Origin: Thermincola carboxydiphila
Lineage (GTDB): Bacteria; Bacillota; Thermincolia; Thermincolales; UBA2595
Length of the DNA: 52,120 nt
NCBI GenBank assembly: GCA_016841725.1
Contig: JAENYP010000020.1
Span: 1-52,120, forward strand
Direction: 5' to 3'
Under the pieces are notes generated by a model, which was given only the letters and a program-made list of their open reading frames with translations, had not been told where the DNA came from and made no database searches. Positions within the stretch are counted from its first letter, which is position 1; the number at the start of each line of letters is the position of its first letter. Shown in pieces: positions 1 through 52,120 of this stretch. The position numbers and the translations under genes were made by a program.

Positions 1-159
1 CCTATGTTCGTATTTTACCATAATTTCAGTAATTTATCTATAGATATTATGGACAAAGTTATTATGGACACAAATCTTAGGGGCAATAATAGCCGCAATT
101 CATCTCCCGCCTGCGCTCTTACTTAGCGTGAGCAAGGTAGCTTAGAGGAGGGAGACTTC

Positions 160-207
160 TTGCTGTACGAGGTTAAAAACACCAACAGGAAACTCAAGTT
201 AATTTAA
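160..207 (+). CDS. Putative 15-residue leader peptide of the ABC-F gene
   Basis: A TTG start at 160 lies 7 bases after a strong AGGAGGG ribosome binding site (146-152). The reading frame gives MLYEVKNTNRKLKLI and stops at 205-207, just before the first of two mutually exclusive hairpins. This is the usual arrangement for antibiotic-inducible ABC-F genes, in which a drug-stalled ribosome on the leader favours the read-through fold. Residues 11-13 are K-L-K, a basic-X-basic motif of the kind that causes macrolide-dependent stalling in other leaders. The function is inferred from position and motif; no homologue was checked. Confidence 0.6.
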   Translation: MLYEVKNTNRKLKLI

Positions 208-212
208 ATTAT

Positions 213-277
213 TTGCAGCATGGATTTAGATTGCTGCAATAAGACACCTGTGTGTTTTATTGCAGCTTTCTGTTTTC
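213..277 (+). promoter_or_regulatory. Transcription attenuator (antiterminator/terminator pair) of the ABC-F gene
   Basis: TTGCAGCA (213-220) can pair with TGCTGCAA (232-239). The same second strand also forms the 5' arm of a 15-bp hairpin, 233-247 against 252-266, with loop CTGT and a T-rich tail TTTCTGTTTT (267-276). The two folds share bases 233-239 and cannot coexist, so the second acts as a terminator and the first as an antiterminator. The leader peptide stop codon is 5 bases upstream, so a ribosome stalled on the peptide could influence which fold forms. Confidence 0.7.
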
Positions 278-336
278 TATCACCTCTGACAGGTTATACG
301 GCCCTGTGATACACCTCAAGGAGATGAGATAATTTT

Positions 337-2088
337 ATGAATTTATATTTCGAGAATTTATCAAAGATTTACCATGGTAAAACCATTTTTGAGAATATAA
401 ACGGAAAAGTAGATAAACAGGATAAAATCGGGCTTATTGGGGTGAACGGTATTGGGAAAACCACACTTGTTAAACTGTTGTCGGGCTTGGAAAGCAGTGA
501 TGGGGGAAACATCCGGTACTCCCCGGCTGCATTGAAAATCCTGTATATTGAACAGTATCCCGAATTTGATAAGGAGATTTCTGTCTATGATGATGTGTGT
601 AAAACACTCAACAATGAGAGAAACACCAATAAAGATACCATTGCTGCCAAGGTTTTGACCGATCTTGGATTAGCCAAAGAATTATGGACCCAAAGGGCTG
701 CTGGTTTAAGCGGGGGAGAAAAAACAAAGCTGATGCTCTGTAAGGTATTGGTAAGTGAGTATGACCTTCTGATCATGGATGAGCCAACGAATCACTTGGA
801 TATGGGAAGCTGCCAATGGCTGGAGGAGTACTTAAGCAGGTTAAACAAGACATTACTGGTGATATCCCATGACCGGTTTTTCCTCGATAGGGTTGCGAAT
901 AAAATATGGGAATTAACCTCAACAGGCCTGAAGTCATATGAAGGCAATTACAGCGACTATAGAATTCAGAAGGAAATTGAACTTAAAAATATTACCAGGG
1001 AGTATCAGAAGCAGCAGTCGAGAATACAGAGTCTGGAAAAAATGATTGCTGCCAGAAAGAACTGGTTTGCCAGTGCCCATAATGCAGCAGGGCAGAATGA
1101 TTTTTACAGGTCAAAGGCCAAAAAGCATACCAGTGTTATCAAGGCTAAGGAAAGAGAACTGGAGCGCCTGGAAAATAACAAAATTGATAAGCCTGTGAAA
1201 ACAGTGACACCCGCCTTTGATATTATTAACAAAAACATTATCATAAAAAAACTGCCTCCTGTACTGGTGCGGACAGCGAAGGTCAGTAAAGCCTTCGGAA
1301 AACGGACAATATTTAAAAATATTTCGGTCAACATCAGGCGTGGCGATAAAATAGCGCTGCTTGGCTCCAATGGTTCAGGTAAAACTACTTTACTGAAGAT
1401 TATAAATAATACTGATGCAGACTACGAAGGTTCTGTGACGGTAAACCCCTCTGTTAGAATAGGATATTTTGCCCAGGAGCTTGATAATTTAAATCATGCA
1501 GCCACTGTTATTGACGATGTCTTATCAACTGGGGCAACAGTTGGCGAAGCGCGGCTGCTCTTGGCATGTTTGCTCTTTAGAGGGGATGACGTTAACAAAA
1601 GAATCGGCAGCCTAAGTATGGGAGAGCAGTGTAGAACAGCCATGGCCAAATTAATTTTATCAGGAGCTAATCTGCTTATTCTGGACGAGCCTACCAACTA
1701 TATGGATATTGTTTCTAAGGAGAAGATTGAAGAGGTCCTGGAGGATTTCAGGGGAACTGTGCTTTTTGTTTCTCACGACAGGTACTTTACCGGAAGAATA
1801 GCTAATCGGATCTTTGAAATCCGGGACCAGGCTGTAAGGTGCTATGAAGGAAATTATGATTATTATTTATCCAAAAGCCGGCATGAGCAGATGAATGCCA
1901 ATACAGATGGGGACTTGAATCAAATAAGTGATAATATCCGGCGTCTGGAATGCCAACTGGCATTTATAAGTGGAAAACTGGCCGAGCCTGCAGAAGAAGC
2001 AGTAAAAGAACATTTGAATGCTGAATTTATAAAGGTTGCCAGAGAACTTAATCAATATAAAGAGACCGTCAAAAGACTGCAAAAGTAA
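337..2088 (+). CDS. ABC-F family ribosomal protection ATPase
   Basis: A 583-residue protein with two ABC ATPase domains and no membrane segment, as expected for the ABC-F class that binds the ribosome and displaces antibiotics or resolves stalls. Domain 1 has Walker A GVNGIGKTT (about 35-43), signature LSGGEK (124-129), Walker B LLIMDEP (144-150) and an SHDR switch (177-180). Domain 2 has Walker A GSNGSGKTT (343-351), a degenerate signature LSMGEQ (426-431) and Walker B LLILDEP (446-452). The charged linker between the domains (about 200-300) and the C-terminal tail (about 515-583) look coiled-coil, as in antibiotic-resistance ABC-Fs. The ATG start follows an AAGGAGATGAG site. The upstream attenuator supports a drug-inducible resistance role rather than housekeeping Uup/EttA function, but the exact subfamily (Vga/Lsa/Msr-like) cannot be assigned by eye. 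Confidence 0.9.
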   Translation: MNLYFENLSKIYHGKTIFENINGKVDKQDKIGLIGVNGIGKTTLVKLLSGLESSDGGNIRYSPAALKILYIEQYPEFDKEISVYDDVCKTLNNERNTNKDTIAAKVLTDLGLAKELWTQRAAGLSGGEKTKLMLCKVLVSEYDLLIMDEPTNHLDMGSCQWLEEYLSRLNKTLLVISHDRFFLDRVANKIWELTSTGLKSYEGNYSDYRIQKEIELKNITREYQKQQSRIQSLEKMIAARKNWFASAHNAAGQNDFYRSKAKKHTSVIKAKERELERLENNKIDKPVKTVTPAFDIINKNIIIKKLPPVLVRTAKVSKAFGKRTIFKNISVNIRRGDKIALLGSNGSGKTTLLKIINNTDADYEGSVTVNPSVRIGYFAQELDNLNHAATVIDDVLSTGATVGEARLLLACLLFRGDDVNKRIGSLSMGEQCRTAMAKLILSGANLLILDEPTNYMDIVSKEKIEEVLEDFRGTVLFVSHDRYFTGRIANRIFEIRDQAVRCYEGNYDYYLSKSRHEQMNANTDGDLNQISDNIRRLECQLAFISGKLAEPAEEAVKEHLNAEFIKVARELNQYKETVKRLQK

Positions 2089-2161
2089 TTTCTAAAGAGG
2101 GAATTTGGATGGTCTCAAAGAAATATACTGATTGAATCTGGAGAGGGGGTGTGCTTGAACA

Positions 2162-3271
2162 GTGGAACAAAATAAATCTATCCAGAAGGCTATTGGAGAA
2201 TTGAATTTATTTGAACGCATATATGATTATATAAGAATGGTTGACCCTGTGAATAAAAATGTTGCTTATTACCTGAAACCTGATGTCACGGAGATAGGTG
2301 ATGGGGAACACCACTGTTACAAACTCTGGGGTAAAGGAGATTTGTGTGAGAACTGTATTTCGGTAAGGGCTTATAATCAGGAGGATACCTTTGTTAAAAT
2401 TGAATACCAGGCTGATAAGGTCTGGATGGCGACAGCAGTTCCCGTTGTTTTTGAAGACAATAAGGTTGTTATTGAATTCCTCAAGAATATTACCGAAACC
2501 GGAATCATAGATATTGAGGGTAAAGAGACAGGCGAGATTCATAAAATCATTAACAAAAAGAACAGACTGATCGTTAGTGATGCTCTGACAGGTCTTTACA
2601 ATAGCCGCTTCATCAATGAAAGACTGCCATATGACATTATATCATCCCGGGAAAACAGCAGACATCTTACGTTGGTTTTTTTCAGCCTGAATAATTTTAA
2701 AGCGATTAATGATACATATGGTCACGCGGCAGGTAACCACATAGCCAAAGAACTGGCGAAAATCATAAAAAAATACTGCAGGGACAGGAAAGATTGGGCT
2801 GCCAGATATGGCGGGATGGAATTTATTATGCTTTTATCTGACACTAATGATAAACAGGCCCATCAGGTGTACAAGCGCCTTTATAAAACGATTAATAACA
2901 CAAGATTCCATTACGGGGGAAATGACGTGAAGATTGCTGTCAGCATCGGGTTTTACTCTATGCTGAATGAGAATATAACAGCAGAGGAATTTGTGAAAAA
3001 GGCTGAAAAGAGTACATATATAATGACTGAGGCGGGCAAAACAGATAAAAAAGCTATATTTGAAGAACTTGAGCAAAAGCTCTTTCTGACTGTTCGTGAG
3101 GGTGAGGTAGCGGAGCTGCTTTTAAAGGGTCTTTCTAACACCGAAATTGCGGAGCAGATATTTGTCAGCAATTCGACTGTCAAAAAACACATCTCAAGTA
3201 TATTTAATAAAGTGAAAGTAAAATCTAGGTCGGAATTCATCTCTAAATACAGCTATATCACAAGATTATAA
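2162..3271 (+). CDS. PAS-like, degenerate GGDEF and LuxR-type HTH regulator
   Basis: A 369-residue cytosolic protein in three parts. Residues 1-115 look like a PAS-type sensor with a cysteine cluster (C52, C62, C65; the last two as CENC) that could bind metal or sense redox. Residues 138-300 are a GGDEF domain beginning SDALTGLYN. Its A-site is GGMEF (217-221) instead of GGDEF/GGEEF, and the metal-binding DxD before FKAIND has become SLN, so diguanylate cyclase activity is unlikely. Residues 305-369 are a LuxR/GerE helix-turn-helix (LSNTEIAEQIFVSNSTVKKH). GTG at 2162 is the first possible start because an in-frame TGA lies at 2156-2158. It probably acts as a DNA-binding regulator whose GGDEF fold is a sensor or scaffold; its target is unknown. 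Confidence 0.8.
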   Translation: MEQNKSIQKAIGELNLFERIYDYIRMVDPVNKNVAYYLKPDVTEIGDGEHHCYKLWGKGDLCENCISVRAYNQEDTFVKIEYQADKVWMATAVPVVFEDNKVVIEFLKNITETGIIDIEGKETGEIHKIINKKNRLIVSDALTGLYNSRFINERLPYDIISSRENSRHLTLVFFSLNNFKAINDTYGHAAGNHIAKELAKIIKKYCRDRKDWAARYGGMEFIMLLSDTNDKQAHQVYKRLYKTINNTRFHYGGNDVKIAVSIGFYSMLNENITAEEFVKKAEKSTYIMTEAGKTDKKAIFEELEQKLFLTVREGEVAELLLKGLSNTEIAEQIFVSNSTVKKHISSIFNKVKVKSRSEFISKYSYITRL

Positions 3272-3307
3272 TTGTCCTTTTGGCCCATATTTTTCATCTG
3301 TTTTATA

Positions 3308-3316
3308 TGTTATACT
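3308..3316 (+). promoter_or_regulatory. Extended -10 promoter for the hrb-rbr pair
   Basis: TG-T-TATACT (3308-3316) matches an extended -10 element 26 bases before the hrb start codon. No good -35 box is visible at the expected distance. No clear PerR or NorR-like dyad was recognised. Confidence 0.45.
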
Positions 3317-3342
3317 CACTTTGAAAAGGAGGTCGGAAAAAG

Positions 3343-4059
3343 ATGGATACTAAAGCCTTTTACAAATTAAGCTATGGATTATATGTCATTGGTTCGACAA
3401 AAGAAGGTCAGCCGAATGGACAGGTAGCCAACACTGTTTTTCAGATTTCTTCAGATCCGGCTACAGTGGCAATAAGCATCAACAAAAAGAACCTTACCAA
3501 TGAGTTTATTAAATCAAGCAGGGTTTTTTCTGTCTCCGTTTTGGCTAAAGAAACTCCTTTGGATTTCATCGGGCACTTTGGTTTTAAATCAGGGCGGGAC
3601 ATCGAAAAGTACAAAGACATAACTTTTAAATTGGGCTTAAACGGTGTTCCCGTTCTTATGGAACATACCGTAAGTTCTCTAGAGGCTGAGGTAGTTGCCA
3701 GCTATGAAGTGGAAACACATACCATCTTCATAGGGAAAATTCTCAATGCAGAAGTCCTTGACGATGGTGAGCCAATTACTTATGCCTATTACCAGCAGGT
3801 CAAAAGGGGGCAGGTACCCGCTGCGGCACCGGTTCAGGTAAAGGAAGAAAATACTGGGCAAACCGGTGCAAAAGGACCTGGGGACAATAAGATGAAAAAA
3901 TATGTTTGTTCAGTCTGTGGGTACGTGTATGATCCGGTGTCCGGTGACCCGGATTCGGGCATTGCCCCCGGAACGGCCTTTGAGGATATCCCTGAGGATT
4001 GGGTGTGTCCGGTATGTGGTGTGGGGAAAGATCAGTTTGAAGTTATAGAAGAGAAATAA
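3343..4059 (+). CDS. hrb: Flavin reductase-rubredoxin fusion (high-molecular-weight rubredoxin)
   Basis: A 238-residue protein. Residues 1-160 form a flavin reductase-like FMN-binding split-barrel domain. Residues about 184-238 form a rubredoxin with the two iron-binding knuckles CSVCGY and CPVCGV. This is the architecture of Moorella-type Hrb, which passes electrons from NAD(P)H to flavodiiron proteins or rubrerythrin in oxygen and NO defence. A low-complexity Ala/Gly/Gln linker joins the domains, and an in-frame Met begins the rubredoxin part (nt 3892), as if two ancestral genes had fused. The start follows AAAGGAGGT. The rubrerythrin gene begins 18 bases downstream, so the two are almost certainly cotranscribed. 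Confidence 0.93.
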
Positions 4060-4077
4060 GAAGAGGAGGAAACAAAA

Positions 4078-4614
4078 ATGGAATTGAAAGGGTCAAAAAC
4101 TGAGGGCAATTTAATGGCGGCTTTTAGCGGCGAATCAATGGCCAGGAATAAGTATACCTACTATGCATCCAAAGCCAGGAAAGAGGGACTGAACCAAATT
4201 GCCGACTTTTTCGAGGAAACAGCCAACAATGAAAAAGAGCATGCCAAGATTTGGTTCAAGCTGCTGCATGATGGAATTCCAACAACTGCGGAGAATTTGG
4301 AAGACGCTGCGGCAGGTGAAAATTATGAATGGACAGAGATGTATGCAGAATTTGCCCGGACTGCCAGGGAAGAGGGTTTTGAAAAGATTGCTTTTCTCTT
4401 AGAAAAGGTAGGCCAGATTGAGAAGGAGCATGAGGAAAGATATCGGAAATTACTGCAAAACTATCAAGAAAACAAAGTTTTTGCAAGAGAAACCAAGCAG
4501 TCCTGGATTTGTACCAACTGTGGGCATATTCATTACGGTGAGGAGGCCCCCGAAGTTTGTCCTGTCTGTGACCACCCGAAATCCTATTTTAATATTAGGG
4601 CTGAGAACTATTAG
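4078..4614 (+). CDS. rbr: Rubrerythrin
   Basis: A 178-residue non-haem iron peroxidase that reduces hydrogen peroxide in anaerobes. Residues 1-135 form a ferritin-like four-helix diiron domain with the expected Glu/His ligands (GESMARNKY, then ANNEKEHA, and later IEKEHEERY). Residues 142-178 form a C-terminal rubredoxin domain with CTNCGH and CPVCDH. Length and order are normal for the family. The start follows AGAGGAGG. It lies directly behind hrb, whose rubredoxin module is a plausible electron donor. Confidence 0.96.
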
Positions 4615-4676
4615 GGGTAGGTTCCAACCTCATCCAATGATAACGTAATTTTTAATCTTCACCCGTAATATGTATA

Positions 4677-4749
4677 GGGGTAGATGTATTCCTGCGGCGG
4701 CTGACAAACTCCGCTTTCCGGAATACTCTACCCCTTTCTAACTTTTTTT
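4677..4749 (+). terminator. Rho-independent terminator after rubrerythrin
   Basis: GGGGTAG (4677-4683) and GTATTCC pair with GGAATAC and CTACCCC (ending 4734), giving a long imperfect hairpin followed by TTTCTAACTTTTTTT. It ends the hrb-rbr transcript. Confidence 0.8.
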
Positions 4750-4760
4750 GGCAAGGCCTA

Positions 4761-4845
4761 TTGACAAAATAGTTGATTTAATTAATAATTAATAAGGTAA
4801 ATTGTTTAGTATGTTAAGTAAATTGCTTGGTATGTTAAGTAAATT
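4761..4845 (+). promoter_or_regulatory. Promoter and tandem repeats upstream of the MarR-RND operon
   Basis: A TTGACA -35 box (4761-4766) is followed at 16-17 bases by a TAATAAT-like -10. Downstream, the 15-mer TATGTTAAGTAAATT occurs twice (4810-4824 and 4831-4845), 21 bases apart, which puts both copies on the same helix face. Such spaced repeats between promoter and gene suggest a binding site, most simply for the MarR product itself. Confidence 0.6.
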
Positions 4846-4871
4846 AACCTAATTTAAAAGAGGTGATTTAA

Positions 4872-5339
4872 TTGGAAAATGGAGAGAAAAAGGCTATTGC
4901 CGAGGAGTTGGCCAGGACAATAATGAGATTTAAGAAGCTTGACGGGCCGCACATTTCCTTCAAGGGTGTTAAACGCAGTGAATTCTTCCTGCTGGCCACT
5001 CTTGCTTATAATTCCCCACCGGATTCGCAGGGGATAAAGATTTCAGATTTAAGCGCCAAAATGGATATTACGCCTCCGGCAGTAACACACATGATCAATT
5101 CTCTGGAGGAAATGGGACTTGTGATGCGTTTGGCGGATTCCAGCGACAGGCGTGTAGTTCTTGTCAGTCTGACAACGAAAGGGGAAGAGGTTGTCAAAAA
5201 GATTCAGGAGGAGTTCCTTGATAAATTGATAGGATTGGTAGAGTTTTTAGGGGAGAAAGACAGCAAAGAATTTATCAGACTTTTATCGCTAAATCTGGCC
5301 TATCATAAAGAAATGTGCCGGCAGAATATAGATGAATAA
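4872..5339 (+). CDS. MarR family transcriptional regulator of an RND pump
   Basis: A 155-residue winged-helix regulator. The recognition region contains ISDLSAKMDITPPAVTHM, followed by the wing DSSDRRVVLVSLTTKG, the hallmark MarR DxRxxxLxLT pattern. The TTG start at 4872 is set by AAAGAGGTG (4857-4865). It is the first gene of a run with the membrane-fusion and RND genes, so it probably represses them and is relieved by a pump substrate. The tandem 15-mers just upstream are candidate operators. Confidence 0.9.
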   Translation: MENGEKKAIAEELARTIMRFKKLDGPHISFKGVKRSEFFLLATLAYNSPPDSQGIKISDLSAKMDITPPAVTHMINSLEEMGLVMRLADSSDRRVVLVSLTTKGEEVVKKIQEEFLDKLIGLVEFLGEKDSKEFIRLLSLNLAYHKEMCRQNIDE

Positions 5340-5414
5340 AAAGTATTATGGATTAACTGTATAACTGTATAACTGGATATCCGGATGTATTTACATATGG
5401 GGAGATGATCTTTT

Positions 5415-6584
5415 TTGAATTTTAAACAGCGGAAAGTAAAGATTGCATTAATTGCAGCAGTTGGACTGATAATCCTTGCCATTGCGTGGGGATCAATATC
5501 TAAAAACAAAGATGTGTCTGCTACCCAAGATGAGGAGGTTACTCCTGTAAAAATCGTGAAGGCGGCTAAGAGCGAGTTAGCCTCCACTCTTAAGATCAGC
5601 GGGAAGGTGGCGGCTTCAAAAGAGGTGACCATAGTACCCAAATCAGGGGGGAAGGCCACTGAGGTAAGGGTTGAAGTGGGCCAGAAAGTTAAGCAGGGTG
5701 AATTGCTGATAGCCCTTGATGATGCGGATATCAGGGCTCAGATTAAAGTGAATGAGGCCGCCCTTCAAGTATCAAAGGCAGGGCAGCAGCAGGCAGTGAT
5801 TGCTTACCAGGAAGCCCAGGCCAACTTAGAGCGGATGAAAGCCCTGTTTGCCGAGGGAGCCATATCAAAGAGCCAGCTGGAGGATGCTGAAAACGCTCTT
5901 GCCAGGGCCGCCGCATCCTACACTCCGGACTCCGGAGGCACCCAGACCGCGGCTCAGATCAAGCAGGCTGAGGCTCAACTGGAAGCGGCCAGGATCAATC
6001 TGCAGAATACCAAAATTACTTCACCTATTGATGGGGTTGTCGCAGCCAAAAACATTGAGCCCGGTGAAATGGCCGCTCCCGGGTCACCGGTGCTGACCAT
6101 TGCCAATATGGACCAAATGGTTGTGGAAGGTAACCTGGCAGAAAGTGAAGTTAATTTTGCCAAAGTGGGTGACGAGGTCAAGGTTTATGTCACTTCGGCA
6201 AACAAGGAACACTTCCGGGGATATATAGAAAATGTCAGCCCTATTGCTGATCCTGTGACCAAAGCCTATTCCCTAAAAGTACGGATTGAAAACGGGAGCC
6301 AGCTGCTTAAAGGCGGAATGGCTGCAGAAATACATATGACCGCTGAGGCCCGGGATGATGTCCTGGTATTGCCGAGGGAAGCTCTGTTAGACCAGGGGGA
6401 TAGGCAGGTAGTATATGTTATTAATGGTAATAAAGCCCAGGAACGGGCCGTAACTCTGGGGCTTACTACAGATGATATGGCAGAAATTGTTTCGGGACTG
6501 AAAGCGGGCGAGCAGGTAGTAATTTCCGGTCAGCAGTTTTTGACCGATGGTACCAAAGTCACAGTGGAATCCGGGGGCGAATAA
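5415..6584 (+). CDS. RND efflux periplasmic adaptor (membrane fusion protein)
   Basis: A 389-residue HlyD/AcrA-type adaptor. A single N-terminal membrane segment (about 9-27) anchors it; no lipobox is seen. A lipoyl-like half (about 45-95), a coiled-coil hairpin rich in Ala/Gln/Glu (about 95-165), the second lipoyl half and beta-barrel domains follow. The start is TTG at 5415 after GGGGAGATGAT. It lies 3 bases before the RND gene, and the pair form the inner part of an efflux complex. A third component, the outer-membrane channel, is not present in the window, as expected for a monoderm host. Upstream, three tandem TAACTGTA-like octamers (5354-5375) have no clear role. Confidence 0.93.
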   Translation: MNFKQRKVKIALIAAVGLIILAIAWGSISKNKDVSATQDEEVTPVKIVKAAKSELASTLKISGKVAASKEVTIVPKSGGKATEVRVEVGQKVKQGELLIALDDADIRAQIKVNEAALQVSKAGQQQAVIAYQEAQANLERMKALFAEGAISKSQLEDAENALARAAASYTPDSGGTQTAAQIKQAEAQLEAARINLQNTKITSPIDGVVAAKNIEPGEMAAPGSPVLTIANMDQMVVEGNLAESEVNFAKVGDEVKVYVTSANKEHFRGYIENVSPIADPVTKAYSLKVRIENGSQLLKGGMAAEIHMTAEARDDVLVLPREALLDQGDRQVVYVINGNKAQERAVTLGLTTDDMAEIVSGLKAGEQVVISGQQFLTDGTKVTVESGGE

Positions 6585-6587
6585 GTT

Positions 6588-9500
6588 ATGAAAATATCTG
6601 ATTTTGCCGTCCGGAGGCCTGTCACTATTGCTATGCTCGTCCTGGGGATTATCCTTATTGGAGCCGTTTCCCTGGGAAAATTGGCCATTGACCTATACCC
6701 GGAACTGAATTTCCCGATAGCAGCAGTTACAGCCAGCTATCCCGGCGCCGGTCCGGAGGAAATTGAGAATCAGGTTACCAGGCCCCTGGAAGAAATTATG
6801 GGTACTGTGAATAATGTGGAGAGCATTATGTCAATTTCTTCACCAGGCAGTTCCATGGTCCTGATGATGTTCAACTGGGGCACGGATATTAATTTTGCCA
6901 CACTTCAGATGCGTGAAAAGGTTGATCTTATCAAAGCCGGTTTGCCAGATGATGTGGGTACCCCTACTGTTTTGAAAATGGACCCCACGACCATGCCTAT
7001 TATGCAGGCCGGTGTAAGCGGCAGCCGGGACCTGGCCAGCCTTCAGCAGATAACTGAAGACCTGATTAAGAACCGCCTGGAAAGAATTGAAGGGGTGGCT
7101 TCAGTTGCCATAACGGGAGGTCTGGTCAGTGAGGTAGAGATTAAGGCTGACCCTGTCAAATTGAACTCCTATGGACTTTCAATTAACCAGGTTATCCAGA
7201 CTTTACAGGGAGAAAACATGAACCTGTCTTCAGGAGAAATTGAAGACGGAAAGGAAAAGCTGCTGGTACGGACCGTTGGGGAAATCAAGCAAATTGAGGA
7301 CTTCGAACAGATTATCATCAGCAGCGCAGGCGGCGCTCAGGTTAAGTTAAAGGATATAGCTCAGGTTAAGTTTACCCACCAGGAGCCGACCCAGTATACC
7401 AGAGTAAACCAAAAGCCCAGCCTGAGTATAAATATTCTTAAACAGACAGGCAGCAATATTGTACAGGTTGCCGATAAGGTTAATCAGGAAATTGCAAACC
7501 TGCAGAAAGAACTCCCGGCAGGTGTGAAAATCGATATTGTAGTTGACCAGTCACAGTATATCAAGGATTCCATAAGCCAGATGGCCCGGAATACGGTGTC
7601 CGGAGGAGTTCTTGCTGTCCTGGTACTCCTGGTATTTTTAAGAAATATCCGCAGTACCCTGATTATCGGACTGGCAATTCCTTTTTCCGTAATCTCCACA
7701 TTTATTATGGTGTACTTCGCCGGAATAACTCTCAACGTTATGTCCCTGGGCGGGCTGGCTTTGGGTGTGGGGATGATGGTTGACAGCGCTATCGTTATTT
7801 TGGAAAATATCTTCCGATACCGTCAGCTTGGTCACGGATATATCGATGCAGCCATCAAGGGAAGCAGTGAAGTAGGTAGTGCAGTAATGGCTTCTACCTT
7901 AACAACCGTAGCGGTATTTTTGCCAATTGTATTTGTGGAAGGGTTGGCCTCAGAGCTTTTTAAGCAGTTGGCGTTAACAGTAACCTTTTCCCTTTTGGCT
8001 TCGCTTTTTGTGGCTTTGACTCTGATACCCATGTTGTCTTCCAAACTATTGAAGGTTAACCCCCAGGAAGAAGCTCAAAGAAAGACACCTTTAGCTAAAG
8101 CCGCAAACATGGTTCAGGGGGCCTTGGGCGCATTGGACGAAAAATACCGCCGACTGTTAAGCTGGGCGCTGCAGCACAGGAAAACCGTGGTGATAGGGGT
8201 AACTGCAGCTCTTATAGGCAGTTTTGCCCTGATACCTGTCATTGGCATGGAGTTTATGCCACAGGTTGACTCCGGGGATATTTCGGTAAGTGTGGAGCTC
8301 CCCAAAGGTGCGGTGCTGGAAGACACAGCCCGGATTGCCACTGAGGTTGAGGAGATTGTTAAACAGACGAAAGAAGTTAAAACCATATTCACCAGCATTG
8401 GTGGTACCGGTCAGATGATGGGAGGCTCATCAGGCGCGGTTTCTCAGATGCAGGTGAAGGTTGGCAGCAGGACCGAGCGGGAGCGCTCTACTGATGAAAT
8501 AATGGAAGATTTGAGAAATAGGCTGAAGACCGTTACCGGGGCTAAAGTGACCGTATCTGGCGGAGCACAGCAGGAGATGGCCGGCGGGAGCCCTATAGAT
8601 ATCGCTATTAAAGGCAAGGATCTGGCGGTATTAAAAGACTTGTCCCGCCAGGCGGTGCAGGTGGTCAGCGGAATCTCCGGCACCAGGGAAGTGGAAAGCA
8701 GTCTCGAGGAATCCCGGCCGGAAATACAGCTTCTGGTGGATCGCCAGAGGGCCGGGCAGTTAGGGCTGACCTCGAGCCAGGTTGCCTCCAGTGTACGGAC
8801 CGCAATCAGTGGGACAACTACCTCTACATACAGGGTAGGAGGCAGGGAGTATGATATCAGGGTTAAAGTAGGAGAAAACAGCCCTACCTTAATGGAATTG
8901 GAAGGGCTGACTATTGCGGCCCCCACCGGTGGCAGGGTACCGTTAAGAGAAGTAGCCGAAATCGTCAGGGTTAACGGGCCCTCCAGTATTAACCGGGAAG
9001 ACCAGTCCCGGGTAGTTAATATTACTGCTAATGTGGTCGGCAGGGATTTGGGGTCTGTGACCACTGAACTCAAACAGGCTATGGATAAGGTGAGATTGCC
9101 GGGTGGATATTTTATTGAATACGGGGGTCAGAATCAGGAAATGATGGAATCCTTCGCAAGCCTGGGTTTGGCCTTGCTGTTATCAATAATATTGGTATAT
9201 ATGGTTATGGCGTCCCAGTTTGAATCTTTGATGCATCCCTTTGTAATCATGTTTTCCATACCCACCACTTTTATTGGTGTAGTCGGCGGTTTGGCGGTAA
9301 CAGGCAGGTCTTTGAGTGTTCCGGCCTTTATCGGGGTGATTATGCTGATGGGTATAGTTGTTAATAATGCTATTGTTTTGGTAGACTACATTAATACCCT
9401 GAGGCGGCGGGGGGCATCCAGGGAAGATGCTATTGTCCAGGCCGGACCAACCCGGCTCAGGCCGATCCTGATGACTACCCTGACGACGGTTTTGGGATTG

Positions 9501-9707
9501 GTACCCCTGGCCTTAGGTATCGGGGAAGGCGCCGAGGCTCAGGCGCCTATGGCCACGGTTGTTGTCGGGGGACTGACAATGTCTACCCTTTTCACCCTGG
9601 TATTTGTTCCGGTAGTATATACTATTATGGATGATGCCGGCCAGTGGTTCCGGAAGAAACGGGGCCAAGCCGAGGGTCAGGAGCAGGGTCAGGGAGCGGT
9701 AGTTTAG
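6588..9707 (+). CDS. RND family efflux permease (HAE1/AcrB type)
   Basis: A 1039-residue proton-driven pump with the standard length and repeat structure: TM1, a large extracytoplasmic loop, TM2-6, TM7, a second large loop, then TM8-12. The TM4 proton-relay motif with its acidic residue is visible (GVGMMVDSAIVILEN), and the N-terminal DLYPELNFP stretch is typical of the hydrophobe/amphiphile exporter group. The C-terminal tail is polar and Gln/Glu-rich. The ATG start sits 3 bases after the adaptor stop. It probably exports toxic amphiphiles, under control of the upstream MarR protein; the substrate cannot be read from the sequence. Confidence 0.95.
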   Translation: MKISDFAVRRPVTIAMLVLGIILIGAVSLGKLAIDLYPELNFPIAAVTASYPGAGPEEIENQVTRPLEEIMGTVNNVESIMSISSPGSSMVLMMFNWGTDINFATLQMREKVDLIKAGLPDDVGTPTVLKMDPTTMPIMQAGVSGSRDLASLQQITEDLIKNRLERIEGVASVAITGGLVSEVEIKADPVKLNSYGLSINQVIQTLQGENMNLSSGEIEDGKEKLLVRTVGEIKQIEDFEQIIISSAGGAQVKLKDIAQVKFTHQEPTQYTRVNQKPSLSINILKQTGSNIVQVADKVNQEIANLQKELPAGVKIDIVVDQSQYIKDSISQMARNTVSGGVLAVLVLLVFLRNIRSTLIIGLAIPFSVISTFIMVYFAGITLNVMSLGGLALGVGMMVDSAIVILENIFRYRQLGHGYIDAAIKGSSEVGSAVMASTLTTVAVFLPIVFVEGLASELFKQLALTVTFSLLASLFVALTLIPMLSSKLLKVNPQEEAQRKTPLAKAANMVQGALGALDEKYRRLLSWALQHRKTVVIGVTAALIGSFALIPVIGMEFMPQVDSGDISVSVELPKGAVLEDTARIATEVEEIVKQTKEVKTIFTSIGGTGQMMGGSSGAVSQMQVKVGSRTERERSTDEIMEDLRNRLKTVTGAKVTVSGGAQQEMAGGSPIDIAIKGKDLAVLKDLSRQAVQVVSGISGTREVESSLEESRPEIQLLVDRQRAGQLGLTSSQVASSVRTAISGTTTSTYRVGGREYDIRVKVGENSPTLMELEGLTIAAPTGGRVPLREVAEIVRVNGPSSINREDQSRVVNITANVVGRDLGSVTTELKQAMDKVRLPGGYFIEYGGQNQEMMESFASLGLALLLSIILVYMVMASQFESLMHPFVIMFSIPTTFIGVVGGLAVTGRSLSVPAFIGVIMLMGIVVNNAIVLVDYINTLRRRGASREDAIVQAGPTRLRPILMTTLTTVLGLVPLALGIGEGAEAQAPMATVVVGGLTMSTLFTLVFVPVVYTIMDDAGQWFRKKRGQAEGQEQGQGAVV

Positions 9708-9720
9708 CCGCATACATTTT

Positions 9721-10542
9721 TTAAACAAAACGCCCCTGTTCCGGTTTGGCAATTTCCCTAAAATGACTTGCCAGAAGTTCCAAATGTTTTGTAAGTTCTT
9801 CGCCTTTCATCGGTTTTCCATGGCTGGGAATTACCAGTGACGGATTAAGGTCCTTTAGGTGTTTTACTGATTCTTCTGCGGCCTCCCAATCTGTAGTCAG
9901 GTATTTTGGGGGGCCGCTTATCTGCTCGCGCTGTGTTATTACAGACCATAGAGATTCCTGTTTGGTTGTGGAAAAGGCATCACCGGCAATAAGAACGCGA
10001 TCTTCTTCCCTGAACAGAGAAATATGGCCTTCTGTATGTCCCGGGGTGTGTATCCATTCCCAACCGGTCATACCGGGCATACTGCCATCAGCAGGGAGTG
10101 CGGCAGCCCGGTAACTTAAATCAATACTTGTATGTGGGAAACTTGGCGACATTTTTGCTACCATACCACTACTTACAGTAGGGTCACCTGTGGGATAATC
10201 TTTTTTTCCTGTTACATAAGGCAGTTCCAGCCGGTGAATGTATACCGGTATATCCCAAAATTCAGAGAGCTTCATTACAGACCCTACATGGTCAAAATGT
10301 CCATGGGTAAGAATAATCGCTTGTGGACGATTGTTTTCAAACCGTTCTGCAGCGGTTTCGAGTATGAAATCTGCGGAGTTTTCCAGACCCGTGTCTATGA
10401 GTACCCAATCCCCTGTTTTATTATCGGGATTTCCGACTATGCAGGCAGTTACAACAGTAAAGTTCATAACTAATATGTCCGGGGCAGCTTCCTGTGATGA
10501 GGTAGTCAATGCTGACAATACCTCGACAACCTTATTGCCCAT
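9721..10542 (-). CDS. Metallo-beta-lactamase-fold hydrolase
   Basis: A protein of about 273 residues with the metal-binding motif THGHFDHVG (HxHxDH), a downstream HTPGHTEGH, the bridging aspartate in IAGDAF, and a final histidine in PSHGKPM. These are the five zinc-ligand blocks of the glyoxalase II/lactonase superfamily. The ATG at 10542 is preferred over an in-frame TTG at 10557 because GGGGG (10551-10555) is 8 bases upstream of it. It is convergent with the RND gene, separated by only 13 bases. The substrate is unknown; an N-acyl-homoserine-lactonase-like or thioesterase role is possible but unsupported. Confidence 0.88.
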   Translation of the reverse strand: MGNKVVEVLSALTTSSQEAAPDILVMNFTVVTACIVGNPDNKTGDWVLIDTGLENSADFILETAAERFENNRPQAIILTHGHFDHVGSVMKLSEFWDIPVYIHRLELPYVTGKKDYPTGDPTVSSGMVAKMSPSFPHTSIDLSYRAAALPADGSMPGMTGWEWIHTPGHTEGHISLFREEDRVLIAGDAFSTTKQESLWSVITQREQISGPPKYLTTDWEAAEESVKHLKDLNPSLVIPSHGKPMKGEELTKHLELLASHFREIAKPEQGRFV

Positions 10543-10691
10543 TTTTAATACCCCCAATCATTACATTACTACAAGCTATTCTGTTTAGAGTTCTGCAGAA
10601 TTATTCATAATACTTTCAGGGCGGGGATGGGGGTACCAAATATAGGTTGTCTTATTGTCGATGATGTGGACACACATTAGACACATTTTTG

Positions 10692-10733
10692 TGCTATAAT
10701 ATTACGTAAGTTATCTGACAAATCATTAAGGAG
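10692..10733 (+). promoter_or_regulatory. Promoter and ribosome binding site of prsA
   Basis: TG-C-TATAAT (10692-10700) is an extended -10. AAGGAG (10728-10733) lies immediately before GTG 10735 and 13 bases before GTG 10747. The first GTG is too close to the site to be used efficiently, so the second, in-frame GTG is the better start, although its spacing is long. Confidence 0.55.
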
Positions 10734-10746
10734 CGTGATTGGGCAA

Positions 10747-11655
10747 GTGGAACTTAAATTCCCCAAAATCAAACGTAGTGTAATTATTGGTTTTTTAATC
10801 CTGAGTATTGTCGTAGTATTTGCTGCCGGCTGTGGGACCGGAAATTCGAACCAAGACGTTGTAGCTAGCGTGAATGGAGAAAATATCACCAAAAATGAGT
10901 TGTACGAATTAATGGTAAAACAAAATGGTAAGCAGGCCTTGGATTCATTAATTTCACAAAAAGTGATTGAACTTGAAGCCAAAAAACAGAAAATCACTGT
11001 TTCTGATGAAGATATCCAAAAAGAAATGGAAACTTATTATGAGACATATGGAGGCGAGGAAGCCTTTGTCCAGACACTGCAAATGAGCGGCTATTCTCTG
11101 GAAGACGTAAAAAAAGAGCTGGCTCTGAATATAAAAATCAACAAACTTTTGGAACCCCGGATTAAAATTACTGAAGAGGAATTAAAAACCTATTTTGAAG
11201 CAAACAAGGAACAATTTGCCCAGCAAAAGCAGGTGAAGGCGAGCCACATTCTGGTTGAGACCGAAGAAAAGGCTAACGAGATTAAAAAGAAACTGGCAGA
11301 GGGACAGGATTTCGCCCAATTAGCAAAAGAAAACTCAACAGATACGCAGAACAAGGATAAAGGCGGGGACTTAGGCTTTTTTGGCAGTGGTGATATGGTC
11401 AAAGAATTTGAAGAAACAGCCTTTGCCTTAAAAGTTGGAGAAATCAGCGCTCCGGTGAAGACCGAATTTGGGTATCACATCATTAAAGTCACAGAGATCA
11501 AGGAAGCCCAGGAAGCCAATTATGAACAGAATAAAAGCAAAATTAAGGAGACCCTGTTTGCGGAAAAAGCACAGGCGGAGTATGGCGTCTTGATGCAGGA
11601 ACTGCAAAAGGACTATAAAATCGAAAATTCTCTGGAAGAGACAGAAGAAAAATAA
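10747..11655 (+). CDS. prsA: PrsA-like peptidyl-prolyl isomerase lipoprotein
   Basis: A protein of about 302 residues that helps secreted proteins fold outside the membrane. It has an N-terminal signal with lipobox AAGC, so it should be a diacylglyceryl lipoprotein. A SurA-like N-terminal chaperone region follows, then a parvulin PPIase domain at about 165-260 (KASHILVETEEKA, GGDLGFFGSGDMV, FGYHIIKVTEI). A charged tail closes the protein. GTG 10747 is chosen over GTG 10735 on ribosome-binding-site spacing. The gene is monocistronic, with its own promoter and terminator. It may assist folding of the large surface proteins encoded later in the window (inference). Confidence 0.92.
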   Translation: MELKFPKIKRSVIIGFLILSIVVVFAAGCGTGNSNQDVVASVNGENITKNELYELMVKQNGKQALDSLISQKVIELEAKKQKITVSDEDIQKEMETYYETYGGEEAFVQTLQMSGYSLEDVKKELALNIKINKLLEPRIKITEEELKTYFEANKEQFAQQKQVKASHILVETEEKANEIKKKLAEGQDFAQLAKENSTDTQNKDKGGDLGFFGSGDMVKEFEETAFALKVGEISAPVKTEFGYHIIKVTEIKEAQEANYEQNKSKIKETLFAEKAQAEYGVLMQELQKDYKIENSLEETEEK

Positions 11656-11672
11656 CAGTAGACAAAATATTT

Positions 11673-11703
11673 ACCGAGGCCAAAATGGCCTCGGTTTTTT
11701 GTT
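11673..11703 (+). terminator. Terminator of prsA
   Basis: ACCGAGGCC, loop AAAAT, GGCCTCGGT, then TTTTTTGTTT: a near-perfect GC-rich hairpin with a T-tract. Confidence 0.92.
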
Positions 11704-11704
11704 T

Positions 11705-13465
11705 AGCTAAACGGGTCTGTTTATGGGCATGAATCGGTGGGCGGCCTGGCAGGAGACAATGAAGGCACTATAGTGGATTCCTATGCTGCAGGTGATGTTG
11801 CAGGTGTAGAAGTTGTAGGAGGTTTGGCCGGGGTTAATTGGAATACTATAACAGACTGCTATGCGACCGGTCTGGTGACAGGCGAATACGGAGTAGGCGG
11901 GCTGGTGGGGGTTAATTGGGGGCCCGTCGACACCAGCTATGCTTTAAATCCCGGGCTGGAAAGGACTAATCCTGACGGTTATGATTTTGGCCGAATAACC
12001 GGCTCTAATGAAGCCGAACTGGCAGGTAACTTTGCCCGCAGTGATATGACCGAGCCTTTTACAGAGGCTTTTGCTGAGAAAACAGCCGATGGCAAGGACG
12101 GAGGGGATCTTTATTCCTGGCAGATTGATACAGATGGAGGTATAAGAGTTGTTCCTGAAAAATCCACTTATACCATAGACGCGGATCGCCGGACCTGATT
12201 GTTGAGGCTCAGGAAGCAACCCTTGCGGTAACAATGGCAAGAAATTTGCCGGGCAATTCCGGTTATGATAATGTACGTGTTAATGTCAGCGCCCCCGGCG
12301 CAGCCAGTGTTCAACTGCCGGCTGACTGGGAGAACGGGTTTGCCATCAGTCCGGACTACGATACGACTGCAGATATTTCTGTTCTATACAGTGCAGGTGG
12401 GGAATACACTATTACATTAACCCTGGTTGACCTGGATAACGGTGAAGAGGTTCTGGCATCTGAGAGTATTGAACTCAGTGTTGCTTATGCAGTCGACTCA
12501 GCAGAAGACCTGAATAATGTCAGAAACAACCCCGGCGCTGATTACATACAGGTAGCAGATATAGATTTGAACAGCAGTGACTGGATTCCCATCGGAACCT
12601 TGGGAACACCGTTCTCCGGCAGTTACGACGGTCAAGGCTATAAAATTTCCAATTTGACTATTGATAATCTGGATGACTCAACTAAGGATAGCAATGTGGG
12701 CCTTTTTGGATATGTTCAGGGAGGCGTTTTTGAGAATATTGTTCTGGAAAACGTATCAGAAATAGGAAAAACTCAGGTTGGCGGGCTAGTTGGGCTTTTG
12801 GATGGCGGTACAATAACAAACAGCCATGTTGTCGGAGACGTTTCAGTGACTGGGCAGATTAATACAGGCGGGTTAGTTGGTATAAACTACGGCCTTATCC
12901 AAGAGTCCTCCACCGAGGGAGTTGTCAATGGCAGTCATCTGGGAGTAGTCGGTATAGTCGGTTCTACGGGGGGACTGGTTGGAACAAACTCTGCAGACGG
13001 TGAAATTACCGGAAGCTTCTCATCAGCAAATGTGGTGACCAATGCAGAGGGTGGTTCGGGTGTCGTTGGTTATACCGGCGGTTTGGTTGGATTCAACAGT
13101 GCAGAGATCAGTAGATCCTACGCCACAGGAAATGTAACCTTAACCGGCGCTTATAAATACTATGTGGGTGGTTTAGCGGGGGGCAACACTGCAGCAGGAA
13201 GTATCAGTGAGTCCTATGCAGTCGGCACAGTAACCGGGTTATCCCCGGGAGGCTTAGTTAGCGAAAATGATGCAGAAGGTATTATGGGGAATAGTTATTA
13301 TGACACAGATACAACCACAATGACTGATGATGAGGAAAAGGCATTCCCAAAACAACTGCAGAGATGATGCAGGAGGCCACTTTTATCGGTTGGGACTTCT
13401 CTGATACCTGGGTTATATACGAGGGTCAGACCTATCCATATTTCCAGTGGCAGGCTGATAATTAA
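11705..13465 (+). pseudogene. Broken GLUG-repeat surface protein gene (truncated, two frameshifts)
   Basis: The sequence encodes repeats of the GLUG type (VGGLAGDNEGTI, VGGLVGVNWG, GGLVGINYG and others), found in bacterial surface and adhesin proteins. The coding potential is split over three frames: 11705-12198, then about 12177-13367 (continuing upstream of its first Met as SPDLIVEAQEATLAVT), then 13364-13465, which ends TYPYFQWQADN in a third frame. The 5' end begins abruptly after the prsA terminator with no start codon, ribosome binding site or signal peptide. Near 13330-13345 the frame change fits a short indel (GAGGAAAAGG). The N-terminus and any anchoring module are missing. It is likely a decayed relative of the long GLUG-like SLH protein at 36.4 kb. 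Sequencing error could explain one frameshift but not the missing 5' end. Confidence 0.82.
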
Positions 13466-13485
13466 CAATGGTTTTAAGAATATGA

Positions 13486-13520
13486 CGGTCAAGGGTGCTA
13501 ATTCACCCCGACCGGTTTTT
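13486..13520 (+). terminator. Terminator after the GLUG pseudogene
   Basis: GGTC-AA-GGGTG (13487-13497), loop CTAATT, CACCC-C-GACC (13504-13513), followed by GGTTTTTCTTTT. It is probably the original terminator of the decayed gene. Confidence 0.7.
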
Positions 13521-13557
13521 CTTTTGGTGGGACTACGGAAATTTCAAACATAGTACC

Positions 13558-13586
13558 TTGACAGACATAGTAATATGATATAGAAT
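13558..13586 (+). promoter_or_regulatory. Promoter of the padR operon
   Basis: TTGACA (13558-13563), 17-base spacer, TAGAAT (13581-13586). The octamer ACATAGTA occurs just upstream of the -35 box and again inside the spacer, which may be part of a PadR autorepression site. Confidence 0.6.
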
Positions 13587-13608
13587 GTACTTGAGGAGGT
13601 GAGGAATA

Positions 13609-13959
13609 ATGAGTGCCACAATTTCTACTGATCTCATCCGGGGCAATACGGACACGATTATTTTGAACATACTGCGCCAAGGTGACAGTTATGGGTACGA
13701 GATATATAAGAAAATCATTAAGTTAAGCGATAACAAGTATGAATTAAAGGAAGCAACACTCTATACGGCCTTTCGCCGCCTGGAGCAGGAAGGCTGTATC
13801 ATCTCCTATTGGGGTGATGAAACCCAGGGAGGCAGGCGCAAGTATTACCGCATTACAGAAGAGGGTAAAGAAAGGTATGAACAGAACCTGAATGACTGGA
13901 ACTTTGCCAAAGACGTTTTAGATAAACTAATCAAAGGAGGTCTTGATGATGCCAAATAA
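13609..13959 (+). CDS. PadR family transcriptional regulator
   Basis: A 116-residue winged-helix protein with the classic PadR start (ILNILRQGDSYGYEIYKKI) and wing (TLYTAFRRLEQEGCI, then GGRRKYYRITEEGKE). The start follows GGAGGTGAGGAAT. It overlaps the next gene by about 11 bases, a common arrangement in which a short PadR repressor is encoded with a membrane protein carrying a HAAS-like N-terminal domain. It likely represses its own operon in response to an unknown ligand. Confidence 0.93.
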   Translation: MSATISTDLIRGNTDTIILNILRQGDSYGYEIYKKIIKLSDNKYELKEATLYTAFRRLEQEGCIISYWGDETQGGRRKYYRITEEGKERYEQNLNDWNFAKDVLDKLIKGGLDDAK

Positions 13960-14611
13960 GAAAAGTATTATCGACAGCAATGTAAAAAAGTATCTTGACA
14001 ACTTATTTGCTGACGCCGGACCCAGTCAACAGCTGTTTGACTTAAAGGAAGAACTGGCAACCAATATGAAAGAAAAAATTATGGATTATCAATCCCGCGG
14101 CATGGAAGAGGAGCAGGCCTTCAAAGAGGCAGTCATTTCGATGGGTGATTTGAGGGGGTTGGTGGATGATATGCGAAAGCTGGGACAGGACACGGTGAGG
14201 CAAACGGTGTATTCCACGATGACAGCACGTATTTCGACTGCCGGAATTATTGCCGGGACGCTGCTGGTATTGTTTGGAATCTTTACGATAACAATGATGT
14301 ATTTTATGAAAATGGAACCGGTAAGTGTGGCGGGTTCAGGAATATTCATAGTTGCCGGCGGAGTATTAATCACTTATAGTGTGCTGACAAGAGAGACCCG
14401 CAGAAAATATGCCATGAATAAGGTCCGGGCTGCATTTTATGCCCTGTCGGCCGGACTGCTGCTATGGGGAATATTTACTTCGTTTATAACACGTTTTGCT
14501 ACCGGTGAGATGTATATCGCCATTGCTTCTACAATGGTCTTCACCTTGCCGGGAATTGGAATTTTTCTGTTTTTAATCCTTACCGGGACTTCCCGCCGTA
14601 AGAACAGTTGA
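13949..14611 (+). CDS. PadR-linked membrane protein with HAAS/permease-prefix-like domain
   Basis: A protein of about 220 residues. The N-terminal ~75 residues are helical and resemble the domain that accompanies PadR regulators (LDNLFADAGPSQQLFDLKEE; GMEEEQAFKEAVISMGD). Four hydrophobic segments follow (about 95-117, 128-147, 163-183 and 190-212) and the protein ends with a basic tail. ATG 13949 lies 8 bases after AAAGGAGG; ATG 13946 is also possible. The gene overlaps padR. Its function is unknown; it may sense or transmit a membrane signal to PadR. Confidence 0.75.
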   Translation: MPNKKSIIDSNVKKYLDNLFADAGPSQQLFDLKEELATNMKEKIMDYQSRGMEEEQAFKEAVISMGDLRGLVDDMRKLGQDTVRQTVYSTMTARISTAGIIAGTLLVLFGIFTITMMYFMKMEPVSVAGSGIFIVAGGVLITYSVLTRETRRKYAMNKVRAAFYALSAGLLLWGIFTSFITRFATGEMYIAIASTMVFTLPGIGIFLFLILTGTSRRKNS

Positions 14612-14696
14612 CCGGCAATTGACGAATCGGTCTTAATTTAACGTGACACTTCCCCCGGGCATTTCGTTTTAATAGTTGAGGGGAGGTGGAAAAAAG

Positions 14697-15233
14697 GTGA
14701 TCAGTATCATGGGTTCCAAATCCAAGAACAGTGACAATCAGCAGCAGAAGCTCCAGCAGTGGTGCCACCATACCTGGCCTGAGCTTTACCGGTATGTATA
14801 CTACCGGGTCCAAAACCGTGAGGAAGCGGAGGATGTGACCCAGGAAGCATATGTCCGGGTTCTGAAAAAGTTTACCTCCCCTGATAACCTGCCGCCACCG
14901 GGCTATCTAAAAACCACTGCCCTTAACCTGATCCGCGATGGCTGGCGGCAGCAGAAAACCCATGGCATCCAGGTTCCTCTGGAAGAGGTTTTACTGTCAT
15001 GTGAGAGTGGTGAAGACGCAATAATCAACGAAAATTCAATCAGAGAATTGATGCGGCAATTACCGGAGGACCAGCACAGGGTACTGCAATTGCGGATTGT
15101 CGATGGTTATTCGCGGGCGGAAACAGCACGGCGGATGGAGAAGAGCGAAGATGCCGTACGCGGTTTGCAGTACAGGGCGGTACAGGCCATGCGCAGCTTA
15201 ATGGTTAAACAATTAGAGGAGGTGGAGCGCTGA
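14697..15233 (+). CDS. ECF-type RNA polymerase sigma factor
   Basis: A protein of about 178 residues with sigma region 2 (ELYRYVYYRVQNREEAEDVTQ) and region 4 (MRQLPEDQHRVLQLRIVDG, then SRAETARRMEKSEDAVRGLQ). GTG 14697 follows GGGGAGG (14680-14686) by 10 bases; an upstream TTG at 14676 would overlap the ribosome binding site. Its stop overlaps the start of the next gene (TGATG), so it is translationally coupled to a membrane protein that probably acts as its anti-sigma factor. It likely directs a small envelope-stress regulon. Confidence 0.9.
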   Translation: MISIMGSKSKNSDNQQQKLQQWCHHTWPELYRYVYYRVQNREEAEDVTQEAYVRVLKKFTSPDNLPPPGYLKTTALNLIRDGWRQQKTHGIQVPLEEVLLSCESGEDAIINENSIRELMRQLPEDQHRVLQLRIVDGYSRAETARRMEKSEDAVRGLQYRAVQAMRSLMVKQLEEVER

Positions 15234-16729
15234 TGAAACAGTCTCCGGAACAGGAACTGGATTTAATTATTGATTCCTTGAACCAGGAACGCAAGCCCCA
15301 ACAAGAACTTGATAAAGAGGCAGCTGAATTGCTGGCAGTTGTGCGGACTGTTAAGAAACTTGGTCAGCCAAAGGAGCCCCATCCGGAATTTGCTCAGAGG
15401 ATATCACATACAATACGCAGGCGGAGCAGCCGCCGCTGGATAACGATACCGGCTGCCGCACTTGTGGCAGGGTTGCTTTTAGTTACGATGCTGATAAACT
15501 GGAATGCCTTATTCACCGGCGATCCGGTCTATGCCATGGAGAAGGCAGTTGCCAAATTATCGGACTATCACGGGATGCTTGAAATGCGGTCACGAAATGC
15601 AGCAGGTGAGGAATGGACGGTTCGCCAGGTAGAGCTGTGGTCTGAAGGTGATAAATACGCTATCCGGCAGAATGACGGGGTCCTGACTGTGAATAATGGT
15701 GAGCAGAAATGGCAGGTCAGACCCCAAAGCAGAGAAGTTGCTTTGCTGCCGGTGGCTCCGGACCCTGCAGGAAAGGGTTTCGACCTGCGGGATGAGGCTA
15801 AAAGGGCGATGAAGTATCCTAACAGAGTCACCGGGAATGAAATAATAGCCGGGCGCCAGGCAATAAAACTAAAAATTTCGCCACCGGGGGGGTTACCCTA
15901 TTACCTCTGGATTGATACAAAGACGGATTTGCCTATCCAACTGCAGACGGCGATGCAAAATGCCCTCCAGACTACCTACACGTTTGTCAGTTTTACACCA
16001 AACACCGGGATTGACCCGGATATCTTCGCTTATCGACCGCCTGAAGGTTACCGGGTGGTAGAAAATGATCCGGGCCAGCAGGTGGCCACGGTAGCGGAAG
16101 CTGCCGCTATCAGCCGGTTAACGCCGGCGCTGCCTGAGGAAGCTCCGGAACGCATCTTTGCTTTTACAGATCGTATCGTCATGGATTATGGTGAAACCAC
16201 TATTGTTGAAACGGTTGCCAAAGGAGCCTTTGAGCCAACAGCTAATTCCGCTCTGGGCACTGCCGCAGGCGGACCGCTGGAAGTGTGGTATGAACGGCTG
16301 CGGTGGCGGCAGGATGGTATTGAAATTGAAATAGAAGGGTCAAAAAGGGCAGCATTGGCCAAACAGATTGCCGGTGAACTCACCCTCCCGAATACTGCCG
16401 TAAGTCTGACGGAAAATGCTGCAGTTAAGATACCGGTCGATATGGACATTGTCAGGGCAGACCAGCAGCAGGTAGATGGCGGACACACTCCCTGGCAGTT
16501 GGACCCATTGCAGGTTTCCTTAACCTTTGTTAACTTATTGATAACTCCGGAAGGGATTACCGGCGAACCCACGATACCGTATGGGTCCTTTAAACTAAAA
16601 GCCAACAACGGCGCCGAAGCTGTCGTTACTGTAGGCGCAGGACCGGTAAAACAAGTTTATCTGAAACGCCTTATCCGCCAGGACGAAACGGGGATCTGGT
16701 CAGTTGTCGGTTATGACCCGCGTAAATAG
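15233..16729 (+). CDS. Membrane anti-sigma-like protein with RseB/LolA-like outer domain
   Basis: A 498-residue protein. Residues 1-70 are cytosolic and would contact the sigma factor; no zinc HxxxCxxC motif is visible, so it is not a standard ZAS domain. One membrane segment lies at about 73-92. The outer part (about 100-270) resembles the MucB/RseB/LolA fold (a beta-rich region followed by PGGLPYYLWIDTKTDLPIQL). The remaining ~220 residues form a second beta-rich domain without a clear family. The gene overlaps the sigma factor by one base and is followed by a strong terminator. A fused sensor/anti-sigma protein is inferred from this coupling. Confidence 0.7.
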   Translation: MKQSPEQELDLIIDSLNQERKPQQELDKEAAELLAVVRTVKKLGQPKEPHPEFAQRISHTIRRRSSRRWITIPAAALVAGLLLVTMLINWNALFTGDPVYAMEKAVAKLSDYHGMLEMRSRNAAGEEWTVRQVELWSEGDKYAIRQNDGVLTVNNGEQKWQVRPQSREVALLPVAPDPAGKGFDLRDEAKRAMKYPNRVTGNEIIAGRQAIKLKISPPGGLPYYLWIDTKTDLPIQLQTAMQNALQTTYTFVSFTPNTGIDPDIFAYRPPEGYRVVENDPGQQVATVAEAAAISRLTPALPEEAPERIFAFTDRIVMDYGETTIVETVAKGAFEPTANSALGTAAGGPLEVWYERLRWRQDGIEIEIEGSKRAALAKQIAGELTLPNTAVSLTENAAVKIPVDMDIVRADQQQVDGGHTPWQLDPLQVSLTFVNLLITPEGITGEPTIPYGSFKLKANNGAEAVVTVGAGPVKQVYLKRLIRQDETGIWSVVGYDPRK

Positions 16730-16744
16730 GAACTGTTAACTTAA

Positions 16745-16785
16745 AATCAACCCCCTGCAGCGCCGGTTGCCGCAGGGGGTTGATT
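16745..16785 (+). terminator. Bidirectional terminator between the anti-sigma gene and the MFS gene
   Basis: AATCAACCCCCTGC (16745-16758) pairs perfectly with GCAGGGGGTTGATT (16772-16785). The hairpin lies between convergent genes and can serve both. Confidence 0.88.
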
Positions 16786-16795
16786 ACATTCAACA

Positions 16796-18406
16796 TTATA
16801 TTGCCGAATTCTTTTCCGAATTTTGTGTAACTGCATTGCCTGCTTTGTGGACTGTGGTGCGAAGCGGAACTTCCTTAAGGAGGAAGGTCAGGACAAATGC
16901 TGCTGCCAGAACGATGGCCCCGGTTAAGAAAACATTTGACAGGGATGCAGCCAGGGCTTCCCGTAAGGCTTCGGTAATTTGTGTAAAGACCGGCTGGAGA
17001 GGCGCCGGCAGGCTGTCTTGAATTGCCATAAGTTTGGGCTGGTCCAGAAGAATCTGGGGATTTTGTAATTGAGCCAGCTTGTCGGTCATGGCTGGGTCCA
17101 CTAATGCCGGGTTTATTCCGCTATCAGCGGTGACCAGGTTCTTCATTTTACCGGCCATGCTTGTGGAGAGAATGGTACCCATTACAGCGATACCGATGGT
17201 CCCGCCAATGCTGCGGAATAATTGAATTGATGCTGTAGCCACTCCCAGATCACTGGAAGCGGCGGCGTTTTGGACAGCAATCGTGAAGACAGGCATTCCG
17301 AGACCGAGGCCGAAACCGAAGATGAACATACTGATTGCAGCCATCATGATGGTATTCATTGTAACCATAAGAGCCATGCCAAAAACCATCAGGAAGGTTC
17401 CCAGCAGCGCCATTTTTTTGTATTTACCCGTCTTAGTCATGCGGCGTCCTGTATAAGCGCTTACGGTAAACATGCTTAAAGACATGGGCATGGCGACATA
17501 GCCGGCATAGGTTGCCGAAACGCCCATGACACCCTGTACGTACAAAGGCATATATATGAGGGCCCCAAACATGCCTGCATTCATCAGGAATCCAATGACA
17601 TTGGAAATGGCTATCACCCTGTTTTTAAATAAGGACAGGGGAAGGAGCGGGGTTTTTACCCTGGTTTCGGTGAAAATAAAGAAAGCCAGAGAAACAATCG
17701 CGAAGGCGAAGAGTTCTAAAATCAGGGGTGAACCCCAGGGATATTTTGTGCCTGCCCAAGAGAAGGCAAGCAGCATGGGGACGATTGTCAGAGTAATAAA
17801 CAAGGAACCCAGGTAATCGATGGATTCAGATTTTCTCCGCTTTACTTTGGGGAAAAGGAACAGAATCATGAAAAAGGCCAGGAAGCCCAGTGGCAGGAAC
17901 ATCCAGAAGACCCAGTGCCAATCCATGTGGTCTACAATATAGCCGCCGACACCCGGACCCAGGATACTGGATATTCCAAAGGCCGCGCTCATCAGGCCGG
18001 CCCAGCGTCCTCGTTCCCGCGGGGAGAAGAGATCACCAACTGCAGTAAAGGCCGTAGCCATGATAACCCCTGCCCCGATCCCCTGAATGCCGCGGTAAAT
18101 TATTAGTTGGATGATATCTCTGGAAGTTCCGGAAAAGAAGGCTCCTAGCATAAAAACCACAATTCCAAATAAAATAAAGGGCTTTCTCCCATAAATATCT
18201 GAGAGCTTGCCGACCAGAATCGTAGAGATTGTCGAGGTTAACAGGTAGATGGTCATAATCCAGGTGTAATAATCCATACCGCCAAGTTTGGCGATAATGC
18301 GAGGCAGGGCCACACCTACAATTGTCTGGTTAATCGAAGAAAAGAACATGGCTACAATGATGGCAACCATAATCGTTATTTTGCGCTGGTGAGATAAATG
18401 TTCCAC
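16796..18406 (-). CDS. MFS drug exporter, DHA2 (EmrB/QacA-like) family
   Basis: A 536-residue transporter with about 14 hydrophobic segments, the length expected for DHA2 pumps. Motif A is present between TM2 and TM3 (GKLSDIYGRKPF), and the motif C-like GPGVGGYIVD lies in TM5. A long extracellular stretch precedes the last segment (about 430-490), typical of this family. The GTG start at 18406 follows GGAGGAG. It lies 25 bases downstream of a marR gene on the same strand, so the two form an operon. Broad export of lipophilic toxins is likely; the substrate is unknown. Confidence 0.93.
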   Translation of the reverse strand: MEHLSHQRKITIMVAIIVAMFFSSINQTIVGVALPRIIAKLGGMDYYTWIMTIYLLTSTISTILVGKLSDIYGRKPFILFGIVVFMLGAFFSGTSRDIIQLIIYRGIQGIGAGVIMATAFTAVGDLFSPRERGRWAGLMSAAFGISSILGPGVGGYIVDHMDWHWVFWMFLPLGFLAFFMILFLFPKVKRRKSESIDYLGSLFITLTIVPMLLAFSWAGTKYPWGSPLILELFAFAIVSLAFFIFTETRVKTPLLPLSLFKNRVIAISNVIGFLMNAGMFGALIYMPLYVQGVMGVSATYAGYVAMPMSLSMFTVSAYTGRRMTKTGKYKKMALLGTFLMVFGMALMVTMNTIMMAAISMFIFGFGLGLGMPVFTIAVQNAAASSDLGVATASIQLFRSIGGTIGIAVMGTILSTSMAGKMKNLVTADSGINPALVDPAMTDKLAQLQNPQILLDQPKLMAIQDSLPAPLQPVFTQITEALREALAASLSNVFLTGAIVLAAAFVLTFLLKEVPLRTTVHKAGNAVTQNSEKNSAI

Positions 18407-18431
18407 AGATTTATTCTCCTCCGTAATAAGG

Positions 18432-18851
18432 CTACTGGTTGTCGAGATTGCCGGAAATTACTCGGTAAATCCGAATCAGGTGGTCGATATCTTCCTCAGG
18501 TAACCCCTCAAAAAACTTCGCCATTACCTTGTTTTGATTCTCAATCAGAGAGTCTGTGAGCTGTTTCCCTTTAGCTGTGATTTCCAGGTAGACGACGCGC
18601 CGGTCTTCTTTTGCCCCCTTGCGTTCAGCATAACCCTCCGCAACCAGTTTGTCTGAGGCCCCGGTAATAGCCCCAGGCGTTATTTGAAGCGTTTCAGCAA
18701 GTTCCGTTGCTTTTTGGGGACCCCCATGTATCAGAGCCTTCAAAATAAGGTACTGGGTGGGGTTGATATCATAAAGCTGTTTATGCCACTCTTTTTTCAT
18801 TTTTCTCAGGACACTGTAAAAAAGTTCAAGTAACTCTTGGTGTTCAGCCAT
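18432..18851 (-). CDS. MarR family regulator of the DHA2 pump
   Basis: A 139-residue winged-helix protein with the recognition segment ATELAETLQITPGAITGASD and wing KEDRRVVYLEITAKG. ATG 18851 follows GAAGGAGT. Its own promoter is overlapped or followed by a strong inverted repeat (18862-18900), which fits autorepression together with the downstream pump. Confidence 0.92.
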   Translation of the reverse strand: MAEHQELLELFYSVLRKMKKEWHKQLYDINPTQYLILKALIHGGPQKATELAETLQITPGAITGASDKLVAEGYAERKGAKEDRRVVYLEITAKGKQLTDSLIENQNKVMAKFFEGLPEEDIDHLIRIYRVISGNLDNQ

Positions 18852-18861
18852 GTCCTACTCC

Positions 18862-18940
18862 TTCACTGTTAAATATTTTAGAACTGAAATATTTAGTGAA
18901 TAACATTTTTTATTATACTTTTTTGTTTCATAATAGTCAA
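18862..18940 (-). promoter_or_regulatory. marR-MFS promoter with palindromic operator
   Basis: On the minus strand TTGACT (18940-18935), a 17-base spacer and TATAAT (18917-18912) form a near-consensus promoter. Just downstream, TAAATATTT (18870-18878) and AAATATTTA (18887-18895) form a perfect inverted repeat, flanked by TTCAC and GTGAA. This fits a MarR operator covering the transcription start. Confidence 0.8.
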
Positions 18941-18954
18941 TGGATGAGAAGCAG

Positions 18955-18999
18955 AAACCATCCATCTGTTAATTGGCAGATTGATGGTTTTTGTTTTGG
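18955..18999 (+). terminator. Orphan terminator-like hairpin
   Basis: AAACCATC-C-ATCTG (18955-18968) pairs with CAGAT-T-GATGGTTT (18977-18990), then TTGTTTT. No gene on the + strand ends here. It could be an attenuator of the following receiver-like gene or the end of an unseen small transcript. Confidence 0.45.
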
Positions 19000-19062
19000 G
19001 AGAATTTTGGGAGAATCGGGTTGTACAATAAAAGCAAAGGCAAAGACTCAGGGGGTGGATTG

Positions 19063-19401
19063 GTGAGAGTATTCATTCTCCACACAGGCGGTTCCGGGTT
19101 GGATAAAATCGTCACCTGGCTGGCGGAAAAAACCGGTATTAAGGAAGTAGCTGTGATGAAAAGTCCGGACGGGTTTTTGGAAAGGGTTGAGCGGGATAGG
19201 CCGGAAATGGTTTTCATCCGCATCGGAAACAGTGAAATTCCAGGACTGGGTGTTGCCCAGATGGTAACCGCTATGGACCGGAATATCAGGATAGTATTTG
19301 TTGCCGAGGAAAAGGATTATGCATTGGACGCTTATGAAGTAGGCGCCTATGGATATCTATTGTGCCCTATTGAGAGGGAAAAATTTGAGCTCCTATTCTG
19401 A
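19063..19401 (+). CDS. Stand-alone pseudo-receiver domain protein (lacks phosphosite)
   Basis: A 112-residue protein with the length and fold pattern of a CheY-like receiver, but without the chemistry. The phosphoacceptor position reads FIRIG (Arg53) where the related regulator at 34.0 kb has FLDIE. The conserved Thr/Ser is replaced in VFVAEEKDYA and the conserved Lys is Cys in YLLCP. The acidic pair at the N-terminus is also absent (FILHTGG). GTG 19063 follows GGGGGTGG. No output domain is present. The 3' end overlaps the convergent DUF6179-like gene by 35 bases. A paralogue with the same losses lies at 35966. It may be a phosphorylation-independent partner or scaffold. Confidence 0.7.
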   Translation: MRVFILHTGGSGLDKIVTWLAEKTGIKEVAVMKSPDGFLERVERDRPEMVFIRIGNSEIPGLGVAQMVTAMDRNIRIVFVAEEKDYALDAYEVGAYGYLLCPIEREKFELLF

Positions 19402-20713
19402 CCAAATCCATTTCCTTTAAAAAGCTGTTAAGCCTTTGATGCCATTCCTTCTCGTTTTCTGTATAGTGAAGGTCGGAAGCTGCTCCGTTTACCGGAAGCC
19501 TTTTTGAAAGCAGGGCCAGTTCCATATCCCCAAGTGATTGAAATAACTGGGAAAATTCATCATTAAAGAGGCAATATCCTTCGAGGATATCCACCAGATC
19601 AGCCATACTGTGAATTTCCCTTCTAATAATTGCTATTTTATCTGATACATATCTGCATTGTCTGATTTCGTCTACAATCTTGCGGAATAATTCATCATCC
19701 ATTTTCCGGCCGTCTTCAAACCTAACGGCAGGTTGTGGGTGGTTTTCTTTTAAACTGATAAATACTGCTTCCAAACGCTTATTTTCTAACGCATTTTTTA
19801 GTCTTGGTGATATATCAGGTATAGCTGCTGCGATGTATGTCTGTAACAACCCGCCCGAGATATTAAATTCTTCAAAGAGTTGTTTGGATGCATCATGCAG
19901 TATTGCATCCAATTGGTTTTTAGTCATGTTCACCAGTTTTTGCTGCAGGTACTGCCTGCCAATAGGTTCAATATTGAGCCGGCGGGCGCTTTTGTCTGCC
20001 AAATTGCAGCCAATCGCATTTGTTAGCACGACTCCAAAAATATTTATCAGCAAATCCTGATAATGGGCATCATATCCGTGCAGCAAGCAATGAATATCAT
20101 GGGTGGTGAAGTTTTTACAGAATTGATTCTCCATTAGTAGTTTTTGCAGATAATCATTGATATACTCTATGCCGGTCAACTCCATTTTGTCGCTGCTTAA
20201 AGGATAATCTATGGAAGCAGGCGTTTCGTGGGCGGCATAGTCAACCTCATAGGCAGAGAAAAAAGCCGGGATTCCATTCTGTAAAGTATCATTATAGGCA
20301 TGATTACCGGTGGCAATGCAGTTATCTTGAACTTGATTATAGATTTGTTTGGCATGCTCTAATTGTGTTTCCACCAGTTTTTTGCCCTCCCGGTATAGTT
20401 CGGTCAAGGGCTTCTGTTTAAGTATTTCTATGCTTATGTCCGCATCGGGAAGGCTCTTAAGATAGACTCCAACAGTGTAAAAGATCGACTGAAAAATATT
20501 GTGCGCAGTTTCCTCCATTATGGAACTGCTTTCACCGCCTGTATAGCGCTCTGCCTGTCTGGCCAACAGCTGTATGCACTGTAGTTGAATATTTTCCAAT
20601 TCCGAATCAGTCAACAGATTCAGGCGGCAGGCTTCCTGTAAAACTGATTGGAAGTAATGTGTCTGATTAAGGTTTTCACTTTTAATCAAGTGCTGTTTTT
20701 TCAGATTAGTCAT
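19367..20713 (-). CDS. DUF6179-like protein of unknown function
   Basis: A 448-residue, mostly helical, soluble protein without signal peptide or membrane segment. I recognise it from memory as resembling the DUF6179 family of Clostridia, with segments such as RQAERYTGGESSSIM and HETPASIDYPL; this was not checked by search. No catalytic motif is obvious. ATG 20713 is preferred over upstream starts because GAGGAGG (20726-20720) lies 6 bases before it. The start overlaps the end of the DUF6323-like gene by 8 bases, so the two are translationally coupled. Confidence 0.72.
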   Translation of the reverse strand: MTNLKKQHLIKSENLNQTHYFQSVLQEACRLNLLTDSELENIQLQCIQLLARQAERYTGGESSSIMEETAHNIFQSIFYTVGVYLKSLPDADISIEILKQKPLTELYREGKKLVETQLEHAKQIYNQVQDNCIATGNHAYNDTLQNGIPAFFSAYEVDYAAHETPASIDYPLSSDKMELTGIEYINDYLQKLLMENQFCKNFTTHDIHCLLHGYDAHYQDLLINIFGVVLTNAIGCNLADKSARRLNIEPIGRQYLQQKLVNMTKNQLDAILHDASKQLFEEFNISGGLLQTYIAAAIPDISPRLKNALENKRLEAVFISLKENHPQPAVRFEDGRKMDDELFRKIVDEIRQCRYVSDKIAIIRREIHSMADLVDILEGYCLFNDEFSQLFQSLGDMELALLSKRLPVNGAASDLHYTENEKEWHQRLNSFLKEMDLVRIGAQIFPSQ

Positions 20714-21218
20714 AATGATCCTCCTCATCAACAGATTCTTCGCTGTCTTGGCTTAGATCCGTGTAATTCCTGACTCCATACCGTATATTGCGTGCCAGTA
20801 ATTCCAGCTCCCGGTGCTGCAGGAGTTCGATGGAACCCTGGCAGTTGTGGTCAAAATACTTCTTCATTAATGAAAGCAATTCGTCATCACCGACTTCATC
20901 AAGTGTTTCGTTTTTAAAGTAATAGAAGGTTTCTAGCAAATCATTCAATATTTCGGCATAGTTGTGCTTTGACAGGAAGGAGGAGTCACAAAATTTCAAA
21001 ATCAGTTTATTTATGATTCCGGCGCCGAATTCAATGCGTCCATTGCTTCTTAGGGCTGCTGCCCGTGTTTCAACAAGTTCCACGGCCTCCTCGGAGGAAA
21101 GTGCCAGACCGTAACGCAGGGTTATTACGTTGCAGTTTATGATTGTGGAAATTGCCGCTTTGTTCATAATAATTGCCGGGAACAGAAAAGTATTATCAGC
21201 CATTTTTGCTCCTTTCAA
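20706..21218 (-). CDS. DUF6323-like protein of unknown function
   Basis: A 170-residue soluble, helical, acidic-tailed protein. The central segment (LVETRAAALRSNGRIEFGAG) matches my memory of the DUF6323 family, which commonly sits next to DUF6179 genes in Clostridia; the family name needs confirmation. It has no signal peptide and no recognisable active site. ATG 21218 follows GAAAGGAGC. It heads a two-gene operon with a well-formed minus-strand promoter about 90 bases upstream. The function is unknown; conserved pairing implies a shared complex or pathway. Confidence 0.72.
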   Translation of the reverse strand: MKGAKMADNTFLFPAIIMNKAAISTIINCNVITLRYGLALSSEEAVELVETRAAALRSNGRIEFGAGIINKLILKFCDSSFLSKHNYAEILNDLLETFYYFKNETLDEVGDDELLSLMKKYFDHNCQGSIELLQHRELELLARNIRYGVRNYTDLSQDSEESVDEEDHYD

Positions 21219-21234
21219 TTATTTTTTAAGGCTA

Positions 21235-21339
21235 TTGACAAAGGGTTTGCTTTGTGCTATAGTATAGTTGGATAAATCTATCTATACATAATCAACTTTC
21301 GTCAAATTTCAGTATACCATGGGCTCTTTTAGAAGTCAA
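21235..21339. promoter_or_regulatory. Overlapping divergent promoters with central dyad
   Basis: Minus strand: TTGACT (21339-21334), 17-base spacer, TATACT (21316-21311), serving the DUF6323/6179 operon. Plus strand: TTGACA (21235-21240), 17-base spacer, TATAGT (21258-21263), which points away from that operon. Predicted start sites are near 21304 (-) and 21270 (+), so the first ~35 bases of the two transcripts are complementary. An imperfect dyad bounded by GTTG and CAAC (21267-21296) lies between them. Confidence 0.65.
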
Positions 21340-21430
21340 TGGTTTTTAGATTAGTACCAAATTAAAGTGTAATGATGAAAATAATAAGCCCCCCCTTTGC
21401 AGGAACCTGCAGAGGGGGATTTATTATTAT
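21270..21430 (+). ncRNA. Candidate small RNA opposite the DUF6323/6179 leader
   Basis: A consensus promoter (21235-21263) and a strong terminator (21380-21428) bracket about 160 bases with no convincing reading frame; the only ATG frame (21320) has 11 codons and no ribosome binding site. The 5' end would be antisense to the leader of the divergent operon. This is inference from promoter and terminator only. Confidence 0.4.
21380..21428 (+). terminator. Strong intergenic terminator
   Basis: AATAATAA and CCCCC-TTTGCAGG pair with CCTGCAGA-GGGGG and TTATTATT around an AA loop. The A/T flanks make it potentially bidirectional. It separates the candidate small RNA from the DUF6530-like gene. Confidence 0.85.
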
Positions 21431-21443
21431 GCTCCAGGGTATA

Positions 21444-21534
21444 TTGACATCGAGCGGTTAGAAGAGTATAATCAAGTTAGTTGTTTAGTAAATTAGTAAT
21501 TTAAAAAACAACTAACTTAAAAAACAACTAACTT
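21444..21534 (+). promoter_or_regulatory. Promoter and repeat-rich 5' leader of the DUF6530-like gene
   Basis: TTGACA (21444-21449), 17-base spacer and TATAAT (21467-21472) form a consensus promoter. The leader then carries AAGTTAGTTGTTT (21474-21486) and two direct copies of its complement AAACAACTAACTT (21506-21518 and 21522-21534), 16 bases apart. The first arm can pair with either copy, so the leader may switch between two hairpins, or the repeats may be operators. The second pairing ends just before the ribosome binding site. Confidence 0.65.
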
Positions 21535-21555
21535 ATAAAAACTGGAGGTTAAATA

Positions 21556-22035
21556 ATGAAAATACCAACTGCTTTAAAACACAAGCCGGTTATTGTATCT
21601 GAAAACTATGAGAACGTTGATGGCAGAAATGCTTATAACTCAGATGCAAAGGGACTTTCCCTGGGTTTAGCCCAATGGAATGATCGAGGTAAAGTAGATA
21701 TTTCTGCCAAAGTGTGGAGATACACAGGAGAAAAATGGTCCAGGCAATCTGAAGAACTGCCTTTACACCGTGTTCTGGACCTTGCGATTCTTGTCTGCAG
21801 GACGAAGCATCATTTCAGTGAAGCTTACCGATATGAGAAATTATATGATCCGGAGAATCCTGTTATAGACAGAGTGGCTTTACAGGGCGATGCCATGACA
21901 GTATCTGTATGCACCGGTAATGAAAAAATTGCCGAAGATATTAAATTATTCAGCCAGGCCCTCAGTCATGATGATGAATTAATTGGAGAGCGTTTGCGCA
22001 CTTTATCAAGGATACTTAGGGAAATGGGATATTGA
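21556..22035 (+). CDS. DUF6530-like protein of unknown function
   Basis: A 159-residue soluble protein. I recall similar clostridial proteins under the name DUF6530 (the segment SDAKGLSLGLAQWNDRGK is characteristic), but this is from memory. There is no signal peptide, membrane segment or catalytic motif that I recognise. ATG 21556 follows TGGAGG. It has its own strong promoter with an unusual repeated leader, which suggests regulated high expression. It lies just upstream of the CIRCE-controlled htpG, so it may be linked to stress responses (inference). Confidence 0.7.
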   Translation: MKIPTALKHKPVIVSENYENVDGRNAYNSDAKGLSLGLAQWNDRGKVDISAKVWRYTGEKWSRQSEELPLHRVLDLAILVCRTKHHFSEAYRYEKLYDPENPVIDRVALQGDAMTVSVCTGNEKIAEDIKLFSQALSHDDELIGERLRTLSRILREMGY

Positions 22036-22049
22036 TTTTTCCTAAAATA

Positions 22050-22080
22050 TTGACATCAGACTTATATTTTGATATATAAT
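22050..22080 (+). promoter_or_regulatory. htpG promoter
   Basis: TTGACA (22050-22055), 17-base spacer, TATATA (22073-22078; TATAAT also available at 22075-22080). It is a sigma-A type promoter immediately upstream of the CIRCE element. Confidence 0.8.
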
Positions 22081-22088
22081 AAGAAGAA

Positions 22089-22115
22089 TTAGCACTCTGG
22101 AGATGAGAGTGCTAA
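22089..22115 (+). promoter_or_regulatory. CIRCE operator (HrcA binding site)
   Basis: TTAGCACTC (22089-22097), 9-base spacer, GAGTGCTAA (22107-22115). This is a perfect match to the CIRCE consensus, which HrcA binds to repress heat-shock genes. It sits at the predicted transcription start of htpG, so htpG should belong to the HrcA regulon here. Confidence 0.97.
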
Positions 22116-22169
22116 TATTGGGAAATTAGAGTTTGGACCAATATTTTAAAAGGGAAGGTGAAATTTAAG

Positions 22170-24053
22170 TTGCCGAAAAAACAATTTAAAGCTGAGTCAA
22201 AGAGACTACTGGATTTGATGATTAACTCAATTTACACCCACAAAGAGATTTTTTTAAGGGAACTCATTTCCAATGCCAGTGATGCCATTGATAAAATTTA
22301 TTACAGGGCATTAACAGATGATTCTTTGAGCTTCAATAAGGACAATTACTACATTAAAGTAACAGCCGACAAGGATAACAGGGTACTGAAAATATCCGAT
22401 ACCGGTATCGGGATGACCAGGCAGGAGCTTGAAGATAACCTGGGAGTTATTGCAAACAGTGGCTCATTAGCCTTTAAAAATGAAAATGAAGTAAAAGACG
22501 GTTATGATATTATTGGACAGTTTGGTGTCGGATTTTATTCGGCATTTATGGTATCTGATACAGTGACTGTTATTACTAAGGCGTTGGACAGTGATGAGGC
22601 TTACAAGTGGGAATCCCAAGGCACTGATGGATATACCGTTGAACCAGGCGAAAAAGATTCGGTTGGTACTGATGTCATTCTCAAAATTAAAGAGAATTCA
22701 GGAGACGAAAATTTTGACGAGTTCCTGGAGGAGTATAAATTAAGGTCTATTATTAAAAAATACTCTGATTTTATCAGATACCCCATCAAAATGGATATCA
22801 CCGGGACAAGATTAAAAGAGGGCAGTGACAAGGAATACGAGGAGTATAAAGAGGAACAGATTGTTAACAGCATGGTTCCTATTTGGAAAAAGAATAAAAA
22901 CGAACTTGGACCGGAAGACTATGAGAACTTCTACTCTGAAAAGCGCTATGGCTTTGATAAGCCGATTAAACATATTCATATCAGCGCCGAAGGTACAGTT
23001 ACGTATAAGGCGATCTTATTTATTCCGGAGAAAATGCCTTTTGATTTCTATGCCAAAGAATATGAAAAAGGCCTGGAGCTGTACGCAAACGGTGTTTTGA
23101 TCATGAATAAGTGTGCTGAACTGCTGCCTGATTATTTCAGTTTCGTCAAGGGGATGGTGGATTCAGAAGATTTGTCCCTTAATATATCCAGGGAAATGCT
23201 GCAGCATGACAGGCAGCTGAAATTTATTGCCAAAAACATCAAGACCAAGATAAAAAACGAATTGGAAAGCCTGCTCCAAAATGAAAGGGACAAGTATGAA
23301 GAATTCTATAAATCCTTCGGCAGACAGTTGAAGTATGGGGCCTACAGCGATTTCGGCAGTAACAAGGAGGTCCTGCAGGATTTACTGATGTTCTATTCTT
23401 CCAAAGAGAAAAAAATGGTTACTTTGGGTGAATATGTTTCCCGGATGCCTGAAGAACAAAAGTATATTTACTATGCCTCCGGAGAATCCATTGACAGAAT
23501 TGATAAAATGCCGCAAACTGAGCTTGTATCAGATAAAGGATATGAAATTTTATACTTCACTGATGATGTCGATGAATTTGCCATAAAGATGATCGGGACA
23601 TATCAGGAAAAGGAGTTCAAATCAGTATCCAGTGGTGACCTGGGCATAGAACCTGAAGAAAACGAAAATTCTCAGGACACAGACGAGAAGGACAAGAAGG
23701 AACTCTTTGATGATATGAAAGCCATTCTGTCAGATAAGGTGAAGGATGTCAGGGCCTCAAAGAGGCTGAAGAACCATCCTGTCTGCCTGGCCAATGAAGG
23801 TGAACTTACAATTGAGATGGAGAAAGTGCTGAACTCGATGCCATATAATGACCAAAATATAAAAGCAGACAAAGTCCTGGAAATCAACATAAATCACAAT
23901 GTCTTCAAAGCGCTGCAGGAGGCATATGAACAAGATAAAGATAAATTGCAGCTGTATACATATTTATTATATAACCAGGCGCTGCTTATTGAAGGACTGC
24001 CAATTGAGGACCCGGTGGAATTTACCAATAATATCTGCAAAATGATGAGGTAG
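22170..24053 (+). CDS. htpG: Molecular chaperone HtpG (Hsp90)
   Basis: A protein of about 627 residues, the normal length for bacterial Hsp90. The N-terminal GHKL ATPase domain has [25 protein letters not shown] and [13 protein letters not shown]. The middle domain contains [11 protein letters not shown] with the catalytic-loop arginine. The C-terminal domain dimerises. TTG 22170 is preferred because GGGAAGG (22152-22158) is 11 bases upstream and the protein then begins MPKKQFKAE, as in homologues; GTG 22158 overlaps the ribosome binding site. A CIRCE site controls it. Confidence 0.96.
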
Positions 24054-24073
24054 GTGGAGTTATTTGGTATATT

Positions 24074-24970
24074 ATGCCTGAGGGGTTGATTTATTTGAGT
24101 TCAAAGGGCCATGACATTTACAAAGCCCGGGCCCTGGTTGGGGATATCACTGAGGACGACCTCAAATTTGTAGACTACTATGTATCGGATAACTTGGGGA
24201 TGTTCATTCCCAGTGTTGGCTTCTGCCAGTATGCTATCAGATCCCGGCATACTCATCCGGCATATTCATTTATCCTGTTTTTTTCTGAAGCCCAGAGTGT
24301 TGTCCCGGTTCAGATTGAGATGCGGCCGGAGCGCTATCTGGTGTCAGCCATGGCTCCCGGAATTCCCCATGAAGAGGACTCAACCGGCACGTTTACCCGG
24401 TATATTGCTGTTATGATTTCCAGGGATTTTTTTGAAACCCAATATGCAGCATACAGCGGGAACGCTCCCCATCAATATAACTGGGACCAGTTCCTTGTTC
24501 CTAATGACATTATGGTTCCAATTAAGAGATTCATGGCAGAATGTGAAAACAGGCTTCCGGGAAGTCAACGGGTATTGGAGGGGCTTGCTGTTGTGATTAC
24601 CCATCAGTTCATCAGGAGCCTGCTGAAAATTCATGCTTCCCCTGATTTCGTCACCGAGCGGTTTGAAATTGGAAGGGTGCTGGAGTACCTCCATCAGAAC
24701 TATGGGGAAAAGCTTTCTGTAAACAAGCTGGCTGGAATCGCCAACATGTCAGAATCCAACTTTACCCGCATTTTTAAGAAAGAAACAGGGCTGGCTCCCA
24801 TGGAGTACCTGATCGGGGTGCGCCTGGATAAGGCGAAAATGCTGCTTCGGGCTGGGACAATGAGTATCACAGAGATAGCATTACAGTGTGGTTTTAACAG
24901 TCTGTCACATTTCTCATCCTGTTTCACAAAACACGTGGGGTTGGCCCCATCCGATTATCAGAATTCCTAA
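24074..24970 (+). CDS. AraC family transcriptional regulator
   Basis: A 298-residue protein. Residues 1-190 look like a cupin-type sensor domain (IRSRHTHPAYSFILFF, VSAMAPGIPHEE). The C-terminal ~100 residues carry the double helix-turn-helix of AraC/XylS (KLSVNKLAGIANMSESNFTR, then ITEIALQCGFNSLSHFSSCF). The start is uncertain: ATG 24074 is 15 bases from AGGTGGAG, and TTG codons at 24086 and 24092 are alternatives. It lies 20 bases after htpG and may be read through from it. The ligand and targets are unknown. Confidence 0.9.
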   Translation: MPEGLIYLSSKGHDIYKARALVGDITEDDLKFVDYYVSDNLGMFIPSVGFCQYAIRSRHTHPAYSFILFFSEAQSVVPVQIEMRPERYLVSAMAPGIPHEEDSTGTFTRYIAVMISRDFFETQYAAYSGNAPHQYNWDQFLVPNDIMVPIKRFMAECENRLPGSQRVLEGLAVVITHQFIRSLLKIHASPDFVTERFEIGRVLEYLHQNYGEKLSVNKLAGIANMSESNFTRIFKKETGLAPMEYLIGVRLDKAKMLLRAGTMSITEIALQCGFNSLSHFSSCFTKHVGLAPSDYQNS

Positions 24971-25068
24971 AGTAAGCGGGATTTTGAAATAATGTGAGGA
25001 TATTATGCAAGCAGCCCCCCTTATTTTTTAGTATAATTAGGCATATTTATTTAAAAGGGGGCAGAGGC

Positions 25069-25503
25069 ATGACCAGAGAAGAGATTTTGGAGTTTATCAA
25101 CAATAATCCGGTGATTTTCTTGGCTACCGCGGAAGGTGATCAGCCGCGGGTCAGGGGAATGCTGCTGTACAAAGCCGATGAATCCGGAATCGTCTTTCAC
25201 TCAGGGACGATGAAGGATGTATACAGGCAGGTTGTAAACAACCCCAAGGCAGAACTGTGCTTCAATGATTTTAAGAGGGGAATCCAGGTCCGCGTGACCG
25301 GGGAACTGGAAATAGTTGATGATAATGATCTAAAGGACGAGATTTATGAGCACCCGACCCGGCAGTTTCTCAGGGGATGGCGGGAAAGCGGTACTTTGGG
25401 GGATTTTTATCAGTCTTTTGTAGTTTTCAGGCTTAAGGGCGGCCGGGCTGCCACCTGGACAATGGCAACAAACTTTACTCCCAAGGAATACATACAGTTG
25501 TAG
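25069..25503 (+). CDS. Pyridoxamine 5'-phosphate oxidase-fold protein
   Basis: A 144-residue split-barrel flavin/F420-type protein. It begins with an N-terminal helix and FLATAEGDQPRVRGMLLYKA, followed by a second strand set around VFHSGTMKDVYRQVVNNPKA and GIQVRVTGELEIV, the usual layout of small PPOX-family proteins. ATG 25069 follows AGGGGGCAGAGG. Substrate and cofactor cannot be told from sequence. It may be under the upstream TATAAT-like element near 25032. Confidence 0.85.
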   Translation: MTREEILEFINNNPVIFLATAEGDQPRVRGMLLYKADESGIVFHSGTMKDVYRQVVNNPKAELCFNDFKRGIQVRVTGELEIVDDNDLKDEIYEHPTRQFLRGWRESGTLGDFYQSFVVFRLKGGRAATWTMATNFTPKEYIQL

Positions 25504-25550
25504 GCGCAAAGGGTGAATACATCTGGGTTTTGCCCAAAACTGGCCATAAA

Positions 25551-25588
25551 TTAAAGCACAGAGGTCGCGTTGAATCTCTGTGCTTTAA
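25551..25588 (+). terminator. Bidirectional terminator between the PPOX gene and yedF
   Basis: TTAAAGCACAGAG (25551-25563) pairs perfectly with CTCTGTGCTTTAA (25576-25588). The A/T-rich ends allow use from both sides, as expected between convergent genes. Confidence 0.85.
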
Positions 25589-25631
25589 TAATTATCCGGG
25601 GTATAATCTTAAACAAGTGTATGGTGATTGA

Positions 25632-26216
25632 CTATATTGAAATAACCTTATCTGCGGCTGACATTTTCTCATAAATGGTGTACATATTGGATACCTGGCC
25701 AACGGCAAGTTTGTCCTTTAGATTGAAGTAATCCAAGCAGGTGCCGCATGACAATATTTCCACACCGCGGTTCCGCAGGTTTATGAGATGCTCCAGCACC
25801 GTTGAATCAGCACATGTGAGATAAACACCGCCATTGACAAACAATATTGTCTGTGGCACTTTATCACTTTCTACGAGGGTGAACACAAAACTCTTCATTA
25901 AGATATCGCCCAGTTCCGCACTGCCCCGTCCCAATTCTGAGGTGGAGATAAGAAGTACGATGTTACCTGTGACCAGATCATCGGAACCCATTTTGACATT
26001 TTTTTTGGTGATATGAACCCTGTACTCGTTTCCTTCCTGTTCTATTTCTACCCCGCACCCCATGCTATTGGCCAGGGCTTTAACATTGTCTTTGGCCGCT
26101 TCATTATCAACCAGGGTGGTTACAGCCCCTTTCTCCATTGCTTCCAGTATTTTTTTGGTGTTAATAACAGGCATTGGGCAGGCCATGCCCCGGGCATCAA
26201 TTGTTTTTGATTCCAC
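25632..26216 (-). CDS. yedF: YedF-type sulfurtransferase-like selenium metabolism protein
   Basis: A protein of about 194 residues. The N-terminal ~75 residues are a TusA/SirA domain with the CPxP signature (DARGMACPMPVINTKK). The C-terminal half is DsrE-like (NIVLLISTSELGRGSAELGD; VNGGVYLTCADS; GVEILSCGTCLDYF with a Cys pair). This two-domain form is associated with selenium-dependent enzymes in anaerobes. GTG 26216 is chosen because GAGGAG (26230-26225) is 8 bases upstream. No selenoprotein genes are in the window, so the partner is unknown. Confidence 0.92.
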   Translation of the reverse strand: MESKTIDARGMACPMPVINTKKILEAMEKGAVTTLVDNEAAKDNVKALANSMGCGVEIEQEGNEYRVHITKKNVKMGSDDLVTGNIVLLISTSELGRGSAELGDILMKSFVFTLVESDKVPQTILFVNGGVYLTCADSTVLEHLINLRNRGVEILSCGTCLDYFNLKDKLAVGQVSNMYTIYEKMSAADKVISI

Positions 26217-26399
26217 GCATATCACTCCTCAACACTAGTTTCACTCAATTCAATCATAATTATAATACAGAACCGGTACGGATAACCAATAAAAAAATAA
26301 AATGCTTTCCAGACATACAACAAATATTTTTTATTCTGTCATTGTTTTTACTTTCTCAGTTGAATTGTGACAGGTAGGGGCGTTATGCAGAAATGACAA

Positions 26400-26413
26400 T
26401 TAGTATTAACTAA
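26400..26413. promoter_or_regulatory. Short palindrome upstream of the lipoprotein gene
   Basis: TTAGTATTAACTAA (TTAGT-ATTA-ACTAA) is a perfect short inverted repeat in the AT-rich stretch before the lipoprotein gene. It may be an operator; no regulator is identified. Confidence 0.3.
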
Positions 26414-26488
26414 CAATTATTTACAATACACGGAGTATATTTTAGTAAAAGCAAATTAATACCGGGTAGGAGTGGAGGAGGAAGCAAA

Positions 26489-27799
26489 ATGGGAATAAGG
26501 CTGAGACTAATTTTGCTGTATCTGGTGATAGGAATCGCTCTATTGGCGGGTGCGGGATGCTCAAGCGGAAAGGAACCACAGGAGGCTGAAGCAGATGATG
26601 CCCAGGGTAAATATTCCCTGGAGTATATCCAGGAGTCCTTAAAAGCAGACAAAAACGCTGCCGATATATCATGGTCAAAAAACAAATCCCGGGTGGCCTT
26701 TTTTAAGAACACAGAGGATTATGAAGTCCAAATGTATCTCTGGAATGTCGGGGAGGAAAGAGAAAATAAAGTTGCAGGGGCAAGTGGTAACCTGTATGAC
26801 CTCAAGTGGTCTCCTGACAGCAGGTTTGTTACCGTAAATGAAGGGACTTCAACAGTTTATGAAACACTGATAATCGACCCGGATAATCTGACAATAGCAG
26901 ATAAAATCGTCAATGCAGGCGGCCCTGTGTGGTCCCCTGACTCCGCCAGGCTGGCCTTGGCGGTCTTAAATAATAAGAAACCTATGGTTGCAGTGGAATG
27001 GGATGGTACCTGTGACCTGGTGATATATGACCTGAAGACAAAAAGTGCAGACGTTATCCTGGCTGCTGAAAATGATTTCTATTACAGTCCTAAGTCCTGG
27101 GATAAAGGCGGTCTGAGGTATGAAAAATGTTATTTCGATGACAGGAAACCGGAAGTATTGATATATCAGGAGGGCAGTCAGGGAAAAACCGGCAGTAACA
27201 GTAGCCCGTCTTCTACAAACGATTATAATATATCCACACAAACCCACACCGATCAACAGGTAAACATCGAAGTAGAGATAAAGTATCCAGTTATCACAAA
27301 GATGCAGAATAAGGATATTGAAAACAGAATCAACAGCATCATAGAAAATAAATTCGGCCTTCATGATGAGCCGGCAGAAACAGGTGATGAAACATTTAAG
27401 GAAACGCTGAATGTAAATTATGAAGTTAAGCGCCGGACAGAAAATGCCCTCAGCCTGAGGATTTTCTTTTCAGCATATATGGAGGGCGCTGCACATCCCA
27501 GCAATTTTATTGAAGGACTTACCATCAACTTGAAAACCGGAAAGGAACTGCAGTTACAGGATTTATTTGCGCAGGGTGTTGATTATAAGAGTATCTTGGA
27601 TCCCATCTTAAAGGAGAAGGTAAATAAACTGGATTATGAACTGTTTGAAGAGTTTAAGGGTATTGAGGATAAACAGGGATTTTACCTGACCGATACGGCT
27701 TTGGTTATCTATTATCAGGAATATGTATATACCCCGCATGCAGTTGGGCCTCTTGAATTTGAGATTGACCTAAATGAGATAGACTGCCGGATAGAATAA
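26489..27799 (+). CDS. Lipoprotein with beta-propeller-like part and DUF3298/PdaC-type domain
   Basis: A 436-residue exported protein. The signal peptide ends in a lipobox (LAGAGC), so it is probably membrane-anchored outside. Residues about 55-235 contain short beta-repeats of the TolB/WD40 kind (DLKWSPDSRFVTVNE; GGPVWSPDSARLALAV). A Ser/Asn/Thr linker follows (about 235-255). The C-terminal ~180 residues resemble the DUF4163/DUF3298 pair found in PdaC and RsiV (VNIEVEIKYPVI; HPSNFIEGLTINLKTGKEL). The start follows AGTGGAGGAGG. PdaC-like proteins act on or sense the cell wall, but no deacetylase domain is present here; a wall-sensing role is only inference. Confidence 0.8.
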   Translation: MGIRLRLILLYLVIGIALLAGAGCSSGKEPQEAEADDAQGKYSLEYIQESLKADKNAADISWSKNKSRVAFFKNTEDYEVQMYLWNVGEERENKVAGASGNLYDLKWSPDSRFVTVNEGTSTVYETLIIDPDNLTIADKIVNAGGPVWSPDSARLALAVLNNKKPMVAVEWDGTCDLVIYDLKTKSADVILAAENDFYYSPKSWDKGGLRYEKCYFDDRKPEVLIYQEGSQGKTGSNSSPSSTNDYNISTQTHTDQQVNIEVEIKYPVITKMQNKDIENRINSIIENKFGLHDEPAETGDETFKETLNVNYEVKRRTENALSLRIFFSAYMEGAAHPSNFIEGLTINLKTGKELQLQDLFAQGVDYKSILDPILKEKVNKLDYELFEEFKGIEDKQGFYLTDTALVIYYQEYVYTPHAVGPLEFEIDLNEIDCRIE

Positions 27800-27818
27800 A
27801 TAAAAGAACCCACTAAAG

Positions 27819-27856
27819 AGCAGTATGGCAAAAACCATACTGCTTTTCTTCTTTAG
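27819..27856 (+). terminator. Terminator of the lipoprotein gene
   Basis: AGCAGTATGG (27819-27828), loop CAAAAA, CCATACTGCT (27835-27844), then TTTCTTCTTT. The tail runs into the stop codon of the convergent hypothetical gene. Confidence 0.88.
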
Positions 27857-28248
27857 GTGTCTTTTAACATATCGAAGTGGCGGCGATACCGCTGCGGAAT
27901 GTGTATGTCCACCTTATAGCCTACAGCCTGCAGAGCCTTAGAGATTTGAGTGATTCCGTCACTGTAAAAGACTTCTATCCTTTTCTCTTTGCTGCTGATA
28001 CCTTTATAGGTACTGGGGCAGACAAAGGTCCAATCGGCGCCTTCCCGGTTAACTATGACCCTAAAGAACCTGTCAATCTCAGTTTCTTTATAGTCCAATT
28101 TCTTTAAAAGAATGTGATGTTCAAAGGCATCATCGATATTTGCCAGCAAAATTTCCTGCCCATCATAAGAAATGAGCATCAATAAAGGGTCATCAGCTTG
28201 CATAGCTTCTTTTACATGTGATTCGTTCGGGTAATACCTGAAAACCAT
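27853..28248 (-). CDS. Hypothetical protein
   Basis: A protein of 131 residues if translation starts at ATG 28248, which follows AAGGAGGG with good spacing; longer forms have no ribosome binding site. It is soluble, mixed alpha/beta, with no signal peptide, membrane segment or motif that I recognise. Its first residues are MVFRYYPNESHVKEAMQ. It is divergent from the TipAS-type MerR gene and convergent with the lipoprotein gene. No function can be assigned. Confidence 0.65.
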   Translation of the reverse strand: MVFRYYPNESHVKEAMQADDPLLMLISYDGQEILLANIDDAFEHHILLKKLDYKETEIDRFFRVIVNREGADWTFVCPSTYKGISSKEKRIEVFYSDGITQISKALQAVGYKVDIHIPQRYRRHFDMLKDT

Positions 28249-28358
28249 AGGAAATCCCTCCTTGTGGCCAATCGACCAAACATGCTTGTTTAAATTATAG
28301 CCCAATTTGATTCCCGACTCAACATTATGCTGATTTTTTTCTGAAAGCGGTATTGACA

Positions 28359-28388
28359 TTGACGTTGCGTAAAGGTTTATAGTAGAAT
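28359..28388 (+). promoter_or_regulatory. Promoter of the TipAS-type MerR gene
   Basis: TTGACG (28359-28364), 18-base spacer, TAGAAT (28383-28388). The slightly long spacer contains TAAAGGTTT and fits a promoter that a MerR protein could twist into activity. A second TTGACA lies at 28353-28358. Confidence 0.6.
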
Positions 28389-28405
28389 TGTCAGGAGGTG
28401 AGGAC

Positions 28406-29185
28406 ATGGAATACACAGTGCAGAAACTAGCCAAAATGGCGGGCATCAGCTCCCGGACCCTGCGTTATTATGATGAAATCGGAATGCTTAACCCGGCGCG
28501 AATCAATTCTTCGGGATACCGGATTTACAGGCAGAAAGAAGTTGACCGGCTGCAGCAGATACTTTTTTACAGGGAATTGGGTGTCACTCTGGAGGAAATC
28601 AGGGCTATCATCACCGGGCCGGCTTTTAGCGCTGCCGGCGCTCTCAGGCAGCACCGTGAAAAACTGCTGGCGAAACGGGAACAGCTGGATATGTTAATAG
28701 TCAATGTGGAAAAAACCATAGCTGCCGAAGAAGGGAGAATCAAAATGACTGATAAAGAAAAATTTGAGGGTTTTAAACAAAAAATGATTGATGATAATGA
28801 GAAGAAGTATGGTGAAGAAATCAGAGAAAAATACGGGAATGAGCAGGTTGACAGGTCAAACCAAAAAGTCAAAAACATGACTCAGGAACAATATGCCCAG
28901 GTGGAGAAACTGGGTGAGGAGGTGCTCACTACCCTGGAACAGGCCTTTGCCACCGGGGACCCAGCCGGTGAACTGGCTCAGAAGGCTGCTGACCTGCACC
29001 GGCAGTGGCTGTGCTTCTTCTGGGGCAGTTACACCAAAGAAGCTCATGCCGGGGTGGCCCAGATGTATGTGGATGACGAGCGGTTTACAGCGTATTATGA
29101 CAGGAAACAGCCTGGTACAGCCGCTTTTCTGCGGGATGCGGTTTTCATCTACACCGGTATGGCGGACAAAGATAATGCAGGTTAA
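28406..29185 (+). CDS. MerR family regulator with TipAS ligand-binding domain
   Basis: A 259-residue protein. The N-terminal ~70 residues are a MerR winged helix (YTVQKLAKMAGISSRTLRYY, GYRIYRQKEVDRLQQILFYR). A dimerisation helix follows (about 75-115). The C-terminal ~145 residues resemble the TipAS antibiotic-recognition domain (YGEEIREKYGNEQ; HRQWLCFFWGSYTKEAHAGVAQMYVDD). TipA-like proteins trap thiopeptides and other drugs and activate export genes. ATG 28406 follows GGAGGTGAGG. The Mef-like pump begins about 440 bases downstream on the same strand, separated by a terminator and its own promoters. Confidence 0.92.
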   Translation: MEYTVQKLAKMAGISSRTLRYYDEIGMLNPARINSSGYRIYRQKEVDRLQQILFYRELGVTLEEIRAIITGPAFSAAGALRQHREKLLAKREQLDMLIVNVEKTIAAEEGRIKMTDKEKFEGFKQKMIDDNEKKYGEEIREKYGNEQVDRSNQKVKNMTQEQYAQVEKLGEEVLTTLEQAFATGDPAGELAQKAADLHRQWLCFFWGSYTKEAHAGVAQMYVDDERFTAYYDRKQPGTAAFLRDAVFIYTGMADKDNAG

Positions 29186-29196
29186 TAAGTTTTCTG

Positions 29197-29221
29197 AAAT
29201 CCCGGTGAAAACCGGGATTTT
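29197..29221 (+). terminator. Terminator of the MerR/TipAS gene
   Basis: AAATCCCGGT, loop GAAA (a GNRA tetraloop), ACCGGGATTT, then TT. It is a perfect 10-bp stem with a short T-run. Confidence 0.8.
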
Positions 29222-29251
29222 CGATTGACATTTACGGCTTAAAGGTTTCCT

Positions 29252-29280
29252 TTGATAATATGTAAAGAGTGTGTTACACT
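29252..29280 (+). promoter_or_regulatory. First promoter of the Mef-like pump leader
   Basis: TTGATA (29252-29257), 17-base spacer, TACACT (29275-29280). The start site near 29287 would place the leader peptide's ribosome binding site within a short 5' leader. Confidence 0.6.
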
Positions 29281-29309
29281 AAAAATAGTTTTAGAAAAGA
29301 GGTGTAAGA

Positions 29310-29348
29310 GTGGGCATTGCATCGATGAGACTTCGCTTTTTAGTTTAG
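29310..29348 (+). CDS. Macrolide-type leader peptide of the Mef-like pump
   Basis: A GTG start at 29310 follows AGAGGTG and encodes MGIASMRLRFLV, stopping at 29346-29348. The SMRLR core is the same as in known macrolide-arrested leaders of the MRLR class (ErmD leader, and the Mef leader MTASMRLR, recalled from published work). The R-L-R is the basic-X-basic motif at which macrolide-bound ribosomes stall. The stop codon lies at the edge of the first attenuator hairpin. This strongly supports macrolide-inducible expression of the downstream pump. Confidence 0.85.
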   Translation: MGIASMRLRFLV

Positions 29349-29418
29349 GCACAAATTAAACTAAATAAAAATAAGGTTAAAACGCCTGGTGATGCAGGCT
29401 TTTTGTTGTACCTTATTT
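29339..29418 (+). promoter_or_regulatory. First attenuator of the Mef-like pump
   Basis: Hairpin 1: TTTAGTTTA (29339-29347) with TAAACTAAA (29357-29365); it includes the last leader codons and the stop, so a ribosome stalled at RLR would disrupt it. Hairpin 2: GCCTG (29384-29388) with CAGGC (29395-29399), then TTTTTGTT, a terminator. Outer arms AAATAAGGT (29369-29377) and ACCTTATTT (29410-29418) are also perfectly complementary and enclose hairpin 2. Confidence 0.7.
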
Positions 29419-29460
29419 CTCGTATTGTTGCAATGAACATTCATATACGCTTTTGGTGCT

Positions 29461-29469
29461 TGGTATAAT
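29461..29469 (+). promoter_or_regulatory. Second, extended -10 promoter of the Mef-like pump
   Basis: TGG-TATAAT (29461-29469) fits an extended -10 element. No convincing -35 box is seen. It would start a second leader RNA at about 29476. Confidence 0.5.
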
Positions 29470-29485
29470 ATAGATACTAATCACA

Positions 29486-29577
29486 GACTGCTTATGCGGT
29501 CTTCATGTGCTATGTTTTATATGAGTATAAAAGGGTTGTAGGTGAATTACATTCATTTGCAGTCCTTTTTTGTTTTT
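29486..29577 (+). promoter_or_regulatory. Second attenuator with a 15-codon open frame
   Basis: GACTGC (29486-29491) can pair locally with GCGGTC (29496-29501) or with GCAGTC (29559-29564). The latter lies in the 3' arm of a long hairpin (AAAAGG...CCTTTT, about 29529-29569) followed by TTTTTGTTTTT, so the pairing would act as an antiterminator. A frame from ATG 29494 (MRSSCAMFYMSIKGL) stops at 29539-29541 within the terminator stem, but it has no clear ribosome binding site. Confidence 0.5.
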
Positions 29578-29621
29578 CAAATAGTTGGACAAATTTACTT
29601 GCAAAAGAGGTATAGAATTAT

Positions 29622-30863
29622 ATGGAAAATTGGGATATAAATAAAGATTGGAAAAAGAAAATATTACTGTTTTTGGCTAGCCAGACCTTATCGCTTTTTG
29701 GATCGTCATTGGTTCAGTATGCAATAATGTGGTATATCACTTTAAAAACTCAGTCAGGTGTAATGATGACGATAGCTATTGTTTGTGGTTTCCTGCCCAC
29801 GTTTTTTCTTTCTCCCTTTGCCGGAGTCTGGGCTGACCGTTTCAATCGAAAAACACTAATTATCCTATCAGATTCGATAATCGCTATGTCAACTCTCATT
29901 GTTGCGATACTGTTTCTTACAGGATATGATTTTTTGTGGTTGTTCTTCGCAGTGTCTGCCATTCGTGCCCTTGGAACTGCCATTCATACGCCGGTAGTGG
30001 GAGCCATTATGCCACAACTTGTGCCGGAAGATCAACTTACTAGAGTGAACGCCTTATACGGAAGTATAATATCCTTCGTGATGTTGTTATCACCCATTCT
30101 TAGCGGCGTATTTCTGACAATCGCTACTATCGAAACAATACTTTTTATAGACGTATTTACTGCAGCTGCAGCAATCATGGTATTACTTTTATTTTTGCAG
30201 GTTCCGACCCATGCCAAAGCCTTAACTCAGCAAACCGATAGCTATTTTAGCGATATGCGCAACGGTTTCGCCTACATTAAAAATCATGACTATATAAAAA
30301 ACTACTTTGTGTTTTGCGCATTTTTCTTTATCCTGGTCGCACCCGCTGCATTTCTTACACCTCTGCAGGTTACACGCAGTTTTGGTGATGATGTTTGGCG
30401 TCTAACGGCAATTGAAATTACTTTTTCCATAGGTATGATGGTGGGCGGTGTTATCATGGCCTCATGGGGAGGGTTGAAAAATAAGGTACACACAATGACA
30501 TTGGCCAGCCTGATTATTGGAGCCTGTACTTTTGCATTTGGGGTCATAACCAATTTTTGGATATATTTATTTGTCATGAGCTTGGTTGGGATTGCAATGC
30601 CAATTTTTAACACACCGGCTACGGTTTTATTACAGGAGAAAGTAGAAGTAGATTTCTTAGGAAGAGTATTTGGGTTTTTTGGGATGATCTCAAGTTCGAT
30701 GATGCCCCTAGGAATGCTTATGTTCGGGCCTCTGGCTGATGTTATTGAAATTGAATGGCTGCTTATGGGAACCGGCTTTATGCTTTTTATTCAGGGTTTT
30801 TTCCTATTAGGTAACAAAGTGCTGATTGAGGCAGGGAAATCAACTTTTAAAAGCAGAATATGA
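29622..30863 (+). CDS. Mef-like MFS macrolide efflux transporter
   Basis: A 413-residue major facilitator with about 12 membrane segments. It resembles the macrolide-efflux MefA branch: the N-terminal QTLSLFGSSLVQYAIMWYI, motif-A-like GVWADRFNRKTL, AIRALGTAIHTP and the C-terminal FLGRVFGFFGMISS all have counterparts in Mef proteins. It is preceded by a Mef/ErmD-class leader peptide and two attenuators, which makes macrolides the most likely substrates. The gene is visibly more AT-rich than the flanking genes, which suggests horizontal transfer. The start follows AGAGGT. Confidence 0.88.
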   Translation: MENWDINKDWKKKILLFLASQTLSLFGSSLVQYAIMWYITLKTQSGVMMTIAIVCGFLPTFFLSPFAGVWADRFNRKTLIILSDSIIAMSTLIVAILFLTGYDFLWLFFAVSAIRALGTAIHTPVVGAIMPQLVPEDQLTRVNALYGSIISFVMLLSPILSGVFLTIATIETILFIDVFTAAAAIMVLLLFLQVPTHAKALTQQTDSYFSDMRNGFAYIKNHDYIKNYFVFCAFFFILVAPAAFLTPLQVTRSFGDDVWRLTAIEITFSIGMMVGGVIMASWGGLKNKVHTMTLASLIIGACTFAFGVITNFWIYLFVMSLVGIAMPIFNTPATVLLQEKVEVDFLGRVFGFFGMISSSMMPLGMLMFGPLADVIEIEWLLMGTGFMLFIQGFFLLGNKVLIEAGKSTFKSRI

Positions 30864-30967
30864 ATGCCGATTAAGCAGGAAATATGAGAGATTTTAGAGA
30901 AATTATAGGTACAATTGAAATATATAACTGATATAAATATCAGATAGTTTCATAAGGATGAGGTTTG

Positions 30968-33900
30968 ATGCCAATGGGCGTTTATAAAATCGGGAAGAAA
31001 CTTTTTATTGGTTTCGCCATTGCAGTAATGATTGCCGGAATAAGTTTTGCAGTAATCGCTTTTACGGATACCAACGCAAAGGTTGCCTCTCTTTCGTCCC
31101 GAAACGGATTGCTGGACTTGGCGCAGTGGGATCCGGGAAGAGATGGTTTTTTAAGTCTGAGTGGTGAATGGGATTTTTATTGGGACAGGTTCCTTAGCTA
31201 TGAGGAACTTAAGGATTCGGGTCTGGAAGCTGATGCAAAGGCAGAAGTGCCGGGTGTCTGGAATGAATGTGAAATCAATGGCAGCAAGCTCCCCGGTTTC
31301 GGATACGCGACATACCGGCTGAAGGTAATTAACGCAAGAGAGGATCAACTGCTTGCGTTTCGGATACCTTCAGAGTCTACAGCATACCGGATGTACATTA
31401 ATGACAGGCTGGTTGCCTCTGCCGGGACCGCAGCAGCAGATAGGGAAAACTTCAGACCGGAATACAACCCCAATACGCTTCAGATTTTACCTCCGGGAGC
31501 TGAATTCGATATTGTGGTCCACATGTCAAACTTTGTCTATTCCCGTGGGGGTATGTGGTATTCAATTGACATGGGCACACCGGAACAGATTCAGAATCTG
31601 GACAGGCGGATTATTTACAGGGATATTTTTCTGTTTGGCAGTTTTTTCATTATGGGGATGTACTATTTAAGTATTTTCCTGATGAGGCGTGAAGACAAGA
31701 GCAGTCTGTATTTTGTCCTCATGTGTGTTGTTGTTATTGGCCGGACGAGTATACATGGGGATTATGCAGTGTACAGGCTGCTGCCTTTTATTAGTTATAA
31801 CGTCATAGTTTTTATCAATTATGCCACATTATACTGGTTTCCCACAGCTTTTCTGCTGCTCCTGAGGGAGCTGTTCCCTGAAGAGGTGCCCCAAAAGGCA
31901 GTCAGGGCAGTTGTCATCTATGCGGCGGCAATAACACTGACGACATTGCTGCTTCCTATCCATATATATACGAGGTACACATATTTCGTCCTGGCAATGC
32001 TGACACTTACATCTGTATATACTGTGATATGTACCGGTATTGCTTTCACGCGGGGCAAACAGGATTCATTAATAGTGTTATTTGGGGCATTGGCGCTGGT
32101 TGGCGGTGCCGCTTACGATATCCTGGTTTATTTAAAACTGATTCCACAATATGTTGGCGAAGTGTCCAGCTTTGGTTTTTTTGTACTGATCTTTCTCCAG
32201 TCCTTTGTCCTTGCCAGGAGATTTTCCCAGGCCTTCCGGAATGTTAACGAAATGTCAGGTCAATTGCTCCGGATGGATAAGCTCAAGGATGAGTTTCTGG
32301 CTAATACATCACATGAACTGCGGACACCGCTCAACGGCATTCTTGGCATAACTGAGGCCATGCTCCGGGACAGCGAAGGGGCTCTGAATGAAGCACAGAG
32401 ACAGAATCTTTCCATTGTGGCGGTGAGCACCAGGAGGCTGGCGAACCTGGTTAATGATATTTTGGATTACTCCAGGCTGAAGTATAGTGATCTCAAACTT
32501 AATCTTAAACCCGTTAGATTAGAAGCTGTCATTGAAACAACACTGAATGTGTTCCGGCAGTTGACCAACCCGCAACAGGTGGAAATATCCAGCGACATTC
32601 CGGGTAAACTCCCCCCGGTTATGGCTGATGAAAACCGGCTGGCACAGGTCATGTACAATCTACTCGGTAATGCGGTGAAATTTACCAAACAAGGGCATAT
32701 CAGGGTTGCGGTAAAAGAAGCGGGTGAAATGCTGCAATTCTGTGTTGAGGATACCGGTGAGGGTATTCCTGAAGAAAAATTCGGGGATATATTCAAGTCC
32801 TTTGAACAGGTGGATACTTCTCTTACCCGCAAACATGGCGGTACAGGACTGGGTCTTCCCATCACGAAATTCCTGGTTGAATCACATGGGGGCAGTATAT
32901 CGGTCTCATCAGAGTTAGGTAAAGGCTCAAAGTTTACTTTTACCCTGCCTGTTGCCCGGGAACAGGCCGCAGAAAACGAGACCGTTATTCCTGTCTATGG
33001 ACCTGTCACCACCGGCCGGGAGTCTCGCTCTCTCAGGATATTGGGGGCAGGAGCACATGTTTTGGTGGTTGATGACGAGATTGTAAACCTACAATCTGCT
33101 GCTGCCATTCTGAAAACAGAGGGATACTCTGTCACGGCGGTAGACAGTGGTCAGGCAGCATTGGAAGAGGTTCGGGGGCAAAATGATATTTCCCTGGTGG
33201 TATTGGATGTGATGATGCCGGAGATGTCCGGGTATGAAGTCTGCCGGAGAATAAGGGAAAACCTGTCCCACTACGACCTGCCTGTGCTGATGCTGACCGC
33301 CAAAACCAATACTGAGGATATTGTGAGAGGCTTTGAAGCAGGGGCCAATGATTACCTGCCAAAACCGGTTGAGGCCGAAGAGCTGCTTGCCAGGGTGAAG
33401 ACACTGGTGAACCTGAAAGACTCGGTAGATAAGGCCAAGGCGGCTGAAGTGGCTTTTCTGCAGGCTCAAATCAAACCTCATTTTCTCTTTAATGTCCTCA
33501 ACACTATATCTTCATTCTGCGATACCGACCCGGAACGGGCGGGGAAGCTTATCAGTGATTTGGCCAACTATCTCAGGCACAGCTTTGATTTTAAAAACCT
33601 TGATTTATTTGTCCCCCTTGATGCCGAAATCAGCCTTGTTAAATCATATTTAGAAATAGAGAAGGCCCGGTTTGGTAATGAAATGAGGGTGGAATTTGTT
33701 TTGGATGACAGTATACAGATAGATATACCGCCTTTATCCATACAGCCTCTGGTTGAGAATGCCATCAGGCACGGTTTGAGGAAAAGAGCGGGAGGAGGTA
33801 CTGTTACCATATCGGTTGGCAAGGTCCCGGACGGAGTGCAGGTAACCGTAAGCGACAATGGGCCGGGGATTCCTTCCGAAAAGCAGGACAGGCTTTTTGC

Positions 33901-34045
33901 AGCTGATAATGTAAGTGGTGTTGGCCTAAAAAACATTCATTTCCGGCTGAAGAAGATTTATGGAACAGGCCTCGCTATAGAAAGTGATCCCGGTAAAGGA
34001 ACAAAGGTCTCCTTTACAGTACCGATTGGAGGTGTTTTGCCTTGA
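30968..34045 (+). CDS. Hybrid sensor kinase with two kinase modules (HisKA and LytS type)
   Basis: A protein of about 1025 residues. Order: N-terminal membrane segment; extracytoplasmic jelly-roll-like domain (about 40-210, [12 protein letters not shown]); seven-membrane-segment 7TMR-DISM-type region (about 215-420); HisKA with [10 protein letters not shown] (His449) and first HATPase ([21 protein letters not shown]); receiver with Asp747 ([12 protein letters not shown]) and a KP motif; then a second kinase of the LytS/His_kinase type with QIKPHFLFN (His838) and a second HATPase ([17 protein letters not shown]). ATG 30968 follows AAGGATGAGG. The stop overlaps the BTAD response regulator start (TTGA). 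It likely senses an envelope or carbohydrate signal and feeds that regulator. Confidence 0.92.
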
Positions 34046-35136
34046 TTCGGGCAATAATCGTTGAAGATGAGCGTCCTTCGGCTGATAAAATGGAGAAACT
34101 GCTTGGAGACAGCGGAATTGTCGAGATAACGGGGAAGTTTACGGATCCGGTGGAAGCGCTGGGATTCATAAAAAAGGTTAAGATAGATGCCGCTTTTCTC
34201 GATATTGAGATGCCGGAGCTGGACGGCTTCCAACTCGCCAACCATATCCTTGATCTGCAGAGCTGGGCTGCAGTAGTATTCGTAACTGCCTATAACGAAT
34301 ATGCTGTGGAGGCCTTCCGGTTAAATGCCCTGGATTACCTGATGAAGCCGGTGGATAAAAACAGGCTGCAGGAAACCCTGGACAGAATCGTTCAGGAAAA
34401 AGACCTCCAATTGAACCCTTTCCAAATGAAGGTGCGCTGTTTTGGCAGGTTCAAGGTAATTATCGGGTCCAGCGAGGTAAAATTCCGTACCGGTAAGGCG
34501 GAGGAATTACTGGCCTGCCTTATTGACAGCAGGGGCAGGGAAGTCAGCCGCAATGAAATAATCGACCGCCTATGGCCGGATTATGATGGTGACAGGGCGG
34601 TGGCCCATTTCAATACCACCCTGCACTATGTCAGGAAAGCTTTGCTGCGTAATGGCATCAAAGCCCCTATCGAGCACTTAAGGGGTTCATACCGGCTGGA
34701 TGCCGGTTCTATTGACTGTGACGGACACAGGTTTTTGGCGCGGGTGTCTGCTTCAGATGAGATTAATGCTATCACCATTCCGGAATATGAGGAGATTGCT
34801 GCTCTTTACATCGGAGATTACCTGGGGGACAATGAATTCCAGTGGGCGGAAAGAAACCGGATGCTGTTCAGGGAAAAGTACATCCAGCTGATTATAAAAA
34901 TGGCTGATTATTATAACACGGTCGGAAATCATCAGAAATTAATTGAAATCCTGAAGGCAGGCCTGACTTGCGAACCACTGCACAGCACATTGAATTACAG
35001 GCTCATTGAGGCTTTACTGGCGGCAAAAGATACAGTTGCCGCAGGCCAATATTATGATATTTACAGAAGTGGTATAAAAAACGAATTAGGCATGGAACCT
35101 GATGACAGGTTCAGGAAACTGATGAAGCAGACTTAA
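34042..35136 (+). CDS. Response regulator with winged-helix and BTAD output
   Basis: A 364-residue regulator. Residues 1-120 are a receiver with an intact phosphosite (FLDIEMP, Asp54), Thr and Lys (YLMKPVDKN). Residues about 130-225 are an OmpR-type winged helix, and the C-terminal ~130 residues form a BTAD (SARP-type) helical repeat domain. The TTG start overlaps the kinase stop, so the two are translationally coupled. It probably activates transcription of nearby envelope genes when phosphorylated by the LytS-type or HisKA module. No operator was identified. Confidence 0.92.
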
Positions 35137-35151
35137 TTTCACCCCTTTTCT

Positions 35152-35469
35152 TTATTTCTGCGAATCTCTCAAAAGGTGAGAGTAATTCCTGGCACCGTGT
35201 AAAATACGATAGACAATGACCTTGCTCTCTATAATGCGATAGAAGGCTACATAAGGATCAACAATGACCATTCTAAAATTAAAATTTTTTAGAGAACGAT
35301 CGAATAGCGGTGCACCAGGATGCGGATAACTCTCAAGACGATGTAAGGACTGTATGATACTTTCGAGTATTCCGTCTGCCGCCTGGGGATTTTCTGCCAT
35401 TATATAGTCGAATATTTCATCCAAGTCTGAATAAGCGGCAGGTAATAACTCAACGTTATATCGTTCCAT
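35152..35469 (-). CDS. ParE/RelE family toxin
   Basis: A 105-residue protein with the typical ParE pattern: N-terminal YNVELLPAAYSDLDEIFDYI, then LRSYP-like LHRLESYPHPG, and C-terminal YRIIESKVIVYRILHGARNY. It overlaps the upstream antitoxin fragment by 14 bases. ParE toxins poison gyrase and RelE toxins cleave mRNA; which applies here cannot be decided. The frame is intact although the antitoxin is damaged. Confidence 0.88.
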   Translation of the reverse strand: MERYNVELLPAAYSDLDEIFDYIMAENPQAADGILESIIQSLHRLESYPHPGAPLFDRSLKNFNFRMVIVDPYVAFYRIIESKVIVYRILHGARNYSHLLRDSQK

Positions 35470-35608
35470 TAATTTTTTCCTTCAGCCGCTTGTGAGATTC
35501 GTTAAGTGAAATTGTCGGTTCGCCTGAAAGACGTTGTTGTTCAGCAAAAAGAAGTCTTTCACGAAGGTCAAGCATAGCTTCTCGACGTTCAAAGGCCTCG
35601 ATGCTCAT
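35456..35608 (-). pseudogene. N-terminally truncated Phd/YefM-type antitoxin
   Basis: A 50-codon frame begins MSIEAFERREAMLDLRERLL and ends in the toxin gene. In full-length relatives this segment follows an N-terminal DNA-binding half ending in a KNGxGDLVVM-type motif, which is missing. In another frame directly upstream, a run starting at ATG 35669 reads MPRLVKVKLIVPVYILTE, similar to the expected start and PVYI segment, so a deletion plus frameshift is likely. The toxin-binding part remains intact, but repressor function should be lost. Family assignment is from memory. Confidence 0.65.
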
Positions 35609-35681
35609 ACGATAATTCAGTTAGAATATAAACAGGTACTATCAACTTGACCTTGACCAATCTGGGCATTTTTTACATAAT

Positions 35682-35705
35682 AAAAATGACCGGGTTGGTC
35701 ATTTT
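35682..35705. promoter_or_regulatory. Strong palindrome AATGACC-GGGTT-GGTCATT
   Basis: AAATGACC (35684-35691), spacer GGGTT, GGTCATTT (35697-35704) is a perfect 8-bp dyad. TGACC-N-GGTCA is typical of TetR/AcrR-type operators. It could also be the operator of the adjacent toxin-antitoxin locus. No TetR gene is in this region. Confidence 0.55.
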
Positions 35706-35743
35706 ACTATCTATATAATAAGAAATGAGGTGGTTATGAGTTA

Positions 35744-35815
35744 TTGAAACTGTTATGCAGGAAAAAAGTTAATGCTGTTTCTATGAGTGAAGCACTAAAA
35801 TCAGGAATGGAATAG
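35744..35815 (+). CDS. Possible 23-residue peptide, probably a gene remnant
   Basis: A TTG-started frame (MKLLCRKKVNAVSMSEALKS...) follows GAGGTGG at 10 bases, with a TATAAT (35714-35719) upstream next to the palindrome. It is too short to judge and may be the remnant of a gene lost downstream of the operator. Confidence 0.25.
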   Translation: MKLLCRKKVNAVSMSEALKSGME

Positions 35816-35852
35816 AAAAAGGCTGCTGTAAAAAGGAAATAGATATAAGACC

Positions 35853-35895
35853 GCCGGTCAGGTGCGATGTGAATGCCTGAGCGGCTATTTTTTTT
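35853..35895 (+). terminator. Terminator before the second pseudo-receiver gene
   Basis: GCCG-G-TCAGG (35853-35862) pairs with CCTGA-G-CGGC (35876-35885), followed by TATTTTTTTT. It ends a transcript from the palindrome region. Confidence 0.75.
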
Positions 35896-35965
35896 GCCTT
35901 TGTTTAGTGGTGGTTTAGTGAAGCCCTGTATAATGAAACCGGAAGCTAAGAAAAGGAATGATACG

Positions 35966-36352
35966 ATGTATAATGCTGCGGTAATTGATACCGACCCCGT
36001 GACCCTTGAAGTCATGACAGGTCTGCTGGGAAACAACTCCCACATTAGGCGGATTTCCTGTTTCAGCCTGTTGCCGGATTTTTTTGAGGAACTGGAAACG
36101 GGGTGGGTCCAAATTGCGTTTATCCGCGTCGGCGGTCCGGGGCTTCAGGGACTGTCCCTGGCCAAGGAAATAATGAAGGTTTCTCCGAACACCAGGGTTG
36201 TCTTTATGGCCGGTATTGCAGGATATGCCCTTATGGCCTTTGACGAAGGGGCCCGGGGATACCTGCTGCTGCCGGCTGACCAGAAACGCTTGGATGAAGT
36301 GATTGAAAATATCAGGAAACGTGACCACCGGAAGCGGGGTGGTTCACCATAG
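35966..36352 (+). CDS. Second stand-alone pseudo-receiver protein (lacks phosphosite)
   Basis: A 128-residue receiver-fold protein. The N-terminal acidic residues remain (VIDTDP), but the phosphoacceptor position is Arg53 (AFIRVG), the Thr is Ala (VFMAGIAGYA) and the Lys is Leu (YLLLPAD). The same three sites are lost in the paralogue at 19063. ATG 35966 follows AAAAGGA at 8 bases. The basic C-terminal tail (KRDHRKRGG) could bind nucleic acid or a partner. It lies 70 bases before the first SLH protein gene and may be its first operon gene. Confidence 0.72.
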   Translation: MYNAAVIDTDPVTLEVMTGLLGNNSHIRRISCFSLLPDFFEELETGWVQIAFIRVGGPGLQGLSLAKEIMKVSPNTRVVFMAGIAGYALMAFDEGARGYLLLPADQKRLDEVIENIRKRDHRKRGGSP

Positions 36353-36422
36353 AGATGTTTGAAGACCCATAGAATTCTAAAGTGCGAAATCGGAAAATCA
36401 TTTGAGATGGGAGGAAATGAAA

Positions 36423-39400
36423 TTGAAAATGAAAGGGAAAACCTTATCGTGGTTATTGGCAATCATATTGTTCCTGACAGTATCCACAGTCATAACTAGT
36501 AGTGCAGATGCCGTGAGTGCGGAACTGACGGCTTATGGATGGGTGGTGAGTAATGGCAGTATACCGGAAGGTCCGGTGACTGTCCCTATACCCAGCGGCT
36601 CTCTGCAGTCCATAAAAAGTGAGTCCGGTATCTGGATGTCGGGAGGAGACTTTGTAGAAGATACCTGGTATGCAGTGAGCTACAGTGACAGCAACTCAGG
36701 TCTTTATACCATAGACAGGGATACCGGTGACACACAACTTATCGGCAGTACAAACCTGTCACTATCGGGTTTTACTTATGACCGGGCAAATGAGACAGCT
36801 TATGTCTGCAGTGTATCTCAACTATATTCAATTGATCTGGATACCGCAGAGACAACACTGGTCGGGCCAATGGGATATGATTATATTGTCGGAATTGCTG
36901 CAGACAATGACGGTAACCTTTATGCATTGGATATATCCGGGAATAAACTGCTTTCAATTGATAAATCTACCGGAGCGGCAACGGAAATAGGGGCTATAGG
37001 TTTGGACCTTAGTTATGCCCAGGACATCGCTTTTGGCCGCACTAATGATGTCTTATATGGGACACTATATGGCGACGGCACTAATCAGGGACTGTACAGT
37101 ATAGACACTTCCACAGGAGCAGCTACCCTGAAATACAGCTTTGAGGGCCAGGTCGATGCCCTTGCCATCCCATATATTCCCCGGAATGTCTGTGAAATTG
37201 GTGAAACAGGATACAACACCTTTTCTGATGCCCTGGCTGCAGTTGAGGACGGACAGACGATAAAACTGCTGGCCAATATCAGTCATTTTACCGGAATCAG
37301 TATCAGCGGTAAGACTGTTAATTTTGATCTAAACGGCTATACCCTGACCGTGACAAATGACTTGGATGATGCTCTTTATGTAGGCAGCGGCGGGACAGTC
37401 AGTATAGACGAGTCCGGCGGCGGTGAGTTCAATGTCACCGGCAGTGCGGGATGCGGCGTACAGGTTGAGGACGGCGGCAGCGCTGCAGTGACCAATGTCG
37501 CTGCTACGGGTTATCAATCTGCTGCTGTGGCTACCGGAGGCATCATAACAATAACAGGTGATGTGCAGAGTGAGGCTAATGGGTTAGGGTCCCAGGGCAG
37601 CGGGACAATTACAGTGGCGGGTGATGTGGTAACAGCAGGCCATGGCGCAGATGCGTTTGAAAATTCCTCCATTGAAATTGGTGGTGATGTTACGTCATCT
37701 AACGGCAGTGGAATAACAGTAAGCAATGGAACAATTACTGTCACGGGAAATGTGCAAGGCCGCTATACCGCGGTAACAGCGGCTTTTGAAGGTACTGCCA
37801 GTATCGGCGGTAATGTAAATGCAACTGACGCTGCTTACGGCATAGGCGCTAAGGCATATAGCAGCGGGACCATCACTATTGACGGTACAATTACTGCTAA
37901 TACATATATCCAGGTTGGGGAGCTTACAAAAGACGGCAGTGCAGGCAGCCGGACTGAACCGACCACAAAATCCGGGTATTATACATATACAGATGAAGGG
38001 ACAAATACGGTATGGGTTAAAATAGATACCTGCCTTCTTCCTGGCTGTGGTTTGTCAGATGATGAGGGCGGATTTACAGAGTACACGGACATTGATGGGC
38101 AGAGATATTACCATGTTACCAACGGGAAACAGCTGGCCCACATAAATGACCACCTGGATATGAATTTTATCCAGACTGCAGATATCGACCTGGCCGTTGA
38201 TTTTGCCGGGGGCTGGAATCCCATTGGCGGCATTGTGGATGGTGACCAGTTAACTGATGATGACGAATTCAAAGGCAAATACCTGGGTAATGGCCATACC
38301 ATTGATAATCTTTACATAGAATACGCAGGTCCGGAAGCTGACCACATTCAGGTGGGCCTTTTTGCCCGGATAACAGGTGAAGAGTCGCTGGTAGAGGATT
38401 TAAATGTCATTATAAACGGCATAAACACTGAAAATTATGGGTCTGCCAAGGTTGGCGCCATAGTCGGGACAATAGATGACGGCAGCATCAGAAATTGCAG
38501 CGTGACCTTTGATGGTAATATTGTTACTGATTGTCCCAATGGCAGCACAGGAGGCATAGCCGGAGGTTCCTATTTCGGCGAAATAGACAACTGTTCCGTT
38601 GTATTTTCAGGTGGCAGTATCATTACTGACGGGTGGGATAAATATGCCGGGGGCATAGTGGGACAGTGCATGTCTTCTGTTAAGAACTGCGAAGTTACCA
38701 TTGGCGCCGGTCAAAAAATCAAAGCACCCGCAGTTGGCGGTATTGCCGGTTCCCTCAGTAAAATGAAATACTTTGATAAAGTGGTTGAAAACTGTACCGT
38801 GACAGGTGAAGGCAGCCTGGAAATCTTTCCCCAGCAATACTACCCGGTATATATCGGCGGAATCGCCGGCACTATGTGGGAGGGAGAAATTCAGGACTGC
38901 CAGAATGAGGTGGCTATAATTGCTGATGTCACCAAAATAGCTGAAGGGCAGTCAGCTTATGCCGGTGGGACCGCAGGTTATGCCGGATCAAACTCAACTG
39001 TTTATGGCTGTACCAACACCGGTGATGTGGAGCTGGAAATTGCCGATAATATTGTAACGAGTTATGATGATCCCGGTGTCAGCGAGGGAAATGAATATGC
39101 CTATGCGGGCGGTATTGCAGGATATATCAATGGATACTCAAGGGCTTCCATAATCGAGAACTGCGAAAATGATGCCAATATCACTTCAATCAACAACATC
39201 CCAACCCTCCGTGCTTATGCGGGCGGCATTGCCGGCCATCTTGACTCCGGTGACGGCCAAGATGCCGGTCTGATTATCAGGACCAGTGCAAACATGGGAG
39301 CAGACAAGACGGTATCAGCTATAGCCGGAACAACCCTCACCGGAGGACTGGTTGGTTCAACCACCTTTACAGACTTCACCTCCCCAAATATAACCATTGA

Positions 39401-41129
39401 GAACAGCTATAACAGGAGTAATGTATACAGTGCCAGCAACAGTGCCCCCAAGACCGGCACTATGTGTATCGGGATTACGGCTGGTGGTATTGTCGGTGCG
39501 GCAGGTGAAGTGACCCTTAATTACACCTGCAGTACAGCAGCAGATGTCACTGCCGTTAATAATCATGAAGGGGATGCCTATGCCGGTGGTATCACAGGTG
39601 TGATTTATAACACCTCCCTGACACAGAACTATTATGAAACCAATGAAAATGTTACTAAAGCAGTCGGAGGCAATGTAAACACCACTGACATAATCTATGA
39701 AAGTGATGTCCCCGACATGTATTCCGGCGCGACAGCAGAGCAGTTAAAAACAAAGACCTTTTACGGCAGCGGCTGGAAATGGTATGTCAGCGGAGGTGCT
39801 GCACCTGATTATTGCAGCAACAGTGACCCCTGGCGAATCACAACATCTGATGGTTATCCCGTCTTAAAGGGAGCTCCGTATACACCACCTTCATCAGGCG
39901 GGGGCGGCAGCGCTCCGGTCCCGGTAAAGGTAACCACTGAAACAACTGATAACATAACCACCACCAAAACAGAGATAAGCAAAGCTGCCTCCGGAGGCGA
40001 GGTAACTGTTGAGATATCACCTGCCATTGTTGATGCCTTAATCAAAAAAGCATCAGATGAGGGTGCTGTTTCCAAAGGGGATACCATTGCAGTGGCAATC
40101 AAGCCTTCAACTGACATTAACAGGCTGAATGCCGAAATCGGTCAGTCTCAGTTGGAGAGGATTGCCCGGGAAACTGATGCGGGCTTGGGGATTAGCTCTC
40201 CGCTTCTATCCATCACCTTTGACAATAAAGCTATTGAGACAATTTCAGACGCCTCAGAAGGAGATAATATCACCGTTTCCGCCGGAATCATTGCCGAAAC
40301 ATCCCTCTCCGAAAAAGACAGGGCCAAGGTCTCCGGAAGGCCTGTCTATGACCTGAGTGTGAAGAACGGAGATGTGCAGGTCTCCCACTTTGGCGGCGGT
40401 CATGCGACAGTACGGATACCATACACCTTGAAGCAGGGCGAAAATCCCAATGCAGTTGTCATCTATTATCTCAGTGATGACGGGAACCTGAAAACAGTCA
40501 GGGGACACTTTGACTCGGCAGAGGGAGCGGTAGTGTTCAAAACTTCACACTTCTCCAATTTTGTCCTCGGCCATAATCCGGTTACCTTCACAGATGTTGG
40601 GGCTGATGCATGGTATAAGGATGCGGTGGACTTTATTGCTGCCCGGGGGATTACCTCAGGCACCGGGGACGGCAAATATGGCCCGGAGATACGGCTTACC
40701 AGAGGCCAGTTTATGGTACTTCTGATGAATGCTTACGGGATTGAACCTGCCAGTGGTGAAATGACCGGCAACTTTGCTGATGCCGGCAATACCTACTATA
40801 GCAAATATCTGGCTGCAGCCAAAAGTCTGGGCATCGCCAACGGTGTGGGCAACAACATGTTTGCCCCAGATAAAGAAATCACCAGACAGGAAATGTTCGT
40901 CTTACTATATAACGCGCTGCAGTTAATCGATGTGCTCCCGGCAGCAACAAACGATAAGCAGCTGGGTGCCTTCAGTGATGCCAGTCAGGTGGCCTCCTGG
41001 GCCAGTGAAGCTATGTCTGCCCTTGTTAAGGGCGGTATCGTCACCGGCAGTGACAACATGCTCAGCCCTAAAGAAACCACCACCAGGTCCCAGATGGCCC
41101 AGGTGCTGTATAACCTGCTGGCAAAATAG
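36423..41129 (+). CDS. Giant SLH-anchored surface protein 1 (GLUG-like repeats)
   Basis: About 1568 residues. TTG 36423 lies 8 bases after GGAGG, whereas ATG 36417 is too close; a signal peptide follows (LSWLLAIILFLTVSTVITSS). Outer region: propeller-like repeats (about 60-250: TWYAVSYSDSNSGLYTIDRD, LYSIDLDTAETT), a beta-helix-like glycine-rich part (about 270-500), then many GGIAG/GLUG-like repeats (about 560-1130). From about 1166 comes the module shared with the next two genes, and from about 1388 three SLH domains (ending AQVLYNLLAK) that bind secondary cell-wall polymer. It is probably an S-layer-associated adhesin or enzyme scaffold; no catalytic motif is visible. Confidence 0.9.
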   Translation: MKMKGKTLSWLLAIILFLTVSTVITSSADAVSAELTAYGWVVSNGSIPEGPVTVPIPSGSLQSIKSESGIWMSGGDFVEDTWYAVSYSDSNSGLYTIDRDTGDTQLIGSTNLSLSGFTYDRANETAYVCSVSQLYSIDLDTAETTLVGPMGYDYIVGIAADNDGNLYALDISGNKLLSIDKSTGAATEIGAIGLDLSYAQDIAFGRTNDVLYGTLYGDGTNQGLYSIDTSTGAATLKYSFEGQVDALAIPYIPRNVCEIGETGYNTFSDALAAVEDGQTIKLLANISHFTGISISGKTVNFDLNGYTLTVTNDLDDALYVGSGGTVSIDESGGGEFNVTGSAGCGVQVEDGGSAAVTNVAATGYQSAAVATGGIITITGDVQSEANGLGSQGSGTITVAGDVVTAGHGADAFENSSIEIGGDVTSSNGSGITVSNGTITVTGNVQGRYTAVTAAFEGTASIGGNVNATDAAYGIGAKAYSSGTITIDGTITANTYIQVGELTKDGSAGSRTEPTTKSGYYTYTDEGTNTVWVKIDTCLLPGCGLSDDEGGFTEYTDIDGQRYYHVTNGKQLAHINDHLDMNFIQTADIDLAVDFAGGWNPIGGIVDGDQLTDDDEFKGKYLGNGHTIDNLYIEYAGPEADHIQVGLFARITGEESLVEDLNVIINGINTENYGSAKVGAIVGTIDDGSIRNCSVTFDGNIVTDCPNGSTGGIAGGSYFGEIDNCSVVFSGGSIITDGWDKYAGGIVGQCMSSVKNCEVTIGAGQKIKAPAVGGIAGSLSKMKYFDKVVENCTVTGEGSLEIFPQQYYPVYIGGIAGTMWEGEIQDCQNEVAIIADVTKIAEGQSAYAGGTAGYAGSNSTVYGCTNTGDVELEIADNIVTSYDDPGVSEGNEYAYAGGIAGYINGYSRASIIENCENDANITSINNIPTLRAYAGGIAGHLDSGDGQDAGLIIRTSANMGADKTVSAIAGTTLTGGLVGSTTFTDFTSPNITIENSYNRSNVYSASNSAPKTGTMCIGITAGGIVGAAGEVTLNYTCSTAADVTAVNNHEGDAYAGGITGVIYNTSLTQNYYETNENVTKAVGGNVNTTDIIYESDVPDMYSGATAEQLKTKTFYGSGWKWYVSGGAAPDYCSNSDPWRITTSDGYPVLKGAPYTPPSSGGGGSAPVPVKVTTETTDNITTTKTEISKAASGGEVTVEISPAIVDALIKKASDEGAVSKGDTIAVAIKPSTDINRLNAEIGQSQLERIARETDAGLGISSPLLSITFDNKAIETISDASEGDNITVSAGIIAETSLSEKDRAKVSGRPVYDLSVKNGDVQVSHFGGGHATVRIPYTLKQGENPNAVVIYYLSDDGNLKTVRGHFDSAEGAVVFKTSHFSNFVLGHNPVTFTDVGADAWYKDAVDFIAARGITSGTGDGKYGPEIRLTRGQFMVLLMNAYGIEPASGEMTGNFADAGNTYYSKYLAAAKSLGIANGVGNNMFAPDKEITRQEMFVLLYNALQLIDVLPAATNDKQLGAFSDASQVASWASEAMSALVKGGIVTGSDNMLSPKETTTRSQMAQVLYNLLAK
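39920..41129 (+). repeat. Shared C-terminal module, copy 1 of 3
   Basis: This part encodes the pre-SLH module plus three SLH domains that recur at 43965-45208 and 49410-50638. DNA identity is high in patches: for example a run of over 40 bases beginning TTTGCCCCAGATAAAGAAAT (40860) recurs unchanged at 44940. All three genes also end with nearly identical sequence (GCCCAGGTGCTGTATAACCT). This fits duplication with ongoing gene conversion. Confidence 0.85.
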
Positions 41130-41161
41130 GCGGAAATATAAAAAATTAGGAGGAGATGGAA

Positions 41162-44100
41162 GTGAGCAAGAAAACCATAACGTGGTGGCTGCTAACACTC
41201 GTAATGGCAGTAACGCTGTTTGCGGTACTGCCCATGAGTGAGTCTGCTGCTGTGGGTCCCGTAACCCTTTACGTTTATTCAGACGGCGGGAATGACGGTA
41301 GCGACGGAAGTCTGGAAAATCCCTATGAAACCATACATAAGGCTGTTACGGAAGCACAGAGCACTTACAGCGGTAATGAGGTAATCGTGTACTTAAGGGA
41401 AGGGGATTATATTGCAACAGAATATATTACCCATGCTAATTTGACTATTGAGGCCTTCAATGACGGTGCCGGAAATTATGATGAGGTTACTATATATCCT
41501 GACTATGGCAGTACGCTGACGCCTACCGGGATAGAGACCGCAGAATGGATATTTGCGGTTAACAGCCTGGGCACCAAGTTGGGTTTTACCTTAAGTCATG
41601 TAAATCTGTCCGGGGATAATTTCACTACCGGAGAGGCTGAAGATGGTTCAGCTGTAACCGGAGTGTACATCTATGATGCCGATAATACAGACAGCTATGT
41701 CACTCTGGATGGCTGTAATGTTAACAATATTAAATATGGTTTGTATCAAGATTGTTCTGATGCAATCACTGTATCAGTACAAAATACCGATATAGAAGCT
41801 GAATCACCGGTATATATGAACGATGGAGCGAGCTTAAATATTGAAGGTTCAAATCTTAAAATGACTGCAACATCTTATAGTTCATCGGTCATAACTGTTT
41901 ACGGCGATTTAGGTCTAAGTATAAAGAATAACGTGATTGAAGGGAATGCGGGTGTAGGCCGGGGTATATACGAAGACGGCTTTTCCGGAGAAATATCAGG
42001 CAACCGGTTTTTGGATCTGAGTATTGCCCTGGAAATGGATGATATTGCCAGTCTGCTGATAAAAGATAACTATGTGGAAACCACAGATGACGGTTTTAAT
42101 CTGGAAACTTATTATGCCAGTGCCACTATAAGTTTATTGAACAATACTATTATAAATAAAGGCAGTAAAGATAATTACAAAACCGGAATTTACTTATATT
42201 CCGATTCTGATACCACAACAGGAAACTATGTGATCAACAATAATGAATTGGTAAACTTCGCCTATGGTGTATATTACTACGGAAACAACACCAATAATGC
42301 CATGACTGTCAGCCTGGGCGGTGCCGGGCTGGGCAATATATTCAGGGGGAATACAATCAATCTGTATGCTGAAGATTTGCGTACCACTGCTTTGACAGAC
42401 CTGCAGGGAACTGACTGGGGGACTGACGATATCCAGGAGATTATAGACCGCATATATATTGCTGATGTTTACCCTTCTGCAGACTTGGTGTCACCGGTTT
42501 CTGACCCGGAAGCAGCCTTTGTATTTGATGAAACTCCGGCTGCATCGGCTCTTGATGCTCTATATGTGGATGACGATTATTCTGCGTCTGATGCCGGAGG
42601 CCACACCTATGGCACAGATGCCTTCAGCACTATTCAGGAAGCGCTGCCCTATGCAGCCAATGGCGGCACAATCTATATTGCCGATGGACAGTATTATGTC
42701 CCGGTGTGGCTGGACCGTCAGGTAACACTTGCAGGCATGGGAAACGCGGTTGTGCTGAACCCTGATCCCGATGATGGCTCCTGGGACAGCAAAATGGTTT
42801 TGGTTACAGCAGAAGATGTAACTATAGATGGAATTATATTCAATGAGGGCCAGCGCGGTATTTATTTTGACGATTATACTCTGCGGAACTACAGCTCCCG
42901 GCCGAAAACCTTCTCAGTCCTCAATTGTGAATTTGTTGACCAAACCTCGCTCTCCATCGAGATAAGCGATGGTTACAGTGATATCTTCCCGGGTGAAATC
43001 AATATCGAGGGAAATACCTTCAGGCGCAGTGAAAATAACGAACTGGAGATGGTGGCGTTCTATATTTTAAGTCAGGCGGAGCAGCTTAACATGGTCAACA
43101 ATTCATTTTACAATTACTCTTCTGCCGGCTCGACTAGTTCAACCAAAGATATTCTCATTGATAACAATGTTTTTTCCCTTAAAAGGGGTTTGTATGTAAG
43201 CGGGCTTAGCGTTACGGCTGACGGTAATGTTCTGATTCGGGATAATACTTTTGAGGTACCGGAATCATATGCTAACGATTCGGGTCATGAAGGCGTTCAT
43301 TTGGATACCAGTATTCTCAACGCCATCCCTGAGACCGCTGTTACCAAGCAAGTACTTCGCAATACCATTCAAGGGTTTAATTACGGCATATATATAAACG
43401 GAACAGAAAGCGAAGAGTATTTTGATATCGTAATCGGAGGTGCTGAGGCTGATGCCAACAATCTCAGCGGAAACCAGGTTGGGCTTAGATCACAGCTGTT
43501 CAATTTTAATGATGAATCTACAAATGCAACCTATAATATCTGGGGAGTTGATTCTGACCTTCTCTGGAGTTATATCCAGGGTGAGCATTACAATAATTCA
43601 TTATATGGACCGGTCAGTTACCTTCCGGTTGCTGCCGAGACTCCGCTGCTTACCGGTCTGATCGTTAGTACCGGAACCCTGACCCCGGGCTTTGATTCCG
43701 AGATTTACGATTACGCCGTGAGCGTACCGTATGAGGAAGACAGTATTACTGTTACACCCACTGCTTCAATTGGGACAGTCACCGTCAATGACGCTCTGTT
43801 AAACGAGTCAGGTTCTTCTGAAATTAGTTTAACCGTCGGTCTCAATGAAATTCCGGTCACAGTGGCAACCGGTGAATTATCGACGACATATACCGTCACT
43901 GTAACGCGGGCCGCAGCAATTAACACCGGCAGCAGCGGCAGCAGCTATACCCCGCCAGCTATCGAAGTCACAACTGAAAAAATCAATGATACTACAACGA
44001 CCTTAACTGAAGTATCTGCTTCGGGTTCTTCCGGAGTAGCAGAGGCAGGTATTTCCACTGCGGTTGTTGACGCCCTGCTTAATAAGGCTGCTGCCGAAAA

Positions 44101-45208
44101 CGGAACATCCAAAGGAGATATCATGGAGGTATCTGTCGATACTCCGACAGACACCAGGCAACTTGAAGTGAATATCCCACAGGCCGGGCTTAATGAGATC
44201 GCTTCAGAATCAGATGCCGGTTTTGCCATCACATCTCCGTTTATCTCCATTACCTTTGACGGAAAGGCTGTTGAGACAATTTCAGGTGCGGCAGAAGGAG
44301 ATAATATCACCGTTTCCGCCGGAATCATTGACGAAACAACCCTCTCGGAAAAAGACCGGGCAAAGGCCGCTGGAAGGCCGGTATATGACCTGAGTGTGAA
44401 GAACGGAGTTGTGCAGGTCTCCCACTTTGGCGGCGGTCATGCCACAGTACGGATACCCTATACCCTGAAACCGGGCGAAAATCCCAATGCAGTTGTCATC
44501 TATTATCTTAGTGATGACGGAAACCTGAAGGTTGTCAGAGGGCGCTTTGATGCGGCTTCCGGGGCGGTGGTATTCAAGACATCTCATTTCTCCAACTTCG
44601 TTATCGGCCACAATCCGGTTTCCTTCAGTGATGTCAGGGCAGATGCCTGGTACAAAGATGCGGTGGACTTTATTGCTGCCCGCGGGATTACCTCAGGCAC
44701 CGGGGACGGCATCTACAGTCCGGATATGCAGCTTACCAGAGGCCAGTTTATGGTGCTTCTGATGAATGCGTATCAGATTGAACCTGCCGGAGGTTCGGCT
44801 GACTCCGCTGAGAACAGTGACAACACCGGCAACAATGAAGATACCGGTAACTTTACAGATGCAGGCAATACCTACTATACAAATTATCTGGCTGCAGCCA
44901 AAAGCCTGGGTATCTCTAATGGTGTAGGTAATAATATGTTTGCCCCAGATAAAGAAATCACCAGACAGGAAATGTTCGTCTTACTCTACAATGGGCTGCA
45001 GTTGATTGATGAACTTCCGGCAGCTACAAATGACAAGCAGTTGGGCGCCTTTAATGATGCCGGTCAGGTGGCTTCATGGGCAACCGAAGCCATGTCGGCT
45101 CTAGTCAGGAGCGGTGTTGTCAGCGGCAGTGACAACGGGCTTAGTCCAGCAGAAACAACTACCAGGGCCCAGATGGCCCAGGTGCTGTATAACCTGCTGG
45201 CAAAATAG
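41162..45208 (+). CDS. Giant SLH-anchored surface protein 2 (parallel beta-helix)
   Basis: About 1348 residues. GTG 41162 is 8 bases after GGAGG, and a signal peptide follows (TWWLLTLVMAVTLFAVLPMS). Residues about 25-470 and 475-830 look like two right-handed beta-helix blocks (PbH1-type; each starts with a YVDDD or LYVYSDGG segment followed by a DGS.ENPYETIHKA-like turn), as in pectate-lyase-fold proteins. A cadherin-like beta-sandwich follows (about 840-920, LTPGFDSEIYDYAVSVPYE). The shared module begins near 934 and three SLH domains near 1153. The second SLH is preceded by an Asp/Asn-rich insert. A polysaccharide-binding or -degrading role is possible, but no catalytic residues are identified. 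Confidence 0.9.
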   Translation: MSKKTITWWLLTLVMAVTLFAVLPMSESAAVGPVTLYVYSDGGNDGSDGSLENPYETIHKAVTEAQSTYSGNEVIVYLREGDYIATEYITHANLTIEAFNDGAGNYDEVTIYPDYGSTLTPTGIETAEWIFAVNSLGTKLGFTLSHVNLSGDNFTTGEAEDGSAVTGVYIYDADNTDSYVTLDGCNVNNIKYGLYQDCSDAITVSVQNTDIEAESPVYMNDGASLNIEGSNLKMTATSYSSSVITVYGDLGLSIKNNVIEGNAGVGRGIYEDGFSGEISGNRFLDLSIALEMDDIASLLIKDNYVETTDDGFNLETYYASATISLLNNTIINKGSKDNYKTGIYLYSDSDTTTGNYVINNNELVNFAYGVYYYGNNTNNAMTVSLGGAGLGNIFRGNTINLYAEDLRTTALTDLQGTDWGTDDIQEIIDRIYIADVYPSADLVSPVSDPEAAFVFDETPAASALDALYVDDDYSASDAGGHTYGTDAFSTIQEALPYAANGGTIYIADGQYYVPVWLDRQVTLAGMGNAVVLNPDPDDGSWDSKMVLVTAEDVTIDGIIFNEGQRGIYFDDYTLRNYSSRPKTFSVLNCEFVDQTSLSIEISDGYSDIFPGEINIEGNTFRRSENNELEMVAFYILSQAEQLNMVNNSFYNYSSAGSTSSTKDILIDNNVFSLKRGLYVSGLSVTADGNVLIRDNTFEVPESYANDSGHEGVHLDTSILNAIPETAVTKQVLRNTIQGFNYGIYINGTESEEYFDIVIGGAEADANNLSGNQVGLRSQLFNFNDESTNATYNIWGVDSDLLWSYIQGEHYNNSLYGPVSYLPVAAETPLLTGLIVSTGTLTPGFDSEIYDYAVSVPYEEDSITVTPTASIGTVTVNDALLNESGSSEISLTVGLNEIPVTVATGELSTTYTVTVTRAAAINTGSSGSSYTPPAIEVTTEKINDTTTTLTEVSASGSSGVAEAGISTAVVDALLNKAAAENGTSKGDIMEVSVDTPTDTRQLEVNIPQAGLNEIASESDAGFAITSPFISITFDGKAVETISGAAEGDNITVSAGIIDETTLSEKDRAKAAGRPVYDLSVKNGVVQVSHFGGGHATVRIPYTLKPGENPNAVVIYYLSDDGNLKVVRGRFDAASGAVVFKTSHFSNFVIGHNPVSFSDVRADAWYKDAVDFIAARGITSGTGDGIYSPDMQLTRGQFMVLLMNAYQIEPAGGSADSAENSDNTGNNEDTGNFTDAGNTYYTNYLAAAKSLGISNGVGNNMFAPDKEITRQEMFVLLYNGLQLIDELPAATNDKQLGAFNDAGQVASWATEAMSALVRSGVVSGSDNGLSPAETTTRAQMAQVLYNLLAK
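43965..45208 (+). repeat. Shared C-terminal module, copy 2 of 3
   Basis: Second copy of the pre-SLH/SLH module. It differs from copy 1 mainly by an extra Asp/Asn/Glu-rich insert before the second SLH domain (nt about 44790-44850), and it has the same order of conserved blocks (HFGGGHATVRIPYTLK, then VVIYYLSDDGNLK). Confidence 0.85.
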
Positions 45209-45229
45209 ACGGAAGGGGGATTATAAAAA

Positions 45230-48200
45230 ATGAAAAGAGGCGGCGTAATCAATAAGATTGCTTTCAAAAAGATTGTATTCATTATGACAATCCTGGCGGT
45301 ACTCAGCATTGCTGTTAATGCTGGAGCGGAGATTCCGCCGGCGGAGGGAACGGTATTTTTTGAAGAAGATTTTGAAACCTATGCGGAAGACACCTATCCG
45401 ACTTCTTTTACAGTAAAATATAACGGTACGGGTGCGGCTGAACAAAAGGTCATTTCTACCACCGGTTATGATGGCAATGTTACCAAGGTGTTCAGACTGG
45501 AGAGCCAATATAACTGGGCCTCTGAGCACATTGTCGCCTTGCCTGAGGTATATACCCAAGGCGCACTGGTGATTGATGCTTATGTTAAACCTGTGGCCGG
45601 CAGTTGGCCCGGCCGGATAGGTTTATATAAAAACAATCCGGATGGCGGGGGTATCAAAGTTTCGGCAGTTTTGTTTGATGATGACAGTAAGATTACTGCA
45701 CTTCGAAACGGCAGTGACAGCAGTAAGACAGAATTAGGTTCTTACACACTGGGAAACTGGTATCATGTGACCATGGTACACGATATGGGTAACAAGACCT
45801 ATGACGTCTATATTGACGGTGTCCAGGCCGGCACGGGTATCCCCATGTATGCCATGGATGATGCAACTCATTTAAATCTGACAGGGGGCAACTTTGACCT
45901 CAGCGAGGTATATTTTGACAATGTCTGTATGTATACGGCCAAGACGGATGCCCAGAAGGTTGTAGCTGACAAGGCGGCACTGACAGAGGAACTGATTAAA
46001 GCGGCCAACACGGACTTAACCGGTGTCACCACAGATTTGAACCTGGTTACTGCGATACCTGACGGGGAAGATTGTACTATCAGCTGGGCATCTGATAATG
46101 AAGCTGTTATAGCCACTGACGGCACGGTAACCAGGCCGGCATATGGCAGCGGTGATGCCACAGTAACCCTGACTGCCACCATCACCAGTGGAACTGAGAG
46201 CGATACAGCAGAATTTAGTGCAACTGTGCTGGAGGAAGAACTGACAGTTGTAAGCGTATCAGGGACCATCTCAGCAGATACCACCTGGAGTGCCGGCAAT
46301 ATTTATGTGGTTAATGGAGATATGACAGTATCAAGCGGTGTTACCCTGACAATTGAGCCAGGCGTAATTGTTAAAATTAACGGTGCCAGAAAGATAGATG
46401 TTTGGGGCACATTGAATGCCCAGGGGACGATAGGGAACCAAATATATTTTACGGATTACCGGGATGATACCATCGGCGGTGACACTAACGGTGACGGGGA
46501 CAGCACATCTCCTGCAGCGGGAGCATGGTCAAGGATAACATTTGGCAATAATGGCACCGGAATACTTGATTATTGTGTGTTAAAATACGGCGGTTCAGGT
46601 TGGGGCGGTTGGAATTTCTATAACTCCCCCGTCTACAAAACCGGTGCCGGAAATCTCACGATCAGCAACAGTGAAGTGAGTTACAGCCGTCTTCATGGCA
46701 TTTTTGCCGAGAATGCGACAGGAGTCATCAACCTGACTGGCAATATCATAAAGGATAACGGCTCACAGGGCATTTACAGCATAAACAGCAGTCCCAATAT
46801 CAGCGGCAATACCCTGAATGACAATGTGCAGTACGGATTGTATTTGGAAGGCACTGCACTTCCAGGTGTGGTTTCGGGAAATGTATTTGGTACAAATGGC
46901 AGTGGAAGTATCGGCGCAGCCGGCATTGCCTCCGGCACCAATGTAGCTTCTGATAATACAGGAGTTACCGGAATTTGGGTAACTCAAGGCACAATAAACA
47001 GTGACACTACCTGGGCTTCCATATTTCCCTATGTGATTAACACAGACATTTTGGTTGATGCAAACATAACACTGACTATTGAGCCGGGGGTAATTGTTAA
47101 AATTAACGGGGCAAAAAAAATAGATATCAACGGCACCTTGGAGGCCCGGGGGACCACAGAGAGCCAGATATATTTTACGGACTGCCGGGATGACACCATC
47201 GGTGGTGATACTAACGGTGACGGGGATGCTTCATCTCCTGCAGCAGGCGGGTGGTCAAGGATAACATTTGCTAATAACGCTGCCGGCGTCTTTGATTACT
47301 GTGTATTAAAATACGGTGGTGGAACCTGGGGCGGTTGGTCCAGTTATGACTCTCCCGTTTATAAGACCGGTGCCGGGAACCTTACAATCAGCAACAGTGA
47401 GTTCAGCCATAACCGTATTTTTGGTGTGAAAATCATTGATGCAGCTGATGTTTTAATCACTGATACGGGGATCAGCAATTCAGGAAGTGATGGCATTTAT
47501 ATCAAAGACAGCCCGGCTGTAATTAGTGGGGGGACTTTTGCAGACAATGGCAATTACGGGATCAAAGTGGATGCTTCCGCAGCTTACAGTGGCACGCTTT
47601 CGGCTATTGACAGTGCAGTCTTCAGCAACAATACCAAAGGTGCGATATACCTGCATCCACAGGTATCGGGAACACCGGTTGCCGGTTGTACCATGGCAAA
47701 CGGGGCCATTGAGCTTGGTGCCGGTACCATAGACAGGGATACGGTACTCAACAGTACCAATACATATTATATTGGAGATAACATAAATATAAATAAAAAT
47801 TTAACCATATCCCAAGGCTGTGTTGTTAAGCTGAGGTCTGGGGGCAATCTTACAGTCGGAAATGGCGGCAATCTGATTATAAACGGAAGCGAAGATAACA
47901 GGGTAACCCTTACTTCCTGGCGGGATAACAGCATTGGGGAAAATATCAGCGATAGTACAGCCCCAGCCAGGGGAAATTGGCGCGGAATTATTATTTCAAG
48001 CGGTGGGACTGCGGATATCGTATATGCCGATGTGAAATTCGGCGGGCTTATGGAAACGTATTCTCATAATTGGTATGGAGACAGTATTGTCAAAAACGAT
48101 GGCGGCGTTTTAACTATTGCAGACTCCACTATTGAGCAAAGCGCCAGAAACGGGATTACCATAGCAGATACCGGAGATGCGGCTACAGACAGTGTTCAGG

Positions 48201-50638
48201 TAATTGCAGCAGAATTAAGCGGAATCAATATCAGCAATGCAAGCCCGGATATTACCGGATCTACAATCTATGGAAACCAGACAGGCATTTATATTTCGGG
48301 AACGTCAAACCCCATAATTGGCGGCAGTAAAGACAACAGCAACATTATAGCCTCCAATACCGGTTTTGGAGTCAATAATGTCTCTTTAACCGTGATAGAT
48401 GCTGCCTACAACGATTGGGGGGACCCCTCCGGCCCGTACCATGCAGCATTAAACCCGGAAGGACTGGGTAATCAGGTAAGTGATAATGTAAACTTTATCC
48501 CTTTTATAGGTATGAGCAGTGATGCCACCTTAAGTGACCTCACTGTGAATGGTACAACTGTAGCAGGTTTTTCTCCGGATACAGAGACATATAATGTAGA
48601 ACTGCCCCTGGGAACAACTGCTGTTCCAACGGTAGCCGCCACAGTATATGATACCGGAAAAGCTGCCGCAGTGGTGACACCGGCTGAGAGCCTGCCCGGA
48701 ACAACGACAGTGACGGTAACAGCACAGGACGGTACCACTAAGGTATATACCATTTACTTTACCGTTGCCACAGACACAACACCACCTGAATTAACTGCCG
48801 GTGAACTAAATCGTATCAGTGATACAGAAGCTGCTGTCAAATTCACCTCAAATGAAGCAGGACAATATTATTACACAGTGGTTGCGGATGGTGCCGGAGA
48901 GCCGGTGACAGACACCGGTGGCTCAGGTGTTGAATGTGATACATCGGAACAGACCATCATCGTTACCGGGATAACTGCCGGGGCGAAGGATATTTATATT
49001 CAGGTGAAGGATGCTGCGGGCAACATTAGTACAGCTTTAAAGATAGACATTCCGGAATATATTGCTCCTGTTACTGATGCTGATAATGTAGCATCTGACA
49101 AGGCGGCTCTGACGAGAGAGTTGATTAAAGGCACAAACACTGATTTAAATAATGTGACAGCTGACCTGAACCTGGTGACTGCGATAGCTGACGGTGCCGG
49201 GTGTATTATCAGCTGGGCTTCTGATAATGAAACTGTTATAACCACAGATGGCACAGTAACCAGACCGGCATATGGCAGCGGCGATGCTGAAGTGACTTTG
49301 ACAGCCACCATAACCAGCGGGGTTGAAAGCGATACTGCGGAATTTACCGCAACTGTAAAAGAGCTGCCCGGAAGCAGCAGCGGAGGCAGCAGCTATACCC
49401 CGCCTGCCATCACAGTCACTACCCAGAAAACAGATGATAGCACAAAGACCGTAACCGAAATTTCTGCTGCGACTTCCTCAGGTGAGACAGCGGCAAGCAT
49501 CTCCACTACGGTTGTCGATGCCCTGCTTGATGAAGCTGATGCCGAAAACGGAACTTCCAAAGAAGATGTCATCGAGGTTTCTGTCAATACTCCGGCAGAT
49601 ACCACAAAACTTGAAGTGGACATCCCGCAGGCCGGGCTTGATAAGATTGCTGCATCCTCAGATGCAAGCTTTGGGATTACTTCTCCATTTGTTTCCATCA
49701 CCTTTGACGGCAAGGCCATTGAGACCATATCAGGTGCGGCAGAGGAAGGTAATATCACTGTCTCTGTAGGTATCATCGACAATACTAAACTCTCCGAAAA
49801 AGACCGGGCCAAGGTTGCCGACAGGCCTGTTTATGACCTTGGTGTAAAGAACGGAGATGTGCAGATTGACCACTTTGGCGGCGGCCATGCAACAGTACGG
49901 ATACCATACACATTGAAGCAGGGTGAAAATCCTAATTCTGTAGTGATTTACTATCTTAGTGATAGCGGAAGCCTGAAAACAGTCAGGGGACATTTTGATG
50001 CGACAGCTGGAGCAGTGGTATTCAAAACCACCCACTTCTCCAATTTTATCATCGCTCATAATCCGGTTACCTTCAGTGATGTCAAGGCTGATGCCTGGTA
50101 CAAAGATGCGGTGGACTTTATTGCTGCGCGCGGGATTACGTCAGGCACCGGAGGCAGCAGCTACAATCCGGAGATGCAGCTTACCAGAGGCCAGTTCATA
50201 GTACTTTTGATGAATGCCTACCAGATTGAACCGGCAAGCGGTTCAGATGAGAACACTGGCAATACTGATGACACCGGTAACTTTGCCGATGCCGGTAATA
50301 CCTACTATACCAATTATCTGGCTGCAGCCAAAAACCTGGGGATTGCCAATGGTGTGGGTAACAACATGTTTGCCCCTGACAAAGAAATCACCAGGCAGGA
50401 AATGTTCGTCTTACTCTACAATGCGCTGCAGTTAATTGATGAACTCCCGTCAGCCGCCACTGACAAGGAACTTAATACCTTCAATGATGCCGACCTGGTG
50501 GCTTCCTGGGCAAATGAAGCCATGTCTGCCCTCGTCAGGAGCGGTATCGTCAGCGGCAGTGACAACATGCTCAGCCCGGCAGAAACCACAACCCGGGCCC
50601 AAATGGCCCAGGTGCTGTATAACCTGCTGGCGAAATAA
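45230..50638 (+). CDS. Giant SLH-anchored surface protein 3 (LamG-like, Ig-like, beta-helix)
   Basis: 1802 residues after an ATG following GGAAGGGGG. A signal peptide is followed by a LamG/concanavalin-like domain (about 35-240) and an atrophied bacterial Ig-like domain (about 245-335). Then come three related beta-helix units (about 345, 585 and 830 onward), two of which contain a DTNGDGD turn that may bind calcium. A cadherin-like sandwich (about 1100-1180), another beta-sandwich and a second copy of the Ig-like domain (about 1290-1380) follow. The shared pre-SLH module begins near 1393 and three SLH domains near 1614. It is likely an S-layer-linked carbohydrate-binding or adhesion protein. 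Confidence 0.9.
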   Translation: MKRGGVINKIAFKKIVFIMTILAVLSIAVNAGAEIPPAEGTVFFEEDFETYAEDTYPTSFTVKYNGTGAAEQKVISTTGYDGNVTKVFRLESQYNWASEHIVALPEVYTQGALVIDAYVKPVAGSWPGRIGLYKNNPDGGGIKVSAVLFDDDSKITALRNGSDSSKTELGSYTLGNWYHVTMVHDMGNKTYDVYIDGVQAGTGIPMYAMDDATHLNLTGGNFDLSEVYFDNVCMYTAKTDAQKVVADKAALTEELIKAANTDLTGVTTDLNLVTAIPDGEDCTISWASDNEAVIATDGTVTRPAYGSGDATVTLTATITSGTESDTAEFSATVLEEELTVVSVSGTISADTTWSAGNIYVVNGDMTVSSGVTLTIEPGVIVKINGARKIDVWGTLNAQGTIGNQIYFTDYRDDTIGGDTNGDGDSTSPAAGAWSRITFGNNGTGILDYCVLKYGGSGWGGWNFYNSPVYKTGAGNLTISNSEVSYSRLHGIFAENATGVINLTGNIIKDNGSQGIYSINSSPNISGNTLNDNVQYGLYLEGTALPGVVSGNVFGTNGSGSIGAAGIASGTNVASDNTGVTGIWVTQGTINSDTTWASIFPYVINTDILVDANITLTIEPGVIVKINGAKKIDINGTLEARGTTESQIYFTDCRDDTIGGDTNGDGDASSPAAGGWSRITFANNAAGVFDYCVLKYGGGTWGGWSSYDSPVYKTGAGNLTISNSEFSHNRIFGVKIIDAADVLITDTGISNSGSDGIYIKDSPAVISGGTFADNGNYGIKVDASAAYSGTLSAIDSAVFSNNTKGAIYLHPQVSGTPVAGCTMANGAIELGAGTIDRDTVLNSTNTYYIGDNININKNLTISQGCVVKLRSGGNLTVGNGGNLIINGSEDNRVTLTSWRDNSIGENISDSTAPARGNWRGIIISSGGTADIVYADVKFGGLMETYSHNWYGDSIVKNDGGVLTIADSTIEQSARNGITIADTGDAATDSVQVIAAELSGINISNASPDITGSTIYGNQTGIYISGTSNPIIGGSKDNSNIIASNTGFGVNNVSLTVIDAAYNDWGDPSGPYHAALNPEGLGNQVSDNVNFIPFIGMSSDATLSDLTVNGTTVAGFSPDTETYNVELPLGTTAVPTVAATVYDTGKAAAVVTPAESLPGTTTVTVTAQDGTTKVYTIYFTVATDTTPPELTAGELNRISDTEAAVKFTSNEAGQYYYTVVADGAGEPVTDTGGSGVECDTSEQTIIVTGITAGAKDIYIQVKDAAGNISTALKIDIPEYIAPVTDADNVASDKAALTRELIKGTNTDLNNVTADLNLVTAIADGAGCIISWASDNETVITTDGTVTRPAYGSGDAEVTLTATITSGVESDTAEFTATVKELPGSSSGGSSYTPPAITVTTQKTDDSTKTVTEISAATSSGETAASISTTVVDALLDEADAENGTSKEDVIEVSVNTPADTTKLEVDIPQAGLDKIAASSDASFGITSPFVSITFDGKAIETISGAAEEGNITVSVGIIDNTKLSEKDRAKVADRPVYDLGVKNGDVQIDHFGGGHATVRIPYTLKQGENPNSVVIYYLSDSGSLKTVRGHFDATAGAVVFKTTHFSNFIIAHNPVTFSDVKADAWYKDAVDFIAARGITSGTGGSSYNPEMQLTRGQFIVLLMNAYQIEPASGSDENTGNTDDTGNFADAGNTYYTNYLAAAKNLGIANGVGNNMFAPDKEITRQEMFVLLYNALQLIDELPSAATDKELNTFNDADLVASWANEAMSALVRSGIVSGSDNMLSPAETTTRAQMAQVLYNLLAK
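46260..48050 (+). repeat. Three beta-helix repeat units in protein 3
   Basis: Units start near 46260, 46985 and 47720, about 725-735 bases apart. The first two are strongly alike (GVIVKINGA, DDTIGGDTNGDGD, KTGAGNLTISNSE); the third is diverged and lacks the Asp-rich turn. Confidence 0.75.
49410..50638 (+). repeat. Shared C-terminal module, copy 3 of 3
   Basis: Third copy of the pre-SLH/SLH module. It carries a shorter form of the Asp/Asn-rich insert seen in copy 2 (nt about 50240-50280), so copies 2 and 3 appear closer to each other there than to copy 1. Confidence 0.85.
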
Positions 50639-50650
50639 GTGTTAATACAG

Positions 50651-50680
50651 TTGACAATCATCTATTTTTGATAATATACT
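50651..50680 (+). promoter_or_regulatory. Promoter of the AICAR formyltransferase gene
   Basis: TTGACA (50651-50656), 18-base spacer, TATACT (50675-50680), upstream of the ZTP riboswitch. Confidence 0.75.
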
Positions 50681-50704
50681 TGTCTTAAAAATAGTATTAG
50701 AACA

Positions 50705-50780
50705 AACAGATCACGTAACTGGCGGATAGTGGGGATACCCACAGGGAGCGTGATTGGTGATGATTATCGACCGCCTGGGT
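50705..50780 (+). promoter_or_regulatory. ZTP riboswitch (pfl motif)
   Basis: The sequence contains the conserved blocks of the pfl/ZTP aptamer: TCACG..ACTGGCGGATAG, a short GTGGG/CCCAC stem, GGGAGCGTGA, and the downstream CCGCCTGGG (50771-50779). GGCGG (50721-50725) and CCGCC (50771-50775) can form the family's pseudoknot. It senses ZTP/ZMP, which builds up when folate-dependent AICAR formylation is limited. The gene it controls uses ZMP as substrate. Confidence 0.95.
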
Positions 50781-50810
50781 AGAATAGAGCCCAGGCGGTA
50801 TTTTATTTTA
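50770..50810 (+). terminator. Expression-platform terminator of the ZTP riboswitch
   Basis: ACCGCCTGGG (50770-50779) pairs perfectly with CCCAGGCGGT (50790-50799), followed by ATTTTATTTTA. Its 5' arm is the pseudoknot strand of the aptamer, so ligand binding should prevent the terminator and switch transcription on. Confidence 0.93.
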
Positions 50811-50828
50811 GAGGAGGGGTTTGTTTTA

Positions 50829-51998
50829 ATGAAGTCAATTGAACTTAAGTATGGAGTCAACCCAAATCAAAAGCCGGCCCAGATCCGTTCTGCCGGAGAT
50901 GAGCTTCCCATTAAGGTGCTTAACGGTAATCCCGGGTATATCAATTTCATGGATGCCCTGAACTCCTGGCAGCTGGTAAAGGAACTGCGGACTGCCCTCA
51001 ACATGCCTGCAGCCGCTTCCTTTAAGCATGTCAGCCCTGCCGGGGCCGCTCTGGGAGTGCCAATGTCTGATGAACAAAAAAAGGCCTGCCATGTCAGTGA
51101 AATTGATTTGTCACCTCTTGCGGCAGCATATGCCCGCGCCAGAGGAGCAGACAGGCTGTCTTCCTTTGGTGACTGGGCAGCACTCAGTGATACCTGTGAC
51201 AAGGCTACGGCGGAAATTCTCAGAAACGAGGTATCTGATGGAGTTATTGCCCCCGGATATACCCCTGAGGCCCTTGAACTGCTCAAACAGAAAAGGGGCG
51301 GGAAATATAATGTTATTGAAATTGACCCATCTTATGAACAACCGGAAATCGAAACAAGGTTTATCTATGGTATTGAATTTATGCAGAAAAGAAACAGTGT
51401 AATTCCGGGTTTTGCTCATCTTGACAATATTGTCACTGACAATAAAGAACTGCCTGAGACGGCAAAAAGGGATATGATCCTGGCCATGCTGACACTCAAG
51501 TATACCCAGTCCAATTCCGTATGCTATGTTTATGACGGACAAGTTATCGGATGCGGTGCGGGCCAGCAGTCAAGGATACACTGTACCCGGCTGGCGGGGG
51601 ACAAGGCTGACATCTGGTATCTAAAGCAGCATCCCAAAGTACAGGGTTTTAAATTCAAGCCAGGAGTGGGGATTGCCGATCAGGATAATGCCATGGACCT
51701 GTTTGTCAGAAGTGATGTCACTGAATATGAGCTTAATATGTTAAAAGATATCCTGGAAACAGTTCCGGAGAGATTTACAGATGATGAAAGACGCGAATGG
51801 CTGAAAGGCCTGAAAAATGTTACCCTAGGCTCAGATGCCTTCTTCCCCTTCAGGGATAATATTGACCGTGCTGCCCAGAGCGGGGTTAAGTATATTGTTC
51901 AGGCAGGCGGTTCCCTGAGAGATGATATTGTAATTGATGCCTGCAATGAATATGGTATGGTCATGGCTGCAACGGGCCTCAGGCTGTTCCATCACTGA
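50829..51998 (+). CDS. Stand-alone phosphoribosylaminoimidazolecarboxamide formyltransferase
   Basis: A 389-residue enzyme that formylates AICAR (ZMP) to FAICAR with 10-formyl-tetrahydrofolate in purine synthesis. It is the transformylase half of PurH without the IMP cyclohydrolase domain. Family blocks are clear: KYGVNPNQKPA near the start, the catalytic-site SFKHVSPAGAA, GCGAGQQSRIHC, SDAFFPFRDNID and YIVQAGGSLRDD. ATG 50829 follows GAGGAGGGG at 9 bases; longer frames would run through the riboswitch terminator. Control by ZTP makes it substrate-inducible. IMP cyclohydrolase must be encoded elsewhere. Confidence 0.94.
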   Translation: MKSIELKYGVNPNQKPAQIRSAGDELPIKVLNGNPGYINFMDALNSWQLVKELRTALNMPAAASFKHVSPAGAALGVPMSDEQKKACHVSEIDLSPLAAAYARARGADRLSSFGDWAALSDTCDKATAEILRNEVSDGVIAPGYTPEALELLKQKRGGKYNVIEIDPSYEQPEIETRFIYGIEFMQKRNSVIPGFAHLDNIVTDNKELPETAKRDMILAMLTLKYTQSNSVCYVYDGQVIGCGAGQQSRIHCTRLAGDKADIWYLKQHPKVQGFKFKPGVGIADQDNAMDLFVRSDVTEYELNMLKDILETVPERFTDDERREWLKGLKNVTLGSDAFFPFRDNIDRAAQSGVKYIVQAGGSLRDDIVIDACNEYGMVMAATGLRLFHH

Positions 51999-52029
51999 TA
52001 TGTTCCACTAACATTTGAAAATATTAATG

Positions 52030-52071
52030 AAGCCATTGCGCAGGTAATACCGGTGTAATGGCTTCTTCTGT
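52030..52071 (+). terminator. Terminator of the AICAR formyltransferase gene; intron insertion site
   Basis: AAGCCATTGCGC (52030-52041) pairs, with two G-U pairs, with GTGTAATGGCTT (52053-52064), followed by CTTCTGT. The intron starts 7 bases after the stem, as expected for class IIC introns, which insert behind terminator hairpins. Confidence 0.85.
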
Positions 52072-52120
52072 GTGCGCCCAGCATGGGCGCAGTCTAACGG
52101 GTGCAAGTCCCGAGTGCGGG
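52072..52120 (+). mobile_element. 5' end of a class IIC group II intron (cut by the window end)
   Basis: GTGCGCCCAGCATGGGCGCA then GTCTAAC and GGGTGCAAGTCCCGA match the conserved start of domain I in group IIC introns such as the Oceanobacillus iheyensis intron, recalled from the published sequence, with only a few substitutions. The GTGCG 5' boundary and the GGGTG...TCCCG stem are visible. The reverse transcriptase and 3' end lie beyond the window. Confidence 0.92.

Follow-up and report, generated by a model that had tools for sequence, protein, structure and literature searches.

The region preceding the MFS exporter gene in the window, i.e., the whole 52,120-nucleotide stretch of Thermincola carboxydiphila DNA analyzed here, is judged from its sequence to be a variant of the macrolide leader-peptide attenuator, and it probably functions as a ribosome-stall-controlled transcription attenuator of the macrolide type placed before a chromosomal exporter. 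The region contains a leader open reading frame (ORF) that is conserved in homologous elements, two strongly folding domains, and relatives located before other genes, while we infer induction, drug stalling and the antiterminator pairing. An earlier note on this DNA had described a Mef-like pump behind an SMRLR leader peptide and two tandem attenuators; its claim regarding the leader holds, whereas the double attenuation that it described as unusual is not borne out in that form. The features discussed are listed in Table 1. With this element, a regulatory mechanism known mainly from clinical resistance genes gains a chromosomal branch.

Table 1. Features of the leader region and the exporter gene, in positions of the window.
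Feature	Position	Strand	Basis
Promoter candidate P1, TTGATA-17-TACACT; expected start near 29287	29252..29280	+	consensus scan 9/12
Leader domain, a large stem-loop in which 29425-29454 pairs with the SD and start region; corresponds to mef(E) R1/R2	about 29297..29454	+	fold, alignment
Shine-Dalgarno (SD) AGAGGTG of the leader ORF	29298..29304	+	sequence; AAAAG-GGTG block invariant in three-way alignment
Leader ORF encoding MGIASMRLRFLV; predicted to stall the ribosome when Leu8 (29331-29333) occupies the P site	29310..29348	+	sequence, homologous leaders, ErmDL analogy
Upper helix, AATAAGGT (29370-29377) with ACCTTATT (29410-29417)	29370..29417	+	kept in L107 and L108; folds
T1, first terminator of the earlier note; 5-pair hairpin and TTTTTG	29384..29404	+	-9.1 kcal/mol, z -2.5
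Conserved switch segment TTGTTGCAATGAACATTCATATACGCTTTT; partner of the SD/leader, with the T2 5' arm as a possible alternative partner	29425..29454	+	alignment, folds
Second promoter of the earlier note, TTCATA-18-TATAAT; unproven; overlaps conserved RNA segment	29440..29469	+	consensus scan 10/12
15-codon frame MRSSCAMFYMSIKGL; probably untranslated	29494..29541	+	no Shine-Dalgarno; ATG absent from aligned homologs
Intrinsic terminator T2; 19-pair hairpin and T-run	29529..29576 (hairpin 29529-29569)	+	-17.6 kcal/mol, z -5.4
MFS efflux transporter, 413 aa, nearest model TIGR00900; export function predicted	29622..30863	+	ORF and profile models

The leader ORF has a GTG start, comprises 12 codons and ends with a stop codon at 29346-29348, and its ribosome-binding site is positioned five bases before the GTG. 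It represents the sole short, SD-led ORF containing MRLR within the 52-kb window, compared to a chance expectation of 0.27 such ORFs in first-order random windows, with SMRLR present in 0 of 30; these statistics are based on the window and upstream segments. The residues ASMRLR are common to this leader and the Mef(A) leader, MTASMRLR. In the case of ErmDL, stalling has been shown to occur with Leu7 of the RLR motif occupying the P site (PMC8298421). The -10 hexamer of P1 has a counterpart at equal distance in two homologous elements, L107 (TACAAT) and L108 (TATAAT), the latter being preceded by TTGAAT 17 upstream, as read from the sequences, while the consensus scan over 2.3 kb returned 11 matches where 6.5 are expected by chance. 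Judging from its SD, the aligned promoter and an R-x-R stall motif that is kept in homologous elements, the leader ORF is genuine, as the earlier note had proposed for its SMRLR leader, and a short SD-led ORF with such a motif is thus present 5' of the exporter gene.

The homologous elements were identified by a blast search of positions 29290-29621 against 398 genomes, which returned two homologs aligning over the leader and/or the switch segment, i.e., L107 (E 1.3e-10), encoding the leader MITAMMRVRNLV before a TM1586-type nitroreductase gene, and L108 (E 7e-6), encoding MIFAMRKRYLG before HflX. The middle residue of the R-x-R motif varies among the three leaders (RLR, RVR and RKR) while both arginines stay, which is the expectation for a +X+ stall motif (PMC8298421), and the segment TTGCAATGAACATTCATAYAC is also kept among them. 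A sequence-only model, R2, furthermore detected L130 (approximately 1467-1939; E 1.8e-6), a weaker match than the former two, in which a MutS2 gene is located behind a related attenuator whose leader, MSVSELTN, is devoid of R-x-R. Two other matches of the R2 search, L131 and L127, were rejected as chance matches, L131 being located inside a coding frame. L113 and L117 were also set aside, the similarity there being limited to a string of 23 bases. No Rfam family was convincingly matched by the window, L107, L108 or L130, and the matches to the window returned by E-value (BSnc120, BTnc231 and rimP) were dismissed as being far below gathering scores.

The elements before HflX, nitroreductase and MutS2 were not found described in the literature and Rfam searched, although RLR leaders preceding hflX are in themselves already known (PMC6310831, PMC8632094). 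For example, a Listeria HflX homolog that confers lincomycin and erythromycin resistance is under the control of an RLR-leader attenuator (PMC6310831). Compared by description, the Listeria rli80-hflXr system and uORFC-6-1, a motif found 5' of hflX, resemble the window element in possessing an RLR leader and a transcription attenuator, the window homolog L108 likewise preceding HflX. It is tentatively suggested that the elements found here constitute an undescribed, portable family of +X+ leader-attenuators in Bacillota, controlling drug exporters and ribosome-rescue genes (MFS pump, HflX, nitroreductase and MutS2), in which the 5' arm of T2 would mimic the ribosome-binding region of the leader such that both compete for one RNA segment. 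The T2 5' arm, AAAAGGGTTGTAGGTGAAT, does resemble the SD region, AAAAGAGGTGTAAGAGTG, as read from the sequence. The presence of the ribosome-rescue-linked HflX and MutS2 behind related switches suggests a common stall-sensing switch for export and rescue.

The leader domain was found to fold strongly, with 29289-29456 reaching -54.9 kcal/mol (z -6.2), and the same domain has z scores of -5.6 in L108, -3.5 in L130 and -2.2 in L107. Mapping of the window pairs on the alignment indicated that L107 and L108 retain most of the basal helix, and L107 accounts for both of the two-sided changes observed; covariation is weak, as three to four homologs are known. The helix AATAAGG/CCTTATT is kept across the window, L107 and L108. 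The hairpin with T-run that the earlier note had regarded as a first terminator does exist, yet it is weak and its inner pairs are kept in none of L107, L108 and L130, while the surrounding helix is kept in L107 and L108; T1 is therefore more likely to form the apex of the leader domain than to act as a main terminator in its own right.

The distal hairpin, T2, is likely to be the terminator of the system, and the hairpin and T-run behind the second terminator of the earlier note are confirmed in the sequence, with a predicted intrinsic terminator located between the leader ORF and the exporter gene. L108 and L130 possess hairpins homologous to T2 with changed stems (z -6.1 and -5.6, respectively), and that of L130 has GTAGGTGAA...TTCATTTGCA in common with the window, while L107 is without T2. 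The T2 core (GCAGGTGAA...TTCATTTGC) also occurs in a hairpin behind a chemoreceptor gene in L128 (approximately 1615-1665), so that it may represent a wider terminator motif.

The overall arrangement most closely recalls known macrolide resistance leaders. The mef(A)/mef(E)-msr(D) attenuator (RF02862, sRNA_1300) shares with the window a promoter, SD, SMRLR leader, large leader stem-loop, distal terminator and MFS pump, and the mef(A) leader of phage phi1207.3 displays the same layout, in which SMRLR is followed by a short hairpin and GCTTTTTTGTTGTGCTTATTT, and then by the distal terminator. In mef(E), the proximal part forms one 44-bp stem-loop (R1/R2) that constitutes the ribosome-responsive part, leader translation is required, and coverage by RNA-seq ends at the distal terminator (PMC4335068). 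A hairpin with a T-run before a second terminator is thus a known architecture. The window differs in that its leader is extended by FLV and in the sequence of its pump (see below). Furthermore, RF02862 was absent among covariance matches to the window up to E 5, and R1, a covariance model built from nine mef-type leaders, scored 8.1 bits in the wrong register, and RNA-level identity with the mef leader was therefore dropped even though the layout agrees. The erm(D)/erm(K) leader (MTHSMRLRFPTLNQ) resembles that of the window in its SMRLRF core and short tail and in two downstream hairpins with T-runs, and this leader type is also found before five of the pump orthologs described below; however, its RNA sequence differs, and a DNA search of the genome to which the window belongs returned no match to it.

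These comparisons bear on the reading of the earlier note, according to which two independent attenuators act in series, T1 being governed by the SMRLR leader and followed by a second promoter to which a separate terminator, antiterminator (GACTGC at 29486-29491 with GCAGTC at 29559-29564) and 15-codon frame belong. This arrangement is considered unlikely, despite the T-runs on both hairpins, the promoter match between them, the ability of GACTGC to pair with GCGGTC or GCAGTC (read from the sequence), the two adjacent terminators reported for erm(K) (PMC4335068) and the two hairpins of an erm(D)-type leader (L087). The first hairpin lacks strength and conservation, the GACTGC alternative is absent in L108, and mef(E), with the same layout, ends its transcripts at the distal hairpin (PMC4335068). 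The second promoter is present as a consensus match, of a kind expected by chance within the 2.3 kb scanned, and the 15-codon frame, having neither an SD nor an ATG in aligned homologs, is probably not translated. Nor is the arrangement unusual, since two hairpins before one gene also occur in mef(A) and erm(D) leaders and at several pump orthologs, in line with the two erm(K) terminators.

Under the preferred model of a single attenuator, transcription would start near 29287, and when the drug is absent and the leader unstalled, the SD and start region would pair with 29425-29454 to give a single large stem-loop, with T1 at its tip, after which RNA polymerase would stop at T2. A macrolide or ketolide would stall the ribosome at Arg7-Leu8-Arg9, thereby occupying the leader half of the stem-loop, and the freed segment could then trap the T2 5' arm and allow read-through into the pump gene. 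In line with the model, the segment was predicted to pair with the leader when the latter is free (mean P 0.77), while a ribosome modelled as stalled at Leu8, with the T2 3' arm not yet made, shifts its pairing to the T2 5' arm (0.40, compared to 0.00 in the free state); identical values (0.40 and 0.00) were obtained for L108. The fraction of shuffled motifs matching this pairing is 0.10 and 0.05 for the window and 0.22 and 0.03 for L108, which is marginal, and thus the antiterminator step, and with it the link from leader to terminator, is put forward as an interpretation of the modelling. Equilibrium folds still formed T2 even with the leader masked (P 0.94-0.96), so that antitermination would have to be kinetic.

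It is very unlikely that the same attenuator operates instead via a mef(E)-like dIR1, whereby the post-leader AAATAAAAATAAGG would pair with the T2 3' side CCTTTTTTGTTTTT in place of CCTTATTT. While the mef(A) post-leader segment AATAAGAAAAGCAG pairs with the terminator CTGCATTTTTTTATT in folds, dIR1 deletion data exist for mef(E) (PMC4335068), and a mostly complementary stretch is discernible in the window by inspection, the pairing is absent from the masked folds of both the window and L108, and the mef-type RNA models fail to match the window.

The exporter itself can be called Mef-like, as in the earlier note, only loosely. It is 28-30% identical to the Mef(A) proteins encoded by streptococcal phages, and its scores against the Mef models (143-205 bits overall) fall far under the curated NCBIfam cutoffs (675-870), i.e., 194.4 vs 675 for Mef(A), 204.6 vs 800 for Mef(B) and 150.7 vs 870 for Mef(C). 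The best full-length match, TIGR00900, likewise remains below its curated cutoff (229.3 bits vs 319.6), while the MFS superfamily model PF07690 is matched above its gathering score (111.2 vs 33.4). This low identity to Mef(A) is compatible with a leader that is vestigial or differently triggered, sensing general ribosome stalling or another drug class, with a pump that is not a macrolide pump, as are the precedence of MutS2 by a related leader without R-x-R (L130) and the induction of the Listeria RLR leader by lincomycin as well. Such a role is nevertheless regarded as quite unlikely, given that ASMRLR is the same as in the Mef(A) leader and that L107 and L108 retain R-x-R even though the codons have changed.

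Orthologs of the pump, 52-78% identical, are spread over many Bacillota, with a match at E 1e-80 in 46 of the 398 sampled genomes, while nothing close to the pump or leader was found in the viral contigs and plasmids searched. When 59 upstream regions were inspected for SD-led ORFs carrying R-x-R close to the start, such leaders were present at eight of these orthologous pump loci, compared to one on the reverse strand. Besides that of the window, they are of two kinds, namely ErmD/ErmK-like leaders such as MKYYIRLRFQTLNR (L018, L050, L051, L058 and L043) and mef-like leaders, corresponding to Rfam RF02862, such as MYSIRLR (L029 and L045, and also L101, farther upstream of the pump). Two further loci, L053 and L056, possess MYSLFL/MHSMFL leaders, again with two hairpins, which we take to resemble the MsrD leader. 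R-x-R leaders of at least three types that look unrelated thus occur within one pump family, and drug sensors therefore appear to have been swapped between genes. ErmD-like leaders are also found in front of erm(D), of a putative RNA methyltransferase gene with msr(I), mef(F) and mph(N) behind it, and of an SDR gene on plasmids.

On plasmids of Latilactobacillus and Acinetobacter, ErmD-type leaders were observed before genes for SDR-family oxidoreductases (L088, 1801-1913, and L090, 1801-1937), which possibly represent an unrecognised macrolide-inducible gene. Mef-type (RF02862-like) leaders were also observed before other genes (L095, L104 and L096) in two genomes of Desulforamulus, the genus to which L001 belongs, and in L096 an additional short frame, MYYIFI, which is similar to the MsrD leader, is located right behind the mef-type leader. 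A decayed second pump copy without a leader was detected as 60-72% identical pieces with internal stops (L010 and L011; G000:C14:32172-32667, minus strand). In the window, a same-strand gene directly 5' of the leader and pump encodes a MerR-type regulator with a TipAS antibiotic-recognition domain (28388-29185), while a hybrid histidine kinase and, behind it, a response regulator (30965-35136) are encoded 3' of the pump, also on the same strand, and a ZTP riboswitch (RF01750, 58 bits) is present at 50705-50787.
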